Shown here: positions 1 through 64,000 of the stretch, piece by piece
Layout of the letters: each line of letters begins with the position of its first letter
How positions within the stretch are numbered: the stretch's first letter is position 1
Assembly (NCBI RefSeq): GCF_900105255.1
Contig: NZ_LT629763.1
Coordinates: 1,054,001 to 1,118,000, forward strand
Reading direction: 5' to 3'
DNA from: Halopseudomonas sabulinigri
GTDB taxonomy: Bacteria; Pseudomonadota; Gammaproteobacteria; Pseudomonadales; Pseudomonadaceae
Length of the DNA stretch: 64,000 nt
Notes under the pieces: model-generated
What the model was told of the DNA's origin: nothing
What the model saw: only the letters and a program-made list of their open reading frames with translations
Databases searched by the model: none
Translations under genes and position numbers: made by a program

Positions 1-724
1 GCGGCATGTGGCACAGCTGCGGCATATCCCAGCCAAAGTACTGATACAGCAGAATGTGCTTGGGCGCGGAGTTGATCCACTCCTCACCGCGCAATACGTG
101 GGTGATGCCCATCAGGTGGTCATCCACCACGTTGGCCAGGTGGTAGGTGGGCAGGCCGTCGGCCTTCATCAGCACCTGCATGTCGACCTGTTCCCACGGG
201 ATATCGATTTCGCCGCGCAGCATGTCTTGCACCTGGCAGATGCCTTCACTCGGCACCTTCATGCGCACCACGTGGGGCTCGCCCGCTGCCACGCGCTTGG
301 CCACCTCATCTGCGCTCAAATGCAGGCAGTGGCCGTCGTAACCGGGGGTCTGCTTGTTGGCCATCTGTTCTGCGCGCAGGGCATCTAGTCGCTCGCTGCT
401 GCAGAAGCAGCGGAAGGCATGGCCGGCGCTGATCAGCTGTTCACTGTGCTCGTGGTAGATGGCGCTGCGTTCGCTCTGGCGGTAAGGGCCGTGCGGGCCG
501 CCCACATCCGGACCTTCATCCCAGTCCAGACCCAGCCAGCGGAGGGAATCAAGAATCTGCTGTTCCGATTCGGCACTGGAGCGCACCTGATCCGTGTCTT
601 CAATTCGCAGGATGAACTGGCCACCGTGCTGGCGAGCAAAACACTGGTTAAACAGGGCGATGTAGGCAGTGCCCACATGCGGATCGCCAGTTGGCGAGGG
701 GGCGATACGAGTACGAACGGTCAT
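1..724 (-). CDS. gltX: Glutamyl-tRNA synthetase, N-terminal part (3' end outside window)
   Basis: Charges tRNA-Glu with glutamate in the cytoplasm. The visible 241 residues start [19 protein letters not shown], which carries the class I synthetase HIGH-type signature (PHVG). They continue through the Rossmann-fold part with [14 protein letters not shown] and the HVLRGEEW segment, all typical of bacterial GluRS. The ATG at 724 is the only start that keeps the full N-terminal signature. The C-terminal anticodon-binding domain and KMSKS loop lie outside the window. The gene follows the LysR gene on the same strand after 80 bp, with a 7-bp stem hairpin (744-761) in the gap. I see no reason to doubt function. 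Confidence 0.95.
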
Positions 725-804
725 GGGGTCTCTCAGTCAGACTGCCGAGCAGGCGCTCGGCATGGCAGTAATGGGTTACGGGCATTGCATGGCGAGCGAT
801 TTTA

Positions 805-1707
805 TCAGGCCTCGACCTCGACTTGCACATCCTGGCGCGCTTCCAGATTTTCAATCACAAAGTCGATGAAGGCCTTGACCTTCATTGCCTGAAAGCGCCG
901 CGACGGATAGAGCGCGTATAGCTCGCTGGATGGCAGGGTAACGTCTTCCAGCACCCGCACCAGCGTGCCCTCGGCGACGCAGGGCTCGGCAATAAAGGCC
1001 GGCACATTGATGATACCCGCGCTGGCCAGCGCTGCTTCACGGGCGAAGGTAATGTTGTTGACCACCAGCACCGGGTTGATCGGCACGCTCATGTGCGGCT
1101 GCAGGAAGTGCCACTTGCGGCTGCCATCGACCAGGGCATGAATGCAGCGGTGCTGGCTGAGCTCTTCCGCCAGTTTGGGCATGCCGTATTTGGCGATGTA
1201 GCCCGGACTGGCATAAAGCTGCCGCGGGCTGGACATCAACGGCCGCGCCACCAGGCTGGAATCCTGCGGGCGTCCAAGGTGCACGACAATATCAACGCCC
1301 TCTTCCACCGGGTCAACCGTGCGGGTGGTCAGTTCCACTTCAACCTGAATGGCCGGGTAACGGCGCATGAACTCGCCCACCACGCCGCCCAGAAACAGTT
1401 GGCCAAACTCGATTGGCGAGCTGACGCGCAGCAGGCCCGTGGGCTCGCGCTGCAACTGCATGATCGCCTGCTCGGCTTCGGCAAACTCCTGCATGATCTG
1501 CCGACAGCGCTCGTAATACGCCTGCCCTACTTCAGTCAGGCGCAGCTTGCGGGTGGTGCGATTGAGCAAGCGCACCCCCAGCCGCTCCTCCAGTTGGGCG
1601 ATGCGTCGGCTCACCGTCGACTTCTGCATGTTCAGGGTCGCTGCCGCACTGGTAAAGCTGTGACACTCCACGACTCGGGTAAAAATCAGCGCGTCATCCA
1701 ATCCCAT
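805..1707 (-). CDS. LysR-family transcriptional regulator
   Basis: A 300-residue LysR-type regulator. It has an N-terminal winged helix-turn-helix (about residues 5-62, with FTSAAATLNMQKSTVSRRI as the recognition region), then the type 2 periplasmic-binding-like effector domain. It resembles the CrgA/AaeR-like subgroup. It is transcribed divergently from the HlyD/MFS efflux pair starting at 1812, so control of that pump is the natural inference; the ligand is unknown. The ATG at 1707 places the helix-turn-helix at the usual distance from the N-terminus. The 104-bp shared upstream region contains an 8-bp inverted repeat that could be its operator. Confidence 0.9.
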   Translation of the reverse strand: MGLDDALIFTRVVECHSFTSAAATLNMQKSTVSRRIAQLEERLGVRLLNRTTRKLRLTEVGQAYYERCRQIMQEFAEAEQAIMQLQREPTGLLRVSSPIEFGQLFLGGVVGEFMRRYPAIQVEVELTTRTVDPVEEGVDIVVHLGRPQDSSLVARPLMSSPRQLYASPGYIAKYGMPKLAEELSQHRCIHALVDGSRKWHFLQPHMSVPINPVLVVNNITFAREAALASAGIINVPAFIAEPCVAEGTLVRVLEDVTLPSSELYALYPSRRFQAMKVKAFIDFVIENLEARQDVQVEVEA

Positions 1708-1712
1708 CGATT

Positions 1713-1774
1713 ACTGTTCCCGTATTGCAACAAAGTTTCCAGATTCTAGCGCCTCTGGCGCCGAGCGGAACAGT
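1713..1774. promoter_or_regulatory. Divergent control region with inverted repeat ACTGTTCC / GGAACAGT
   Basis: Two perfect 8-bp complementary arms (1713-1720 and 1767-1774), 46 bp apart, lie between the divergent LysR gene and the efflux genes. A -10-like GATAAT lies just downstream of the right arm, near 1790. Long spacing between half-sites is compatible with a LysR-type tetramer bending DNA, but no classical T-N11-A box was assigned. Operator function is inferred from position only. Confidence 0.35.
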
Positions 1775-1811
1775 GTTAGAGTGCGTCGGATAATAAAAAT
1801 TGGGGAAGTTC

Positions 1812-2843
1812 ATGTCTGCCCGCGTTCGCGTACGTCTGTTTGCCTTCTTACTGCTTTGCGCCCTGATTGGAGCCGCTGCCGCAGCACATTGGTGGCTTGT
1901 TGGCCGTCATTACGAAGAAACGGACAACGCCTACGTGCAGGGCGACATCACCCTGATTTCCAGCCAGCTGGCCGCGCAGGTGACCGAGGTGCTGGTGGAT
2001 GACAACGAGTTGGTACAGGCGGGTGACCCGCTGGTGCGGCTGGACGCCCGCGACTTTGAGGTCGCCCTCGCCCACGCCCGCGCCAACCTTGCGACCCGCC
2101 GCGCCGAACAGCAACAGGCCCGCTCCAAGCTGACCCAACAGGACAGCCTGATTCTCGCCGCCCAAGCCAGCCTGCTGGCAACCCAGGCCGAGCAACGCCG
2201 CATCGAACTGGACATCAAACGCATCGAACCGCTGCAGCGCTCTGGCTATGCCTCCGAGGAACAACTGAGCAACTTCCGCGCGCAGCTTGAAGTGGCCAAG
2301 GCGCAGGTCAAGAAAGCCGATGCCGACGTGCAGACACAAAAGCTGAGCAAAGACACGCTCTACGCCGACATCGAGCGCCTCGCCGCACAGATTCAAGCCG
2401 CCGAAGCCGATATCAGCCAGGCCGAACTGGCGCTTGAGCGCACGGTAGTGCGCGCTCCCTTGGCGGGCCGGATTGGTCAGCGCACCGCCCGGGTTGGTCA
2501 GAACGTGCAGCCGGGCAGCCATCTGATGGCCGTGGTGCCTGACAGCCAGCTGTGGATCAAGGCCAACTTCAAGGAAACCCAGATCCAGGGCATGCATGAC
2601 GGCCAGCGCGCCGAACTGGTGTTCGATGCCTTCCCGGACGACGTAGTACCGGGCCAGATCCAGAGCCTGTTTCCCGCCTCTGGCGCCCAGTTCAGCCTGC
2701 TGCCGCCCGACAACGCCACCGGCAACTTCACCAAGGTGGTGCAGCGCATACCGGTGAAACTGGTGATCGATGCAGAGCATCCCCTGAGTGAGCGTATTCG
2801 CCCCGGCATGTCGGTTCACGTGAAGGTAGATCTGCGTGGCTGA
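1812..2843 (+). CDS. HlyD/EmrA-family membrane fusion protein
   Basis: Periplasmic adaptor of a tripartite efflux pump. One N-terminal transmembrane helix (about residues 5-27) is followed by a lipoyl-type half motif (TDNAYVQGDITLISSQ). A long alpha-helical coiled coil comes next (about 80-200, rich in A, Q, E, R), then the second lipoyl half with VRAPLAGRIG and a beta-barrel domain. This is the EmrA/VceA architecture at about 343 residues. I chose the ATG at 1812 over a TTG at 1800 because GGGGAAG just upstream can serve as ribosome binding site. It overlaps the following MFS gene by 8 bp, so the two are co-translated. Confidence 0.9.
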   Translation: MSARVRVRLFAFLLLCALIGAAAAAHWWLVGRHYEETDNAYVQGDITLISSQLAAQVTEVLVDDNELVQAGDPLVRLDARDFEVALAHARANLATRRAEQQQARSKLTQQDSLILAAQASLLATQAEQRRIELDIKRIEPLQRSGYASEEQLSNFRAQLEVAKAQVKKADADVQTQKLSKDTLYADIERLAAQIQAAEADISQAELALERTVVRAPLAGRIGQRTARVGQNVQPGSHLMAVVPDSQLWIKANFKETQIQGMHDGQRAELVFDAFPDDVVPGQIQSLFPASGAQFSLLPPDNATGNFTKVVQRIPVKLVIDAEHPLSERIRPGMSVHVKVDLRG

Positions 2844-4422
2844 GGCCGCGATCCCCGAACAGGAGATTCCGCCACCCGGCAGACGCGACTGGATCGCCCT
2901 GCTGAGCGCGATTCTGGGCGCCTTCATGGCGATTCTGGACATTCAGATCATCAACTCGTCGCTGAAGGATATTCAGGGCGCGCTCTCGGCCACCATCGAA
3001 GAAGGTTCGTGGATTTCCACCTCGTATCTGGTCGCCGAGATCATCATCATCCCCCTGGCTGCCTGGCTGACCACCATATTTTCGCCACGGCGTTTTGCCG
3101 TGGGTATCTCGACCCTGTTCGTGATTGCCTCCCTGCTCTGCTCCATGGCCTGGAACCTGGAAAGCATGATCGCGTTCCGCGCTCTGCAGGGCCTCGCCGG
3201 CGGCGCGCTGATTCCCTTTGCCTTTACCCTGATTCTGACCAAGCTGCCGCCGGCTTCGCGCCCCAAGGGCATGGCCATGTTCGCGATTACCGCGACCTTC
3301 GCCCCCTCCATCGGCCCCACCATTGGTGGCTGGCTGACCGAGAACTTCGGCTGGGAATACATCTTCTACATCAATATCGTGCCCGGCATCCTGATGGCCA
3401 GCGGCCTGATGTATGGCCTGGACAAGGCAGCGCCGCGCTGGGAATTGCTGCGCCAGGGTGATTACTGGGGCATCGCCACCATGGCGGCCGGTCTGGGTTG
3501 CCTGCAAGTGTTCCTTGAAGAAGGCCACCGCGAAGACTGGTTCGAGTCCAGCAGCATGGTTACCCTGGCGGTGATCTCCTTTATCAGCCTGGTGTGCTTT
3601 ATCATCCTGCAGCTGTCGCGGCCAAATCCTTTGGTGAACCTGCGGCTGCTGAAAGAGCGCAACTTCCTGTTTGGCAGCCTGGCCAACATCGGCCTGGGTG
3701 TGGGCCTGTACGGCACGGTGTTCGTGTTGCCGGTGTACCTGGCGCAGATTCAGCAGTACAACGCCCTGCAGATTGGTCAGGTGATCATGTGGATGGGCTT
3801 TCCGCAGCTGCTGATCATTCCGCTGGTGCCGATTCTGATGAAGTTTGTCGATGCGCGATTTATCTGCGCGACCGGCTTTTTCCTGTTCGCCTTCGCCAGT
3901 TTTTTCAGCGGTAGCCTGAATCTCGATTTTGCCGGCGATCAGTTTATCGCCATCCAGATTTTCCGTGCCTTCGGCCAGCCGATGGTGCTGGTGCCCATGT
4001 CGATCCTGGCCACGGCGATGATTCCGCCCTCGCAGGCCGGTTCTGCGTCCAGTCTCTACAACATTCTGCGCAACCTGGGCGGCGCCATCGGCATCGCGGC
4101 GCTGGCAACCATTCTGGATAGCCGGGCCAAGCATTACTACGAGATATTGCGCGAGAACATAACCCCCGGTAACCCGGCATTCAGCGAGCGTATGAGCGCG
4201 CTGACGGCGCGTCTGGGCAACGAACAAAGCGCCTTCCAGATGCTCAGCAATCAGGTACATCAGCAAGCCAGCATCATGGCCTTCAACGATGCCTTCCACC
4301 TTATCGCCATCATGCTGGGCTGCTCCATGGTGTTTGTCTTGCTGACTCGCGCCATTCCCAAACCGGTTGCGGCCAAACCCGCCGGCGACAGCCCCGACAG
4401 CGTCGAACCGGCTCATCCCTGA
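2836..4422 (+). CDS. DHA2-family MFS multidrug efflux permease (EmrB-like)
   Basis: Proton-driven exporter of the 14-transmembrane-helix DHA2 (EmrB/QacA) family, 528 residues, acting in the inner membrane with the preceding HlyD protein. Visible signatures are the acidic helix 1 segment (AILGAFMAILDIQIINSSL), motif C (ATFAPSIGPTIGGWL) and the EmrB-like QPMVLVPMSILATAM stretch. The start is a GTG inside the last codons of the upstream gene, giving an 8-bp overlap. The C-terminus is hydrophilic and proline-rich. No outer-membrane TolC partner is adjacent, so a shared one is presumably used. Substrate unknown. Confidence 0.92.
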   Translation: MAEAAIPEQEIPPPGRRDWIALLSAILGAFMAILDIQIINSSLKDIQGALSATIEEGSWISTSYLVAEIIIIPLAAWLTTIFSPRRFAVGISTLFVIASLLCSMAWNLESMIAFRALQGLAGGALIPFAFTLILTKLPPASRPKGMAMFAITATFAPSIGPTIGGWLTENFGWEYIFYINIVPGILMASGLMYGLDKAAPRWELLRQGDYWGIATMAAGLGCLQVFLEEGHREDWFESSSMVTLAVISFISLVCFIILQLSRPNPLVNLRLLKERNFLFGSLANIGLGVGLYGTVFVLPVYLAQIQQYNALQIGQVIMWMGFPQLLIIPLVPILMKFVDARFICATGFFLFAFASFFSGSLNLDFAGDQFIAIQIFRAFGQPMVLVPMSILATAMIPPSQAGSASSLYNILRNLGGAIGIAALATILDSRAKHYYEILRENITPGNPAFSERMSALTARLGNEQSAFQMLSNQVHQQASIMAFNDAFHLIAIMLGCSMVFVLLTRAIPKPVAAKPAGDSPDSVEPAHP

Positions 4423-4525
4423 CTGTCATTTTTTTTGATCACCCTCTGGAATTAGTCCACTCCAGGGGGTAGCATCGGCTTGAAATGTAAAATATTTTCA
4501 ACAACCACTTTTCAGCAGGTGCATC

Positions 4526-5809
4526 ATGGTCGAAACCCAGCACACATCTTCCTATTACGCCGCATCCGCCAATGCGACGCCCGAGCGTCCGTCGTTGCAG
4601 GGGCGTCATGAAACCGATGTGTGCGTGATCGGCGCCGGTTATACCGGCATCTCGACTGCCCTGTTCCTGCTGGAGCAAGGTTTCAAGGTGACGGTGTTGG
4701 AGGCGGTGAAGGTCGGTTTTGGCGCCTCGGGCCGCAATGGCGGGCAGATAGTCAACAGCTACAGCCGCGACATTGATGTCATCGAGCGCACCGCCGGTGC
4801 CAAGCAAGCCCGACTGATGGGCGAGATGGCCTTTGAAGGTGGCCGCATCATTCGCGAGCGAGTCGCCAAGTACAACATCCAATGTGACCTCAAGGATGGC
4901 GGCGTATTTGCTGCCTTCAACGACAAGCAGATGGGTCACCTCGAAGCCCAGAAGAAGCTCTGGGAACGTTACGGACATACGCAATTGGAGATGCTGGATC
5001 AAACCCGTATCAACCAGGTGGTAAACACCGACCGCTACGTCGGCGGCATGCTCGACATGAGTGGCGGTCACATTCACCCGCTCAACCTGGTGTTGGGTGA
5101 AGCTGCAGCGGTCGAATCGCTGGGTGGCGTGATTCATGAGCATTCGCGAGTTACCAAGGTAGACCAGGGCGCCAAGCCGGTGGTGCACACCGACCAGGGT
5201 CAGGTGGTCGCCAACTATGTGGTGGTCGCCGGCAACGCCTATCTGGGCAACCTGCTGCCGCAGCTGGCGGCTAAATCCATGCCCTGCGGCACTCAGGTGA
5301 TCACCACCGAGCCCCTGGGTGATGATCTGGCGCACTCACTGCTGCCGCAGGATTATTGCGTGGAAGATTGCGCCTACCTGCTGGATTACTATCGTCTGTC
5401 CGGCGACAAGCGCATGATATTCGGCGGTGGCGTGGTATACGGCGCGCGCGACCCGGCGGATGTAGAAGCCCTGGTGCGCCCCAATCTGATCAAGACCTTC
5501 CCGCAGCTCAAGGACGTCAAGATAGACTACGCCTGGACCGGTAACTTCCTGTTGACCCTCTCGCGCCTGCCCCAAGTTGGCCGGATTGGCGACAACATCT
5601 ATTACTCACAGGGTTGCAGCGGCCACGGCGTTACCTACACCCACCTGGCCGGCAAGATTCTGGCCGAGGCTTTGCGTGGCCAGGCCGAGCGCTTTGATGC
5701 CTTCGCCAGCTTGCCGCATTACCCCTTCCCCGGCGGGCGCCTGCTGCGCGTGCCCTTTACGGCAATGGGCGCCTGGTATTACCAGATGCGCGACAAGCTG
5801 GGCTTCTGA
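4526..5809 (+). CDS. FAD-dependent oxidoreductase, gamma-glutamylputrescine oxidase-like (PuuB/PauB type)
   Basis: A 427-residue flavoprotein of the DAO fold. The dinucleotide-binding motif VIGAGYTGISTALFLLEQG sits near residue 32, followed by VGFGASGRNGGQ and, near the C-terminus, GYSQGCSGHGVTYTHLAG-type FAD contacts. This is the pattern of PuuB-like gamma-glutamylputrescine oxidoreductases, which oxidise the amine during putrescine breakdown. No glutamylputrescine ligase or aldehyde dehydrogenase is adjacent, so the substrate is uncertain: any primary or secondary amine is possible. It stands alone. A perfect 8-bp hairpin lies 10 bp after the stop. Confidence 0.85.
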   Translation: MVETQHTSSYYAASANATPERPSLQGRHETDVCVIGAGYTGISTALFLLEQGFKVTVLEAVKVGFGASGRNGGQIVNSYSRDIDVIERTAGAKQARLMGEMAFEGGRIIRERVAKYNIQCDLKDGGVFAAFNDKQMGHLEAQKKLWERYGHTQLEMLDQTRINQVVNTDRYVGGMLDMSGGHIHPLNLVLGEAAAVESLGGVIHEHSRVTKVDQGAKPVVHTDQGQVVANYVVVAGNAYLGNLLPQLAAKSMPCGTQVITTEPLGDDLAHSLLPQDYCVEDCAYLLDYYRLSGDKRMIFGGGVVYGARDPADVEALVRPNLIKTFPQLKDVKIDYAWTGNFLLTLSRLPQVGRIGDNIYYSQGCSGHGVTYTHLAGKILAEALRGQAERFDAFASLPHYPFPGGRLLRVPFTAMGAWYYQMRDKLGF

Positions 5810-5819
5810 CTACCCGCCA

Positions 5820-5839
5820 GGCAGCGCACCGGCGCTGCC
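5820..5839 (+). terminator. Hairpin after the FAD oxidoreductase (possible terminator)
   Basis: Perfect stem GGCAGCGC / GCGCTGCC with a 4-nt loop, 10 bp downstream of the stop at 5809. No uridine run follows, so intrinsic termination is uncertain. It may simply stabilise the mRNA 3' end. Confidence 0.4.
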
Positions 5840-6040
5840 CGCATTCGCGTTTGCCGCCGGCAGGCAGACAAATTCGGTGAACCTGATCACATCAGTGATA
5901 GCACTTCGGAACTGCTCCCGCCTTCCTTAGTCTTAGGCTTTGTGTCCCGCGCGCGTATTACGCGCCGGCACCCGCAGGCAGCCGCCCGCAAGCACAGCTT
6001 CCAAGCAAGGAAGCCAAGACCAAGAATGAGGAGTAACCCA

Positions 6041-6445
6041 ATGACTTTCATGCAATCCAGCAAGCGTTACCTATCCGTCGTTTTCGCCGCTCTGTTCATG
6101 CTTACCTCGCTGATCAGCGTTCAGGCCCAGGCTGCCATGGTTGGCACTAACGAGGTTATCGCTCAGCAACAGCTGACCGTTGACCGGGCTGAGTTGAAAG
6201 GCATGCTGCAGGATGAAGCCGTGCAGGAAAAGCTCGCCAGCATGGGCGTTTCGCCCGATCAGGTTGACCAGCGTATCGACAGCCTGACTGCCGATGAGTT
6301 GGCCTACTTCAACACCCAGCTGGATGAAGCGCCTGCCGGTGCCGGCGTGGTGGGTGTGATCGTACTGTTTCTGGTGATCTTCATCATCACCGACATGCTC
6401 TGTGCAACCGACATCTTCAGCTTCATCCACTGCATCAATCGCTAA
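6041..6445 (+). CDS. PA2779-family small membrane protein
   Basis: 134 residues. An N-terminal hydrophobic signal segment (about residues 10-32, ending VQAQAA) is followed by a soluble middle of about 70 residues. A C-terminal transmembrane helix (about 98-118, VGVIVLFLVIFIITDML) and a short tail with two cysteines come last. This matches the PA2779 family of uncharacterised proteins. I placed the start at the ATG at 6041 behind GAGGAG, since upstream in-frame codons would put a basic, low-complexity leader in front of the signal peptide. It lies 3 bp before a PA2778-type peptidase gene; the two are almost always paired, which suggests that this protein is the partner or substrate. Function unknown. 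Confidence 0.8.
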   Translation: MTFMQSSKRYLSVVFAALFMLTSLISVQAQAAMVGTNEVIAQQQLTVDRAELKGMLQDEAVQEKLASMGVSPDQVDQRIDSLTADELAYFNTQLDEAPAGAGVVGVIVLFLVIFIITDMLCATDIFSFIHCINR

Positions 6446-6448
6446 CGG

Positions 6449-7384
6449 ATGCGCTCTCTTCGCATCCTTGCTGCGCTCGGGCTGACAGCTTTGCTGTCAG
6501 CCTGTGCCGGCACTCAGACTATTCCCGACTCCGCGCAATTGCCGCCTGACATTCAACCGCAGCAACGCCTCGATGACGTCCCCTTTTTCGCCCAGGATGA
6601 GTACCAATGCGGCCCCGCCGCGCTAGCCATGGTGCTCAACCAGCGGCATGTCGATATAACCCCCGCCGCGCTCAAGGAGCGCGTGTACATCCCGGAGCGC
6701 AAGGGCAGCCTACAGGTCGAGATGGTGGCTGCCGCGCGCGATCAGGGCATGCTGGTGTACCCGCTGGAGCCTGACCTGCAGGCCATACTGAGCGAGGTAG
6801 ATGCCGGTAACGCCGTGCTGGTCATGCAAAACCTGGGGTTGAGCTGGTTTCCCCAATGGCACTACGCGGTGGTGGTCGGCTACGACCTCAACGCGCAGGA
6901 GCTGATCCTGCACAGCGGCCTCCAGGAAGCGCAACGCGAACCCTTCAAGCTGTTTCTGCGTACCTGGGAGCGAGCCGATAACTGGGCGCGAGTTGTATTA
7001 CCCGCAGACCAGCTGCCCGCGACCGCAGCGCCCCTGCCCTACCTGCGCGCCGCCAGCGATCTGGAACAGACCGATAAGCTAGACAGCGCCAAGGACGCCT
7101 ATCAAACAGCGTTGATTCGCTGGCCGGACCAGCCCGCTGCGCGTCTGGGGCTGGGTAACGTCGCTTGGCAGCAGGGCGACAAGCGCATCGCGGTAGCGCA
7201 TTTCAGCGAATTGACCCGCCAGTTTCCCACGCTGGACGCCGGCTGGAATAACCTGATCACCGGCCTCAATGACATGGGCTGCGAGCAGGCCGCCAAGGTG
7301 GCGCAGCAATGCTTTGAACAGCGCAGCCAAGGCGGTGCCGAGAATGACCGGAATGCCGCTTGCCCCTTGCCGGTCTGCCCCTGA
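6449..7384 (+). CDS. PA2778-family C39-like cysteine peptidase lipoprotein with TPR
   Basis: 311 residues. A lipoprotein signal ends LLSACAG with Cys19 as the predicted acylated residue. A papain-like C39 domain follows: catalytic Cys54 in EYQCGPAALAMVL, the histidine in QWHYAVVVGYD and an aspartate-containing strand after it. TPR-like helices (about 195-290, SAKDAYQTALIRWPDQPAARLGLG) come last. C39 peptidases cleave leaders after double glycine or act as transpeptidase-like enzymes; in this lipoprotein family the substrate is not known. It begins 3 bp after the PA2779-type gene and forms a two-gene operon with it. Confidence 0.85.
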   Translation: MRSLRILAALGLTALLSACAGTQTIPDSAQLPPDIQPQQRLDDVPFFAQDEYQCGPAALAMVLNQRHVDITPAALKERVYIPERKGSLQVEMVAAARDQGMLVYPLEPDLQAILSEVDAGNAVLVMQNLGLSWFPQWHYAVVVGYDLNAQELILHSGLQEAQREPFKLFLRTWERADNWARVVLPADQLPATAAPLPYLRAASDLEQTDKLDSAKDAYQTALIRWPDQPAARLGLGNVAWQQGDKRIAVAHFSELTRQFPTLDAGWNNLITGLNDMGCEQAAKVAQQCFEQRSQGGAENDRNAACPLPVCP

Positions 7385-7420
7385 TGATGACTCTTTCTGC
7401 GATCAAAGGAGCAGCCAGGC

Positions 7421-7831
7421 ATGCTGAGTGCGCACCAGGTTCAACAGCTGATACGTCAAGGCGTGCCGCAGGCCGACGACCTTGATCTGCGGATTGAAGA
7501 AGTCAGCGAACAGCACAGCCTCGCGCGGGTACCTTTCCACAGCCGGCTGATTCGCCCCGGCGGCACCCTTTCTGGGCCGACACTGATGGCGCTGGGCGAC
7601 GCGGCCATGTATGCATTGGTGCTCGGCAGGCTGGGACCAGCTGAAATGGCGGTGACGTCCAATCTCAACATCAACTTTCTATCACGCCCGCAACCCGTTG
7701 ATTTAATGGCGAAAGCAACTTTACTCCGGATGACTCGAAGGCAAGCGGTGTGCGAGGTTGGGCTCTACAGCGCGGGCCGGCCCGATGAGCTGGTCGCGCA
7801 CGTTACCGGTACCTATGCGCTGCCGCAGTGA
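7421..7831 (+). CDS. PaaI-family hotdog thioesterase
   Basis: 136 residues with the single hotdog fold of the PaaI/YbgC-like acyl-CoA thioesterases. The central helix segment SGPTLMALGDAAMYALVL contains the catalytic-region aspartate, and the strands TSNLNINFLSRP and VAHVTGTYALP complete the fold. Such enzymes hydrolyse acyl-CoA thioesters in the cytoplasm; the acyl chain cannot be told from sequence. AAAGGAG lies 9 bp before the ATG. It stands between the C39 peptidase and an EamA transporter without clear functional linkage. Confidence 0.85.
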   Translation: MLSAHQVQQLIRQGVPQADDLDLRIEEVSEQHSLARVPFHSRLIRPGGTLSGPTLMALGDAAMYALVLGRLGPAEMAVTSNLNINFLSRPQPVDLMAKATLLRMTRRQAVCEVGLYSAGRPDELVAHVTGTYALPQ

Positions 7832-7924
7832 TCCGCAGAAATACACGGCCTCTCCAAAGTCGTATTGCCCGCGCGCTTGGCTTGGGCTGCGATAGGCAGC
7901 CCAGTCTTGTTCAAGGATAACAAC

Positions 7925-8767
7925 GTGACACTGCGCGCCATCACCCTCACCCTGCTCGCCATGCTGGCCTTTGCCGGCAACTCGATTCTCTGCCGCCTGG
8001 CGCTCAAAGAGACCGAGATTGACCCTGCCAGCTTCACCGCAATTCGCCTGGCTGCCGGAGCGCTGACCTTGTGGCTGATCGTCAGGCTGCGCCGCAGCAA
8101 TGCGGCCGGCGCGGGCAACTGGTGGTCTGCCCTGGCGCTTTTTGCCTACGCAGCCGCCTTCTCTCTCGCCTATGTGCAACTGTCTGCCGCTACCGGGGCG
8201 CTGCTGCTTTTTGGCGCCGTGCAGACCAGCATGATCGGTTATGGCCTGGCGCGCGGCGAGCGGCTTGGCCCATTGCAGTGGCTAGGCGTGGCCGTGGCAG
8301 TTGCCGGCCTGGTGGTACTGCTGTTACCCGGCCTGTCCGCGCCGCCGCTGGGTGCGGCCTTGTGGATGCTGATCGCAGGTGTGGCCTGGGCGGTGTACTC
8401 ACTGCGTGGCCGTAGCGCCGGTGACCCAACGCGCGTGACCGCGGGCAACTTCATCCGCGCACTGCTCTTCGCAGCGCTGTTGTGCCTGCTGCTTTGGCCG
8501 TCTCGCTCACTTGATCAGCCCGGAGTGCTCTATGCGCTGCTGTCCGGCGCGCTGGCCTCCGGCGTCGGCTACGGCCTGTGGTACGCCGCGCTGCCGCTGC
8601 TGGCGACCAGCACCGCCGCCACGGTACAGCTGAGCGTACCTGTGATTACCGCCATCGGTGGTATTGTGCTGCTCAATGAAGCGCTGACCCTGCCACTGCT
8701 GATCGCCTGCGCCAGCATCCTGGGGGGAATCGCCCTGGTGGTGCTCAATCATCGAAAACCTGCCTGA
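7925..8767 (+). CDS. EamA/DMT-family transporter
   Basis: Inner-membrane protein of about 280 residues with ten predicted transmembrane helices in two EamA repeats. The first repeat begins LAFAGNSILCRLAL, and the second spans roughly residues 145-275 with LLNEALTLPLLI near the end. This is the RhaT/YdcZ-like drug/metabolite transporter family; the substrate is unknown. I chose GTG at 7925 because AAGGA lies 7 bp upstream and the first helix follows directly; an in-frame upstream extension would add a charged leader. The DUF2238 gene follows after 14 bp. Confidence 0.85.
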   Translation: MTLRAITLTLLAMLAFAGNSILCRLALKETEIDPASFTAIRLAAGALTLWLIVRLRRSNAAGAGNWWSALALFAYAAAFSLAYVQLSAATGALLLFGAVQTSMIGYGLARGERLGPLQWLGVAVAVAGLVVLLLPGLSAPPLGAALWMLIAGVAWAVYSLRGRSAGDPTRVTAGNFIRALLFAALLCLLLWPSRSLDQPGVLYALLSGALASGVGYGLWYAALPLLATSTAATVQLSVPVITAIGGIVLLNEALTLPLLIACASILGGIALVVLNHRKPA

Positions 8768-8781
8768 GAAACCGACCCTCA

Positions 8782-9537
8782 ATGACTGCGAAATACCTTC
8801 ATCTGCGCTACCTGCTGATTCTGACGCTGTTGTTTTCGTTACTCTTTGCCGTTCTGGCAATCCACCCGCACGACCGCAGTGATTGGGCGCTGGAGAATCT
8901 ACTGGTACTGGCCTTCGCCGTCGCACTGGGCCTCAGCTACCGCGCCTTCCCACTCTCACGCTTGTCCTACACGCTGATCTTTCTGTTTCTCTGTTTGCAT
9001 GAGGTGGGCGCGCATTACACCTACTCCAAGGTGCCCTACGATGCCTGGATGACCAGTGCCTTCGGCGTCAGCCTCAACGAGATGCTCGGTTGGCAGCGCA
9101 ACAACTTCGATCGCGTGGTGCATTTTCTGTTCGGCGCGCTGCTGGTCTACCCCATCCGTGAGCTTTACTGCCGCGTCGCCAACGCCCGCGGCTTCTGGGG
9201 CTACTTCTTTCCGCTGGAACTGGCGATGGCCGCGTCCATGTTGTACGAGCTGTTCGAGTGGGCGGCCGCCAGTCTGTTTGGCGGCGACCTGGGCGTTGCC
9301 TATCTGGGTACTCAGGGCGACATCTGGGACGCCCACAAGGACATGGCGCTGGCCAGCTTAGGTGCGCTTATCACCCTGTTGCTGGTACTGCTGACCAACC
9401 TCTGGTTAAACCCGAATTTCGGTCGGGAATGGCGCGACAGTTTGCGAGTAAAGCGGCACCGGCCCATGGGCGAGGATGAACTGGAGCATCTGCTGCAAGA
9501 CACTGATCAGGTGACCGACAAGTCATCGCAAAAGTAA
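8782..9537 (+). CDS. DUF2238 (YjdF-family) membrane protein
   Basis: 251 residues with about six transmembrane helices and the DUF2238/YjdF conserved blocks: HEVGAHYTYSKVPYD, NNFDRVVHFLFGALL, LYELFEWAAA and GTQGDIWDAHKDM. The conserved His, Glu and Asp residues at membrane ends suggest a metal or ion site, but no biochemical role is established for the family. The C-terminal 40 residues are hydrophilic. It sits 14 bp after the EamA transporter and so may be co-transcribed with it. Confidence 0.85.
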   Translation: MTAKYLHLRYLLILTLLFSLLFAVLAIHPHDRSDWALENLLVLAFAVALGLSYRAFPLSRLSYTLIFLFLCLHEVGAHYTYSKVPYDAWMTSAFGVSLNEMLGWQRNNFDRVVHFLFGALLVYPIRELYCRVANARGFWGYFFPLELAMAASMLYELFEWAAASLFGGDLGVAYLGTQGDIWDAHKDMALASLGALITLLLVLLTNLWLNPNFGREWRDSLRVKRHRPMGEDELEHLLQDTDQVTDKSSQK

Positions 9538-9551
9538 AAGGCAAGCTGCTG

Positions 9552-9565
9552 TTTTGCGTGCAAAA
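9552..9565. promoter_or_regulatory. Palindrome TTTTGC-GT-GCAAAA upstream of cti
   Basis: A perfect 6-bp inverted repeat with a 2-bp centre, 110 bp before the cti start. It lies between the DUF2238 stop and the isomerase gene, where a cti promoter should be. It could be an operator, but no regulator is recognised. Confidence 0.25.
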
Positions 9566-9675
9566 TGTTAAAGTCCCAGGCGCAGAAGCGGTCTGGGGCC
9601 GCGCTGCAGTCAGCGAAGTCGAAGCGCCCTGGGCAAACCGACAACACAGAGAAAACCAGTCTTGAAGGAAGCTCC

Positions 9676-12063
9676 ATGGCGCGTGTGTCGGGCATCAGCA
9701 AAGTTAAACTGAGCGTATTGATTCTCCTGGTGGCCGGTCTGTTTATCGCCTGCAGCCAGATACCGGAATATCCGGTAGAGGAGCCCATCGCGGCGCGCGT
9801 ACAAAGCTATGATTACCAGCGCGACATCCGCCCCATCTTTGAACACAAGTGCATGGCCTGCCATGGCTGCTACGACGCCCCCTGCCAGCTGAAACTGACC
9901 AGCGCTGAAGGCCTCGAGCGCGGCGCCTCCATCCTGCCGGTATACGATGGCGCGCGCCTCGAAGACATGCTGCCGACGCGCCTGGGTGTGGATGCCAACT
10001 CGACCGCGGAGTGGCGTGAAAAGGGCTTTTTCTCGGTGCTGCACGGCGCTGAAGATGGCCAACTGAGCGGGCTCGACGCTTCCGTGCTGTATAAAATGAT
10101 TGAGCTTGGCCATAGCCAGCCGGTGACCCCGAACAGCCGTCTGCCCGCCAGCATAAGCCTGGGTACCGCGCGCACCAACAGCTGTCCCAGCATCGACCGC
10201 TTTGCCGAGTACGCCGATGACTTTCCGCATGGCGGCATGCCCTATGGCGCCACCGGTCTCAGCGACGAGGAGTTTACCCGCCTGACCCAGTGGATCAGCG
10301 AGGGCGCGGTGGTCACGCCGGCGCTCTATACGCCCGGTGAAGCCGAGCAGGCAATGACCACGAAGTGGGAGCAGTTCCTCAACCAGACTGGCAAGCGTGA
10401 ACAATTGGTGGCCCGTTACCTGTTTGAGCACCTGTTCGCCGCGCACCTGTATTTCCCGGATATCGACGGCAGCCATTTCTATGAACTGGTGCGCTCCAGC
10501 ACCCCACCCGGCCAGCCGGTTCGCGCGCTGCGTACGGTACGCCCGAACGATGACCCCGAAGGCCCGTACTTTTACCGCCTGCAGCCGCTGCGGCAGGCTA
10601 TTGTGGAAAAAACGCATATTGTCTACGCCCTGGGTGACACGCGCATGCAGCGTTTTAAGTCGCTGTTCTTGCAGCCGGATTGGGATGTGGTCAATCTGCC
10701 CGACTACAGCTACGAGGCGCGCGCCAACCCCTTCGTTACCTTCGCCGCCATCCCGGCGAAAGCGCGCTACCAGTTCCTGCTGGACGACGCCGAGTATTTC
10801 GTACGCAACTTTATTCGCGGCCCGGTGTGCCGCGGTCAGATTGCAACCGATGTAATCCGCGATCAGTTCTGGACAGTATTTGAAGATCCAGAGCAGGAGG
10901 CCTACGTCAACGACGCCGAGTACCGTGCGCAAGCCAGCCCGTTACTAGGCCTGCCGGGTCAGAAAAGTGACCTGCTGGCGCTCGGCCCTGAGTGGCTGGA
11001 GTACAACGAAAAACGCAACGACTATCTGAAACTGCGCGGCCAGTACTACGCCGAGCGCAAGCCCGACGGCGCGACTGCAGACGAGCTGTGGGACGGTGAC
11101 AATTGGAACCGGGACGCGCTGCTGACCATCTTCCGCCACTACGACAGCGCCTCGGTGCGCCGCGGGCTGCATGGCCGCGTGCCACGCACCATCTGGGTCA
11201 TGGACTACCCGCTGCTCGAACGTACCTATTACGAGCTGGTCGCCAACTTCAACGTGTTCGGCAGCGTCTCGCACCAGGGCCAGACCCGGCTGTATTTCGA
11301 CCTGATCCGCAATGGTGCCGAACACAACATGCTGCGTTTCGTGCCGGCAAAGCAGCGTGAACCCCTGTACGCGCACTGGTATCAGGGCAGCGCCAAAATC
11401 AAGCACGCATTGACCTATACCGGCCTGGATACCACTACCCCGGTAGCCATGAACTACACCGGAGCCGAGGGCAACGACGCCGTCATGCAGCGCTTCAGCC
11501 AACTGTTGATGGATCGCACCGCCGCCGTCAGCGGCCCGCCAGATACGCTGAATCGCTGCCCGCAGAACAATTGTCAGCGCGCCAGCATCAGCGCCGCTCA
11601 GCAGCAGGTGGAAGCGACCCTGCAGCCGCTGGCGCGGGCCAATGGCGCCAGCTTGCCGGTGATCAGCCTGCTGCCGGAGGTCACTTTCCTGCGCGTTACC
11701 CAGGGCGAGCAGCGCTGGGTATACACGCTGGTACACAACCGCGCGCACTCTAGTGTTGCCTTCATGTTTGGTGAACAATCACGCCTGCTGCCCAAGGAAG
11801 ACACCCTGACCCTGATCGAAGGCACGCTCGGCAGTTATCCCAACTTCAGCTTCAACGTGCCGCTGGAGGAGCTGCCGAGCTTTGTCGACAGCCTGTCGGC
11901 TATTCAGCAACAGGCCGGTTTGCATAGCCTGGCGGATCGGTGGGGCGTGCGCCGCACGCATCCGCAGTTCTGGGACATCATGGCCGACTTCAAGCGCAGC
12001 ACAGAGGAAAGCACGCCGGAGCAAGCCGGCATACTGGATGTCAATCGCTACGAAAACCTCTAG
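9676..12063 (+). CDS. cti: Fatty acid cis/trans isomerase
   Basis: Periplasmic haem enzyme that converts cis-unsaturated acyl chains of membrane phospholipids to trans, giving rapid rigidification under solvent or heat stress in Pseudomonas and Vibrio. It has 795 residues. An N-terminal hydrophobic export segment (about 11-26) precedes the cytochrome c-type motif CMACH starting at Cys59, followed by a cysteine-rich GCYDAPC stretch. Length and the haem motif match known Cti. I chose the ATG at 9676, preceded by GAAGGAAG, over a longer form that would put 37 polar residues before the signal. A strong inverted repeat follows the stop. Confidence 0.95.
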   Translation: MARVSGISKVKLSVLILLVAGLFIACSQIPEYPVEEPIAARVQSYDYQRDIRPIFEHKCMACHGCYDAPCQLKLTSAEGLERGASILPVYDGARLEDMLPTRLGVDANSTAEWREKGFFSVLHGAEDGQLSGLDASVLYKMIELGHSQPVTPNSRLPASISLGTARTNSCPSIDRFAEYADDFPHGGMPYGATGLSDEEFTRLTQWISEGAVVTPALYTPGEAEQAMTTKWEQFLNQTGKREQLVARYLFEHLFAAHLYFPDIDGSHFYELVRSSTPPGQPVRALRTVRPNDDPEGPYFYRLQPLRQAIVEKTHIVYALGDTRMQRFKSLFLQPDWDVVNLPDYSYEARANPFVTFAAIPAKARYQFLLDDAEYFVRNFIRGPVCRGQIATDVIRDQFWTVFEDPEQEAYVNDAEYRAQASPLLGLPGQKSDLLALGPEWLEYNEKRNDYLKLRGQYYAERKPDGATADELWDGDNWNRDALLTIFRHYDSASVRRGLHGRVPRTIWVMDYPLLERTYYELVANFNVFGSVSHQGQTRLYFDLIRNGAEHNMLRFVPAKQREPLYAHWYQGSAKIKHALTYTGLDTTTPVAMNYTGAEGNDAVMQRFSQLLMDRTAAVSGPPDTLNRCPQNNCQRASISAAQQQVEATLQPLARANGASLPVISLLPEVTFLRVTQGEQRWVYTLVHNRAHSSVAFMFGEQSRLLPKEDTLTLIEGTLGSYPNFSFNVPLEELPSFVDSLSAIQQQAGLHSLADRWGVRRTHPQFWDIMADFKRSTEESTPEQAGILDVNRYENL

Positions 12064-12071
12064 GTACCACC

Positions 12072-12112
12072 GCGCGCCCTACGGCTAGACCACGAGCAGC
12101 CGTAGGGCGCGC
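12072..12112. repeat. 15-bp perfect inverted repeat (REP-like, CCGTAGGGCG core)
   Basis: Arms 12072-12086 and 12098-12112 are perfectly complementary over 15 bp with an 11-nt loop. There is no T-run on either side. The core CCGTAGGGCG recurs at 40472-40481, so this appears to be a copy of a dispersed intergenic hairpin. It lies between the convergent cti and EthD-like genes and may also act as a transcription barrier. Confidence 0.6.
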
Positions 12113-12142
12113 CGGCTGTCATCAGCGCGCAAGGGCTGACGC

Positions 12143-12457
12143 TCAGCCTGCCACCACCTCACTGATCAGCAGCTCCGGAGCGATGTCGGTGTAATTGGCA
12201 ACATCCCCCTGAATTTCCTTTGCGTGCGGCGCAAAGGCAGCCTGAAAGCTCTCCACTGAATCAAAAAACAGGTGCCCCATGGCCACAAAGGCCGCCGGCG
12301 CACCGGGGGCGCCACCCGCCAGACCGCGATCAATGCCAAACGACAGGCAGGCATCACCCACCAGACGCTTGACCATCGGCATGTGCTGTTCACGGTAGTA
12401 ATCATGGTCAAAATGGCTGCCGGCCACGTTGGGGTACAAGACGCTGACTTTAATCAT
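12143..12457 (-). CDS. EthD-family protein
   Basis: 104 residues of the EthD/dimeric alpha-beta barrel superfamily. It opens with MIKVSVLYPNVAGSHFDHDYY and the conserved EQHMPMVKRL helix, followed by FFDSVESFQAAFAPHAKEI. The prototype EthD is needed for ethyl tert-butyl ether degradation, but most small homologues like this one have no known reaction. GGAG lies 8 bp before the ATG. It is a single gene, convergent with cti. Confidence 0.8.
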   Translation of the reverse strand: MIKVSVLYPNVAGSHFDHDYYREQHMPMVKRLVGDACLSFGIDRGLAGGAPGAPAAFVAMGHLFFDSVESFQAAFAPHAKEIQGDVANYTDIAPELLISEVVAG

Positions 12458-12683
12458 CTGACGGACTCCGGAGATTGTGTTTAGGCTGATACCGCTACCC
12501 CTGCAGTCTGCACCGATTTAGCCACGCAACAGTAGCGCATCAAGCTGACGAATATCCTGCCAGCAATCAGAGCGAAGCCCCGCCGGCACCGAGCAATGCG
12601 CGCGGTAGCGGCTATGCTCTAAGGGCACAGCGTGAGCGGCACGCTGGCATGGCAGCAATCTGTGCGAATTTCAAGGAGCCTGA

Positions 12684-13865
12684 ATGCGGTTTTCGTTAAG
12701 CGCCCTGGGGGGGCTTGCAGTGGCATTACTGAGCGCGCCGGCAATGGCATCGCTGTATCACGATTACTCGGCGGCGCCGGAAGACGCCGAGGTCGATACC
12801 GGAAACTTCCTTGATCGCTGGTCGCTGCCGTTTATTCCCGTACCCAAGATCATCACGGAACCTGCGGTCGGCACTGGGCTGGCGTTGGGGCTGGTGTTTT
12901 TTGAGGAATCCGAAGAGCAGAAGGCCGAACGTTCCGACGGCAGCCTGGTGCCGGAAAACATCACCATCGGCGGTCTGGCCTTTACCTCCAACGGCAGCCG
13001 TGGCTATGGCGTGGGGCATCTGGGTTTCTGGAAAGACGACACCATCCGTTACAAGGGCTTCCTCGCCTATTCCGACTTCAACATTGATTTCTACTCGCTG
13101 GCCGGCATGCCGATCAACCGCCCCATCGGCTTCAATATCAAGGGCCCGGCGGTCATCCAGGAGTTGCAGATGCGCATCAGCGACAGCCGCTGGCTGATCG
13201 GCGCCAAGCAGGTGTATCGCAAGGTCAAACTCACTCTCACCGATGACCTAAGCCTGCCCAATGCGGCGCTGGCTGATCCGATCAATCGCTATCTCGATAA
13301 TCACCTGGGCGACAGCGCGGTGACGTCGGGCCTGGGTATCACCGCCGAATTCGACTCGCTGGACACCCCCATCGACCCGCAGGAAGGTTACAACTACAGC
13401 GTGCGCTATCTGGTTTACGACAAGACCATCGGCAGCGATTACGACTACGCCAGCTATCAGCTCAAGGGCACCAATTACTGGAAGCTGACGCCAGCATGGG
13501 ATCTGGGTGTGCGCCTGCAGTATGACGGCATCGCAGTGGACGACGAGACCGTGCTGCCGGCCTATATCGCACCCTCCATTGATCTGCGCGGCATCCCCGC
13601 CGCGCGCTATCAGGGCAATGCCGTGGCCGTGGCCGAGGCGGAGCTGACCTGGAAAATCACCCCGCGCTGGCGCGTCAAGACCTTTGCCGGTGCTGGCCGC
13701 GCCGCCGACCAGTTCAACGAGCTGGGCGATGCCGAGGCCGCCAACAGCCTAGGCGGGGGTTTTCGCTATATGGTCGCGGAGCGTTACGGCTTCAATATGG
13801 GTATTGATGTGGCCCGCGGGCCGGAGGAATCCGCGGTGTATATTCAGGCCGGCTCGACCTGGTAG
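12684..13865 (+). CDS. Omp85/BamA-TamA-type surface antigen, outer-membrane barrel
   Basis: 393 residues. A signal peptide (cleavage near SAPAMA-S) is followed by alternating amphipathic strands consistent with a 16-strand bacterial surface antigen (Omp85 C-terminal) barrel. Diagnostic features are the EPAVGTGLALGLVFF strand near the start, GITAEFDSLDTPIDPQEG and a C-terminal aromatic residue (W). No POTRA domains precede the barrel, so this is a stand-alone barrel like several uncharacterised Pseudomonas homologues, not BamA itself. AAGGAG lies 5 bp before the ATG. Role in the outer membrane unknown. Confidence 0.85.
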   Translation: MRFSLSALGGLAVALLSAPAMASLYHDYSAAPEDAEVDTGNFLDRWSLPFIPVPKIITEPAVGTGLALGLVFFEESEEQKAERSDGSLVPENITIGGLAFTSNGSRGYGVGHLGFWKDDTIRYKGFLAYSDFNIDFYSLAGMPINRPIGFNIKGPAVIQELQMRISDSRWLIGAKQVYRKVKLTLTDDLSLPNAALADPINRYLDNHLGDSAVTSGLGITAEFDSLDTPIDPQEGYNYSVRYLVYDKTIGSDYDYASYQLKGTNYWKLTPAWDLGVRLQYDGIAVDDETVLPAYIAPSIDLRGIPAARYQGNAVAVAEAELTWKITPRWRVKTFAGAGRAADQFNELGDAEAANSLGGGFRYMVAERYGFNMGIDVARGPEESAVYIQAGSTW

Positions 13866-13944
13866 CCGCGACGGCACTTTGCGTTACACTCAATGCCAGC
13901 AATGGAAACAGTCGGCCTGAGCCGCTAATAATCGGGAGCGCTGC

Positions 13945-15087
13945 ATGCACAAAACTACCTTTCCACTACTGTTTATCGGTATTGCCGGCGTACTCGCCGC
14001 GGGTTGCGGCACAACCGCAAGCACAGACAGCAATGAAGCGCAGGAAGAACAGGCCGCGCCTAGCACCGAGCAGGTCACCGGCCAGATCAGCTACCGTGAG
14101 CGCATCGCGCTGCCCGACGGCAGTGTGGCGCACATCAAGCTGAGCGATGTCTCGCGCGCCGATGCCTCGGCCACGGTGCTGGCCGAACAGAACACCACGC
14201 TGTTCGGCAAGGCGGTGCCTATCCCCTTCTCGCTCAAGGTCGAACCCGCGATGTTCGATCATCGCATGCGCTATTCGGTTTCCGCGCAGATTCGCAGCAG
14301 TGACGGTCAACTGCTATGGACTACCGACAGCGCCAACCTGATCGACGTCAGCCAGCCGGTAGTGGATCTGGGCACTATCATGATGATCAAGGTCAACGGC
14401 GCCGTCGCCAACGATGCCGAGATCGTCGATGTGAATGCCTTTCTGCCCTTCGCCGCCCGCGGCAACGAGCCCGGCTGGACGCTGAAGGTCGACAGCGAGC
14501 GCATGAGCCTGAGCCGCCAGAACGACCCCACCACCATTCTTACGCCCACGCCGACCACCACGCGTGAAGAGGACAGCTACCGCTTCAACGCGAGCACGGA
14601 GGCCAACTCGGTCATCGTCGATGTTACCCCTCAGCTATGCCGCGACAGCATGACCGGTATGCCCTACCCCTACGAGGTCAGCGTCAAAGTGAATGGCGAG
14701 ACACTCACCGGCTGCGGCGGCGCTGCGCAGTCACTGCTCACCGGACGGGAGTGGATAGTCGAGGATGTCGACAGCAAGGGGGTGATCGACAACACCCAGA
14801 TGAGCCTGAATTTCACCAACGAGGGCCTGCTCGGCGGCCGTGCCGCGTGCAACCAGTACACCACCAGCTATCAGCTCGGTGGCGAAGGCCTGACTACCCA
14901 GGCCATCGCCTCCACGCAAAAAGCCTGCGCACCGGCACTGATGAACCAGGACGAGCACTTTCTTGAGGTGCTCGGTGACGTGGCACGCTTTGAGATCGAC
15001 GACACCGGTGCGTTGATACTGATCACCACTGACAACCGCACGATCAAGGCGCGCGCTGCAGACGCTGACAGCGGCAGCCAACCATGA
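13945..15087 (+). CDS. YbaY-META domain lipoprotein
   Basis: 380 residues. A lipoprotein signal ends VLAAGCG (Cys21). A YbaY/YscW-like beta domain follows (about 43-145, TGQISYRERIALPDGSVAHIKLSDVS). A middle COG3650-like region (about 160-240) contains RGNEPGWTLKVD, and a C-terminal META/HslJ domain (about 250-365) carries the GGRAACNQYTTSYQL signature. META domains occur in heat- and novobiocin-related envelope proteins. The fusion suggests an outer-membrane-anchored envelope-stress factor, which is an inference. The stop overlaps the start of the GFA gene by 4 bp. Confidence 0.85.
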   Translation: MHKTTFPLLFIGIAGVLAAGCGTTASTDSNEAQEEQAAPSTEQVTGQISYRERIALPDGSVAHIKLSDVSRADASATVLAEQNTTLFGKAVPIPFSLKVEPAMFDHRMRYSVSAQIRSSDGQLLWTTDSANLIDVSQPVVDLGTIMMIKVNGAVANDAEIVDVNAFLPFAARGNEPGWTLKVDSERMSLSRQNDPTTILTPTPTTTREEDSYRFNASTEANSVIVDVTPQLCRDSMTGMPYPYEVSVKVNGETLTGCGGAAQSLLTGREWIVEDVDSKGVIDNTQMSLNFTNEGLLGGRAACNQYTTSYQLGGEGLTTQAIASTQKACAPALMNQDEHFLEVLGDVARFEIDDTGALILITTDNRTIKARAADADSGSQP

Positions 15088-15497
15088 TCAGCGGTGGTTG
15101 CCTGTGTGGCGGCGTTCGCTACCGCATCAGCGGGGAACTTGCGCCCATTCAGCTGTGTCACTGTCAGCAATGCCGCAAGGCGCAGGGCACGCCCTTTGCC
15201 AGCAATATTCCGTTGCTGCGCAGTCAGTTTGAACTGCTCAGCGGCGCGGAGCTGCTCAAGGCCTACGCTTCCTCTGCGGGCAAGGAACGCGTGTTCTGCA
15301 GCCACTGCGGTTCACCGCTGTACAGTCAGCGCAGCAGCGCTCCGGAGGCCATACGACTGCGTGCCGGTAGTCTCGATCAGGCGCTGACCGTGCGCCCGGC
15401 GTTTCATGCCTACACGGCTTCTGCCGCTAACTGGTGGCCGATTGACGACGCGCTGCCACAGTATCCGCAAGGTGCGCCACCAGAGCCCGAGGCGTAA
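15084..15497 (+). CDS. GFA (CENP-V) family zinc-binding protein
   Basis: 137 residues with the cysteine pattern of the glutathione-dependent formaldehyde-activating enzyme fold: GGCLCGGVRYRI, LCHCQQCRKAQGTPF and FCSHCGSPLYSQ, forming two zinc sites. Most bacterial members are not proven formaldehyde enzymes. The final ELxxxxWWPIDDALPQY-like block is typical of the family. It is translationally coupled to the upstream lipoprotein through ATGA. Confidence 0.85.
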   Translation: MISGGCLCGGVRYRISGELAPIQLCHCQQCRKAQGTPFASNIPLLRSQFELLSGAELLKAYASSAGKERVFCSHCGSPLYSQRSSAPEAIRLRAGSLDQALTVRPAFHAYTASAANWWPIDDALPQYPQGAPPEPEA

Positions 15498-15531
15498 GGC
15501 CGTTAGGTTTCCCGACACCGCGAGGTAATGC

Positions 15532-15825
15532 ATGACGGATAGAGCCACAGACCAACAGGACAATCCACTGACCCTGCCACTGGGCAACGAGCAGCTGGTC
15601 ATTCGCCGCCGCTATGAAGTGCTCAGCATCATCAACGACTTTTTTATCGCCATCTGGTTTCTGCTCGGCAGCATCCTGTTTCTGTTTCCCGAGTACGAAA
15701 AAGCCGCCATCGTCTTGTTCATTATCGGCAGCGCGCAGTTTCTCGTGCGACCCAGCATTCGCCTACTCAGCCACCTCCATTTGCAACGACGCGGCAGCGA
15801 AAGTGCCAGCACCTGGGAAAGCTGA
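15532..15825 (+). CDS. YrhK-family small membrane protein
   Basis: 97 residues with two transmembrane helices (about 35-52 and 58-74). The YrhK-like pattern RRYEVLSIINDFFIAIWFLLGS followed by LFIIGSAQFLVRPSIRL is visible. The family is uncharacterised. A GAGG sequence lies a few bases before the ATG at 15532. It sits 34 bp after the GFA gene and may belong to the same transcript. Confidence 0.75.
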   Translation: MTDRATDQQDNPLTLPLGNEQLVIRRRYEVLSIINDFFIAIWFLLGSILFLFPEYEKAAIVLFIIGSAQFLVRPSIRLLSHLHLQRRGSESASTWES

Positions 15826-15942
15826 GCCACGACATCAATTGCAATGATCTGGCGGTGTAAACACTTGTACACACTGCCGACCTGAACAATACTCAGCCGC
15901 GTAAATCTGCACCTTACAAAACAACAATATCAGGTGAGCACC

Positions 15943-17322
15943 ATGGCGCTGAGCCGCACAACCAAACTGGCCTACGGGCTAGGCCAAATTGCCGAAACCA
16001 CGAAAAGCACCGGTTTCAACATCTTCCTGTTTTTCTTTTTCACTCAGGTTCTCGGGCTGTCCGGCACCCTGGCTGGACTGGCGGTGATGATTGCCCTGGT
16101 ATTTGATGCCGTCACCGATCCTCTGGCCGGCTATCTGTCGGACCGCAGCCGCTCGCGCTTTGGCCGCAGACACCCATTCATGCTGGCGGCAGCACTACCT
16201 TTGGCACTCACCTGGTACCTGTTGTTCACGCCACCCCCCGGGCTTGATCAAACCGGGCTTTTTCTCTGGCTGACCGGTTTCGCGGTGCTGGTACGCGGCG
16301 CCATTACACTCTACTACGTACCCTATCTCGGGCTGGGTGCCGAGCTGACTACGGACTACCACGAGCGCACCTCGGTCGCTGCCTGGCGGGGTTTCTGTGG
16401 GGTCTGTGGCGCCGCCCTGGTGGTGCTGCTGGGCGTGCCCGTGTTTTTCCCTGAATCGGCCGCCTTTGAGAACGGCCTGTTGAACCCCGCCGGCTACCCG
16501 TTGGTGGCGATCAGTGGCGCAGTATTAATGGCAATCAGCATAGTAGTGTCGGTCTGGGGTACCCGCGCCAATGCGCGCATGGGCGTCAATCCGCAGCAAC
16601 AGGCCACCCTAGGCATGTTGAAGAACCTGCAGCATATCTGGGGCAACTCTTCATTTCGCGCACTCTTTCTAGGGACGCTGCTGGTGTCTGTCTCGATTGG
16701 TATTACGCAGACCTTGAACATGCATTTGAACGTGTACTTCTGGGGGCTGACCAGCAACAACATAGCTCTTTTGGGCGCCGGTGTGCTGCTTGGTTGGCCC
16801 GCCGGCATTTTATTGGCTCGACCGCTACACCGGCGCTTCGACAAGAAGCCCAGTATCGTCGGGGCGGCCCTGGTAGCAGCGCTGGCCGGCAATATTGCCG
16901 TGGTACTGGAGCTGCTGGAACTGTTTCCCGCGGCGCAAAGCGCCGCCTTCGTCCCTTCGATTCTGCTGTTGTTGTTTATCGGCGGTGCGGCCTCCGGTCT
17001 GGCCATGATCTCGGGCGCATCCATGATGGCCGATGTCGCACAGCAGCACGCGGACGCAAGCGGACAACAACAGGAAGGTTTTTTCTTCAGCGCCATTTCC
17101 TTCACCGGCAAGATTGCGGCTGCGGCCGGCTATCTGGTTGCCGGGGTAGGACTGGATCTGATTGGCTTTCCGTTACAAGCCAGCCCCAGTACTGTGGCGA
17201 GCGAACAAATTGATCATTTGGCGCTGCTCAGTCTGTCTGCCGGCGTCTTTGCCTTGGCCTCAGCCTGCACCTACAGCCGTTACCAACTACGCCAACCCAC
17301 CAACCCAGCACTGGCGATCTAG
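15943..17322 (+). CDS. GPH-family (MelB-like) sugar/cation symporter
   Basis: Inner-membrane symporter of the glycoside-pentoside-hexuronide:cation family, about 459 residues with 12 transmembrane helices. Signature segments are KLAYGLGQIAETTKSTGF in helix 1, FDAVTDPLAGYLSDRSRSRFGRRHP in the loop after helix 2 and YYVPYLGLGAELTTDYHERT. Substrate cannot be inferred because no catabolic genes are adjacent. I chose the ATG at 15943, which has AGGTGA 5 bp upstream; the GTG at 15934 lies inside that binding site. Confidence 0.88.
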   Translation: MALSRTTKLAYGLGQIAETTKSTGFNIFLFFFFTQVLGLSGTLAGLAVMIALVFDAVTDPLAGYLSDRSRSRFGRRHPFMLAAALPLALTWYLLFTPPPGLDQTGLFLWLTGFAVLVRGAITLYYVPYLGLGAELTTDYHERTSVAAWRGFCGVCGAALVVLLGVPVFFPESAAFENGLLNPAGYPLVAISGAVLMAISIVVSVWGTRANARMGVNPQQQATLGMLKNLQHIWGNSSFRALFLGTLLVSVSIGITQTLNMHLNVYFWGLTSNNIALLGAGVLLGWPAGILLARPLHRRFDKKPSIVGAALVAALAGNIAVVLELLELFPAAQSAAFVPSILLLLFIGGAASGLAMISGASMMADVAQQHADASGQQQEGFFFSAISFTGKIAAAAGYLVAGVGLDLIGFPLQASPSTVASEQIDHLALLSLSAGVFALASACTYSRYQLRQPTNPALAI

Positions 17323-17418
17323 CCCCGCTGACATGGACAGAGCCGCGCACATACGGCATCATGCGCGGCCTAAAACCCTGCCTACTGCATGGTTATATCT
17401 ATCGAAAAAGGCGACCCG

Positions 17419-17754
17419 ATGAGCGAACTGCCCTCCTGCCCCAGCTGCGACTCGGCATTTACCTACGAAGACGGCCTGATGTTCGTCTGCCCGGAATGCG
17501 CCCACGAGTGGCCGCAGCAGGCCGATGAAGCAGACACTGGCAGCGGTATCACCGACGCCAACGGCAACCCGCTGGTCGATGGCGACTCGGTCACCGTGAT
17601 CAAGGACCTGAAGGTCAAGGGCTCTTCGCTGGTGGTCAAGGTGGGCACCAAGGTGAAGAACATCCGCTTGGTCGAGGGCGATCACGATATCGACTGCAAG
17701 ATCGACGGCATCGGCGCCATGAAGCTGAAATCCGAGTTCGTGAAAAAGTCCTGA
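17419..17754 (+). CDS. PhnA/YjdM-family zinc-ribbon protein
   Basis: 111 residues. An N-terminal zinc ribbon ([21 protein letters not shown]) is followed by the conserved PhnA domain ([19 protein letters not shown], then [20 protein letters not shown]). Despite the name, these proteins are not the phosphonoacetate hydrolase, and the role of the family is unproven. AAAAAGG lies 7 bp before the ATG at 17419, which I prefer over an upstream in-frame start. Confidence 0.88.
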
Positions 17755-17759
17755 TCTCC

Positions 17760-17803
17760 GGCCGGGCGGCCAACTGCTTTACTTCCCCCGATACCGCCCG
17801 GCC
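17760..17803. repeat. 10-bp inverted repeat between convergent genes
   Basis: Arms GGCCGGGCGG (17760-17769) and CCGCCCGGCC (17794-17803) with a 24-nt loop lie between the PhnA gene and the convergent membrane-protein gene. There is no T-run, so termination is possible but unproven. Confidence 0.4.
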
Positions 17804-17825
17804 TGCTCGCTGTGGAGTACTCCCT

Positions 17826-18821
17826 TCAACGCTTGAATGCGACGTACTGACGATGCGGGTTAGGCCCGCGCCAGATGAACCCTTCGTAGTAATAGTGCAG
17901 GAAAGACACTGTCAGTATGGTGATGTTGACCCACGGGTAATGCTGATGGCTGGTCAGTGCGTAGGCGATCAATAAGGAGGTCAGCGGCAGCACGATAAAT
18001 GGTGACCAGGCACTGGCATGGGTCAGCCGATAGCACAGGCTGCCAGCACCACTACGATTACGGTTGCGGTCGTGGGTGATATACACGCTGTAGGCAGTCA
18101 GGTCGTGGATAACCCGTGGAATCAGAATCACGAACAGGGTGTAACCGATCTCGTTGATCAGCAGCGCAGACACCAGCATGGCCGCGTTGGCCCACAGGTA
18201 CCAACGGCCTATGCCGCGCGGCGCCCGGCGGGCCAGCCGCCACGACAGCACGACTACCGCGGCGCAGAGCGCAGCCGCCAAGGCCGACATGAGCTGATAG
18301 CCATTGATGCCGGCGACCGCCCATTGGCCCAGAAAGCGCGTCCCGTAGACGTTGATGTAGATCGCGAAGCCAGCCAGTATCGCCAGCCACTTCCAGCAGT
18401 TGTATAACCGATCAGGGCGCGCCCCTAGCATCATCAGGGTCAATCCCAGTTGCTGCGCGAGCACGTGGTAGATGGTGTAAAAGGCGAGAAAGACAAACAG
18501 CAGACTGTAACTCAGCGGCTGCGGGCCAAAATGGCCGGCAACGGCAATCAGCAGAAACAAACAGAGTGGCGGCAACAGACTGCGGCGGTAGTGCGCCAGA
18601 TACTCAGCATTGGCCATGGTCAGCATGCTGGCGATGATGTGCGGCAGGCCGAACAGGACTGCCCAGAGCGGCCAATCGTTGGGGTCGCCGGGCAGCACAT
18701 CGGCAGCCAACCAGCCATCCCAGAGCAACAGGTCCAGGCCAACCAGCAACGCCGATAGCGGGATTACCGCATACAACGCCAGCAACCAGCGGCAATCAAT
18801 ACTGTGCAGAGGGTGTTCCAT
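17826..18821 (-). CDS. Uncharacterised multi-pass membrane protein with conserved-looking histidines
   Basis: 331 residues, about eight or nine transmembrane helices. I do not recognise a family with certainty. Histidines sit at helix ends in GLPHIIASML, YTIYHVLAQQLGL, PRVIHDLTAYSVYITHD and SFLHYYYEGFIWR. This spacing is reminiscent of membrane metal-dependent proteins such as Brp/Blh carotene oxygenases, but the match is too loose to name it. It is a single gene, convergent with phnA, with its start at 18821 about 90 bp from the DUF3429 gene end. Retinal or carotenoid genes are not nearby, which argues against a Blh role. Confidence 0.65.
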   Translation of the reverse strand: MEHPLHSIDCRWLLALYAVIPLSALLVGLDLLLWDGWLAADVLPGDPNDWPLWAVLFGLPHIIASMLTMANAEYLAHYRRSLLPPLCLFLLIAVAGHFGPQPLSYSLLFVFLAFYTIYHVLAQQLGLTLMMLGARPDRLYNCWKWLAILAGFAIYINVYGTRFLGQWAVAGINGYQLMSALAAALCAAVVVLSWRLARRAPRGIGRWYLWANAAMLVSALLINEIGYTLFVILIPRVIHDLTAYSVYITHDRNRNRSGAGSLCYRLTHASAWSPFIVLPLTSLLIAYALTSHQHYPWVNITILTVSFLHYYYEGFIWRGPNPHRQYVAFKR

Positions 18822-18913
18822 AACGAGGCCAACATCTTGTTATTGTGGCCCCTACTTGAGCACACGCCAGAGGGTGCGCCCATCACCCGTATCAGTGACC
18901 AGGACTGCACATC

Positions 18914-19378
18914 TTAGAACACCCGCCCAACCGCCAACCAGGCAACCATCAGGCTCAGCACCACCAGAATACTCAGAGGTTTGCGCAGCGCCGGATACCA
19001 GACCGGCGCCAGCCCATGGCGTACCGCCCACACATCAGCAAAGTACAGGGTCGCAAAGGCAGTGAAAAACACCGGCAAGGCCAGATTGATCGGCAAACTC
19101 AGGCCGACCCAGCCCAGCAGCGGCGGTATGACGGACAGCGCCAGTTGAACCGGCGCCTGGCTGCTCTCCTCACCCGCGCGCATTGCCAGTCCCCAGTGAA
19201 TGGCGCCCATGAACGCCAGCACAATAGCCGCGTAGGCCAGCAACTCTTCCAGCACCCGTTCCCGCCAGGCCTCAGGTGTAACCCACAGGCCCAGGGCGCC
19301 GCTGACAAAGGGGATCAGCCCAACCAGTCCCAGCCCCAAGGCCAGTTTCGGGGGGCGTGTCGCGCTGAATGGATGCAT
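18914..19378 (-). CDS. DUF3429 membrane protein
   Basis: 154 residues with about five transmembrane helices. The DUF3429 pattern is visible: LGLVGLIPFVSGAL near the N-terminus, YAAIVLAFMGAIHWGLAM, then a pair of helices ending in a FADVWAVRHGLAPVWYPALR block. Function unknown. I placed the start at the ATG at 19378 with GGAG 5 bp upstream; longer in-frame starts lack a binding site and would overlap the tgpA stop. It lies 49 bp after tgpA on the same strand and may be the last gene of that operon. Confidence 0.82.
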   Translation of the reverse strand: MHPFSATRPPKLALGLGLVGLIPFVSGALGLWVTPEAWRERVLEELLAYAAIVLAFMGAIHWGLAMRAGEESSQAPVQLALSVIPPLLGWVGLSLPINLALPVFFTAFATLYFADVWAVRHGLAPVWYPALRKPLSILVVLSLMVAWLAVGRVF

Positions 19379-19427
19379 ACCTACTCCAGAATCAAGGTTG
19401 CCGCGCCGCCGCCGACGCGCTCGGCAA

Positions 19428-21479
19428 TTATAAGGGCTTGGTTGATGACGACAACTCGCCATCGCGCAGCAATACGCTGGCCGCCGCTGGGCGCTTGCGT
19501 GGCAAGCTGCGCAGCAGCGCACGCAGCACCTTTTGCAAGCGCTGCTGATCCTCCCGCGACTCCGCTGCTGCGGCATAGGACTGACGCACAAATTCGTCGA
19601 AAAACGCCTGCAGGCCTGGCTGCTGAGCGGGCAAGGCCATTTCCAGACGGTGCTGCCAATCACGCGGCCCCTCGCCGGGCAACGCTTGCAGCCGCAACCG
19701 CCTCAAGCGTTGATCCAGGCGAGCCCAGGCGCGCTGCTGAGCCGTGCCGCTTTGCCGCTGCGGGCGAAGCCACCAGAGTCCCTGCAACAGCATGACACCG
19801 CCCGCCAGCGCCAGCACCACCAGACCAATGCGCTGCCAATCCGCAGTACCAAGCCAGCGGCGGAACAGCCCCATCTGCTCCTCACCCTTGAAGTTGAGTA
19901 CGCGCAACTGCCACTGGTAGTTGATGTTATCCCAGGCCAGGCGCGCTTCGTTCAGCCAGGTCACACCGCGATAGCGGGAGGCTGACAGATAATCGTCCTG
20001 CAGAAAGCTGCCTTCCCCGCGCACCGCTTCCTCCAGCCCACGCTCGATACGTTCGGGCGCCACCTGAAAGGTCGGATCAACCGTTACCCAACCCTGACCC
20101 GGTAGCCAGGCCTCGACCCAGGCGTGGGCATCAAACTGATGCACCAGCACATAGCCGCCCCGTGTATTCACCTCACCACCCTGATAACCCGCTACGACGC
20201 GCGCCGGAATTCCCGCCGCGCGCAGCACGAAGGTCATGGCTCCCGCGTAGTGCTCACAGAAGCCACGCCGCGTATCGAACAGAAACTCGTCATTGCTGTG
20301 CTGGCCGAGTGGCGTGGGGTTGAGCGTGTAATAAAACGGCTCGCGATTGAAGTAACCCAGCAACGCCTGCACCAACGCGGCATCGTCCGGATACTGCTGG
20401 CGCAACTCCGCAGCCCAGGCGCGAGCACGCGGATCACCCTGCTCCGGCAGTTCGGTCTGCCGGTTGTGCTCCAATCTGCTCAACGGCTCGGTCTGCAACA
20501 GCGCCTCAGGATAGGAGGTCGCAGTGTAGCCAAAGGTGCTGTTGAGCGGCGTGATGGATTGCAGATTGAAATCATGCATGCGCCGCAGATAAGGGTCTTG
20601 CGAGGTCGCGCCGCGCAGGCTGTAAACCCAGTGCTGACCACTGGCGCCGGCCACCACCTGATATTCCACGGCCTTGCCGTCGGTTGCCAGCGACAGCGCC
20701 GGCAGGTTGCTCAGCCAGCGATCCTGCGACCAGCTGCGACCATCAAAGCGGCTGAGGGTCAGCGCCCGCCAGTAGAGCGTCGGCAAGGGCGGAATCTCAC
20801 CGGCAAAGCTGGCCCGGAAGGCCAGTTCCGGCGAACGCGCCAGGTTGGCTATATCCGCCGGTGACATGTTGTCAGAGAGGCCGGTCTTGGCGCTGCCGCC
20901 AGGCATATTGACCGACCACAGCGGCTCCAGCCGCGGGAAAAAGATAAACAGCACCAGCAGCAAGGGAATCGCCTGCAACAGCATGACGCCGGCGCTACGC
21001 AGAGCACGCAGCGGGTCGTTTCGTCCAGCGCTCTGCTGCAAGCCCACCAGGGCGGCTACCAGTATCAGCAGGGACAGGCACTGATACAACGTCAGGGGTA
21101 TCCCCTGATCAAACAGAAACGCGGTGGCCAGCACGAAAAAGCCCAGGTAGATCACCACCAGGGCATCACGCGGCGTGCGCATTTCCAGCAGCTTGAGCAT
21201 GAACAACATGAGCAGCCACATCACGGTTGCATCCAGGCCGATCAGCGTGCCCTGGGTGAGAAATACGCCAATAAGGATCAGCACCAGCGCGGTTGCTTTC
21301 AACACGATGCCCGGATAACCCCAGCGCATGCGCTGAATCTGCACCCGCCACAGGGCGCAGCCAATCCACAGCAGCGCTACCCACCAGGGCAGACGCGGCA
21401 AATGTGGCAGCAACACCACCACCTGTGCGGTCAGCAGCCAGGCCAGGCTGTTACGCGGGATCAGGCCGGCGGCGCTCAT
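19428..21479 (-). CDS. tgpA: TgpA-type transmembrane transglutaminase-like protein
   Basis: 683 residues. About six N-terminal transmembrane helices (DUF3488), a periplasmic transglutaminase-like domain and one further helix near residue 545 with a cytoplasmic DUF4129 tail. The catalytic triad is visible as Cys in GFCEHYAGAMTF (about 405), His in DAHAWVEAWLPG (about 450) and Asp in WVTVDPTF (about 467). The Pseudomonas aeruginosa homologue TgpA is reported as essential, with a transglutaminase fold in the periplasm; the natural substrate is unclear. It overlaps the DUF58 gene by 4 bp (ATGA). Confidence 0.92.
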   Translation of the reverse strand: MSAAGLIPRNSLAWLLTAQVVVLLPHLPRLPWWVALLWIGCALWRVQIQRMRWGYPGIVLKATALVLILIGVFLTQGTLIGLDATVMWLLMLFMLKLLEMRTPRDALVVIYLGFFVLATAFLFDQGIPLTLYQCLSLLILVAALVGLQQSAGRNDPLRALRSAGVMLLQAIPLLLVLFIFFPRLEPLWSVNMPGGSAKTGLSDNMSPADIANLARSPELAFRASFAGEIPPLPTLYWRALTLSRFDGRSWSQDRWLSNLPALSLATDGKAVEYQVVAGASGQHWVYSLRGATSQDPYLRRMHDFNLQSITPLNSTFGYTATSYPEALLQTEPLSRLEHNRQTELPEQGDPRARAWAAELRQQYPDDAALVQALLGYFNREPFYYTLNPTPLGQHSNDEFLFDTRRGFCEHYAGAMTFVLRAAGIPARVVAGYQGGEVNTRGGYVLVHQFDAHAWVEAWLPGQGWVTVDPTFQVAPERIERGLEEAVRGEGSFLQDDYLSASRYRGVTWLNEARLAWDNINYQWQLRVLNFKGEEQMGLFRRWLGTADWQRIGLVVLALAGGVMLLQGLWWLRPQRQSGTAQQRAWARLDQRLRRLRLQALPGEGPRDWQHRLEMALPAQQPGLQAFFDEFVRQSYAAAAESREDQQRLQKVLRALLRSLPRKRPAAASVLLRDGELSSSTKPL

Positions 21480-22477
21480 GCGCTCTCACCCAGACCATAG
21501 AGCGCCAGTGCGCGCAGACAGGCATCGCGGTGCGCTTCGCCCAGTGCCGGCGCCTGACGCAAGTTGCCCAAGGCCAGGCCGTAGGGCCGGCCGGCCGCTT
21601 CCAGCGCCAGCACCCAGCCGGTCAGCATGCCCAGGCGCTGTTCAAGATCGGCGCCCGTGGTCTGCTCCAGATCAAGCCACTGACTCTGTTGCTGCGGCTC
21701 GGCAAACACCTTGCTGTGCAGCCCCTGTCCGCGCGAATAGGCGCGCCAGTCCAGCCGCCGTCGCGAGTCGCCGGGGCGGTAGTGACGCAGCCCCTGAAAA
21801 TCATCCACGCCTTCGGCCAGCTGCGCCTGGGGAGCTTCATCCTGACCACTGCCGCTGCGCTGCAGCGGCAGTGGTGCCTTGATCGGGCGTGGATACACCA
21901 GCACCCGCCAGTTCAGGTCCAGCAGACTCCAGGCCGCAAACCAGCCGAGCGGAAAGCGCGTTTCAATGCGCAGGCGCTCTGGTTCAAGCCAGCCGCGGCC
22001 TTGACTCGGGTAATACAGCTTGGTGCTCGTTTCGCCATCAGCCGGTACATCCAACTGCTGCGGCGCCACGCCAGGCCAGCTCAACCTGAGCGCCTGGCGC
22101 TCGCGTGCCGGGCTCAGCAGCACCAGGCCAAGCGGCACCTGCTCACCGGCAAACACCGGACGCCCGCCAGTCGCGCGCAGGCTGATGCCCGCCAGATTGC
22201 GGTAGCTGTGATGCAAGGCCACCCAGAACAGACTGAGCAGCAGGAAGGTCAACCCGTAGACCAGGCTGTTTTCGTAATTGATGGCGCCTACCAAGAGGAT
22301 TGCCAGCAGCAACAGGAAGGCCATACCCGCCCGGCTGGGCAGGATGAAAATACGCCGGTGGTCCAGGGTTATCTGCTGCGCTGCCGGAATGCGCCGCTTG
22401 AGCCAGCGTTGGTGCAGCGCACGGCCACGAGCCCGCCAGCCGGTGCTCACACCGCGGGCACTTCGTTGAGCAGCCAT
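21476..22477 (-). CDS. DUF58 protein of the MoxR-TgpA operon
   Basis: 333 residues with two N-terminal transmembrane helices (about 52-90) followed by a periplasmic or cytosolic beta-rich part and the DUF58 block (SGQDEAPQAQLAEGVDDFQGLRHYRPGDSRRRLDWRAYSRGQGLHSKVF). DUF58 is a degenerate von Willebrand A-like domain that commonly works with MoxR ATPases. The start at 22477 lies within the end of the moxR gene (31-bp overlap) and the stop overlaps tgpA, so the three proteins are translationally coupled. Confidence 0.9.
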   Translation of the reverse strand: MAAQRSARGVSTGWRARGRALHQRWLKRRIPAAQQITLDHRRIFILPSRAGMAFLLLLAILLVGAINYENSLVYGLTFLLLSLFWVALHHSYRNLAGISLRATGGRPVFAGEQVPLGLVLLSPARERQALRLSWPGVAPQQLDVPADGETSTKLYYPSQGRGWLEPERLRIETRFPLGWFAAWSLLDLNWRVLVYPRPIKAPLPLQRSGSGQDEAPQAQLAEGVDDFQGLRHYRPGDSRRRLDWRAYSRGQGLHSKVFAEPQQQSQWLDLEQTTGADLEQRLGMLTGWVLALEAAGRPYGLALGNLRQAPALGEAHRDACLRALALYGLGESA

Positions 22478-23364
22478 AGGGCAAGACTCTCGCCACCATG
22501 GCCGGCGGGGTCGTTGGCGGCACGCAACCGGTGACTCACAACGGCCGGCAAGACCGCCTGCACGTCTTCAGGGATCACATAGCTGCGCTGCTCCAGCAAC
22601 GCCCAGGCACGCGCGGCAGCAAGCAAGCCGAGACTGGCGCGCGGCGATAGGCCCCAGGCGCAGAGGTCACTGTTACGGGTGTGATTGACCAGCCGCAAGA
22701 TGTAGTTCACCAAGGCTTCGCTGGCATTGATCTGCGGCACCAGCGCCTGCAGCCGGCTGAGCTCCTCGCGGTTGAGCAACGGTTCTACCCGGTCCAGTCT
22801 CGCCCGGCGGTCGTCACCCAGCAGCAGACTGCGTTCGGCCTGCTCGCTCGGGTAGCCCAGTGACAGGCGCATCAGAAAACGGTCGAGCTGCGATTCAGGT
22901 AACGCAAATGTGCCACCCTGGGACACCGGGTTCTGGGTGGCGATGACAAAGAAGGGATCAGCCAAGGGCCGGGTGGCACCGTCTACGGTTACCTGCCCTT
23001 CTTCCATGGCCTCCAGCAGCGCACTCTGACTCTTGGGCGTAGCGCGATTGATCTCATCGGCGAGAATCAGCTCGGCAAAGATTGGCCCCGGATGAAACAC
23101 GAACTGGCCGCTGTTACGGTCGAATACCGAGGTACCCAGAATGTCGCCCGGCAACAGATCACTGGTGAACTGAATGCGCTGGTAGCTCATGCCCAATACC
23201 GAGGCCAGCGCCTGCGACAGGGTGGTCTTGCCCATGCCGGGCAGGTCTTCTATCAGCAGGTGCCCCTTGGCCAGAATGCAGGTCAGCGCCAGTTTGACGG
23301 CGCGGGACTTGCCCAGCAGCACCTTGTCTATCGCGTCCTGCGCCGCACTCAACGCATCCTTCAT
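22447..23364 (-). CDS. MoxR-family AAA+ ATPase
   Basis: 305 residues. Walker A DLPGMGKTTLSQAL (about residue 45), Walker B LILADEINRATPKSQSALLEAMEE, sensor 1 VIATQNPVSQGGTFALPESQLDRF and the C-terminal lid. MoxR ATPases act as chaperones that insert cofactors or remodel partner complexes, commonly with a DUF58 protein. Two starts are possible: ATG at 23364 (AGAGG 5 bp upstream) and GTG at 23370; I favour the ATG. First gene of the moxR-DUF58-tgpA operon, divergent from the lipoprotein hydrolase. Confidence 0.92.
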   Translation of the reverse strand: MKDALSAAQDAIDKVLLGKSRAVKLALTCILAKGHLLIEDLPGMGKTTLSQALASVLGMSYQRIQFTSDLLPGDILGTSVFDRNSGQFVFHPGPIFAELILADEINRATPKSQSALLEAMEEGQVTVDGATRPLADPFFVIATQNPVSQGGTFALPESQLDRFLMRLSLGYPSEQAERSLLLGDDRRARLDRVEPLLNREELSRLQALVPQINASEALVNYILRLVNHTRNSDLCAWGLSPRASLGLLAAARAWALLEQRSYVIPEDVQAVLPAVVSHRLRAANDPAGHGGESLALWLLNEVPAV

Positions 23365-23483
23365 GCTCACCTCTTCTCCGGGTTACCATGCCATGGTAGG
23401 TGCAAGCGCTGCTGCGCGAAAGGCAAATGCAATGGCTTGTAACAGCTTGCGCTCTTTACTCACCCCGTACCCGAGGACGGCCC

Positions 23484-24410
23484 ATGCCGCTGCTACGCAC
23501 CCTGTCGCTACTGATGACTACCCTACTCAGCGGTTGCTCAGCCCTCGCCCCGGTCAACTGGCTGGTGCCAAACCATGGCTATGAAAAGCTCGGCAGCCTG
23601 CGCTACGGCGACCTGCCGCGCCAGCAAATGGATGTTTACCTGCCAGCTGAACTGAAACCCAATGCGCCGGTGGTGGTGTTCTACTACGGAGGAAGCTGGC
23701 GTAGCGGCGAGCGTGGCAACTACCGTTTCGTGGGCCAGGCACTGGCGAGTCGCGGCATTATCGCGGTGATTCCCGATTATCGACTGTACCCCGAGGTGCG
23801 CTACCCCGATTTTTTACGCGATAGCGCCAAGGCCCTGGCCTGGACACGAGCACACCAGGCGGACTGGCAGAGCCCGCAGGGCCCCCTGTTCGTCATGGGC
23901 CACAGCGCCGGCGCCTACAACGCCGCCATGCTCGCGCTCGATTCGCGCTGGTTGGATCAGGAGCAGCTCAGCCCCGACATACTCAGCGGCTGGATCGGCC
24001 TGGCCGGTCCTTACGACTTTCTACCGATAATCAACCCCGATGTGCAGCCGGTTTTCTATCACCCCGATACCCCGGTCGACTCCCAGCCGCTGGTACATGC
24101 CAGCGCTGCCAGCCCACCCGCGTTACTGTTGGCCGGCGCCGAGGACGACCTGGTCGACCCGCAACGCAACACCCGGCAGCTGGCCGAGGCACTGACCACG
24201 CAGGGCGTGGCGACCAAGAGTGCGGTGATGGATGACTTGGGACACATCAAAATTCTGTTGACTCTGGCAGCGCCCTTCCAGCACTGGGCGCCGGTGATTG
24301 ATCAGGTCACCTGCTTTATCAGCCAGCACGGCGTAAGCAAGACTGATGATCAGGCCAACGACGGTTTCTCTCCGCCCTCCTCCTCGGCCTGCAAGGATTC
24401 CAAACGGTAG
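23484..24410 (+). CDS. Alpha/beta hydrolase lipoprotein (esterase-like)
   Basis: 308 residues. A lipoprotein signal ends LLSGCS (Cys18). The alpha/beta hydrolase domain of the BD-FAE/carboxylesterase type follows. An oxyanion motif YYGGSW replaces the usual HGGG, the nucleophile Ser141 sits in GHSAGAYNA, the acid lies in GAEDDLVDP and the histidine in DLGHIK. It is likely anchored to the outer or inner membrane facing the periplasm. The ATG at 23484 has GAGGA upstream. Its 3' end overlaps the convergent TAXI gene by 61 bp. Confidence 0.87.
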   Translation: MPLLRTLSLLMTTLLSGCSALAPVNWLVPNHGYEKLGSLRYGDLPRQQMDVYLPAELKPNAPVVVFYYGGSWRSGERGNYRFVGQALASRGIIAVIPDYRLYPEVRYPDFLRDSAKALAWTRAHQADWQSPQGPLFVMGHSAGAYNAAMLALDSRWLDQEQLSPDILSGWIGLAGPYDFLPIINPDVQPVFYHPDTPVDSQPLVHASAASPPALLLAGAEDDLVDPQRNTRQLAEALTTQGVATKSAVMDDLGHIKILLTLAAPFQHWAPVIDQVTCFISQHGVSKTDDQANDGFSPPSSSACKDSKR

Positions 24411-25702
24411 ATCATGTAGCGAACGTGCAGGTGCAGGCTGTACAGCTCATGGGCATAGGAAAGTGGTACGTCCACATGATTCAGTTCGGTTTCCAGTTCC
24501 TTCAGCCCCTGAATTTCCTGCGTGTATTGCTGTTTGATCTTGCCACTGTAAATCAGCTTGTCGATGCGCCGCAGGTGCTCATACCAGCGGTATACCCGCG
24601 CTCGTACGCGCCAGCGGTACAACGGCCCCATAGTCTTGAGTAACGGAAACATGATGGCAATGAAGGGAATAACCAGCACGACGTAACGATCAATTGCCGA
24701 CGCCACCTGGAACGGCAGATACCGCTGCAGAAAGGGCACGCCCTGGCGATGGTAGTAATCAGCCTCCTTGCTCAGCTCCAGCCCCATCGGCTCACCGGCC
24801 GGGAAACGTCCGGGCTTGTCGAGCAGGTTGCCATCGCGCAGCACCTTGCGTGCAGCCTCCAATACCACGGCGGTCAGAGCTGGATGAAAGCTCTGATTGC
24901 CCACCAGCATCGCCACCGGTGACAGTACCTTGGTATCTTGCGGTGGCATGCTGGCGGCGATATTCAACAGCCCCTTGGGCACGTCCAGCGCCTCCAGAAA
25001 ATGCAGCCGCGCGGCAAAGGCATCGGCCTGCGAGAGGTTGATCAGGGTCATATCCGGGTTGGCCGCCAAACGCGTCACCAGGCGGTTGTCGGCCGGCAAC
25101 ACCAGAAAGGCAGCATCCAGCTCGCCCGCTACCAGCGCATCGACGGCGGCCGAGCTACCCATCTTGCGCCACAGTCCGTTGTTCAACAGCTCCAGCCGGG
25201 AAACCTCGTTGCGCTCTTCAAACAGCCCCTTGAGCACTGCCCAGGTACCGCTGCCCTCGCTGCCCACTGCGACGCGCTTGTCCTCCAGGTCAGATAACCG
25301 GGTGATATTCGCGCCCTTGCGCTGAAACAGCCACAGGGGTTCGTGGTAGAGCGCGGCCAGGCCGACCAGACGGCTGCGCTGCGCCGGTTCCAGCAACAGC
25401 TCGGTACCGCTTTGAATCAAGCCGATCTGCGCCTCACCGGTGCCATCGGTGAGCAGCTGCAGGTTATCCAACGAGCCACGGCTGGTGCGCAGCCGCAGCT
25501 CCAGATCCTGCTTGGCCAGTTCCTTTTGCATGGCCAGACCAAACTGGTGGTAACTACCGGTTTCGCTACCCGTGGTCATCACCAGCACCTTGGGCGGCGC
25601 CGGATCAAGCAAGCGAAACAACAGCCACACCAGCACCAGCGCCAACGGGATAATCCACAGGTTGGTACGAATGAAGAGCCCTATCTGCTTCAGGTTATGC
25701 AT
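24350..25702 (-). CDS. Membrane-anchored TAXI-family solute-binding protein
   Basis: 450 residues, longer than the usual ~320 of TAXI solute receptors. An N-terminal transmembrane anchor (about 10-29) replaces a cleavable signal. The TAXI domain follows (about 38-325, MTTGSETGSYHQFGLAMQKEL; RVAVGSEGSGTWAVLKGLFEE). A second transmembrane helix (about 340-360, YVVLVIPFIAIMFPLL) and a basic, coiled-coil-like tail of about 85 residues come last. No TRAP permease genes (DctQ/DctM) lie nearby, so it may be a sensor rather than a transport component. GGAG lies 7 bp before the ATG. Convergent, overlapping the hydrolase gene by 61 bp. Confidence 0.85.
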   Translation of the reverse strand: MHNLKQIGLFIRTNLWIIPLALVLVWLLFRLLDPAPPKVLVMTTGSETGSYHQFGLAMQKELAKQDLELRLRTSRGSLDNLQLLTDGTGEAQIGLIQSGTELLLEPAQRSRLVGLAALYHEPLWLFQRKGANITRLSDLEDKRVAVGSEGSGTWAVLKGLFEERNEVSRLELLNNGLWRKMGSSAAVDALVAGELDAAFLVLPADNRLVTRLAANPDMTLINLSQADAFAARLHFLEALDVPKGLLNIAASMPPQDTKVLSPVAMLVGNQSFHPALTAVVLEAARKVLRDGNLLDKPGRFPAGEPMGLELSKEADYYHRQGVPFLQRYLPFQVASAIDRYVVLVIPFIAIMFPLLKTMGPLYRWRVRARVYRWYEHLRRIDKLIYSGKIKQQYTQEIQGLKELETELNHVDVPLSYAHELYSLHLHVRYMIYRLESLQAEEEGGEKPSLA

Positions 25703-25776
25703 CCTGCCACTCCGAACACGAATCTTCCCTGCAGTCTAAACGGCTTGCGCCGGTCCTGCGAAAAAAGCCTGGCGCG

Positions 25777-26250
25777 TTACTCTTGGGTAACGAAACCGGC
25801 GGGTTGATAGGCCTTGGTACCCCACAGCGGCACGGTCGACAGACTGTGCTTGAAGCTGCCGGACGTCTCCTTGGTGGAATACGACAGGTACATCAGCGTC
25901 TGATTCTGCGGATCAAAGATGCGCCTTACCTTCATGGTCTTGAAGAATACGCTTTTGGATTTACGGAACACGATCTCACCCGAATCGCTGGTGTCGATCT
26001 GGGCAATCATCTCCGGCGTGATCTCGCCGGTCTGCCGGCAGGAAATGGCACTGTCGCTGGGATCGGATAAACTCAGGTTCGCCTCGACCGACGCGATATG
26101 ACAGGTAACACCGGGCACCTGCGGATCTACCAGCGAGTTCAACTTGATGTCCTTGAGGGTGAATACCCCCAAAGAAACATCGCCCACCTCATTGTCTGAA
26201 CAACCGGCAAGCACACCAATGAGTCCTGCCGCTACCAATAATTTCTTCAT
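25777..26250 (-). CDS. creA: CreA-family protein
   Basis: 157 residues. A lipoprotein-like signal MKKLLVAAGLIGVLAGCSD (Cys17) is followed by the CreA domain with VGDVSLGVFTLKDIK, VTCHIASVEANL, SDSAISCRQTGEI and a C-terminal STVPLW block. CreA is a conserved periplasmic protein of unknown function. The start at 26250 has GGGAG upstream; longer in-frame forms would lose the signal. It lies 74 bp upstream of the TAXI gene on the same strand. Confidence 0.88.
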   Translation of the reverse strand: MKKLLVAAGLIGVLAGCSDNEVGDVSLGVFTLKDIKLNSLVDPQVPGVTCHIASVEANLSLSDPSDSAISCRQTGEITPEMIAQIDTSDSGEIVFRKSKSVFFKTMKVRRIFDPQNQTLMYLSYSTKETSGSFKHSLSTVPLWGTKAYQPAGFVTQE

Positions 26251-26440
26251 TTTCACTCCCTGCGTTACTTTCAAACCCGATCTCAATTGCTTGAAAAGTA
26301 ATGTTTTTGTGGTCACATCTCCGCTTTGACAGCATAACCCCGCCGGATGCTCCGCAGCTTGCTTGCTTAACCTGCATTAACCGGCGGCTTGCGCGGATCC
26401 GCGCTGGTGCCGCCCTTGGCCAGCAAGCATTACGGCCACA

Positions 26441-26478
26441 AAAAAGCCGCGCCTGGCAGGGCCAGAGCGCGGCTTTTT
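26441..26478. terminator. Bidirectional intrinsic terminator after the urease operon
   Basis: A-tract, stem GCCGCGC / GCGCGGC, then T-tract, symmetric on both strands. It sits 16 bp beyond the ureJ stop on the minus strand and closes the urease transcript; it may also block read-through towards creA. Confidence 0.85.
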
Positions 26479-26493
26479 ACTGCCTGCGCCGCC

Positions 26494-27078
26494 TTACATG
26501 CTCAGCGCCATGCTCACGCCGGCCATGCTGATCAGCGCGCCCAATACTGAGACAGCACGCTGCCAGTGCCGTGCCTGCAGCCATTGGCCGCCGACCAGCC
26601 CGAGCCCGTGCAACCCGGCGGTTGCTACGGCAAAACCGAAGGCGTAGGCCGCCGCACCCGCTGCCGCGGGCATCTCGGCGCCATGGGCGTACCCGTGGAA
26701 CAGCGCGAAACCGCTGACCAGCACCGCTGCCGGAATGGTGGCACCGCTGCGCGCGAACATCAGCAGCACGCCCAGTACGATCACCGAGGCCACGATACCC
26801 AGCTCAACACCCGGCAGATGCATGCCGGCCATGGCCAGACCACCGCCCAGTACCATCACGCCGACAAAAAGCACCGGCAGCAACCAGCGTGCGACCCCGC
26901 CGAGCTTGGCTGCACACAAGCCGACCGCCACCATGGCCAGCAGGTGATCCAGACCAAACAGCGGGTGACTCAGGCCGCTGACCAGGCCGGACGTACCGTG
27001 GCCGGGGTGGGCATAGGCCATGGCTGGCATCAGAGTAAGGCCAGCGGCCAGCAGAAGGTGTTTGCGAAGGTGGTTCAT
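26494..27078 (-). CDS. ureJ: HupE/UreJ-family nickel permease
   Basis: 194 residues with a signal-like first helix and about six transmembrane segments. The HupE motif HPLFGLDHLLAMVAVGL is visible early, with HGYAHGAEMP further on; both carry the histidines expected to bind nickel. Such proteins import Ni2+ for urease or hydrogenase. Last gene of the urease operon, starting 1 bp after the ureG stop with its AAGGAG inside ureG, which makes a nickel supply role for urease likely. Confidence 0.9.
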   Translation of the reverse strand: MNHLRKHLLLAAGLTLMPAMAYAHPGHGTSGLVSGLSHPLFGLDHLLAMVAVGLCAAKLGGVARWLLPVLFVGVMVLGGGLAMAGMHLPGVELGIVASVIVLGVLLMFARSGATIPAAVLVSGFALFHGYAHGAEMPAAAGAAAYAFGFAVATAGLHGLGLVGGQWLQARHWQRAVSVLGALISMAGVSMALSM

Positions 27079-27079
27079 G

Positions 27080-27727
27080 TCAGGCTCCTTGTTGAGATTG
27101 TTCAGTGCTGGGCAGCGCCTTGAGCATGCCCTGACGTACGATGAAATTGATGATGTCTTCCACGCCCTGCCCGCTCTTGAGGTTGGAAAACACGAAAGGG
27201 CGCTCGCCGCGCATTTTCTTGGCGTCGCGATCCATCACGCCCAGATCGGCGCCCACCAGCGGAGCCAGGTCGGTCTTGTTGATGATCAGCAGGTCGGAGC
27301 GGGTAATACCCGGCCCACCCTTGCGCGGTATCTTGTCGCCAGCGGACACATCGATCACGTAGAGCGTGAGGTCAGACAGCTCGGGGCTGAAGGTCGCGGC
27401 AAGGTTGTCGCCGCCGCTCTCCACCAGCACCAGCTCCATTTCCGGGTGACGCTCCTGCAGCTCGGCCACGGCGGCCAGATTCATCGAAGCGTCCTCGCGG
27501 ATGGCGGTGTGCGGGCAGCCGCCGGTTTCGACGCCCAGGATGCGGTCTTCCGGCAACGCATCGTGGCGCAGCAGAAAGTCGGCATCCTCGCGGGTATAGA
27601 TATCATTGGTGATCACACCCAGGTTGTAGTGCGGGTACAGGCGCTCGCAGAGGGTGCGCACCAGTGCAGTCTTGCCGGAACCCACAGGTCCGCCAATGCC
27701 CACTCGCAATGCAGGTCTGGTAGTCAT
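27080..27727 (-). CDS. ureG: Urease accessory GTPase UreG
   Basis: 215 residues. A SIMIBI-class GTPase that delivers nickel to apo-urease together with UreD and UreF. Visible are the P-loop [12 protein letters not shown] (about 11-22), the metal-binding CPH in [17 protein letters not shown], the switch region [15 protein letters not shown] and the guanine-specificity NKTD. AAGGAG lies upstream of the ATG at 27727. It is placed between ureF and ureJ. Confidence 0.96.
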
Positions 27728-27740
27728 ATGTCAGTGCTCC

Positions 27741-28412
27741 TTAAGATCGAAACAGTCGGGTGTATTGATGTTCGTGCCGGGCGCTGGCGAACGCCAGGCC
27801 AGGCAACCCCGCGCCGAGTTCGTCGCCAGGCAGCTGCCGCGCTGTCTCCACGACGCCCGGCAGGCTGGGCAAAATACGGTCAAGCAGGCGCTGAGCATCG
27901 GTCTGGCCCAGCGGTATCAGTTTGGTCGCGGCGCCCACCTGGTTCTCCAGCCAGCTCCAGAGTGCCCCGAGTGCCAGCGCATGTGCGCCGGTGCTCCAGT
28001 GCTGGCCGGCCATGGCCAGCGCGGTGACCAGCGCCAGAGGCTCGCCGCTAGGCCACTCCTGTGCACTGGGTACACCGAGCGAGCACAGCAGCCGCAACAA
28101 GGCGCCGCCCTGCTGGCTGTCCTCCAGATACAACTCGGCGGTTTCGCGGTTGGCCAGCAGCCAGTCATTCCAGGAGAACAGCGCTCCGTCATCGGCGCGT
28201 TCCAGCGCCTCGTACTGCCGCAGCAGAATGGGTATATCCAGCCGCGCGGCGGAGTGCTCAAGCAAACCACCAAGCCAACCGGCGGCACTGTCGATATCCG
28301 TCACCCAAGCCTGCTCGATGGCGTACTCCAGGCCTTGCGAATAGGCATAGCCACCAATCGGCAGTGCCGGGCTGGCCAGCTGCAATACGCGCAGCAGCGC
28401 CAGATCGGTCAT
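27741..28412 (-). CDS. ureF: Urease accessory protein UreF
   Basis: 223 residues, all-helical UreF fold with the conserved LQLASPALPIGGYAYSQGLE at the N-terminus. UreF works as a GTPase-regulating partner of UreG in the UreD-F-G activation complex. I chose the ATG at 28412 because it gives the usual N-terminus; an upstream ATG at 28448 would overlap the end of ureE by 14 bp and has no binding site. Confidence 0.93.
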   Translation of the reverse strand: MTDLALLRVLQLASPALPIGGYAYSQGLEYAIEQAWVTDIDSAAGWLGGLLEHSAARLDIPILLRQYEALERADDGALFSWNDWLLANRETAELYLEDSQQGGALLRLLCSLGVPSAQEWPSGEPLALVTALAMAGQHWSTGAHALALGALWSWLENQVGAATKLIPLGQTDAQRLLDRILPSLPGVVETARQLPGDELGAGLPGLAFASARHEHQYTRLFRS

Positions 28413-28434
28413 TACTCTGGCTTCCACCCTCGCC

Positions 28435-28920
28435 TCAGCCACGATCATGCCCGGCCAGCCGCAGAAAAGGTGCCGCCGGGGTGGCAACGCTGTGGCTGTG
28501 GTTATGGTAGGCACCGGACTCAGGATTGAAAGGCGCGGTAATCTGCTCTACCTCCAGCCCAAAGCCGCGCAGCATGGCATCCAGCACGTGATCGCACAGG
28601 TAACGCAGCTCGCCGGCGCGCACCTCGAGTGCGACGTGACGGTTGCCCATGTGATAGGCCGCCCGCGCCAGCAGCAGCGCGTCACTGCACTGCACACGCG
28701 ACAGTTGCTCCGGTGCGGCACTGATCATCAGCACGCTGCCGTCAGTGCACTGCAGGCGTTCGCCCTGGGCCAACACGCGACCACGTGGTAGAAACAGGCC
28801 GACGTCCAACCCACCCTCGGTGACCGCACGCAGACGGCTACGGGTGCGAAGCTCATAGGTCAGCTCGAGCACGTGGTCGTGACCGCCCTCGCCCTCCAGC
28901 CATTCATGACATTCCAGCAT
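28435..28920 (-). CDS. ureE: Urease accessory nickel chaperone UreE
   Basis: 161 residues. N-terminal peptide-binding domain (about 1-75) and C-terminal metal-binding domain with GNRHVALEV and a short histidine-rich stretch YHNHSHS near the end. It carries nickel to the UreG-bearing complex. The ATG at 28920 follows GAGAGGGAAAG; a TTG further upstream is rejected. The C-terminal histidine tail is much shorter than in Klebsiella UreE, as in many Pseudomonas forms. Confidence 0.93.
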   Translation of the reverse strand: MLECHEWLEGEGGHDHVLELTYELRTRSRLRAVTEGGLDVGLFLPRGRVLAQGERLQCTDGSVLMISAAPEQLSRVQCSDALLLARAAYHMGNRHVALEVRAGELRYLCDHVLDAMLRGFGLEVEQITAPFNPESGAYHNHSHSVATPAAPFLRLAGHDRG

Positions 28921-28972
28921 TGGGTCTTTCCCTCTCAAAACAGGTCATTCAACACAAATCGTTCAAAGCCAC

Positions 28973-30673
28973 TTAGAACAGGTAGTAACGCTGGGCCAGC
29001 GGCAATTCGGTGGCCGGCTCGCAGAGCAGCTCAACACCGTCGGCCTTGACCACATAGGTCTGCGGATCAACGCTGATGTCGGGCATGTAATCGTTCAGCT
29101 TCATGTCCGCCTTGCCGATGGTGCGGGTATTGCGTACCGCTTCCAGCCGGCGATTCAGGCCAAGCTTGTCGGCAATACCGGCGTCCAGCGCTGCCTTGGA
29201 GACAAAGGTCACACAGGTGCTATCCATACCCTTGCCAAAGGCGCCGAACATCGGCCGGTAGTGCACTGGCTGCGGCGTCGGAATCGAGGCGTTCGGATCG
29301 CCCATCGGCGCCGCAGCGATGGCACCGCCCTTGAGAATCAGGCTGGGCTTGGTGCCAAAGAACGCCGGCTTCCACAGCACCAGATCTGCCAGTTTGCCGA
29401 CCTCGATCGAGCCGACCACATCGGCCAGGCCCATGGTGATGGCCGGGTTGATGGTGTACTTGGCGATGTAGCGTTTGGCGCGTGCGTTGTCGGACCACTC
29501 ATCGTCGCCCTCCAGCGGGCCGCGCTGCACTTTCATCTTGTGCGCGGTTTGCCAAGTGCGAGTGACCACTTCACCCACGCGGCCCATGGCCTGGGAGTCT
29601 GACGAGATCATGCAGAAGGCGCCCAGGTCGTGCAGGATGTCTTCGGCGGCGATGGTCTCGCGGCGGATGCGCGAGTCAGCAAAGGCTACGTCTTCGGCGA
29701 TGGCCGGATCCAGGTGATGGCAAACCATCAGCATGTCCAGGTGCTCATCCACAGTGTTGACCGTGTAAGGCCGCGTCGGGTTGGTCGAGGACGGCAGCAC
29801 GTTGGCTTCACCGCAGGCCTTGATGATATCCGGCGCGTGGCCACCACCAGCGCCCTCGGTGTGATAGGTGTGAATCACCCGGCCATTGATCGCGGCCAGG
29901 GTGTCTTCCACAAAACCGGATTCATTCAGGGTATCGGTGTGGATCGCCACCTGCACATCGTAGGCATCGGCCACACTCAGGCAGCAGTCAATAGCCGCCG
30001 GCGTAGTGCCCCAGTCTTCGTGCAGTTTGAGGCCCATCGCGCCAGCCTCGATCTGCTCTTCCAATGCGTCCGGCAGGCTGGCGTTACCCTTGCCGAGAAA
30101 GCCGAGGTTCATCGGAAAACACTCGGCGGATTGGAGCATCTTGCCCAGGTGCCAGGCACCCGGTGTGCAGGTGGTGGCATTGGTGCCGGTGGCCGGGCCG
30201 GTGCCGCCACCAATCATGGTGGTGACGCCCGACATCAGCGCCTCATCAATCTGCTGCGGGCAGATGAAATGAATGTGCGCATCAATGCCGCCGGCAGTCA
30301 GAATCATGCCTTCGCCGGCAATCACCTCGGTACAGGGCCCGATGATGATATCGATACCCGGTTGTATATCCGGGTTGCCAGCCTTGCCGATCGCCTGGAT
30401 GTTGCCATCCTTGAGCGCCACGTCGGCCTTGATCACGCCCCACCAGTCGAGGATCAGCGCATTGGTGATCACGGTATCCGGGGTTTCGGTACGGGTGCGC
30501 TGGCTTTGCCCCATGCCGTCGCGGATTACCTTGCCGCCACCAAATTTCACTTCCTCGCCGTAGCGGGTCAGGTCCTTCTCTACGCTGATCCACAGCTCGG
30601 TGTCGCCAAGACGCACGCGGTCGCCGGTGGTTGGGCCATACATTTCGGCGTAGGCCTGTCTGCTGATTTCCAT
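28973..30673 (-). CDS. ureC: Urease alpha subunit
   Basis: 566 residues, the catalytic subunit hydrolysing urea to ammonia and carbamate at a dinuclear nickel site. Visible are the nickel-binding HIHF, the carbamylated lysine in GLKLHEDWG (about Lys216), [10 protein letters not shown], the flap MVCHHLD with the conserved Cys-His pair and the C-terminal RYYLF. Full length and all key residues are present. AGGAG lies upstream of the ATG. Between ureB and ureE in the operon. Confidence 0.98.
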
Positions 30674-30691
30674 TATTCGCTCCTGATCTGC

Positions 30692-30997
30692 TCAGAGACT
30701 GCCCATGACGTCGCCACGGAAGCCATACACCTTGCGCTCACCGGCCAAGGCCACCAGTTCCACCTCGCGGCTCTGCCCCGGCTCGAAACGCACTGCCGTG
30801 CCAGCGGCAATGTTCAGCCGAAAGCCACGCGCCGCAGCACGGTCGAACTGCAGCGCCGGGTTGGTTTCAGCAAAGTGGTAATGAGAGCCCACCTGCACCG
30901 GGCGGTCGCCACTGTTGGCCACGCTGATCATCAGCGTCTCGCGCCCCTCGTTGAGTTGCAGCGAGCCCTCGCGGGTCTGTATTTCTCCTGGAATCAT
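30692..30997 (-). CDS. ureB: Urease beta subunit
   Basis: 101 residues with the standard UreB sequence [38 protein letters not shown] and the C-terminal GFRGDVMG. Structural subunit of urease. The ATG at 30997 is preceded by GAGGAG. It lies 10 bp after ureA and 18 bp before ureC. Confidence 0.96.
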
Positions 30998-31007
30998 GGC
31001 GCTCTCC

Positions 31008-31310
31008 TCAGGGAATCGGGTTATGCACGGTGACCAGTTTGGTGCCGTCGGGGAAAGTTGCTTCCACCTGCACCTCGGCCAGCAGTTCGGGAATGCCATC
31101 CATCACCTGATCGCGACTTAGCAAGGTGCGACCGTAGCTCATCATCTCGGCCACGCTGCGCCCATCTCGCGCACCTTCCATGATCGCAGCGCTGATGTAG
31201 GCCATGGCTTCCGGATAATTCAGCTTTACCCCGCGGGCCAACCGGCGCTCGGCCAGCAGCGCTGCGGTGAATAGCAGAAGTTTGTCTTTTTCGCGCGGTG
31301 TCAGCTCCAT
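31008..31310 (-). CDS. ureA: Urease gamma subunit
   Basis: 100 residues, beginning [20 protein letters not shown] and containing [22 protein letters not shown]. Smallest structural urease subunit, separate here rather than fused to UreB. The ATG at 31310 has GGAG 8 bp upstream, 14 bp after the ureD stop. Confidence 0.96.
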
Positions 31311-31324
31311 GAAACGGGCTCCAT

Positions 31325-32182
31325 TCAGGTATTCCAGATACGGGGTGAGCAGGCAGCGCGACCGTTGATCAGGGGTCGCAGGTGCTGCCACAAACGAATA
31401 AAGGTATTGCGCGCATGTTCGGCCTCATGACCAAGATAACGGCCAATCAGCAAGCCGTTGCGCTGCGTCAGCGCCAACTGCGGGTAGTCTGCAAAGGTCT
31501 CACGCAGGTCATCGAGCTGTTGGCGATCCAGTTGCAGTGTAGCCAACCAGGTGCCACTGACACCGGCTCCGGCCAACCCCCAGCGCGCATCCAGCAGCGC
31601 TTCACCACCCACAAAGCAGTTGCGCTCGATGTAAATCGGCCGGCCATCGCGCCACACGTCCAGGCGCTGCTCCACCGCGCCGTGGGTAAAGCCTTCGTCC
31701 GCCGCCGGTCGGCCAAGGCAGAGCAGATCCCAGGCGCAGCAACGAGCATCGCCGTTCAAATCAATACGGGTAATGAATTTGGCGTTGCAGCCTTCAAAGG
31801 CGATTGTGTCTTGCGGCAGATATTCCAGACTGCTGCCAGCGGCCAGGGTGAAGCGGTTGTGTTGCACCTGAAAGGTGCCGTTGTCGCGCGCGCGATAGCA
31901 TTTGCCCGAGGATGGCGTGGTCAGCAACGCTTGGGCACCCGCTTGCATGTCGGCTTGCAGGCGAAGGGTATCGCCACTGACCAGCCCACCAGGCGGGTGC
32001 AGAATGTAGAGGTGCGGGCAATCGGTCCCTTCCGGAAAGAAGGGACGTTGAATGCGCAGGGGGCCGCGGTGGCTGGTGTGCGCCAACTGGGTGCGTTCTC
32101 CGCTGCGGGCGAACCCCAGGCTTAAGCCGGCTTGCCAGTTCAGCGCGCTATCATGCTGTTCAAGGTGCCAAGCGAGGGTCAT
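31325..32182 (-). CDS. ureD: Urease accessory protein UreD (UreH)
   Basis: 285 residues. Scaffold of the urease activation complex that binds apo-urease and UreF. The conserved [31 protein letters not shown] and [14 protein letters not shown] blocks are present. First gene of the operon. I chose the ATG at 32182 over an upstream TTG because the protein then starts MTLAWHLEQ, close to known UreD. Confidence 0.93.
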
Positions 32183-32286
32183 AGGGCGTATCCAACCGTT
32201 AACGATGGCCAATTACAGAGCAAGTGCCATGCCACCCTGACGCGCCGATATTCCGCGGCGTGCCCGACAACAGGTCACGGCGCGAC

Positions 32287-32337
32287 GCACCATAAACGAA
32301 CACTGACCATTTGGACAGCATTTCAAGGCACCATAAA
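32287..32337. promoter_or_regulatory. Direct repeat GCACCATAAA x2 upstream of ureD
   Basis: The 10-mer GCACCATAAA occurs at 32287-32296 and again at 32328-32337, 41 bp apart, 105-155 bp upstream of the ureD start and 140-190 bp upstream of rnk. GCACCA resembles an NtrC half-site, but the matching TGGTGC half is absent. A role in nitrogen control of urease is only a suggestion. No sigma-54 promoter with correct spacing was found. Confidence 0.3.
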
Positions 32338-32478
32338 AGGGCATAATTGGATACACCTTGACGGTTGTAACCGCTGCCCAATCTGGTAACGTCGGCTGAC
32401 CAGCGTCCTGCTGGGCAATGCCTTTAATTACCCAAAACTGTTGAACTCAACTCTAATCAAGGAGTAGTGCCGCTCGCC

Positions 32479-32886
32479 ATGAACAAATCCCCCGCCATCG
32501 TAATGACCCGTCTGGATGTGCAGCGCCTGGAGAAAGTGCTCGATAACATGCAGGCGCCACTGGATCTGCTGGAAGCGCTGGAAGACGAGGTGCTGCGCGC
32601 CCGCGTGGTCAGCCACAAGCGCATTGCCAGCGACGTGGTCACCATGAATTCGACAGTGCGGTTTAGTGATGAGGCGAGCGAACGCGAGTTCGTGCTGACA
32701 CTGGTTTATCCAGAGCAGGCCGGACGACCCGGCACCATCTCGATTCTGGCGCCAGTGGGTATCGCCCTGCTCGGTTTGAAGGTCGGTCAGAGCATCAACT
32801 GGCAAGGCCCGCAGGGACGCCCGCTGAAGCTCAAAATCATGGATATTCTGTATCAGCCAGAAGCCAGCGGTGACTATCACCTCTGA
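32479..32886 (+). CDS. rnk: Nucleoside diphosphate kinase regulator Rnk
   Basis: 135 residues, Rnk family: an N-terminal coiled-coil-like segment (IVMTRLDVQRLEKVLDNM) and a C-terminal GreA/GreB-like FKBP-type domain (about 50-130, VTMNSTVRF; LVYPEQAGRPGTISILAPVGIALLGLKVG). It may bind RNA polymerase and was described as a regulator of Ndk in Pseudomonas. The start is ambiguous: AAGGAG is 14 bp before ATG 32479 and only 2 bp before GTG 32467. Homologues favour the ATG. Confidence 0.88.
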   Translation: MNKSPAIVMTRLDVQRLEKVLDNMQAPLDLLEALEDEVLRARVVSHKRIASDVVTMNSTVRFSDEASEREFVLTLVYPEQAGRPGTISILAPVGIALLGLKVGQSINWQGPQGRPLKLKIMDILYQPEASGDYHL

Positions 32887-32901
32887 CACCAGCTGTTAGC
32901 C

Positions 32902-32931
32902 CCAGCGCCCCGAGCTCGCCTCGGGCGCTGG
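32902..32931. terminator. GC-rich hairpin between rnk and rmuC
   Basis: Stem CCAGCGCCC(C)GAG / CTCGGGCGCTGG with one bulged C and a 5-nt loop, 16 bp after the rnk stop and 14 bp after the rmuC stop on the other strand. No T-run, so termination would be weak or factor-assisted. Confidence 0.45.
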
Positions 32932-32944
32932 TTGCCGCTGACCG

Positions 32945-34519
32945 CTATTGCGCCGGATCGGGGCTGTCATGGCCTAGCTCCAGAGCCGCGCGCTCGGTCC
33001 ACTCCTCGCCCAATTCTGCTTTAACAGATACGCCCAACTCTTTGAAATCGTTAACCTGTTTAACCAGGTTGGCGCGCCCGCCAAGCAGTTGATCCTTGGC
33101 TTTGCGGTAGGCATCCGATGCCTTGTCCAGGCTCTTCTCGATATTGTCCATACTACCCAGGAAGGTACGCAGCTTGTCGTGAATCTTGGCCGCGCGTTCG
33201 GCCAGCTCGGCAGTGTGGCGGTTCTGGTCTTCAAAGCGCCACAGCTGCCGCACTATGTTCAGGCTGGTCAACAAGGTGGTGGGCGTGGCCACCAGTACAT
33301 TCTGTTCGATGGCCTTCTGAAACAGGGTTTCATCGGCCTTCAGCGCCTCAACAAAGGCTGACTCGATGGGGATGAACATGAACACCATCTCGGGCGCGTT
33401 AAGGCCCGGCAGATCAAAGTAGTTGCGGTCCGACAGTTCGCGAATGCGCTGTCCGATGGCCTGCACGTGCTCAGCCAGGGCCACCCGCCGCTCGGTGTCA
33501 TCCTCGCTGTTGATGTAGCGGGTATAAGCGTTGAGCGACACCTTGGCGTCGATGATCAGGTGCTTGTCCTGCGGCAGATAGACCAAGACGTCTGGCCGCT
33601 GACGCTGCCCTTCGCTGTTGGTCATGCTGACTTCGCGCTTGAAATCGGTGCCCGCACGCAGACCGGAGCGTTCCAGCACGTTTTCCAGTATCAGCTCTCC
33701 CCAGTTGCCCTGTGTCTTTTTCTGCCCGCGCAGGGCAGTGCTCAGATCATGCGCTTCCTGGGTAATCTGCAGGTTCAGGTCTTTCAGATGCTTGAGCTCA
33801 GCCGCCAGGGTAGCCTGCTGCTGGGTGTCCTTGTGATGGATGTCTTCAACCTTGCTGCGGAACTGGTCGATCTGCTCGCGGAACGGCTTGAGTAGTGCAT
33901 CCAGCGATTGCTGATTCTGTTGCGAGAAGGCCTGGCCCTTGGCCTCGAAGATCTTGCCGGCCAGTTGTTCGAATTCCATTTTCAGCTGGTCGCGGCTGTC
34001 TTTCAGCAGTTGTTGCTGCTCACTGAAATGCTGCTGACGCTGCTCTAAACTGCTTTGCAGCGTGGAGTGCTCCACCTTGAGCTGCTCATGCTCGTGCTGC
34101 AGCGTATCCAGCCGCGTACGCAGTTGGTCACGCTCAGCGCGCAGCTCCTCGACCTGCCTGCCCTGCTCACGGCTCAGCGTTTGCGCACGCTCGGCCTGCA
34201 GCTGCCACTCCTGACCCTGTGCCTGCGCGCTGCTCAGGCGCTCAGCCTGCTGCAGCTGCTGTTGGCGCAGCTCCTGCTGGGTTTCTTGCAGGTGCTCGAT
34301 ACGCGTTTGCAGTCCGCTGTGCTGCGCGTGTTGCTGATGCAGCTCCAGCTGTGCTGTTTGCAGCTCGTCGCGCAATTGCGCCTGCTGTTGCTGCGCTTGC
34401 GCCAACTCCTCGCGCAGCGCGCTCTGACGGCGCAGCAGCAAGGTGGCAGTCAGCCCCCAGCCGGCCAGCAGGGCAAGACAGATAACGGGATAGAGTTGGG
34501 TAAGATCAGACAGGGGCAT
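32945..34519 (-). CDS. rmuC: DNA recombination protein RmuC
   Basis: 524 residues. An N-terminal membrane anchor (about 10-27) precedes a long Q/E/L/R-rich coiled coil (about 30-220). The RmuC nuclease-like domain follows (about 230-470) with GQKKTQGNWGELILENVLERSGL, RPDVLVYLPQDKHLIIDAKVSL and FMFIPIESAF. RmuC limits recombination at inverted repeats. AAGGAG precedes the ATG at 34519. Monocistronic, convergent with rnk. Confidence 0.95.
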   Translation of the reverse strand: MPLSDLTQLYPVICLALLAGWGLTATLLLRRQSALREELAQAQQQQAQLRDELQTAQLELHQQHAQHSGLQTRIEHLQETQQELRQQQLQQAERLSSAQAQGQEWQLQAERAQTLSREQGRQVEELRAERDQLRTRLDTLQHEHEQLKVEHSTLQSSLEQRQQHFSEQQQLLKDSRDQLKMEFEQLAGKIFEAKGQAFSQQNQQSLDALLKPFREQIDQFRSKVEDIHHKDTQQQATLAAELKHLKDLNLQITQEAHDLSTALRGQKKTQGNWGELILENVLERSGLRAGTDFKREVSMTNSEGQRQRPDVLVYLPQDKHLIIDAKVSLNAYTRYINSEDDTERRVALAEHVQAIGQRIRELSDRNYFDLPGLNAPEMVFMFIPIESAFVEALKADETLFQKAIEQNVLVATPTTLLTSLNIVRQLWRFEDQNRHTAELAERAAKIHDKLRTFLGSMDNIEKSLDKASDAYRKAKDQLLGGRANLVKQVNDFKELGVSVKAELGEEWTERAALELGHDSPDPAQ

Positions 34520-34742
34520 GCACTTCTCCTTGGGCTCGCCGTATTATCCATGCGCTGCGTACCCATTAAAACGATTGTTAACCGCAGAGCGCTAGCCGAG
34601 CAAAGAATCGGCAGGCTGGGGCGAAGCTCAATGGCCGGACAAGCTACCTGACGGCAGCACTGGAACAGGGCGGGACTTTAGCGCTCGGCAGCAGGCGTTA
34701 GCTAGAGCGTGCCAACAGCCGTCTTCTGGCCGGGAACCCGGC

Positions 34743-34982
34743 TCAATCCGCCTTGCGGATCAGATAACGGAACACGCCATCACGCTCTTGCTGCTCGACC
34801 AATTCATGCCCCAGAAAGGCACAGAACTTGGGAATATCGCGCTGGGTGGACGGGTCAGTTGCCAGCACCTGCAACAGGTCGCCTACTGCCATGTCGCGCA
34901 CAGCGTTATGCAGCAACATAACCGGTTCCGGGCACATCAGTCCCTGGGTATCCAGGGTCGATGGTGAGGTGGGTTCGCTCAT
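34743..34982 (-). CDS. tusA: Sulfurtransferase TusA
   Basis: 79 residues, TusA fold with the active-site cysteine in [19 protein letters not shown]. Relays sulfur from IscS towards TusBCD/MnmA for tRNA 2-thiouridine synthesis. The longer in-frame extension to 35060 is rejected because the family starts close to the [11 protein letters not shown] motif. Single gene between rmuC and a divergent small gene. Confidence 0.93.
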
Positions 34983-35129
34983 TATCAGGGCCTGCTTCAA
35001 AAAAAGCCGATTATCCAGAATTAACCGAGTGCTTGCCAGACGCGCTCGCAGCGCCAACACTTAGGCAAGCGGTACATGACAAGTCGAAAAGACGATACAC
35101 CAACACCCGGCCACAACAAGGGATGATTC

Positions 35130-35414
35130 ATGATCAAAGTGTTGATTGAACGTGTTATTGCAGAGGGGCTGGAACAGCCTTACGAAGAGGTTGCCCGGCA
35201 GGTGCTGTCAGCCGCCATTCAATCGCCCGGTTTCATTTCCGGGGAGTCCTTTCGCAATCTGGAGCAGCCGAACCACCGTATCATCACCGTGACCTGGCAG
35301 AACCGGCACTCCTGGGAGCGCTGGGAAAACTCCGATGCGCGCAAGGACAGCATTGGCGCCTTCGCGCCCATTTTGCTGGAACAGGAGCGGATCACCCTGC
35401 TTGAGCCGCTCTAG
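35130..35414 (+). CDS. Antibiotic biosynthesis monooxygenase (ABM) fold protein
   Basis: 94 residues with the dimeric alpha-beta barrel of the ABM family: IKVLIERVIAEG, SGESFRNLEQPNHRIITVTW and RWENSDARKDS. Such small proteins include quinol monooxygenases and haem-degrading enzymes; no haem ligand could be assigned here. AAGGG precedes the ATG. Divergent from tusA and convergent with rlmM. Confidence 0.78.
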   Translation: MIKVLIERVIAEGLEQPYEEVARQVLSAAIQSPGFISGESFRNLEQPNHRIITVTWQNRHSWERWENSDARKDSIGAFAPILLEQERITLLEPL

Positions 35415-35444
35415 CGGTTCATCAGGGTCTAACCGGAGCCCGCC

Positions 35445-36509
35445 TCAGTAGCCACGTGAGATGGCGCGCACGTGGCACGTTACCTCTTCGCGATCGGTGT
35501 ACAGCTGCTTGCAGGCGATTTCTGCCTTGACGCCCGCCTCGTCGAGCGCATCCTGAATGTGCTCCAGACATTGCATCACTTCCTGATAGCGGCGCTTCAT
35601 CGGCAACTTGAAGTTGATGATGACTTCGCGGCACAGGCGTTGACCAATCCACTTGGACACCAGCGCGCTGCTGCGCGCGGGCTTGTCGACAATATCGCAG
35701 ACCATCCAGTCGACCGTGTACTTGGGCTTGTACAGGTAGCCGTCGGCCTGCACGTGCTCCACTTGCCCGCTGTCCATCAGCTTGCGGTCCATTGGGCCGT
35801 TATCCACCGCGATGACGTTCATCAGCCGGTTGACCAGTTGCCAGGTCCAGCCGCCGGGGGCTGCGCCCAAGTCGACCGCCGTCATGCCGGCTTTCAGGCG
35901 GCTATCCCAATCATCGCGCGGAATAAAGTGGTGCCAGGCTTCTTCCAGCTTCAAGGTAGAGCGGCTGGGCGCATCCTTGGGTACGCGCAGGCGCGGAATA
36001 CCCATGGGCCAGGGCGCGGCGTTATCTGCCCAGGACCAGCCAACGAACACCCGCTGACCACTCTCAAAGCACAGATGCAGGCGCGGCAGTTCGGGTTTGT
36101 TCGGGCGCACGAAGCGGGTCTTGGTAAGCGAGCGTTCGAGCGGTGCGCGCAATTTCTTGGTCAGCGCGGCCATTGATTTACCGTCGTTAGTATCGGCCGT
36201 CTCCAGCCACAGCTGCGACGCGATGGGCCCCTGTGCGCAGGCGGTGATAATCGGGGTAATGCGATCTTCCGGATCGACGTCCAACCAGCTGCCTACTGCC
36301 CATTGGCGAGCGAAGATCAGATGACTGAAGGGAATGACTTGCATCAGTTGCTCAGCGTCGCCTGCCTGCGGGCAGACGAAGCGCACCAAGGCTGCGCCGT
36401 CCTGCGCTACGGCATAACCGGCGATGCCCTGCTCGGCTGCCAGCTCCTGCATTTCTGCAGCGGCTTCCCCTTCAAAACCTGGACGACAATGTAGCAACAG
36501 TTCCTGCAT
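35445..36509 (-). CDS. rlmM: 23S rRNA 2'-O-ribose C2498 methyltransferase RlmM
   Basis: 354 residues. An N-terminal THUMP-like RNA-binding part (about 1-170) is followed by a Rossmann methyltransferase domain with the SAM motif AVDLGAAPGGWTWQL (about 215-230), the catalytic lysine region MVCDIVDKPARSSAL and FKLPMKRRY. Methylates C2498 in 23S rRNA. All catalytic residues appear present. Divergent from mesX, with which it shares a 294-bp intergenic region. Confidence 0.94.
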   Translation of the reverse strand: MQELLLHCRPGFEGEAAAEMQELAAEQGIAGYAVAQDGAALVRFVCPQAGDAEQLMQVIPFSHLIFARQWAVGSWLDVDPEDRITPIITACAQGPIASQLWLETADTNDGKSMAALTKKLRAPLERSLTKTRFVRPNKPELPRLHLCFESGQRVFVGWSWADNAAPWPMGIPRLRVPKDAPSRSTLKLEEAWHHFIPRDDWDSRLKAGMTAVDLGAAPGGWTWQLVNRLMNVIAVDNGPMDRKLMDSGQVEHVQADGYLYKPKYTVDWMVCDIVDKPARSSALVSKWIGQRLCREVIINFKLPMKRRYQEVMQCLEHIQDALDEAGVKAEIACKQLYTDREEVTCHVRAISRGY

Positions 36510-36665
36510 GACACGCTCCCGCTCGATGACCGGCCGCTACTCTACAGGCTGCCGAGGCCTGGTTGAAGTGCCGCCGGACTGATTCACGCGCCATTATGAA
36601 TACCCGCCTGCGTGGCCCGTCCTGCGCAGGACGAAAAACCCCCATGAATACTTCTAATGTTTCTT

Positions 36666-36678
36666 TGAAAATAGTTCA
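36666..36678. promoter_or_regulatory. MetR-type operator TGAA-N5-TTCA upstream of mesX
   Basis: The sequence TGAAAATAGTTCA is a perfect match to the MetR consensus TGAA-N5-TTCA known from met promoters of enteric bacteria. Its centre (36672) lies 35 bp before the -10-like TACAAT at 36704, so about -44 relative to a plausible start of transcription, where an activator would contact RNA polymerase. The likely regulator, MetR, is encoded at 39529. Confidence 0.65.
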
Positions 36679-36703
36679 CTTTTTCTCAAGTTAATCCTCT
36701 ACC

Positions 36704-36709
36704 TACAAT
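36704..36709 (+). promoter_or_regulatory. Candidate -10 element of the mesX promoter
   Basis: TACAAT matches the sigma-70 -10 consensus in five of six positions. The -35 position 16-18 bp upstream is T-rich and poor, which is expected for an activator-dependent promoter next to a MetR box. Confidence 0.4.
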
Positions 36710-36803
36710 GCATACCGTCCCTAGCCGCTGACCCAGTTGGCTAGCCCGCGTGACTGTGAAGCAGCGTCACGCGACACCTAAAACATCAGGACACTCGAGA
36801 GCG

Positions 36804-37787
36804 ATGAACACTGACTTTACCTTTGCCATCAAACACCTGCGCTTCGACGAGGATTATTGTCCCGCCGATAACACGCGTATCACCACCAATTTTGCCAACC
36901 TGGCCAGAGGCGAAAGCCGTCAGCAAAACCTGCGCAATACGCTCGCGATGATCAACAACCGTTTCAACGCGCTGGCCCAGTGGGACAACCCCACGGCCGA
37001 CCGTTACGCGGTCGAGCTTGAAATCATTTCCGTCGAGCTGCTGCTGGACGCCAGCGGCCGTGGCAATAGCTTCCCGGCCATTGAAGTACTCAAAACCTAT
37101 ATTGTTGACCGCAAAACCAACCAGCGCATTGACGGCATCGTCGGCAATAACTTTTCCTCCTACGTGCGGGACTATGATTTCAGCGTGCTGCTGCTCGATC
37201 ACAACAAGGGTCTGCCTGCGTTCAGCGTTCCAGACAACTTCGGCGAGCTGCACGGCCAACTGTTCCAGCACTTCATCAACTCGGCGACCTACAAACAGCA
37301 TTTCAGCAAGCCACCGGTGGTCTGTCTCAGCGTGTCGGACAACAAGGTTTACCAGCGCACAGACAACCAGCACCCGGTGCTGGGCTTTGAGTATCAGCCT
37401 AACGAGTCGTCCTTGACGGAGCAGTATTTCAAGAAAATGGGGCTCCAGGTTCGCTACTTCATGCCGCCGGGTAGTGCCGCCCCGCTGGCTTTCTATTTCT
37501 TCGGCGACCTGCTGAATGACTACACCAATCTTGAGCTGATCAGCACCATCAGCACGATGGAGACGTTCCAAAAGATCTATCGGCCCGAGATTTACAACGC
37601 CAACGCGCCGGCCGGGCCATGCTACCAGCCCAACCTGAAAAACCAGGATCACTCACTGACGCAGATCGTCTATGACCGAACAGAGCGTAGCCAGCTGGCT
37701 ATTGAGCAGGGGCGCTTTGCCGAGGAACAGTTCATCAAGCCGTACCAGCACGTGCTTGAGCAATGGTCTGCCAGCCACGCCAACTAA
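36804..37787 (+). CDS. mesX: MesX (DUF1852), partner of methionine synthase MesD
   Basis: 327 residues, DUF1852, starting MNTDFTFAIKHLRFDEDY. No signal peptide or transmembrane helix. This family is known as MesX, needed together with the core methionine synthase MesD and oxygen for methionine formation independent of folate. Its chemistry is not established. Conserved-looking blocks include FPAIEVLKTYIVDRKT, GNNFSSYVRDYDFSVLLLDHN and CYQPNLKNQDHSLTQIVYDRTERS. The ATG at 36804 follows GAGAG. The mesD gene follows after 20 bp, so the two form an operon, and a MetR-type box lies 126 bp upstream. Confidence 0.88.
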   Translation: MNTDFTFAIKHLRFDEDYCPADNTRITTNFANLARGESRQQNLRNTLAMINNRFNALAQWDNPTADRYAVELEIISVELLLDASGRGNSFPAIEVLKTYIVDRKTNQRIDGIVGNNFSSYVRDYDFSVLLLDHNKGLPAFSVPDNFGELHGQLFQHFINSATYKQHFSKPPVVCLSVSDNKVYQRTDNQHPVLGFEYQPNESSLTEQYFKKMGLQVRYFMPPGSAAPLAFYFFGDLLNDYTNLELISTISTMETFQKIYRPEIYNANAPAGPCYQPNLKNQDHSLTQIVYDRTERSQLAIEQGRFAEEQFIKPYQHVLEQWSASHAN

Positions 37788-37807
37788 AACCGATACGAGC
37801 CTTTATC

Positions 37808-38836
37808 ATGAGAAAACTGCTACCAACCTCGACAGCCGGCAGCCTGCCGAAACCGGCCTGGCTGGCTGAGCCCGAAACGCTATGGTCACCCTGGAAGCTG
37901 CAGGGCGAGGCATTGCTTGAAGGTAAGCAAGACGCCTTGCGCGTCTCACTGCAGGAACAGCTGCAGGCCGGCATCGACATCGTCAGCGACGGCGAGCAAA
38001 CGCGCCAGCACTTTGTCACGACCTTTATCGAGCATCTCGATGGGGTTGATTTCGAGCAACGCGAAACAGTCAGAATCCGCGATCGCTACGACGCCAGCGT
38101 GCCCACGGTGGTCGGCGCTGTAGCACGACAGAAGCCGGTCTTTGTTGAAGACGCGAAGTTCATGCGCCAGCAAACCAGCCAGCCGATCAAGTGGGCCCTG
38201 CCAGGGCCGATGACGATGATCGACACCCTGTACGACGCGCACTACAAAAGCCGCGAAAAACTTGCCTGGGAATTTGCCCAGATTCTCAATCAGGAGGCCC
38301 GAGAGCTGGAAGCGGCGGGCGTGGATATCATCCAGTTTGATGAGCCGGCCTTTAATGTGTTCTTCGATGAGGTCAACGATTGGGGCGTTGCGACCCTGGA
38401 GCGGGCCATCGAAGGCCTGAAATGCGAGACCGCCGTGCATATCTGCTACGGCTACGGCATTAAGGCCAACACCGATTGGAAAAAGACCCTCGGCGCCGAG
38501 TGGCGCCAGTATGAAGAGGCGTTCCCCAAGCTGCAGCAATCCAAGATCGGCATGGTCTCGCTGGAATGCCACAACGCCCACGTACCCATGGAGCTGATCG
38601 AGCTGATTCGCGGCAAGAAAGTCATGGTCGGCGCCATTGATGTGGCTAACCATGCGGTCGAGACGCCCGAGGAAGTCGCCAACACCCTGCGCAAGGCGCT
38701 GCAGTTTGTGGATGCCGACAAACTCTATCCCTGCACCAATTGCGGCATGGCGCCGCTGCCGCGTGCGGTTGCCCGCGGCAAGCTGAATGCGCTGGCCGCC
38801 GGAGCCGAGATCGTCCGCCAGGAACTGCTGGCCTGA
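37808..38836 (+). CDS. mesD: MesD, core (MetE-like) methionine synthase
   Basis: 342 residues, corresponding to only the C-terminal catalytic barrel of MetE; the folate-binding N-terminal half is absent. The zinc ligands are recognisable: His211 and Cys213 in AVHICYGYG, Glu253 in VSLECHNA and Cys312 in TNCGMAPL. DEPAF supplies the substrate-site acid. The flanking DUF1852 gene identifies it as the MesD type, which needs oxygen and MesX; the methyl donor is unsettled. The ATG at 37808 begins MRKLLPTSTAGSLPKPAWL, the usual opening of this family. A flavin reductase gene follows after 82 bp. Confidence 0.88.
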   Translation: MRKLLPTSTAGSLPKPAWLAEPETLWSPWKLQGEALLEGKQDALRVSLQEQLQAGIDIVSDGEQTRQHFVTTFIEHLDGVDFEQRETVRIRDRYDASVPTVVGAVARQKPVFVEDAKFMRQQTSQPIKWALPGPMTMIDTLYDAHYKSREKLAWEFAQILNQEARELEAAGVDIIQFDEPAFNVFFDEVNDWGVATLERAIEGLKCETAVHICYGYGIKANTDWKKTLGAEWRQYEEAFPKLQQSKIGMVSLECHNAHVPMELIELIRGKKVMVGAIDVANHAVETPEEVANTLRKALQFVDADKLYPCTNCGMAPLPRAVARGKLNALAAGAEIVRQELLA

Positions 38837-38918
38837 CGAAGGGCAGCGCCGCGCGTTCAGGCGCCGCCTTCCACCCACGCCGGCAGGCTGCCGGTCGCAG
38901 TATGCTACAGGATCGACT

Positions 38919-39428
38919 ATGACCCGCCCCACCTCGGTAATTGAACCGCTGAGCTTTCGCGAAGCCCTTGGGCATTACGCCTCCGGCATCACCGTGATCA
39001 CTTCACAGGTCGACGGCGAACCGCTTGGTTTCACCTGCCAGTCGTTCTATAGCGTCTCAATGAGCCCGCCGCTGGTCTCATTCAGCGTCATGGCCAACGC
39101 CTACAGCTACCCAAAGATTCGGCGCGCTGGCCGCTTTGCAGTGAATGTGCTGTCCGGCGAGCAGGCGCATATCTCGAACCAGTTTGCCAGCCGGGGTAGT
39201 GACAAATGGCACGCTGTTGACTGGCAGACCTCACCCCTGGGTAATCCCGTCATAACTGGCAGCCTGCACTGGTTTGATTGCGAGATTCACGCCGAGCACG
39301 CCGCCGGTGACCACCTGATCGTGGTTGGTGAGGTGAAAGCCTTGAGCCGGCAGAGCCCGGCCGTGACGCAGCCGCTGCTGTATTTCAAAGGTCGTTATTG
39401 CAACCTGGCGGCGCACCAGCCGATCTGA
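38919..39428 (+). CDS. Flavin reductase (FMN-binding split barrel)
   Basis: 169 residues of the HpaC/flavin reductase-like domain: ALGHYASGITVITSQVDGEPLGFTCQSFYSVSMSPPLVSFSV, with RFAVNVLSGEQAHISNQFAS and a C-terminal PLLYFKGRYCNL. Such proteins use NAD(P)H to make reduced FMN for oxygen-using partner enzymes. Its position directly after mesX-mesD and before metR suggests that it feeds reduced flavin to the oxygen-dependent MesXD reaction; this is inference. The ATG at 38919 has AGGA 6 bp upstream. Confidence 0.85.
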   Translation: MTRPTSVIEPLSFREALGHYASGITVITSQVDGEPLGFTCQSFYSVSMSPPLVSFSVMANAYSYPKIRRAGRFAVNVLSGEQAHISNQFASRGSDKWHAVDWQTSPLGNPVITGSLHWFDCEIHAEHAAGDHLIVVGEVKALSRQSPAVTQPLLYFKGRYCNLAAHQPI

Positions 39429-39528
39429 CGTACCGGCTGCTCACCTGCTAACGTAACGGGCCAGCACCTGAATCAGGCTCATCTGCTGCATGCTATAGTT
39501 CAACTTTCCTCATACAGCCGGGCCTGCC

Positions 39529-40452
39529 ATGCTTGAAATCCGCCACCTGCGCACCCTCAGCACCCTGCGCGACGCCGAAAGCCTGGTCGAGGCTGCCGAG
39601 CGCTTGCATCTCACCCAGTCGGCCCTGTCGCATCAACTGAAGGATCTGGAAGAGAAGCTCGGTATGAGCCTGTTTGTGCGCAAAAGCAAACCGGTGCGCT
39701 TCACCAGCGCCGGGCTGCGTCTGTTACGGCTGGCCGACAGCGTGCTACCGCAACTGCGGCAGGCGGAACGGGATATTCAGCGCCTGGCGGGCGGCCAGGC
39801 CGGACGCCTGCACATGGCTATCGAGTGCCACAGCTGTTTTCAGTGGCTGATGCCAACCATTGATCAGTTCCGCAACGCCTGGCCGGATGTAGAAGTCGAC
39901 TTTGCCTCGGGTTTTTTCTTCGCCCCGCTGCCGGCACTGGCCCGCGGCGACCTGGACCTGGTCGTCACCTCCGACCCGCTGGACATTGCCGGCATCAGCT
40001 ACGTGCCACTGTTCACCTACGAAGCCCTGCTGGCCGTCAGCAACCAGCATCCCCTGGCGGCGCAGAGCTACGTGCGCCCCGAGGATCTGGCCAGTGAAAC
40101 CCTGATCAGCTACCCAGTCGATCGTGATAGGCTGGATGTGTTCAAGCACTTCCTCGACCCTGCCGGCATCGAACCCGCGAGTTTGCGCACCGCCGAGATG
40201 ACCGTGATGATGATGCAGTTGGTCGCCTCGGGCCGCGGCGTCTGCTGCCTGCCCAACTGGGCCATGGCCGAGTATCTGCACAAGGGCTACGTGAGCGCGC
40301 GCAAGCTGGGGTCTGAGGGGCTATTTGGCACGCTTTACGCGGCGGTGCGTGAGGACATGCTGGAGATGTCGTATCTGCAGGACTTTTTGCTGACGGCGAA
40401 GGATACGTCCTTTGCGACGCTTGAAGGGGTGAGTGCCAAGCGGAGTGAGTGA
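39529..40452 (+). CDS. metR: LysR-family methionine regulator MetR
   Basis: 307 residues, close in pattern to enterobacterial MetR: MLEIRHLRTLSTLRDAESLV, QSALSHQLKDLEEKLGMSLFVRKSKP, and the effector-domain signatures AIECHSCFQWLMPTIDQF, DLVVTSDPLDIAGISY and ASETLISYPVDRDRLDVFKHFL. MetR senses homocysteine and activates late methionine genes. A consensus box lies upstream of mesX, so the cluster probably encodes its own regulator. A single TTCA half-site precedes this gene at 39499-39502. Confidence 0.92.
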   Translation: MLEIRHLRTLSTLRDAESLVEAAERLHLTQSALSHQLKDLEEKLGMSLFVRKSKPVRFTSAGLRLLRLADSVLPQLRQAERDIQRLAGGQAGRLHMAIECHSCFQWLMPTIDQFRNAWPDVEVDFASGFFFAPLPALARGDLDLVVTSDPLDIAGISYVPLFTYEALLAVSNQHPLAAQSYVRPEDLASETLISYPVDRDRLDVFKHFLDPAGIEPASLRTAEMTVMMMQLVASGRGVCCLPNWAMAEYLHKGYVSARKLGSEGLFGTLYAAVREDMLEMSYLQDFLLTAKDTSFATLEGVSAKRSE

Positions 40453-40473
40453 TCCCCTCTCACGCGAATCTCC

Positions 40474-40534
40474 GTAGGGCGGGTAACGCCAGAGACTTGC
40501 CACAATGGTGAATGGCTTCGGCCATCCACCCTAC
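40474..40534. repeat. REP-like hairpin after metR
   Basis: Outer arms GTAGGGCGG and CCACCCTAC enclose an inner stem GGTGAATGGC-TTCG-GCCATCCACC with a TTCG loop and one mismatch. ATTTTT follows at 40535, so it may also end metR transcription. The CCGTAGGGCG start recurs at 12100-12109, which marks it as a dispersed element. Confidence 0.6.
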
Positions 40535-40575
40535 ATTTTTGGCGGTCTTCAAGCGTGGTGTTTAGCTCACTATCG

Positions 40576-41071
40576 CTTTCGCCTCTAGGCGAGTCAGGGG
40601 GAGATGCTTGCCCATCGCCCCCTAACAACCCCCTCGGGAACCCAGCTGCGCGGCCCTGCGGGTTCGCTGCGTTGCTCAATCTGCCGGGGGCCCTCGCAAA
40701 CTCGGCGCTACGCACCTCAGACACCGCGAGGACCTTTTTCCCGCCAGCTCTGCGCTACTCGCCCGCTCAGATGGGACTATAAGTCCGTGTCGTTGCTTGT
40801 TTTTGCGTTACTCAATCAAACAATCAAACCTGAAAACCGCAGCGGGGCCTAGCTTTTCGTCCCCTTCCAAGCTGTCGAGTAACGCCGGGATCGAGCGGAA
40901 TAGCGTCGCGAGTTGTCTGAGCGAAGCGAGTTTTCGTGCGGCCGGCGAGGCGACGCCGCTCGGCGCCGAGTAACGCAGAGAAGCCGCAGGCCAGCTTAGT
41001 GGGGTGGACTTTTTTTTGGTTACTTTTGTTTGGCCAAACAAACAAAAGTGACTCGCCGGCAAAGGCGAAAG
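40576..41071. mobile_element. Non-coding element with ~20-bp inverted terminal repeats (MITE-like)
   Basis: The left end (40576-40595) read on the minus strand is GACTCGCC-TAG-AGGCGAAAG; the right end (41050-41071) on the plus strand is GACTCGCC-N5-AGGCGAAAG. So 17 of about 20 positions in two blocks match exactly as inverted repeats around 454 bp of non-coding DNA. The interior is GC-rich on the left and T-rich on the right. No transposase and no clear target duplication were seen. It resembles dispersed intergenic elements of pseudomonads, from memory only. Confidence 0.5.
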
Positions 41072-41154
41072 GCAACCGAGAAGAGAGCTCAAAAAGTAGC
41101 TTTGAATACCCATTTTCGAAGTACGGAAGCTCACCTCTAGAAGACGAAACAAAC

Positions 41155-41182
41155 AAAAAACCGCCAAATTTGGCGGTTTTTT
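41155..41182. terminator. Intrinsic terminator of the nrdJ operon
   Basis: AAAAAA, an 8-bp perfect palindromic stem CCGCCAAA / TTTGGCGG and TTTTTT, functional on either strand. It lies 28 bp beyond the nrdJb stop on the minus strand. Confidence 0.85.
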
Positions 41183-41210
41183 ATGGAGCAAGAAAAGCTA
41201 AATCAAACAC

Positions 41211-41912
41211 TTAGCCACACTTGCTATCACCACAACTCAAGCAAGTAAGACAGCCATCCATCTGCACAGCCGCCTTGGTATGACACTTGTTGCACATCTG
41301 CGCACCCGCCGGATACGCGGAAGCGCTGTCGTCACAGTCGGCTTCTGCCTGTCCCTGCGGCTTGAGGCTGTTGAACTCGGCCCGCTTCTGCTCGAGGTAG
41401 GCCAGCTGATGCTCATCCATCTCGTCCTTCAGCATGCCGATGCGCTTGAGATGCTGATCCAGCACATCGCCGATCTCGGCTACCAGGGACGGCATCCAAC
41501 GACCGCCGCGCTTCATGTAGCCGCCCTTGGGGTCGAACACGCTGCGCAGCTCTTCTACCAGGAAAGTACAGTCACCGCCCTTGCGGAAAACGGCGGAGAT
41601 AATCAGCGTGAGGGCTGAAATCCACTGGTAGTGCTCCATGTTTTTGGAGTTGATGAAAATCTCGAACGGGCGACGGGTTTCGTGATCGCTGCCGTGGTTG
41701 AGCACTACGTCGTTGATGGTGACGTAGATGGCGTGCTCGGAGGTCGGCGTCTTGATCTTGTAGGTGGAGCCTTCAAGAAACTCGGGACGCTTGAGTTTTT
41801 CATGCATTTCTTCGATTGCCGGGGCGGTGTTCTTGACTTCCGGCGCCTTGGCCGGCTCGTCGGGCTTCACCACAGAGTAGTCGACAATCTTGCTGTTGAT
41901 CTTCAGTGCCAT
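41211..41912 (-). CDS. nrdJb: Class II ribonucleotide reductase, NrdJb subunit
   Basis: 233 residues, the C-terminal part of the split Pseudomonas class II reductase, with a TSCPD domain (HAIYVTINDVVLNHGSDHETRRPFEIFINSKN; FRKGGDCTFLVEELRSVFDPKGGY) and a cysteine-rich tail CNKCHTKAAVQMDGCLTCLSCG. The tail cysteines are expected to help re-reduce the active site or bind metal. GAGGAAAG precedes the ATG at 41912. It follows nrdJa after 72 bp, as in Pseudomonas aeruginosa. Confidence 0.92.
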   Translation of the reverse strand: MALKINSKIVDYSVVKPDEPAKAPEVKNTAPAIEEMHEKLKRPEFLEGSTYKIKTPTSEHAIYVTINDVVLNHGSDHETRRPFEIFINSKNMEHYQWISALTLIISAVFRKGGDCTFLVEELRSVFDPKGGYMKRGGRWMPSLVAEIGDVLDQHLKRIGMLKDEMDEHQLAYLEQKRAEFNSLKPQGQAEADCDDSASAYPAGAQMCNKCHTKAAVQMDGCLTCLSCGDSKCG

Positions 41913-41984
41913 GTAACGCTTTCCTCGCTGCGCGGCTGCGCAGCCATCAATTCAATCGTGTTCGGTACGCCGCGGCGCAGCTTA

Positions 41985-44138
41985 TCAGAACTTGCCGTAG
42001 TAGCCTTCTTTCAAGGCGTCGTACAGGTTGGCGGCAGAGTGCATTTCGCCGTCGTATTCAATTTCATCACCGCCTTTGGCCTCAATGAAGCTGCCATCTT
42101 CCAGCTTGAAGCGGTAGGTGGTGTTGGCCAGATCCTGCTCCTTCACCAGTACGCCCTGGAAAGCTTCCGGGTTGAAGCGGAAAGTGGTGCAGCCCTTGAG
42201 GCCCTTGTGGAAGGCGTACAGATAGATGTCCTTGAAGTCTTCGTAGGCGTAATCGGTCGGCACGTTGGCGGTCTTGGAGATAGAGGAGTCGATCCACTTC
42301 TGCGCCGCGGCCTGCACATCAACGTGCTCGGTGGGTTTTACGTCATCGGCGGCGATAAAGTAATCCGGCAGATTGCGGGTGCCGGCTTCCATGCTGGGCA
42401 GCGCCTCGGGATTGACGAAGTGACGGTAGGCCAGCAGCTCGAAGCTGAACACGTCTACCTTCTCTTTCGATTTTTTTCCTTCACGGATCACGTTACGGAA
42501 ATAGTGATGCGCGAAGCTCGGCTCGATACCGTTGGAGGCATTGTTGGCCAGCGACAGCGAGATGGTGCCGGTAGGCGCAATCGAGCTGTGGTGGGTAAAG
42601 CGAGCGCCCTTCTCTGCCAGTGCCTTGGCCAACTTGGGATCTTCTGCGCTGACCTGCTGCATATAACGGCTGTACTTGGCCCAAAGCACCTTGCCCGGCA
42701 GCACATCGCCCGCCTTGACACCGTCTTTCACCATCTCCGGGCGCTTGGCCAGCATGGCCGCGGTGACCGTAAACTCTTCATCCATGATGGGCGCGGCGCC
42801 CTTCTCTTCCGCCAGTTCCAGGGCGGTACGCCAGCCTTGCATGGCCATTTCCTTGGAGACTTCTTCGGTGAATTCGAGCGACTTTTCCTCACCGTACTTC
42901 ATGCACAGCATGGTCATCGTTGAACCCAGACCCAGGAAGCCCATGCCGTGGCGGCGCTTGCGGAAAATTTCGTTACGCTGCTGCTCCAAGGGCAGGCCGT
43001 TGATCTCGACCACGTTGTCCAGCATGCGGGTAAAGATGGCGACCACGCGGCGGTACTCGTCCCAGTCGAAACGCGCTTTCTCGGTGAAGGGGTCACGCAC
43101 AAACAACGTCAGGTTGATTGAACCCAGCAGGCAGGCGCCGTAAGGCGGCAGCGGCTGCTCGCCACAGGGGTTGGTGGCGCGGATTTCTTCGCAGAACCAG
43201 TTGTTGTTCATCTCGTTGACGCGGTCGATGAGGATAAAACCCGGCTCGGCAAAGTCGTAGGTGGAGGCCATGATCATGTCCCAGATCCGCCGCGCCTTGA
43301 TGGTGCGGAAGATACGGCAGGCCACCAAGCCGTCCTCACGGGTGACATAACGCTCGTTGCTTGGCCATTCGCGCCAGATGACCTGTTCCGGATCATCCAC
43401 ATTCACACCGTCAGCCAGCACTTCTGCCGAGTTCAGCGGGAACGCCAGCTGCCAGTCGGAATCGGTCTCGACCGCTTTCATGAACTCTTCGGTGATCAGC
43501 AGCGACAGATTGAACTGACGCAGACGACCGCCCTCACGCTTGGCGCGGATGAAGTCCATTACATCGGGGTGGCCGACATCAAAGGTGGCCATCTGCGCGC
43601 CACGACGGCCACCGGCAGAAGACACGGTGAAGCACATCTTGTCGTAGATATCCATGAACGACAGCGGGCCGGAGGTGTAGGCGCCAGCGCCTGACACGTA
43701 AGCACCCTTGGGGCGCAGGGTGGAGAATTCGTAGCCAATACCGCAGCCGGCCTTCAGCGTCAGGCCCGCCTCATGCAGCTTGGACAGAATATCGTCCATC
43801 GAGTCGCCAATAGTGGCGGACACGGTGCAGTTAATGGTCGAAGTCGCCGGTTTGTGCTCGAGCGCACCGGCGTTCGAAGTAATCCGGCCAGCAGGAATGG
43901 CACCGTGACGCAGGGCCCAGAGAAACTTCTCGTACCATTCTTCGCGCAACTCGGGTGCTTCAACATCAGACAGGGCACGGGCAACGCGCTGATAGGTCTC
44001 GTCAACCACGCCGTCGATGGCTTCGCCGTCCTTGGTTTTGAGTCGGTACTTGGTGTCCCAGATATCCTCTGAAGCGGGCTGCATGGGGATGCTGGTAACC
44101 ACGTTGTGCAGGCGCTGCACCTTGGCTGTCTGACTCAT
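41985..44138 (-). CDS. nrdJa: Class II (adenosylcobalamin-dependent) ribonucleotide reductase, NrdJa subunit
   Basis: 717 residues. Reduces ribonucleotides to deoxyribonucleotides with adenosylcobalamin as radical source, independently of oxygen. Visible are TSTINCTVSATIGDSMDDIL, GCGIGYEFSTLRPKGA, the radical-site signature ATNPCGEQPLPPYGACLLGSINL (Cys about 325) and SIAPTGTISLSLANNASNGIEPSF. The ATG at 44138 has AGGAG upstream. No cobalamin riboswitch is visible upstream; NrdR-type boxes are. Confidence 0.94.
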   Translation of the reverse strand: MSQTAKVQRLHNVVTSIPMQPASEDIWDTKYRLKTKDGEAIDGVVDETYQRVARALSDVEAPELREEWYEKFLWALRHGAIPAGRITSNAGALEHKPATSTINCTVSATIGDSMDDILSKLHEAGLTLKAGCGIGYEFSTLRPKGAYVSGAGAYTSGPLSFMDIYDKMCFTVSSAGGRRGAQMATFDVGHPDVMDFIRAKREGGRLRQFNLSLLITEEFMKAVETDSDWQLAFPLNSAEVLADGVNVDDPEQVIWREWPSNERYVTREDGLVACRIFRTIKARRIWDMIMASTYDFAEPGFILIDRVNEMNNNWFCEEIRATNPCGEQPLPPYGACLLGSINLTLFVRDPFTEKARFDWDEYRRVVAIFTRMLDNVVEINGLPLEQQRNEIFRKRRHGMGFLGLGSTMTMLCMKYGEEKSLEFTEEVSKEMAMQGWRTALELAEEKGAAPIMDEEFTVTAAMLAKRPEMVKDGVKAGDVLPGKVLWAKYSRYMQQVSAEDPKLAKALAEKGARFTHHSSIAPTGTISLSLANNASNGIEPSFAHHYFRNVIREGKKSKEKVDVFSFELLAYRHFVNPEALPSMEAGTRNLPDYFIAADDVKPTEHVDVQAAAQKWIDSSISKTANVPTDYAYEDFKDIYLYAFHKGLKGCTTFRFNPEAFQGVLVKEQDLANTTYRFKLEDGSFIEAKGGDEIEYDGEMHSAANLYDALKEGYYGKF

Positions 44139-44223
44139 TACTTTCTCCTGAAACACTCGACCGGACCCGCTGGGGGATTGACTTGCAGGCTTTTGACCTG
44201 CTATGCGCACCCCGGCGTACGAA

Positions 44224-44270
44224 ACACTAGTTATTGTGCATTTCGGGAATCCTAGACCTACATATGGTAA
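44224..44270. promoter_or_regulatory. Pair of NrdR-type boxes upstream of nrdJa
   Basis: ACACTAGTTATTGTGC (44224-44239) matches the NrdR consensus ACACWATATATWGTGT at 13 of 16 positions. A weaker copy GACCTACATATGGTAA (44255-44270, 9 of 16) starts exactly 31 bp away, three helical turns, the spacing seen for paired NrdR sites. They lie 86-132 bp before the nrdJa start. Repression by NrdR is the inference. Confidence 0.6.
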
Positions 44271-44281
44271 ATATCAACCGC

Positions 44282-44307
44282 AAAAAAGGACTCATTTGAG
44301 CCTTTTT
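44282..44307. terminator. Intrinsic terminator downstream of the DUF1285 gene
   Basis: AAAAAAGG(A)CTCA-TT-TGAGCCTTTTT: a stem with one bulged A, A- and T-tracts on both sides. On the minus strand it lies 87 bp after the DUF1285 stop and 12 bp before the distal NrdR-type box. Confidence 0.7.
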
Positions 44308-44393
44308 CGGGTTGACTTTCGGGGCTATTGAGGCAGTGCAGAGACGCCTGGGGAAGCGCGCCCAGCAATGGCGCACCACAGTGCCGGATGCAC

Positions 44394-44975
44394 CTATTCG
44401 CAACCGTCTATCGGGAAGAATTCACCGCTGCTCCAGACCCCCAATCGAGTCCGTCCGTTGACTTGATGCTCGACCGCTCGCTCAACCAGCTCATAAAACA
44501 GATTGCGACTGATCAGCGCATCCAGATTGCCGCGCAAGCGTACATAAGGTGAGGGTTCTTCGGTCTCGGCATCGACCGTCACGCGGATGCCATGCTCAGC
44601 ATTAACCGTTACCTCGTCCTCAAGATTGGTGGTGAACATCAGTTTCTGCTGTTTACCCTCACCTTCCACCTTGAGCCGAGTGGCCACAAAGGGCGCGTCA
44701 TCGACCTGAATGGCCCAGCGCTCAACCGGGGTTACCAGGTAGTAACGACCATCCTCGTCCAGCCGTAGAATACTGGCGAAGAGCTGCGCCAGTGCCTTGC
44801 GTTCTATGGGGTCCCCTTCGTGATACCAGGTACCGTCGCGGGTGATGCACATGTCCATCTCGCCACTGAGATCAGGGTTCCAGAGATGCACTGGTGCGGG
44901 GTCACGGCGCTGCAGGGCACCGCGCTGGGGAATACTGTCGAGCAGAGATTGTGCCGGCAGAGGGCGATCAGCCAT
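44394..44975 (-). CDS. DUF1285 protein
   Basis: 193 residues, DUF1285, two-domain soluble protein with PAPVHLWNPDLSGEMDMCITRDGTWYHEGDPIER, RLDEDGRYYLVTPVERWAIQVDDAPF and RNLFYELVERAVEH. The family is widespread in proteobacteria with a solved fold but no known function. I chose the ATG at 44975 because AAGGAG is 8 bp upstream; the GTG at 44984 falls in that site. Confidence 0.87.
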   Translation of the reverse strand: MADRPLPAQSLLDSIPQRGALQRRDPAPVHLWNPDLSGEMDMCITRDGTWYHEGDPIERKALAQLFASILRLDEDGRYYLVTPVERWAIQVDDAPFVATRLKVEGEGKQQKLMFTTNLEDEVTVNAEHGIRVTVDAETEEPSPYVRLRGNLDALISRNLFYELVERAVEHQVNGRTRLGVWSSGEFFPIDGCE

Positions 44976-45045
44976 ATCAATCACTCCTTGGAGAAATGCA
45001 AGAGGGCCGGGCTCGCTTTATCAGCCCGGCTGAACTGCTTCTGAC

Positions 45046-45645
45046 TCAGCGGCGGCCCAAAAGTTGCCGTGTATAGTCTTGCAGGGGCGGTCGCAGAAGG
45101 TCTTCCGGCTTGGCTTTGTAGAACTGCAGAAAGCCGCCCTTGGTATTGATGGTGGTGAAATCCACCAGGTGACGTGTTCCTACTTCCATCAAGATCAGTT
45201 GCAGCACACCGCTATCGGCGCCCACATCCTCCCACTGCTCGGAGGTTTCCCACTGCTCCTGACTACCGACGCCGTCTTCTGCTGCGGCGAAGCGTGTGTA
45301 CAACAGATAGTCGTACTGATAGCTGCGCGCTTCCAGCAAGGCCTCTTCCAGGCCCAGCGGCTGCTGCGCACGGCGCACCATCGGGAACACCTCAACGGCG
45401 GCGGCGAAGGCTTCTTCAGCCACCACGTTGGGCCGCGAATAGGGATTGCCAATCGGCAAAAAATGACCTTGTGCGATATAGAGCTTGGAGTCGGACTGCA
45501 AGGTCCAGGTGCTGCTGCGGTTGATCTTGTAATGGTCCAGCAGGCCTGCGTCGCCCAGGTAATAACCGGCCTGCTGGGTCATGTCCGAGGGCTTCATGCA
45601 ACCGGCAAGCATTGCCAGCAACAACACCATAGCCAAACGCCTCAT
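45046..45645 (-). CDS. DUF4823 lipoprotein
   Basis: 199 residues. A lipoprotein signal ends MLAGCMK (Cys16). The DUF4823 domain follows with STWTLQSDSKLYIAQGHFLPIG, ARSYQYDYLLYTRFAAAEDG and a conserved SGVLQLILMEVGTRHLVDFTTIN. Function unknown. AGGAGAAGG lies before the ATG. It sits between the radical SAM gene and the DUF1285 gene on the same strand. Confidence 0.83.
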   Translation of the reverse strand: MRRLAMVLLLAMLAGCMKPSDMTQQAGYYLGDAGLLDHYKINRSSTWTLQSDSKLYIAQGHFLPIGNPYSRPNVVAEEAFAAAVEVFPMVRRAQQPLGLEEALLEARSYQYDYLLYTRFAAAEDGVGSQEQWETSEQWEDVGADSGVLQLILMEVGTRHLVDFTTINTKGGFLQFYKAKPEDLLRPPLQDYTRQLLGRR

Positions 45646-45677
45646 GCACCTTCTCCTGTCTGCATTGACCAGCCGGT

Positions 45678-46577
45678 TTACAACCCGCGCATCCACTCCG
45701 GCCGCAGTTGTGCTCGCTCTGGCCGCGCAATGGCGTTGTCGATCTGCGCCAGCAACCGCGCTTTATCTGCTCCAAGCACACCTTTGAGCACCAGGGCATT
45801 GGAGGCATGGTCGCTGCGAAACACACTATTGTCCAGCTCCAGCGCGCCGACAAATTGCTGCAACTCATTGAACAATGAGGCCTGGTCCAGCTCAACAAAG
45901 TCGGGATACTGCTCCTTGAAGCGCGCCATGCCCTGCGGGAAGTTCACTACCAGCGTAGACACAAACTCGGGCTGCGTCAGGTTCATCAGGCGTGCCGAAT
46001 TGGCGGCATGCTGCGCGCTCAAAGCCTTGCCACCGAGCCCATTGAGAATCATCACCGAGCGCTGCAGACCCGCCTCGCCAGCCTTGCTCAGTGCATCGGC
46101 GGTAGAGGCAAAAGTCTCGCCCTTGTTGACCCGTGCCAGCACTTCGTCGTCCCCCGACTCGGCGCCCACATACAGCATCTGCAGGCCGGCCTCACGCAGT
46201 TCACGCAGCTCCTCGACGCTCTTGCGCTTGATGTTGCGTGGCAGACAATAGGAGGTGACCCGCTCGACGCTGGGGATCTCGTCACGAATGGTTTCCAGAA
46301 TACGCAGCAGCCGCCGCGTCGGCAGGACCATCGCATCGCCGTCGGCAAGAAAGATGCGCTGCACTATGTAGCTCGCGCCAACCCGGCGAATTTCCTCCAG
46401 CACCTGGGCCTCATCACGGGCGCGGAATTTCTTCTGCGGCGCGGTGTACATCTCACAGAAGGTGCACTTGTTCCAGGAACAGCCATTGGTCACCGGCAGA
46501 ATCAGCGAGTGCGCCTCGCTCGGCGGGCGAAACACCGGTTCGATATAGCTGACAGGAAAATCCTGCTCAAGGGGCAT
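45678..46577 (-). CDS. Radical SAM protein with CX4CX2C cluster motif
   Basis: 299 residues with an Elp3-like radical SAM barrel. The cluster cysteines are Cys33, Cys38 and Cys41 in NGCSWNKCTFCEMY, so CX4CX2C rather than the common CX3CX2C. YVGAESGDDEVLARVNKG and LNGLGGKALSAQHAANSARLMN follow. No B12-binding domain is present. The reaction is unknown; the family is widespread. GGAG precedes the ATG at 46577. The longer upstream frame is rejected because it has no binding site. It lies 32 bp before the DUF4823 gene. Confidence 0.82.
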   Translation of the reverse strand: MPLEQDFPVSYIEPVFRPPSEAHSLILPVTNGCSWNKCTFCEMYTAPQKKFRARDEAQVLEEIRRVGASYIVQRIFLADGDAMVLPTRRLLRILETIRDEIPSVERVTSYCLPRNIKRKSVEELRELREAGLQMLYVGAESGDDEVLARVNKGETFASTADALSKAGEAGLQRSVMILNGLGGKALSAQHAANSARLMNLTQPEFVSTLVVNFPQGMARFKEQYPDFVELDQASLFNELQQFVGALELDNSVFRSDHASNALVLKGVLGADKARLLAQIDNAIARPERAQLRPEWMRGL

Positions 46578-46778
46578 GGGCAACTCCACAAGGCAATCAG
46601 GTAATACCACTGGTCGTAGGAGCCGGCGTAACCGCATTAATCGCGAGTAGTAATCCGCCCCGCGCCAAAGCTCTGGCTGAGCAAAACCGGTAATCCTAAG
46701 CAAATGCAGGAGAAAATCCAATCCCCCGCACAGGTTTGGAATCTGTCGACCCCATCACATATAGTCACCACAGCACAT

Positions 46779-46797
46779 GACATATAGCCATTATGTC
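46779..46797. promoter_or_regulatory. Palindrome GACATA-N7-TATGTC upstream of the esterase
   Basis: Perfect 6-bp arms with a 7-bp spacer, 63 bp before the carboxylesterase start and inside a region with a repeated ACATATAG. It looks like a dimeric regulator site; the regulator is not identified. Confidence 0.35.
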
Positions 46798-46859
46798 TCA
46801 GGCCGCTTCACCCCATACGCATAAGAACAATAGCCCCAGGGCAACGGAAAAATACAATA

Positions 46860-48572
46860 ATGAAAGATAACAGCTCCCCGACCAGTACCGGTTTTTTGCT
46901 CAAAACCCTCACCGCCTCAATGTTGGCCATTACGCTGACTGGCTGCCTCAGTAGCGGCGGCGGCAGTGATGATGAGGCCACGCCAGACCCTCTCGCGGTG
47001 ACTACCACCGAGGGTGATGTCAAAGGCGTCACTATTGAAGGCATGCGCGTGTTCCGGGGCATCCCGTACGCCGCAGCGCCAGTAGGCGAGCTGCGTTTTG
47101 CTCCGACAGCGCCAGCGCCAGAACGCGACGAAACCCTTGAACTGAGCGATGAGTTCGGCAGCATGTGCCCCCAGACCAACATCACCACCGGTGCAGCCCA
47201 AGGTGAGGAAGACTGCCTCTATCTGAACGTCTACACCCCCGGCGAGGCGGCTGACCTGCCCGTCATGGTGTGGATCCACGGCGGCGCCTTTGTGTTCGGC
47301 AACGGTGGCGGTGAGTACGACCCCACCCGCTTGGTAGCCGAAGACGTAATTGTGGTGACATTGAACTACCGCCTGGGCAACCTCGGCTTCCTGGCTCACC
47401 CCGACCTGGGCAACGGCGACGGCAACTTTGGCCTGATGGACCAGCAGCAGGCGCTACGCTGGGTCAAGGAAAACATCGAGGCGTTTGGCGGCGACCCGGC
47501 CAAGGTCACCGTGTTTGGCGAATCCGCTGGCGGTCACAGCATCATGAGCCACATCGTATCGCCCAGCGCCCAGGCCGAAGACCTGTTCCAGCGCGCTATT
47601 ATTCAGAGCGGATCCTACGCGCCGGATCAAGCGCCATTGGCCGCTGCACAGGCTGGTGGGCTTGCCGTCGAGGCTGCCGCCCGCGCCGCAGGCGAGACCT
47701 GTGACGACCTGACTGCAGCTGAGTGCTTCCGCGCGCTCAGCGTGAGCCAGATTCTGGCCCTGCAGGGTAGCCAGAGCATCCCCACCAACGGCGGCACCTT
47801 TTTACCCCGCTCCATTCGCGTGGGTGTTGCTACAGGCCAGTATGACAACAACCTCGACATTCTGATGGGCAGTAACCAGGACGAAGGCACGCTGTTTGTC
47901 GCGCTGGACGAGTTGACCAACAGCCTCACCTCGCTCGACGCCATGGGCGTCGAGGAGTACCGCGACCGGGTGCATGCACTCTTTGCGCCCTACCTAGCGG
48001 TCATTCCCTACAACACCCGCCAGATTGCCGATGATTATATGGCTCGCTACGACGGCAACCCGAGTCAGCTGTCACTCGCGCTATCTGCGGTCTGGACCGA
48101 TTACATGTTTGCCTGCAACAGTAAGAACCAGGCCGCCACCTTCGCCGCCAACAACCTGGATACCTTCCAATACTGGTTCCGCGACACCAATGCACCCTGG
48201 ACGCTGATCCCGCCCGCCGTGCCGGTACCCGGTATTGGTAATGTACCCATCAGCTTCCCGCAGGGTGCCAGTCATGCCAGCGAAATCCCCTACGTGCTCT
48301 ACCCCGAGCAACTGATGCGCGGCCGCTACAAGGGTACCGACGAGGCAGTAGATACTCTGGCCGCCGAGATGGTGACCTACTGGACCCAGTTCGCCAAATA
48401 CGGTGATCCGAACGCCAGCGATGGCGCCACCACCACTTGGCCACAAGCCGGCGACAGTCAGGTAATGCAACTGAATGCGCCAGCCACCAGCACCGCTACC
48501 AAGGCCGATTTTGAGGCCTACCACTGGTGCGACTACTGGGCCAATCCGCCGCTTTCACTGCCCACGCTGTAA
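46860..48572 (+). CDS. Type B carboxylesterase, lipoprotein
   Basis: 570 residues. A lipoprotein signal ends LTGCLSSGGG (Cys29). The carboxylesterase type B fold follows, with EDCLYLNVYTPG, VMVWIHGGAFVFGNG, the nucleophile Ser222 in VFGESAGGHSIM and a C-terminal histidine region (PQGASHASEIPYVL). Hydrolyses carboxylic esters, most likely on the periplasmic or outer-membrane face. The ATG at 46860 has a weak binding site. It is followed by a strong terminator and convergent with an exported amidohydrolase. Confidence 0.9.
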   Translation: MKDNSSPTSTGFLLKTLTASMLAITLTGCLSSGGGSDDEATPDPLAVTTTEGDVKGVTIEGMRVFRGIPYAAAPVGELRFAPTAPAPERDETLELSDEFGSMCPQTNITTGAAQGEEDCLYLNVYTPGEAADLPVMVWIHGGAFVFGNGGGEYDPTRLVAEDVIVVTLNYRLGNLGFLAHPDLGNGDGNFGLMDQQQALRWVKENIEAFGGDPAKVTVFGESAGGHSIMSHIVSPSAQAEDLFQRAIIQSGSYAPDQAPLAAAQAGGLAVEAAARAAGETCDDLTAAECFRALSVSQILALQGSQSIPTNGGTFLPRSIRVGVATGQYDNNLDILMGSNQDEGTLFVALDELTNSLTSLDAMGVEEYRDRVHALFAPYLAVIPYNTRQIADDYMARYDGNPSQLSLALSAVWTDYMFACNSKNQAATFAANNLDTFQYWFRDTNAPWTLIPPAVPVPGIGNVPISFPQGASHASEIPYVLYPEQLMRGRYKGTDEAVDTLAAEMVTYWTQFAKYGDPNASDGATTTWPQAGDSQVMQLNAPATSTATKADFEAYHWCDYWANPPLSLPTL

Positions 48573-48606
48573 GCACCGGCCTGCAATAGGCTAACTGCTC
48601 AGCAAG

Positions 48607-48644
48607 AAAAAACCCGGCATCGTCAGTCTGATGCCGGGTTTTTT
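48607..48644. terminator. Bidirectional intrinsic terminator
   Basis: A-tract, 9-bp perfect stem CCCGGCATC / GATGCCGGG, T-tract. It lies between the convergent esterase and amidohydrolase genes, 35 and 33 bp beyond their stops, so it serves both. Confidence 0.9.
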
Positions 48645-48676
48645 CTACAGCTGAAACCGCCGCAAGAATCAACGAA

Positions 48677-49705
48677 TCACGGTTCAACGCGCTCAGCACT
48701 ACCCTCCGGCCTGGGCAATACCGCCAAAAAGTTATCCCGCGCCACCTTGTGGGCGACCTCCTCCGGCAAGGCATCCAGAAACACATCAAAGCCGTGCATA
48801 TACTTGCCGATGCTATCGAACCGCCCTACCACGTCCGAACCAATCATGAAGCGATCGGGATACTCCTCCACCAGCTTTACCCACCCGGCATTCGGTTTGC
48901 CCTCCTCATCCAGCAAATAGGGCTCGCGGACGGTCCACGACAGGTCGATATAGAGGTTCGCGTAAGCCTTGAGCATGCGCTGCAGAGTCGGCAGCAAAAA
49001 TTCCAGCTTGGTCTGGTGCCGGTGAATCTCCATGCTGGTGCCCGCGTGTGCCCAGATGAAACGAACGCGCGGATGATTACGCAGCGGCTCTTCCACTTCC
49101 TGCAGATACAGAGGGTTGCGCTCGCGCTGTGAGGTGATGTTGCTGTGCACCATGACCGGTAAATCGTATTCAGCAGCCAGCGTGTAGACCCGGTCCATGG
49201 CATCGCTATTGGCACGCGGCGGCTCGCCATGAATCAGCGCGGTCAGGTCGTCATGCCGCGTGAATACCTCGCCTATACCCTGCCAGAGCCCGGGATACAG
49301 CTCCAGCATGCGCCGGATATGCGCGTCGGAGTTTTTGTCGTTGGGATTGAATCCGGAGAGGAACGGGTGAAAGCGGTGGCGCTGATCCGTCGGCAACTGC
49401 TTGTAAGCCTCTGCTACCAGCACGTCGGTTGCGGTGAACCAGTAAGCGCTGCCATCGTCGCCTGCATAATAACGCGGCCGCTTGGGCTCGTTTTCGCTCC
49501 ATTTCTTGGCCACCGGAATGCCCGACAGCATGACATGCTCTACCCGCTTCTCATCCATCTGTTCGATCAGCGCCGGCATGCCGGCAGACTCTTGAAAAAA
49601 GTCGACGTAGTGCAGATGAGCATCGGTGTAGGTGTAATCGCGCGCCAGCAGCGGCATCGACAGACAGCACGCCAGCAAACCGCAGACAATCCGTAATGGG
49701 GGCAA
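48677..49705 (-). CDS. Exported amidohydrolase-family protein
   Basis: 342 residues. A signal peptide (ending MPLLA-RD) is followed by an amidohydrolase_2-type TIM barrel with the metal motif DAHLHY, later PVMVHSNIT, FIWAHAGTS and MIGSDVVGRFDS. Substrate unknown; related proteins are decarboxylases or lactonases. The start is a TTG at 49705 with GGAG 7 bp upstream; no ATG lies before the signal peptide. It sits downstream of a TetR-family gene on the same strand. Confidence 0.83.
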   Translation of the reverse strand: MPPLRIVCGLLACCLSMPLLARDYTYTDAHLHYVDFFQESAGMPALIEQMDEKRVEHVMLSGIPVAKKWSENEPKRPRYYAGDDGSAYWFTATDVLVAEAYKQLPTDQRHRFHPFLSGFNPNDKNSDAHIRRMLELYPGLWQGIGEVFTRHDDLTALIHGEPPRANSDAMDRVYTLAAEYDLPVMVHSNITSQRERNPLYLQEVEEPLRNHPRVRFIWAHAGTSMEIHRHQTKLEFLLPTLQRMLKAYANLYIDLSWTVREPYLLDEEGKPNAGWVKLVEEYPDRFMIGSDVVGRFDSIGKYMHGFDVFLDALPEEVAHKVARDNFLAVLPRPEGSAERVEP

Positions 49706-49772
49706 GGTTCAGCTCCTGTTTGGTCTGTCTGATAGACCCTTGCCCCTGTCCGGGAGTTCAGTCGGTCGCGTC

Positions 49773-50423
49773 TCAGGCGCCCTGCTCGGTACTCTCCTGC
49801 TCTTTCTTGCGCTTGGACTTGTTGCCCATACGCACACCAATATCCATCAGAAACTGCATATAGCCTTCCTGATCCTTGATCACGTCTTTCCAGAACGGCG
49901 AGTGATACATCGCCATCGCGCCATGCACCAGCGCCCAGGCCGCGGAATAGTGAAAGTAGGCAGGCACATCTTCCAGCTTGCCCTCATCGATCCGTGTCTG
50001 GATCACCCCGGTCAGGTGATTGAAGTTGGAGCCGCGAATGGCGTGCAACTCCTCGACCAGAGCGGGTAGCTGATTGGCCTTGACCACCTTCTCTTCCAGT
50101 CGGTCGAAGAGACGGTAGCGTTCCGGATCGCTCATGCGGAAAGCGAAATACTCGCGAGACAAAGCTTCCTGATTACGCTCAATGTCCTTGGAGTGCAGCA
50201 ATTCGGCCAGGTCACGCTCGTAATCCAGCATCAGCCGCAAGTAGATCTCAGCCTTGGATTTGAAATGCTTGTAAATAGTGCCCTTACCGATGCCAACCTC
50301 ATCGGCGATCATCTCTACGGTGACGCTGTCTTCTCCTTGCTCAAGAAACAGACGCAACGCGCTATCCAGGATTTCCTGCTCCCGACGACGAAATTCGCGA
50401 ACTTTACGTGACTCTTTCTGCAT
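49773..50423 (-). CDS. TetR-family transcriptional regulator (PA2957-like)
   Basis: 216 residues. N-terminal TetR helix-turn-helix (about residues 15-62, VTVEMIADEVGIGKGTIYKHFKSKAEIYL) and a ligand-binding C-terminal part ending in a basic tail. In Pseudomonas aeruginosa the equivalent gene lies near tatD and the RgsA RNA, as here. Target genes unknown. It is divergent from a class V aminotransferase and may regulate it or itself. Confidence 0.88.
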   Translation of the reverse strand: MQKESRKVREFRRREQEILDSALRLFLEQGEDSVTVEMIADEVGIGKGTIYKHFKSKAEIYLRLMLDYERDLAELLHSKDIERNQEALSREYFAFRMSDPERYRLFDRLEEKVVKANQLPALVEELHAIRGSNFNHLTGVIQTRIDEGKLEDVPAYFHYSAAWALVHGAMAMYHSPFWKDVIKDQEGYMQFLMDIGVRMGNKSKRKKEQESTEQGA

Positions 50424-50679
50424 TAAGGCACCTGAGACTCAAACTGAAAATGTTTCCCATTATGCCAACTCGATGACCAGATGCCCATATTTGATTAAAA
50501 GCTGACCCATGGGTTCAGACCTGTCCCAATGTGCCTATTTTCTGGCTTGTGTTACAGAGGGCCTGCGGGGGCGATTCTCCGTACTCCATTTTGTCCGATA
50601 TGTCGTGTTGTACCAGATCAGCGATCCGGCGTGACTTAAGCGGTTGGCAGCCACTATGCTGACAGGCAAAGGAGGCCCC

Positions 50680-51846
50680 ATGAACACACCGCAATCCTGG
50701 CAACACGAATTCCCGCTCGACCCAAGCGTCTGTTATCTGAATCACGCCGCCGTAGCGCCCTGGCCCCAGCGGGCAGTCGAGGCAGTCACTCACTTTGCGC
50801 AGGAGAATGCCCGACAAGGCGCGCGTGATTACCCGCGCTGGGCAAGGCAGGAAAAACACCTGCGCAGTCAGTTGCAGCAACTGCTGAACGCACCCTCCAG
50901 TGACGACATCGCCTTGGTGAAAAACACCTCCGAAGCGCTGTCTTTCGTTGCCCAGGGTATCAATTGGCAAGCCGGCGACCAGATCATTACCAGCGATCAG
51001 GAATTTCCGTCCAATCGCATTCCCTGGCAGGCGTTGAGCGAACACGGCGTCAGCTTGCAGCAAGTTGCGCTCAACTGCGCCGATCCAGAACAGGCCTTGA
51101 TCGACGCCATGGGCCCGCGCACCCGACTACTGACGATCAGCTCGGTGCAATACGCCAGCGGTCTGAAAATGGATCTGGTACGCCTGGGCGCGGCCTGCCG
51201 TGAGCGCGGGATACTATTCTGTGTTGACGCGATTCAATCGCTTGGTGCACTACCGTTCGACGTCCAGGCCATCGACTGCGACTTCGCCATGGCCGATGGG
51301 CATAAGTGGCTATTGGGCCCGGAGGGCCTGGGCGTCTTCTATTGCCGGGCCGCAGCGCGCGATCAGCTGCGCCTGACTCAGCACGGTTGGCACATGGTGG
51401 AGGCGATGGGCAACTACGACCTGACAGACTGGTCACCCGCCAGATCGGCTCGCCGATTTGAGGCAGGCAGCCCCAACACCCTGGCGCAGCAGGCGCTATC
51501 GGCGAGCCTGGAAGTACTGCTGGAGGTAGGCATGGAGCAAGTGGCAACACTGCTGCACCAGCGCATCAGCTACTTGATAAACCAACTTGAACAACTGCCC
51601 GGCGTACGTCTGCTTAGCCCAAAGACCGCAGACCGACAGGCTGGCATAGTGAGCTTTGCCATCGACGGAGTGGACCACGCCGCCCTGTACCGTGAGCTGA
51701 TGCAGGCGGGGGTGGTCTGTGCGCAGCGCGGAGGCGGCATTCGCTGGTCACCACATTTCTACACCGGGGAAGCTACACTGGATCAGGCGCTGTGCCATCT
51801 GCGAACGCTGGTGACGGCACAGCGGAGTAAAAGCGCTTCACGATAA
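50680..51846 (+). CDS. Class V aminotransferase-family PLP enzyme
   Basis: 388 residues. Cysteine desulfurase/selenocysteine lyase-type fold with the PLP lysine (about Lys209) in ADGHKWLLGPEGLGVFYC. YLNHAAVAPWP, VKNTSEALSFVAQGINW and TISSVQYASGLKMDL are also visible. No active-site cysteine loop of the desulfurases was identified with certainty, so it could be a sulfur-related lyase or an epimerase. AAAGGAGG lies before the ATG at 50680. Divergent from the TetR gene. Confidence 0.87.
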   Translation: MNTPQSWQHEFPLDPSVCYLNHAAVAPWPQRAVEAVTHFAQENARQGARDYPRWARQEKHLRSQLQQLLNAPSSDDIALVKNTSEALSFVAQGINWQAGDQIITSDQEFPSNRIPWQALSEHGVSLQQVALNCADPEQALIDAMGPRTRLLTISSVQYASGLKMDLVRLGAACRERGILFCVDAIQSLGALPFDVQAIDCDFAMADGHKWLLGPEGLGVFYCRAAARDQLRLTQHGWHMVEAMGNYDLTDWSPARSARRFEAGSPNTLAQQALSASLEVLLEVGMEQVATLLHQRISYLINQLEQLPGVRLLSPKTADRQAGIVSFAIDGVDHAALYRELMQAGVVCAQRGGGIRWSPHFYTGEATLDQALCHLRTLVTAQRSKSASR

Positions 51847-51929
51847 GGCGCCGCGCACGTATTCCAAATCAGTTTATAAAAACCTGCGTTAACGCTGGAA
51901 AGCCGGGGGATTTCAACAATACTCAAGCT

Positions 51930-52043
51930 ATCAGATCGGCATCTCCCCCAAGTGCCGGGCTGAGCTGACAGGTTCTACCCTGTCTCAGTATCACTCCTAA
52001 TGGTCTTAACCCGAACTCATCCCCCAGAGTTCGGGTTTTTTTT
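51930..52043 (+). ncRNA. rgsA: Probable RgsA small RNA
   Basis: An unassigned ~114-nt stretch contains a hairpin GACAGG-ttctac-CCTGTC (about 51967-51984) and ends in a strong intrinsic terminator with T8. An AATACT near 51918 could be a -10. It lies immediately beside tatD and near a PA2957-type TetR gene, where Pseudomonas aeruginosa carries RgsA (PA2958.1), a GacA- and RpoS-dependent Hfq-binding RNA. The assignment rests on position and structure, not on sequence comparison. The 5' end is approximate. Confidence 0.55.
52008..52043 (+). terminator. Intrinsic terminator of the RgsA-like RNA
   Basis: 11-bp perfect stem AACCCGAACTC / GAGTTCGGGTT with an 8-nt loop followed by eight T. Too far (160 bp) from the aminotransferase stop to be its ordinary terminator alone. 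Confidence 0.88.
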
Positions 52044-52082
52044 GCGCGCAGAGAAGCAGCCCAGCACGTCAGACCAAACGCC

Positions 52083-52862
52083 TCAGCGCTGCGTGAGGGG
52101 GAACAGGCGATGGAAGTTATCGCTGGTTTGCTGCCATAGCGTCGCCACAGACACACCGCGCAATTCGGCCAGGAAGGATGCTACCTCGCAGACAAACTGC
52201 GGCTCGTTCGGTTTTCCGCGATGCGGGACCGGCGCGAGATAGGGGGAGTCTGTCTCGACCAGCAGACGATCAACCGGCACCTGCCTGGCAACCTCGCGCA
52301 AGGCGTCGGCGTTGCGGAAGGTTACGATGCCGGATAACGAGATGTAGTAGCCCATATCCAGCGCAGCACGGGCCATAGCCCAGTCTTCGGTAAAGCAGTG
52401 CAATACCCCGGCATTGGCCAGATCGGCCTCGCGCAGCAGCGCCAGGGTATCGGCGCGCGCCGCGCGGGTGTGTATCACCACCGGCTTGCCCGTTTGCTTG
52501 GCCGCCTGCAGATGCACCTCAAACGAGGCTTTCTGCTGCTCGGCCAGCTCAGGCTCATAATGATAGTCCAGCCCGGTTTCGCCGATGGCCACGGTGCGCT
52601 CATGCTGCAGCGCTGTCAGCAGCCAGTCCAGCTCGGTTTCGGCACTGTCCTTCAAGTCCAGCGGATGCACGCCCACACTGCAGAACACGTCGGCATACCG
52701 TTCGGCCAGCGCTTGCACAATGGGCGCATTGGTGGCGTCAACGCCAATACACAGAAACTTGCCTACACCTCGGGCCCGCGCCGCATCCAGTGCTGCGTCG
52801 AGGGAGCCGTTGTAGGGAGTGAGATCAAGGCGATCAAGATGGCAGTGCGAATCTATGAGCAT
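52083..52862 (-). CDS. tatD: TatD-family metal-dependent hydrolase
   Basis: 259 residues. TatD-type DNase/TIM-barrel metal hydrolase with MLIDSHCHLDRL, IGETGLDYHYEPE, VIHTRAA and ETDSPYLAPVPHRGKPNEP. Such enzymes remove nucleotides from damaged DNA ends. The start overlaps nothing; the gap to pilZ is 3 bp. Last gene of the long conserved plsX-tatD block. Confidence 0.92.
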   Translation of the reverse strand: MLIDSHCHLDRLDLTPYNGSLDAALDAARARGVGKFLCIGVDATNAPIVQALAERYADVFCSVGVHPLDLKDSAETELDWLLTALQHERTVAIGETGLDYHYEPELAEQQKASFEVHLQAAKQTGKPVVIHTRAARADTLALLREADLANAGVLHCFTEDWAMARAALDMGYYISLSGIVTFRNADALREVARQVPVDRLLVETDSPYLAPVPHRGKPNEPQFVCEVASFLAELRGVSVATLWQQTSDNFHRLFPLTQR

Positions 52863-52865
52863 GAA

Positions 52866-53222
52866 TTACATTGTGTGCGTGGGACGGTCGGATTTGAGAG
52901 CGCCGGCCAGATAGGTTTCGATCTTGCTGCGCGCGGTGTTGTCCTGGTCGCTGAACTGCACGCCAATACCCGCCGCACGGTTACCCTGGGCCCCTTTGGG
53001 CGTCACCCAGATAACCTTGCCAGCCACCGGAATCTTCTCCGGCTCTTCCATCAGGTTGAGCAGCATGAAAACCTCATCGCCCAGACGATAGGCCTTGTTG
53101 GTCGGAATAAACAGGCCACCGTGCTTCACGAACGGCATGTAGGCCGCGTACAGAACCGACTTGTCCTTGATCGTCAGCGACAGAATACCGTTGCGCGGAC
53201 CAGGTGCGGTTGGATTGTTCAT
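52866..53222 (-). CDS. pilZ: Type IV pilus assembly PilZ protein
   Basis: 118 residues, PilZ domain of the original PilZ type: NGILSLTIKDKSVLYAAYMPFVKHGGLFIPT, DEVFMLLNLMEEPEKIPVAGKVIWVTPKG and GIGVQFSDQD. The cyclic di-GMP-binding RxxxR motif is missing, as in Pseudomonas aeruginosa PilZ, which acts through protein contacts with FimX and PilB. It lies between holB and tatD. Confidence 0.94.
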   Translation of the reverse strand: MNNPTAPGPRNGILSLTIKDKSVLYAAYMPFVKHGGLFIPTNKAYRLGDEVFMLLNLMEEPEKIPVAGKVIWVTPKGAQGNRAAGIGVQFSDQDNTARSKIETYLAGALKSDRPTHTM

Positions 53223-53260
53223 CGCTCTATCCTTGTTAGAAGCGTAATACGACTATCAGG

Positions 53261-55947
<2,687 letters not shown>

Positions 55948-55951
<4 letters not shown>

Positions 55952-56772
55952 GAATAAGCCTGTTTTGCCGAGGTCTGCATCTGACGAGTGCGCACACCAA
56001 CCGGCCATTGCCGATCAGCCAGCCGCACCACTGGCCAGACACCAAATAAACTGTTGCAGCACATCACTTCATCAGCCGCCAGTAGTTCAGGATAACTGAC
56101 CTGCCGGACCTGTGCCGGTTCACCCTGCTCTTGCAGCGCCGCAATCAGCCAGTCGCGCATTACGCCCTGCACACCGCACTGAGTCAACTCAGGCGTAATC
56201 CAGGCGCCATCGGCATAAAAGAACAGATTGCTCATGGTGCACTCAATCGGACGCCCCTGCTGATCGCACACCAAGCCTTCAGCAAACTCGCGGCCTTCCC
56301 ACTCACTGCGGGCCAGTACCTGCTCCAGGCGGTTCAGATGCTTGATGCCCGCCAACAAGGGTTGCTGGGCCAAACGCGTACTGCAGGCGTAAAGGCGGAT
56401 ACCTTCCGCGGCATGCGCTTCAGGGTAGGCTGGCAGGGGTGCCGCCGAGATGATGCGATTGGGTTCGCTATGCTGCGGTATGGCATAGCCACGCTGCCCG
56501 CTACCGCGGGTGAAGATCAATTTGAGCACGCCGTCGCCAAGCCGCCTGGCAGCAGAACTCAGCTCATCTGCCAGATCATGCGGTAGCGGCAACCTCAGCG
56601 CCTGACAGCCGCGCTGCAAACGCTGCAGGTGCAACCCGAGCAGTGGCGCTGTGCCCGCCACGACCCGCAGGGTTTCAAACAAGCCGTCACCGTAGGCCAG
56701 GCCGCGATCAGTCAGGGGCACCTGATCGGCTTCCCGACCATTTACCAGCGTGAAGCGGCTTGCCCCGGTCAT
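55948..56772 (-). CDS. pabC: Aminodeoxychorismate lyase
   Basis: 274 residues, PLP fold-type IV. Converts aminodeoxychorismate to p-aminobenzoate for folate. LTDRGLAYGDGLFETLR, the lysine in LAGIKHLNRLEQVLAR and ECTMSNLFFY are diagnostic. Two starts: ATG 56772 with GAGGG about 11 bp upstream (gives the usual length) and ATG 56790 overlapping the fabF stop by 4 bp; I favour the first. Confidence 0.9.
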
Positions 56773-56786
56773 GGCGGCGTCAGCCC

Positions 56787-58028
56787 TCATTCACAACGAC
56801 GGAAAACCAGACTGCCGTTGGTACCACCAAACCCGAACGAGTTGGACAGCGTCACGTTCAGTGCGCGCTGTTGCGCACTGTGGGCAACATAGTTGAGGTC
56901 GCAGCCCTCATCCGGGTTGTCGAGGTTAATGGTGGGTGGGGCGACCTGATCACGCAGCGCCAGCACGCTGAACACCGCTTCGACCGCACCGGCGGCGCCC
57001 AGCAGGTGCCCGGTCATGGACTTGGTGGAACTGATCGCCAGTTGCTGTGCGTGCTCACCAAACACGGCTTTCACCGCGCGGGTTTCAGCCAGGTCACCCG
57101 CCGGTGTAGAGGTGCCGTGGGCGTTGATGTAATCCACTTCATCCGGGTTGAGCCTGGCGTCCTTGAGCGCATTGGCCATGCACTTGGCCCCGCCGCGACC
57201 ATCTTCCGGTGGCGCCGTCATGTGATAAGCATCGCCGCTCATGCCAAACCCGACCAGCTCGGCATAGATGTTCGCCCCGCGCGCCTTGGCGTGCTCGTAC
57301 TCCTCCAGCACCATGGCGCCGGCGCCGTCGGACAGTACAAAGCCGTCTCTATCCTTATCCCAGGGGCGGCTGGCGCCCTGCGGGTCGTCATTACGCGTGC
57401 TCATCGCACGGGCAGCACTGAAACCACCAAGACCCAAACCACTGGTAGCCATTTCGGAGCCACCGGCGACCATCACGTCTGCTTCACCGTAGGCAATATT
57501 GCGCGCAGCCATGCCGATGCTGTGCGTGCCGGTTGTGCATGCGGTGGTCATCGCATAGTTGGGGCCTTGCAGACCGTATTGAATCGACAGATAACCGGCG
57601 ACCATGTTGATGATCGAACCCGGAACAAAAAACGGAGAGATGCGACGCGGCCCGCTGTTCAGCAGCTGTTCGCAATTTTTTTCGATATTGGTGAGACCGC
57701 CGATACCCGAGCCCATTACTACACCAATACGATCGCGGTTTTCGTCAGATACTTCGATGCCCGAGTCCTTGATCGATTGAATGCAGGCAGCCAGGCCGTA
57801 CTGAATGAACAAATCGAGCTTGCGCGCCTCTTTCGCCGCCATGTACAACTCGACGTCAAAGTCCCGAATGGACCCGCCAATGCGCGTATTGAAGGCACTG
57901 ACATCCATGTGCTCGATGGTGGCAATACCACTTTTGCCAGCCAGGGCGGCCTGCCAACTGCTCTCTACCGTATTACCCAAGGGTGACAGCATACCCAGAC
58001 CGGTTACCACGACGCGTCTGCGCGACAC
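56787..58028 (-). CDS. fabF: Beta-ketoacyl-ACP synthase II
   Basis: 413 residues. Elongating condensing enzyme of fatty acid synthesis. Catalytic Cys in [12 protein letters not shown], first His in [11 protein letters not shown], second His in [14 protein letters not shown] and [12 protein letters not shown] at the end. The GTG at 58028 is 6 bp after AAGGAG and is preferred to a TTG at 58046. A terminator-like hairpin lies between it and acpP. Confidence 0.95.
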
Positions 58029-58167
58029 AGCGAACTCCTTATTCAACTCTTATAGCAACGACAGCCAGACAAAGCCTCTGCCGCGAACCTGCCATATTGT
58101 CGGCGCAAACGCGCCGCCCAGCAATACACTAGAACGACGCCAGCGTATCAGCATGATTCAGACATAC

Positions 58168-58206
58168 AAAAAAGCCGCAGCTACTTGAGAGCACTGCGGC
58201 TTTTTT
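58168..58206. terminator. Intrinsic terminator between acpP and fabF
   Basis: A-tract, perfect 7-bp stem GCCGCAG / CTGCGGC, T-tract, symmetric. On the minus strand it lies 25 bp after the acpP stop, so it likely ends most acpP transcripts and leaves fabF to read-through or its own promoter. Confidence 0.85.
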
Positions 58207-58230
58207 GGGACCTTTCAGCAGACTACGTGA

Positions 58231-58467
58231 TTACTTCTGGTTTGAATTCACGTAGTTGATTGCTTCCTGGACGGTAGTGATCTTCTCGGCTTCTTCATCC
58301 GGAATCTCGGTCTCGAATTCTTCTTCGAGCGCCATTACCAGCTCCACGGTGTCCAGGGAGTCAGCGCCAAGATCTTCAACAAAAGAAGCGCTGTTGGTCA
58401 CTTCTTCTTCTTTGACGCCGAGCTGTTCGGCAACGATTTTCTTGACGCGTTCTTCGATGGTACTCAT
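58231..58467 (-). CDS. acpP: Acyl carrier protein
   Basis: 78 residues, acidic, with the phosphopantetheine serine Ser37 in [13 protein letters not shown]. Carries acyl intermediates in fatty acid and lipid A synthesis. AGGAG precedes the ATG. Flanked by a 177-bp gap to fabG (room for a promoter) and a terminator downstream, consistent with high separate expression. Confidence 0.97.
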
Positions 58468-58644
58468 ACCTTGTTCTCACTCCTATTTGCAGTTCCGAGA
58501 AGCCGGACTGCGGGTAGTTTATAGAAACAAATTGCTTGGTTTCAAGCGCGAATCGTTCCTATCGTAAAGGGTGCAAAGCCTGCGGGGCCTGTACCCGGCA
58601 AAAAGTCATGCAAAAACATCATTCTAGCCGAGGTGGATAGCACC

Positions 58645-59388
58645 TCAGCTCATGTACATGCCGCCATTTACCGGCAACGTTGCACCGGTAATGTAGCCTG
58701 CCGACTCACTGGCAAGAAATCCTACTGCGGCTGCAATTTCATCTGCCTGCCCCAAACGGCCAAGCGGAATCTGCTCCAGCATCACGTCACGCTGGCTGTC
58801 ATTAAGCGCACGCGTCATGTCTGTGTCAATAAAACCCGGTGCAACCGCGTTCACAGTAATAGCACGCGAGCCCACTTCGCGCGCCAATGCGCGAGTAAAA
58901 CCTTCCATGCCGGCCTTGGCCGCAGCATAGTTGGACTGGCCGGCGTTACCCATGCCGCCCACCACCGAACTGATGTTGATGATACGCCCCCAACGGCCCT
59001 TGGTCATACCTCGCAGCACCGCCTTGGACAGGCGGTAAACCGAGCCTAGGTTGGTATTCAGTACATCGTCCCACTCATTGTCTTTCATGCGCATGAGCAG
59101 GTTATCGGCGGTAATACCCGCATTGTTCACCAGAATCGCCGGAGCACCGTAGGTATCGGTAATACTGCCCAAGACCGCGGCAACTGACTCGGGATCACGC
59201 ACATCCAACTTCATTCCGGTGCCCTGATAACCGGCCTCAGCCAGCTTGTCGGCAATCGCCTGCGCACCCTGGTCACTGGTCGCAGTACCCACAACGATGG
59301 CACCCTGCGCAGCCAGTGTATGGGCGATAGCCTGGCCGATACCGCGGCTCGCGCCGGTCACCAGCGCTACTTTTCCTGCAAGAGTCAT
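58645..59388 (-). CDS. fabG: 3-oxoacyl-ACP reductase
   Basis: 247 residues, short-chain dehydrogenase. NADPH motif VTGASRGIGQAIA, NNAGITADNLLMRM, catalytic Ser in NISSVVGGMG and YxxxK in NYAAAKAGMEGF, and the C-terminal GATLPVNGGMYMS. AAGGA precedes the ATG at 59388. It lies 10 bp after fabD. Confidence 0.96.
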   Translation of the reverse strand: MTLAGKVALVTGASRGIGQAIAHTLAAQGAIVVGTATSDQGAQAIADKLAEAGYQGTGMKLDVRDPESVAAVLGSITDTYGAPAILVNNAGITADNLLMRMKDNEWDDVLNTNLGSVYRLSKAVLRGMTKGRWGRIINISSVVGGMGNAGQSNYAAAKAGMEGFTRALAREVGSRAITVNAVAPGFIDTDMTRALNDSQRDVMLEQIPLGRLGQADEIAAAVGFLASESAGYITGATLPVNGGMYMS

Positions 59389-59398
59389 ATCAAATTCC

Positions 59399-60337
59399 TT
59401 ATGCAAAGCGTTCGCTGAACGCGGCAAAACCAGAAACACTGTCCAGACTGTGATTGGCAACGGCCTTGGCACAGCGCTTGTTAAGACCACCCAGAACCTT
59501 GCCCGGACCGCACTCGACCAGGTCAGTAACACCCTGCTCAGCCATGTAAACCACCGTCTCAACCCAGCGAACCGGACTGTAAAGTTGCTCGACTAGCAAC
59601 TGCCGCAGATCGGCAACATCGGCTGCCGGACGCGCACTGACGTTCTGCACCAGCGTAATGGCCGGCACCTGCCAATCAATGGCGGCGAAATCAGCGGAAA
59701 GCTGCTCTGCTGCAGGCTGCATCAACGCGCAGTGTGAAGGCACGCTTACCGGCAAGGCAATCGCCCGCTTGGCACCCGCCGCCTTGCAGGCATCAATGGC
59801 GCGCTCCACAGCAGCAGCCTGACCGGCAATAACCACCTGCCCCGGGGCGTTGAAGTTTACCGCGCTGACCACCTCACCTTGAGAAGCAGCGGCGCACAGC
59901 TCGATAATCTGGTCATCCTCCAGCCCCAGTATCGCCGCCATGGCGCCCTGCCCTGCAGGCACGGCCTGCTGCATCAGCTGGCCACGGCGCTCGACCAAGC
60001 GCACCGCATCGGCGAAGCTCAACACCTCGGCCGCGACCAGCGCCGAATACTCACCCAGACTGTGACCTGCTACAAAACCGGGACGCACGGCACTGGTTTG
60101 GCACCACAGGCGCCACAACGCGACGGAGGCAGTCAGAATGGCTGGCTGCGTTCGATCAGTGCGATTCAGGTCCGCCTCCGGGCCATTCTGGGTCAATGCC
60201 CACAGGTCATAACCGAGCGCCTCTGACGCTTCACCGAAGGTATCCTTGATCACCGCGTGCTGCTCAGCCAGCTCACCCAGCATGCCAACGGCTTGCGAGC
60301 CCTGACCGGGGAATACGAAGCCAAGGGAATTAGTCAT
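59399..60337 (-). CDS. fabD: Malonyl-CoA:ACP transacylase
   Basis: 312 residues. Loads malonyl groups onto ACP. FPGQGSQAVGML, the catalytic serine in AGHSLGEYSALVAAEV and the histidine in PSHCALMQPAAEQL are visible. Between plsX and fabG on the same strand. Confidence 0.96.
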   Translation of the reverse strand: MTNSLGFVFPGQGSQAVGMLGELAEQHAVIKDTFGEASEALGYDLWALTQNGPEADLNRTDRTQPAILTASVALWRLWCQTSAVRPGFVAGHSLGEYSALVAAEVLSFADAVRLVERRGQLMQQAVPAGQGAMAAILGLEDDQIIELCAAASQGEVVSAVNFNAPGQVVIAGQAAAVERAIDACKAAGAKRAIALPVSVPSHCALMQPAAEQLSADFAAIDWQVPAITLVQNVSARPAADVADLRQLLVEQLYSPVRWVETVVYMAEQGVTDLVECGPGKVLGGLNKRCAKAVANHSLDSVSGFAAFSERFA

Positions 60338-60432
60338 ACCATCTTCCTGTTATCGAATGAATGAGGAGAGTCTAGACACATGATTGTGACAATGGAATTT
60401 GGATGCGTCTTGCACCGCCGAGGTCACAGCCC

Positions 60433-61443
60433 TCATCGCGCCGCCCTCAGCTGATCGGCAATTCGCGCCGGAAGATTGGCCTCACAAGCCTTCACCGCCT
60501 TGCCGATAGCCGCCAGCAAAGCCTCTTCGCCGGCACCACCATGACTTTTGATCACCACCGAACGCAAGCCCAGCAGACTGGCACCATTGTGGCGATCAGG
60601 GTCGTTGCGCTGCCGCATGGGCTTGAGCGAACGCCGAACCCAGGGCGACATCCAGCGCAGCAAGCGACTGGCCTGCAGGGCATCACGCATTTCCGACTGC
60701 AGATAGCTGGCAACACCCTCGCTCGCCTTGAGCAGCACATTACCAACAAAGCCGTCACACACCACCACATCGGCTTCACCGCGAAACAGCCCATCGCCCT
60801 CAACATGGCCGACGTAATTGAGGCGCTCACTGGCAGCCAGCAAGGCCGCCGCCGCGCGCACCTCGCGCGTGCCCTTGTTCACCTCGTGACCGATATTCAG
60901 CAAACCGACGCGAGGGCTGGAGTTGCCGGTCAACTGCGTAACCGCAGCCGAACCCATAAGAGCAAATTCAAGTAAGTGCTCGGCCGAGCAATCAACGTTC
61001 GCCCCCAGATCCAGCACATGGCAATCATGTCCGGCGACCGGCAGCGCCGCCATTATGGCTGGCCGCTGTACACCTTCGAGCATGCCAACAACGGATCGCG
61101 CCAGTACCATAAGCGCGCCGGTGTTGCCTGCACTCAGACAACCATCAGCGCGCCCATCACGTACCAACTCCAAGGCTACTCGCATAGAAGCATCCGGTTT
61201 GCCGCGCAACACGCGAGCAGGCGGATCATCGGCCAGAATTTGCTCGCTGGCAGGGAGCAGAGTAATTCGATCAGCGGGATAACGGGCAGCGGCAAGCAGC
61301 GGCTTGATAGCATCCGCAGAGCCAACCAGAATCAAATGCAGGGAGGGGTATAGCGCGAGGCTGCGAAGCGCAGCGGGGATAATGCAACGGGGACCGAAGT
61401 CCCCGCCCATCACATCAATCGCCAGGCGAATTGACGTGGACAA
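60433..61443 (-). CDS. plsX: Phosphate acyltransferase PlsX
   Basis: 336 residues. Makes acyl-phosphate from acyl-ACP for phospholipid synthesis. RLAIDVMGGDFGPRCIIPAAL, GAIMVLARS-like GALMVLARSVVGML and VCDGFVGNVLLKASEG are present. The only plausible start that keeps the AIDVMGGD motif is a TTG at 61443, 3 bp from the rpmF stop, with no strong binding site, so translation is probably coupled to rpmF. Confidence 0.94.
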   Translation of the reverse strand: MSTSIRLAIDVMGGDFGPRCIIPAALRSLALYPSLHLILVGSADAIKPLLAAARYPADRITLLPASEQILADDPPARVLRGKPDASMRVALELVRDGRADGCLSAGNTGALMVLARSVVGMLEGVQRPAIMAALPVAGHDCHVLDLGANVDCSAEHLLEFALMGSAAVTQLTGNSSPRVGLLNIGHEVNKGTREVRAAAALLAASERLNYVGHVEGDGLFRGEADVVVCDGFVGNVLLKASEGVASYLQSEMRDALQASRLLRWMSPWVRRSLKPMRQRNDPDRHNGASLLGLRSVVIKSHGGAGEEALLAAIGKAVKACEANLPARIADQLRAAR

Positions 61444-61446
61444 AAC

Positions 61447-61629
61447 TTATTCGTCGTTGTCCTTGTTTACAACCTGACGACCACGGTAGAAACCGTCAGG
61501 AGAAACGTGGTGACGAAGATGAGTTTCGCCAGTGGTCTTGTCTACTGACAAGGCAGCGGAGGACAACGCATCGTGTGAACGACGCATGCCGCGTGCGGAA
61601 CGGGACTTTTTGTTCTGCTGAACAGCCAT
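61447..61629 (-). CDS. rpmF: 50S ribosomal protein L32
   Basis: 60 residues starting [20 protein letters not shown] and containing [16 protein letters not shown]. No zinc cysteines, as is usual for gammaproteobacterial L32. AGGAG precedes the ATG. Between yceD and plsX, the standard location. Confidence 0.97.
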
Positions 61630-61648
61630 GACTAATAAGCTCCTAAGC

Positions 61649-62170
61649 TCAGGTATCGCGTTTTAACTTGGCCAGCACGCTGAAAGGATTAGGCTTCTCA
61701 GACTTTTCCTCCAGCTCCGCCGTCTCAGGGCGATACCCTGGCGGATGCTGACATGTTTCCTGCGGGTGCATCGGAACTGCAGGCAAGGCCAGAAGCAGTT
61801 CGTCTTCGATCAGAGAAATCAGATCGAGCGGTTCTTCACCCACAATAACCGGTTCATAAAGACGGGGCAGCTGTTTGGCAGCCTCATCACTTTCGACAAA
61901 ACCTACATCACACTCGCTGTCGAGCGGCACAATAACCTGCTCGAGGCAACGCTGGCAGATCAGCGGCGCATTGGTCTGATAGTGACCATGCATGGTGCCG
62001 ATCCCCTGCTCGTCGCGGGCAAAATGCAGTTCAACCTGCACATCATCTGCGGGAGCCGCCAACACCGCCGCCAAACGCTGCATGCTATCCGCCTTTACCA
62101 CGCCTTTCAGGGTGATTTGGCGATCAACAAGCCGTGCCGGCTCAATGTATGAGGGTATGGTTCCAGACAT
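61649..62170 (-). CDS. yceD: YceD-family (DUF177) 23S rRNA accumulation protein
   Basis: 173 residues. DUF177 with [20 protein letters not shown], the [21 protein letters not shown] block and [20 protein letters not shown]. Linked to rRNA accumulation and commonly found before rpmF. The C-terminus ends [13 protein letters not shown], the usual ending. Confidence 0.92.
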
Positions 62171-62303
62171 AAGCGCGCAATTCTAGGGATCAGCGCCCCA
62201 TCTGTCAAAACTATTTGCAGGCAGAATCACTATTAGCGACCGACTCGCCAACCTCCGCACGCCAAGGCTAAGATGCCACCCAGTTAAAATCGGAGAAACC
62301 CCC

Positions 62304-62882
62304 ATGCCGGCACTGATCCTGGCGTCCAGCTCCAGCTACCGCAAAACCCTGCTGCAGCGGCTGCACCTGCCATTCCAATGCGCCTCACCGGACATTGATG
62401 AAACACCCTCTGTCAACGAGCCACCAGAGCAGCTGACGCAGCGCCTCGCCCTGCAAAAGGCACAAAGCCTGCAGCAGGCCTTCCCCCAGCATCTGATAAT
62501 CGGCTCGGATCAGGTGGTATTACTGGACGGCCAGCCGGTGAGCAAACCCGGCAGCCATCTCGAAGCCACCCGCCAGCTCAGAGCAAGCAGCGGTCAGACC
62601 CTGACCTTCTCGACGGCGCTCTGCCTATTGAACAGCGCCAGCGGCAACTACCAACTCATCGTGGAACCCTACCGCGTCACCTTTCGACAACTGGATGACG
62701 CGCAGATCGAGCGCTACCTCAGCCGCGAAAAACCCTACGACTGCGCCGGCAGCTTCAAGTCTGAAGGTTTTGGTATCAGCCTGGTGCACAGCATGCAGGG
62801 TGACGACCCCAATAGCCTGATCGGCCTGCCGCTGATCAAGCTATGCGACATGCTCGCCAAGGAAGGTATTTACCTACCCTGA
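62304..62882 (+). CDS. yceF: Maf-family nucleoside triphosphate pyrophosphatase (YceF type)
   Basis: 192 residues. LILASSSSYRKTLLQRLHLPF (substrate loop), IGSDQVVLLDGQ with the catalytic aspartate and YDCAGSFKSEGFGISL are the Maf signatures. The YceF branch hydrolyses m7GTP. GGAG precedes the ATG at 62304. Divergent from yceD and convergent with sppA. Confidence 0.92.
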   Translation: MPALILASSSSYRKTLLQRLHLPFQCASPDIDETPSVNEPPEQLTQRLALQKAQSLQQAFPQHLIIGSDQVVLLDGQPVSKPGSHLEATRQLRASSGQTLTFSTALCLLNSASGNYQLIVEPYRVTFRQLDDAQIERYLSREKPYDCAGSFKSEGFGISLVHSMQGDDPNSLIGLPLIKLCDMLAKEGIYLP

Positions 62883-62892
62883 GCCGCCCCGC

Positions 62893-63891
62893 TCAGCGCA
62901 AAGCCGGCCCGGAGAAACCTAGCTCGGTCGCCAACGCAGACCCCATGCTGGCACCCAGTTGACGGGTAAAGCGCTTGAATGGCGACTCCTGATGCGTGAA
63001 ATCCACCAACTCATCGGCACCAATAACGTCCCGCGCCACCGCAGAAGTGCTCGACAAGCCGTCAATCAGCCCGAGCTCCAGCGCCTGCTCACCTGACCAG
63101 ATCAAACCACTGAACATATCTGGCGTTTCTTTCAGGCGATCACCCCGCCCCGCTTTAACTTGACTGATGAACTGCTGATGGGTGGTATTCAGCACGCCCT
63201 GCCAGAACTCACGCTCTTCCGGCTTTTCCGGCTGGAATGGATCGAGAAAGGCCTTGTGCTCACCGGCAGTGTAAGTGCGACGCTCGACGCCCAGCTTATC
63301 CATAGTGCCGACAAACCCGAAACCGGCAGCTGTCACGCCGATAGAGCCTACCAGGCTGGCCTTGTCGGCATAAATCTCATCCGCCGCCGCCGCGATATAG
63401 TAGGCACCAGAAGCGCCCAGATCGGTAATGACCGCGTACAGCTTGATATCCGGGTGCAGCGCGCGCAGCCGTTTTATCTCGTCATAAACATAGCCTGATT
63501 GCACAGGGCTGCCGCCCGGGCTATTGATCCGCAACACTACACCCTTGGTATTGGCGTCTTCGAAGGCGTCGCGAAGCGCACCCACCAGATTATCCGCGCT
63601 GGCCTCTTCCTGGTCTGCAATCATGCCGCGCAATTCAATCACCGCCGTGTGCGGCCCGCCGACACTGCTCGACTCCATCTGTGCCAGCGGCGAAAACAGC
63701 ATGATGGCGCCAAACAGATAAACAAAGGTCAGGGTTTTGAAAAAGATACCCCAGCGCCGCGAACGCTTTTGCTCCTGTAGCGATGCCAGCAGGGTCTTTT
63801 CCAGCAACTGCCAGGCCTTCTTATCCTCGGTCGCTTGCGCGCGCTCCTCCCTGGAAACCATCTTGCCTTCGGTCCATTGATCATTCTGCAT
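62893..63891 (-). CDS. sppA: Signal peptide peptidase SppA (short form)
   Basis: 332 residues. One transmembrane helix (about 50-70) and the S49 protease domain: INSPGGSPVQSGYVYDEI, the nucleophile serine in DLGASGAYYIAAAADEIYAD, LVGSIGVTAAGFGFVGTMD and the general-base lysine in AGEHKAFLDPFQP. It degrades cleaved signal peptides in the inner membrane. The ATG at 63891 overlaps the stop of the HAD gene by one base (TGATG) and follows GGGGGAAG. Confidence 0.93.
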   Translation of the reverse strand: MQNDQWTEGKMVSREERAQATEDKKAWQLLEKTLLASLQEQKRSRRWGIFFKTLTFVYLFGAIMLFSPLAQMESSSVGGPHTAVIELRGMIADQEEASADNLVGALRDAFEDANTKGVVLRINSPGGSPVQSGYVYDEIKRLRALHPDIKLYAVITDLGASGAYYIAAAADEIYADKASLVGSIGVTAAGFGFVGTMDKLGVERRTYTAGEHKAFLDPFQPEKPEEREFWQGVLNTTHQQFISQVKAGRGDRLKETPDMFSGLIWSGEQALELGLIDGLSSTSAVARDVIGADELVDFTHQESPFKRFTRQLGASMGSALATELGFSGPALR

Positions 63892-64000
63892 CAAGCTTCC
63901 CCCATCGCCATTTTTTGATTGCTTGGACGGGGCGCTTTCAACCAGCCCGCCAACTCGACAAATTCATCAATCAGGTGCAGCGGCTTACAGCGCAGCAACT
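63891..64000 (-). CDS. HAD-family hydrolase, C-terminal fragment
   Basis: The last 36 codons of a gene running in from outside the window, reading LLRCKPLHLIDEFVELAGWL and ending in GEA. This matches the C-terminus of the HAD hydrolase that precedes sppA in Pseudomonas (next to rluC). The catalytic motifs are outside the window. Confidence 0.6.
   Translation of the reverse strand, partial: LLRCKPLHLIDEFVELAGWLKAPRPSNQKMAMGEA

Follow-up and report, generated by a model that had tools for sequence, protein, structure and literature searches.

A replaceable flavin reductase in the mesX-mesD operon of Halopseudomonas sabulinigri as a probable source of reduced FMN for the MesX-MesD methionine synthase

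The operon for the MesX-MesD methionine synthase of Halopseudomonas sabulinigri carries, directly after mesD, the gene for a small flavin reductase, which we regard, with a probability of about 0.7, as a dedicated but replaceable supplier of FMNH2 to MesX-MesD, with MesX likely to use the reduced flavin together with O2. The operon lies in a 64,000-nucleotide stretch of contig NZ_LT629763.1 (positions 1,054,001 to 1,118,000), referred to here as the window. Reduced flavin is probably a reactant of MesXD, because unrelated reduced-flavin enzymes occupy the same operon in other bacteria, and this interchange of FMN reductases from unrelated families is both new and the strongest argument for the flavin reading.

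MesD needs MesX and O2, and neither MetF nor cobalamin, and the pair occurs widely among aerobic bacteria (Price et al., 2021, PMC7857596). The same paper described MesD/MesX as often near a flavin reductase and suggested flavin for MesX; the flavin idea, published in outline in 2021, is hence not new, and neither MsuE nor FMN nor a permease turned up in the main text of that paper. The source of the methyl group of MesD without methyl-folate or B12, and the reason for the O2 need, were left open there (PMC7857596), and in the literature searched we found neither a later answer nor a paper joining at least three of MesD, MesX, TauE, FMN reductase and MetR.

The mesX-mesD-reductase operon in the window

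The window holds mesX (PF08908) and mesD side by side and thus encodes a MesD/MesX methionine synthase like those of Acinetobacter baylyi and Sphingomonas koreensis, in which putative flavin reductases (ACIAD3522 and Ga0059261_2931, respectively) also lie beside mesXD (Price et al., 2021, PMC7857596). The gene order is mesX-mesD-reductase-lysR, all on the forward strand (Table 1), with gaps of 82 bp between mesD and the reductase gene and of 100 bp between the reductase gene and the gene for the LysR-type regulator, and the reductase frame is confirmed as the initial annotation had given it. A simple scan found no terminator-like site in the mesD-reductase gap; this is weak evidence, because the same scan reports no sigma-70-like promoter anywhere in 36500-40600. 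MesD consists of the MetE catalytic domain only, with 3rpd as its PDB relative, and the genome has MetH as well, since a Met_synt_B12 domain lies in a 1274-residue frame elsewhere. Recombination between mesX and mesD was considered and dropped, sliding DNA identity having no clear break; by protein identity, the MesX of the window is nearer to several marine gammaproteobacteria than to some Pseudomonas, and its MesD is nearest to Pseudomonas.

The reductase matches PF01613 (Flavin_Reduct) with 151.1 bits, above the Pfam gathering cut-off of 27, and its nearest solved relative by sequence is 3nfw (7e-42), annotated 'Flavin reductase-like, FMN-binding protein'. The best NCBIfam model is that of HsaB (NF045630), the reductase of HsaA, at 183 bits; the window protein is, like HsaB, a PF01613 flavin reductase, and is unlike it in falling below the curated equivalog cut-off of 230 and in having MesX-MesD as operon partner. 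The HpaC model (TIGR02296) gives 65.6 bits against an equivalog cut-off of 205.95, and the label 'HpaC-like' was dropped, HsaB fitting better. Of the 'HpaC-like flavin reductase between mesD and metR' of the initial annotation, the reductase and its position therefore stand and the two names do not, the LysR-type protein also missing the cut-off of the MetR model, which makes 'metR' a loose name. From its sequence, the gene product is predicted to be an NAD(P)H:flavin oxidoreductase and itself to reduce flavin; a GDH segment (residues 130-132) is invariant in all 20 linked reductases of its subfamily (type 1, below).

Table 1. Features of the operon in the window, and genes for MTHFR-like proteins near mesX in other loci (L numbers)
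Feature	Location	Strand	Description
MetR-type box TGAA-N5-TTCA	36666..36678	+	exact match, 126-138 bp upstream of the mesX start codon
mesX, 327 aa	36804..37787	+	PF08908 'Putative oxygenase MesX' (DUF1852), 609.8 bits
mesD, 342 aa, core methionine synthase	37808..38836	+	NF006589, 699 bits, cut-off 392
Flavin reductase, 169 aa	38919..39428	+	PF01613; mesXD-linked type 1; nearest named model HsaB
LysR-type regulator, MetR-like	39529..40452	+	PRK15421 MetR, 322 bits, cut-off 382
MTHFR-like + DUF5981	L138:8737-10215		after reductase
MTHFR-like + DUF5981	L140:8858-10309		after reductase
MTHFR-like + DUF5981	L165:7758-9209		after reductase
MTHFR-like + DUF5981	L212:7333-8835		after reductase
MTHFR-like + DUF5981	L072, L073, L206/L215		near mesX, other three loci

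Linked reductases recur and are not obligatory

A search for PF08908 was positive in 44 of 398 genomes sampled from the phylum, 3 of 289 genomes of another class (two common to the phylum sample), 9 of 200 genomes of a second order (four common to earlier samples) and 41 of 244 genomes of the window's own order, Pseudomonadales (six common to earlier samples), giving 85 distinct MesX genomes over the four samples. Two broken second copies are excluded from the 85, one of mesX (L045, in genome G082) and one of mesX-mesD-reductase in which mesD and the reductase gene are broken (L193, in G943); in both cases an intact copy is present in the same genome. A larger set of 167 loci comes from overlapping samples and includes both broken copies. 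A further 80 named loci overlap with the genome samples (L125 and L167, for example), so the counts are not summed, and 16 plasmid stretches were hand-picked for spread out of 209 records. 'Linked' means within the analysed stretch, mostly 4-6 kb on each side and less at contig ends. PF01613, MsuE and TauE were detected with home-made profiles, whose PF01613 calls agree with a Pfam search for the first 44 genomes.

A PF01613 reductase gene lies directly after mesD in 18 of the 85 genomes, made up of 3/44 in the phylum sample, 15/41 in the window's own order (two shared with the phylum sample), 3/9 in the second order (one shared) and 0/3 in the other class. Such a gene is linked in 13 of the 80 named loci and in 5 of 18 plasmid or viral-contig loci. 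In the overlapping samples that make up the 167 loci it is linked in 32 (L193 included), every time directly 3' of mesD and on the same strand, with gaps of 13-256 bp in the 31 intact cases. mesD itself is near mesX in 165 of the 167 loci, the two exceptions (L100 and L123, both Pseudoalteromonas luteoviolacea) having no mesD within about 6 kb downstream of mesX. When the longest frame flanking the operon was assigned to Pfam, PF01613 was the most frequent family on the downstream side (18 of 82 frames). The initial annotation had suggested looking for linkage of the reductase with DUF1852 across genomes, and this is indeed found, the unrelated MsuE adding five genomes to those with PF01613. 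Its observation is confirmed, and its interpretation, in print in outline, is partly supported.

The reductase had been proposed as a third component of the MesXD reaction. Recurrent linkage, and the fall of both genes with B12 in A. baumannii (PMC12892962; see below), speak for that role; an obligatory one is rejected. No linked reductase of either family (PF01613 or MsuE) was found in 62 of the 85 MesX genomes, and this low linkage rate is the strongest evidence against an obligatory role. Furthermore, in a whole-genome Pfam search of the first 44 MesX genomes, only 3 of which have a linked PF01613 gene, PF01613 was not matched anywhere in 2 genomes, and a third has a weak match with a stop inside; PF03358 genes are present in all three genomes without a good PF01613 match. 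In E. coli, mesD and mesX alone suffice for complementation, and in the main text on the S. koreensis mutant screen the reductase is not listed with the genes required for methionine (Price et al., 2021, PMC7857596). A strict need for the reductase in cis is excluded, because most loci are without one and the E. coli complementation succeeded without it. E. coli has flavin reductases of its own, PF01613 being present there in a control Pfam search, and presumably mesXD ran on these host enzymes.

Some loci hold other features. On an Acinetobacter venetianus plasmid, a gene for a pyridoxamine-phosphate-oxidase-like flavoprotein (L211:3573-4148) lies upstream of mesX on the same strand, and no flavin reductase was detected at this locus. 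mesX is also present in two IMG/VR contigs (L197, L198) and two records that bear the name Acinetobacter phage (H41, H42), which are possibly host DNA.

Different reductases share the operon

The linked PF01613 reductases comprise an HsaB-like type 1 (20 loci including the window), a RutF/HpaC-like type 2 (11 loci including one broken copy) and a third form seen in a single case, in Rhizobium. Types 1 and 2 hold the same slot with a mean identity of about 26%, against 77% and 66% within the respective subfamilies. The type-1 reductase of the window accordingly differs from the type-2 reductase of Acinetobacter sp. (about 26% identical), a comparison made with locus L153 of Acinetobacter sp. 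and not with the A. baylyi or S. koreensis loci.

Six loci have MsuE, beside mesX, instead of a PF01613 reductase, namely those of five of the 85 genomes and of an Acidovorax plasmid. The TIGR03566 cut-off is passed in all six, the PF01613 gene is absent from the analysed stretch in all six, and in one the MsuE gene lies between mesX and mesD; MsuE was not found in the 80 named loci. MsuE belongs to PF03358, with a Flavodoxin_2 match, and this fold is unrelated to that of PF01613; among the longest reading frames upstream of the operon, PF03358 accounts for 4 of 66 (Pfam). An FMN reductase of one of the two families is thus in the operon in 23 of the 85 genomes, and in these, as in the window, a separate FMN reductase is encoded with a putative oxygenase.

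MsuC, MsuD and SfnG receive their reduced FMN from MsuE (PMC8234197; PMC13352529). These are two-component FMNH2-dependent monooxygenases, and the mesXD operons resemble them in setting an O2-requiring enzyme beside a separate small FMN reductase (PMC8234197); in some mesXD operons, the reductase is the MsuE of the Msu systems itself. Unlike these enzymes, MesX matches its own Pfam family only, and it is assumed to yield a methyl group for homocysteine. Together, the different reductases in one operon point to their common product, reduced flavin, and supply of reduced FMN is the likeliest role because the exchanged reductases have this product in common.

By score, the linked subfamilies are confined to mesXD in one order

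In the order's 244 genomes, 8 reach 318 bits or more with the type-1 profile, each a MesX genome with the hit at mesXD, and the next best score is 177 bits. With the type-2 profile, 7 genomes reach 277 bits or more, each a MesX genome with a linked hit; the edge is less sharp than for type 1, the next scores being 237 (from a MesX genome that has a linked copy besides this unlinked gene) and 231 (a MesX-free genome). Since both profiles were built from linked members, the informative part is the gap in scores; the genomes are also non-independent samples. High-scoring members of type 1 or 2 are present in 15 of 41 MesX genomes and in 0 of 203 others (Fisher P about 2e-13, kinship ignored), and in the second order type 1 is found in 2 of 200 genomes, both of them MesX genomes. 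By score, the two linked PF01613 subfamilies are confined to MesX genomes and to mesXD in the order sampled.

A MesX tree built from 101 loci, 85 of them from the genomes and 16 from plasmids, requires at least 14 changes of reductase state, with a minimum possible of 4; the state is also clustered, since the shuffled mean is 27.9 changes. The window falls in a supported set of 46 rows, 42 of them without a linked reductase. The tree is weak at 47 of 98 inner branches, and reductase gain is indistinguishable from loss on it.

Probable methionine control of the operon

In E. coli, Salmonella and Vibrio, the palindrome TGAA-N5-TTCA is described as the site of MetR (PMC13393422). The window has 2 such boxes against 0.48 expected (at least 2 in 8 of 100 shuffles), the one ahead of mesX and a second exact palindrome at window positions 2963-2975. 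A box lies no more than 400 bp upstream of mesX in 48 of the 167 loci, whereas 50 shuffles gave a mean of 2.3 and a maximum of 7, and five control patterns gave 1-3; it is present in 10 of 20 type-1 loci, 11 of 12 other PF01613-linked loci and 27 of the 135 remaining loci. In A. baumannii, the response to B12 is log2 -8.3 for the DUF1852 gene and log2 -2.5 for the flavin reductase ABUW_3196 (PMC12892962). The MetR-type box and the published B12 response fit one methionine-controlled operon.

Such control could also bring together genes of separate function, and we see a small chance that the reductase, under the same methionine, sulfur or B12 control, serves another flavin-dependent enzyme, for example the sulfonate monooxygenases, the operon being shared for regulation. 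The box ahead of mesX would suit this, as would the linkage in only 23 of 85 genomes and the presence of msuE, sfnG and ssuD genes in the same A. baumannii B12 table (PMC12892962), but the two linked PF01613 subfamilies, by score, are found only at mesXD in the 244 genomes of the order, and at the Acidovorax MsuE locus no monooxygenase besides MesX is annotated within 4.5 kb.

Proposed use of reduced flavin and O2 by MesX

In the scheme that we favor, the reductase would hand reduced FMN to the MesX-MesD methionine synthase, and MesX would take up the reduced flavin and react it with O2. This reaction would break the donor and free a methyl or one-carbon group, which MesD would then move onto zinc-bound homocysteine. 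We infer the use of flavin by MesX rather than MesD, the reaction of O2 at the flavin and everything about the donor. MesX is the likelier flavin user because MesD is a catalytic domain of the MetE type and has a relative of solved structure. The O2 need would be explained if FMNH2 met O2 in MesX, and reduced flavin may be its cause, as the initial annotation had it.

By sequence, MesX matches none of the known flavin-monooxygenase families. All 22 proteins scanned match PF08908 and none a flavin-enzyme Pfam family, the other matches being single-member hits at E 0.024 or worse, and by sequence nothing was found in the PDB. Two AF2 models (pLDDT 71.7 with 59 rows; pLDDT 82.5 and pTM 0.84 with 82 rows) gave no Foldseek match at E 0.001, and their best VIA-align Z scores, 3.6 and 4.1, are under the tool's meaningful level; L125, which has an in-frame stop, was omitted from the structure alignments. 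The best VIA-align row is a weak match to a GNAT acetyltransferase (Z 4.1, rmsd 5.6, 142 aligned), and many weak rows are GNAT or related acetyltransferases over MesX residues of about 3-239, so that a GNAT-like resemblance of the models may serve as a weak lead only. No luciferase-like or acyl-CoA-dehydrogenase-like flavin oxygenase is among the structure matches listed for MesX, which excludes nothing.

It is improbable, in our estimate, that the reduced flavin is instead an electron donor to a metal in MesX, such as ferric iron, and that the metal activates O2. MesX is named merely a putative oxygenase, residues H150, H190, E196 and D235 are invariant or near-invariant, and any flavin reductase would serve, as the swap of families suggests; against this, no metal-oxygenase family was matched by sequence and few His residues are conserved in MesX overall.

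Other neighbors of mesXD

A truncated MTHFR-like protein with DUF5981 is encoded near mesX in 7 of 185 loci, right after the reductase gene in four (Table 1); weak matches in L125 and L167 (E about 1e-9) are excluded from the 7. It resembles ACIAD1783 in the matched part of PF02219. In ThyX and TrmFO, reduced flavin acts on a folate-borne one-carbon unit. That reduced flavin here reduces such a unit to give MesD its methyl group, with an indirect need for O2, is very unlikely: these neighbors would suit it, and 3 of the 74 genomes searched have the MTHFR-like protein, each being a MesX genome with the gene at mesX (interrupted by a stop in one), but metF is dispensable and O2 required (PMC7857596), 3 of 41 MesX against 0 of 33 MesX-free genomes, the latter hand-picked for spread, is not significant (P 0.16), and the window's genome has no MTHFR-like match.

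A TauE/SafE permease (PF01925) is encoded in the mesX locus in 34 of the 85 genomes; the corresponding raw locus counts are 39 of 80 for the named loci and 1 of 18 for those on plasmids or viral contigs. It is commoner near mesXD than the PF01613 reductase (34 against 18 of 85), is found in both reductase-bearing and reductase-free loci (for example L168:7081-7908) and is absent at the locus of the window. Its gene follows mesD, on either strand, or the reductase gene (mesX-mesD-reductase-permease), or lies divergently upstream of mesX, as in Vibrio, Pseudoalteromonas and Shewanella. The permease may export a by-product of the MesX reaction.

QueH, the B12-free counterpart of QueG, is encoded near mesX in 6 of 185 loci (L044, L140, L149, L200, L206 and L212), all with a linked flavin reductase. 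Since QueG is cobalamin-dependent (PMC4646009), these loci may be islands of B12-free enzymes. In G082 (L044:2540-10521), lysR-mesX-msuE-mesD and a queH frame lie between perfect inverted repeats of 1033 bp that contain transposase genes, and this segment resembles a composite transposon with the methionine module as its complete cargo; the queH frame runs into one repeat, matches positions 1-134 of the 175 of the profile only, and may be cut short there. On the Paracoccus aminovorans plasmid L202, the annotation places a formate-tetrahydrofolate ligase about 1.3 kb past mesD.

More tentatively, and rather less likely than FMNH2 supply as such, MesX might be the first of a new FMNH2- and O2-dependent class unlike the known flavin oxygenases, cutting a methyl group from a common metabolite, in a module to which MesD, an exchangeable FMN reductase, a TauE/SafE permease removing an oxidized acid by-product and MetR control are added. 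MesXD lets bacteria make methionine without vitamin B12, and the permease and the other neighbors offer a few leads to the donor and the by-product.
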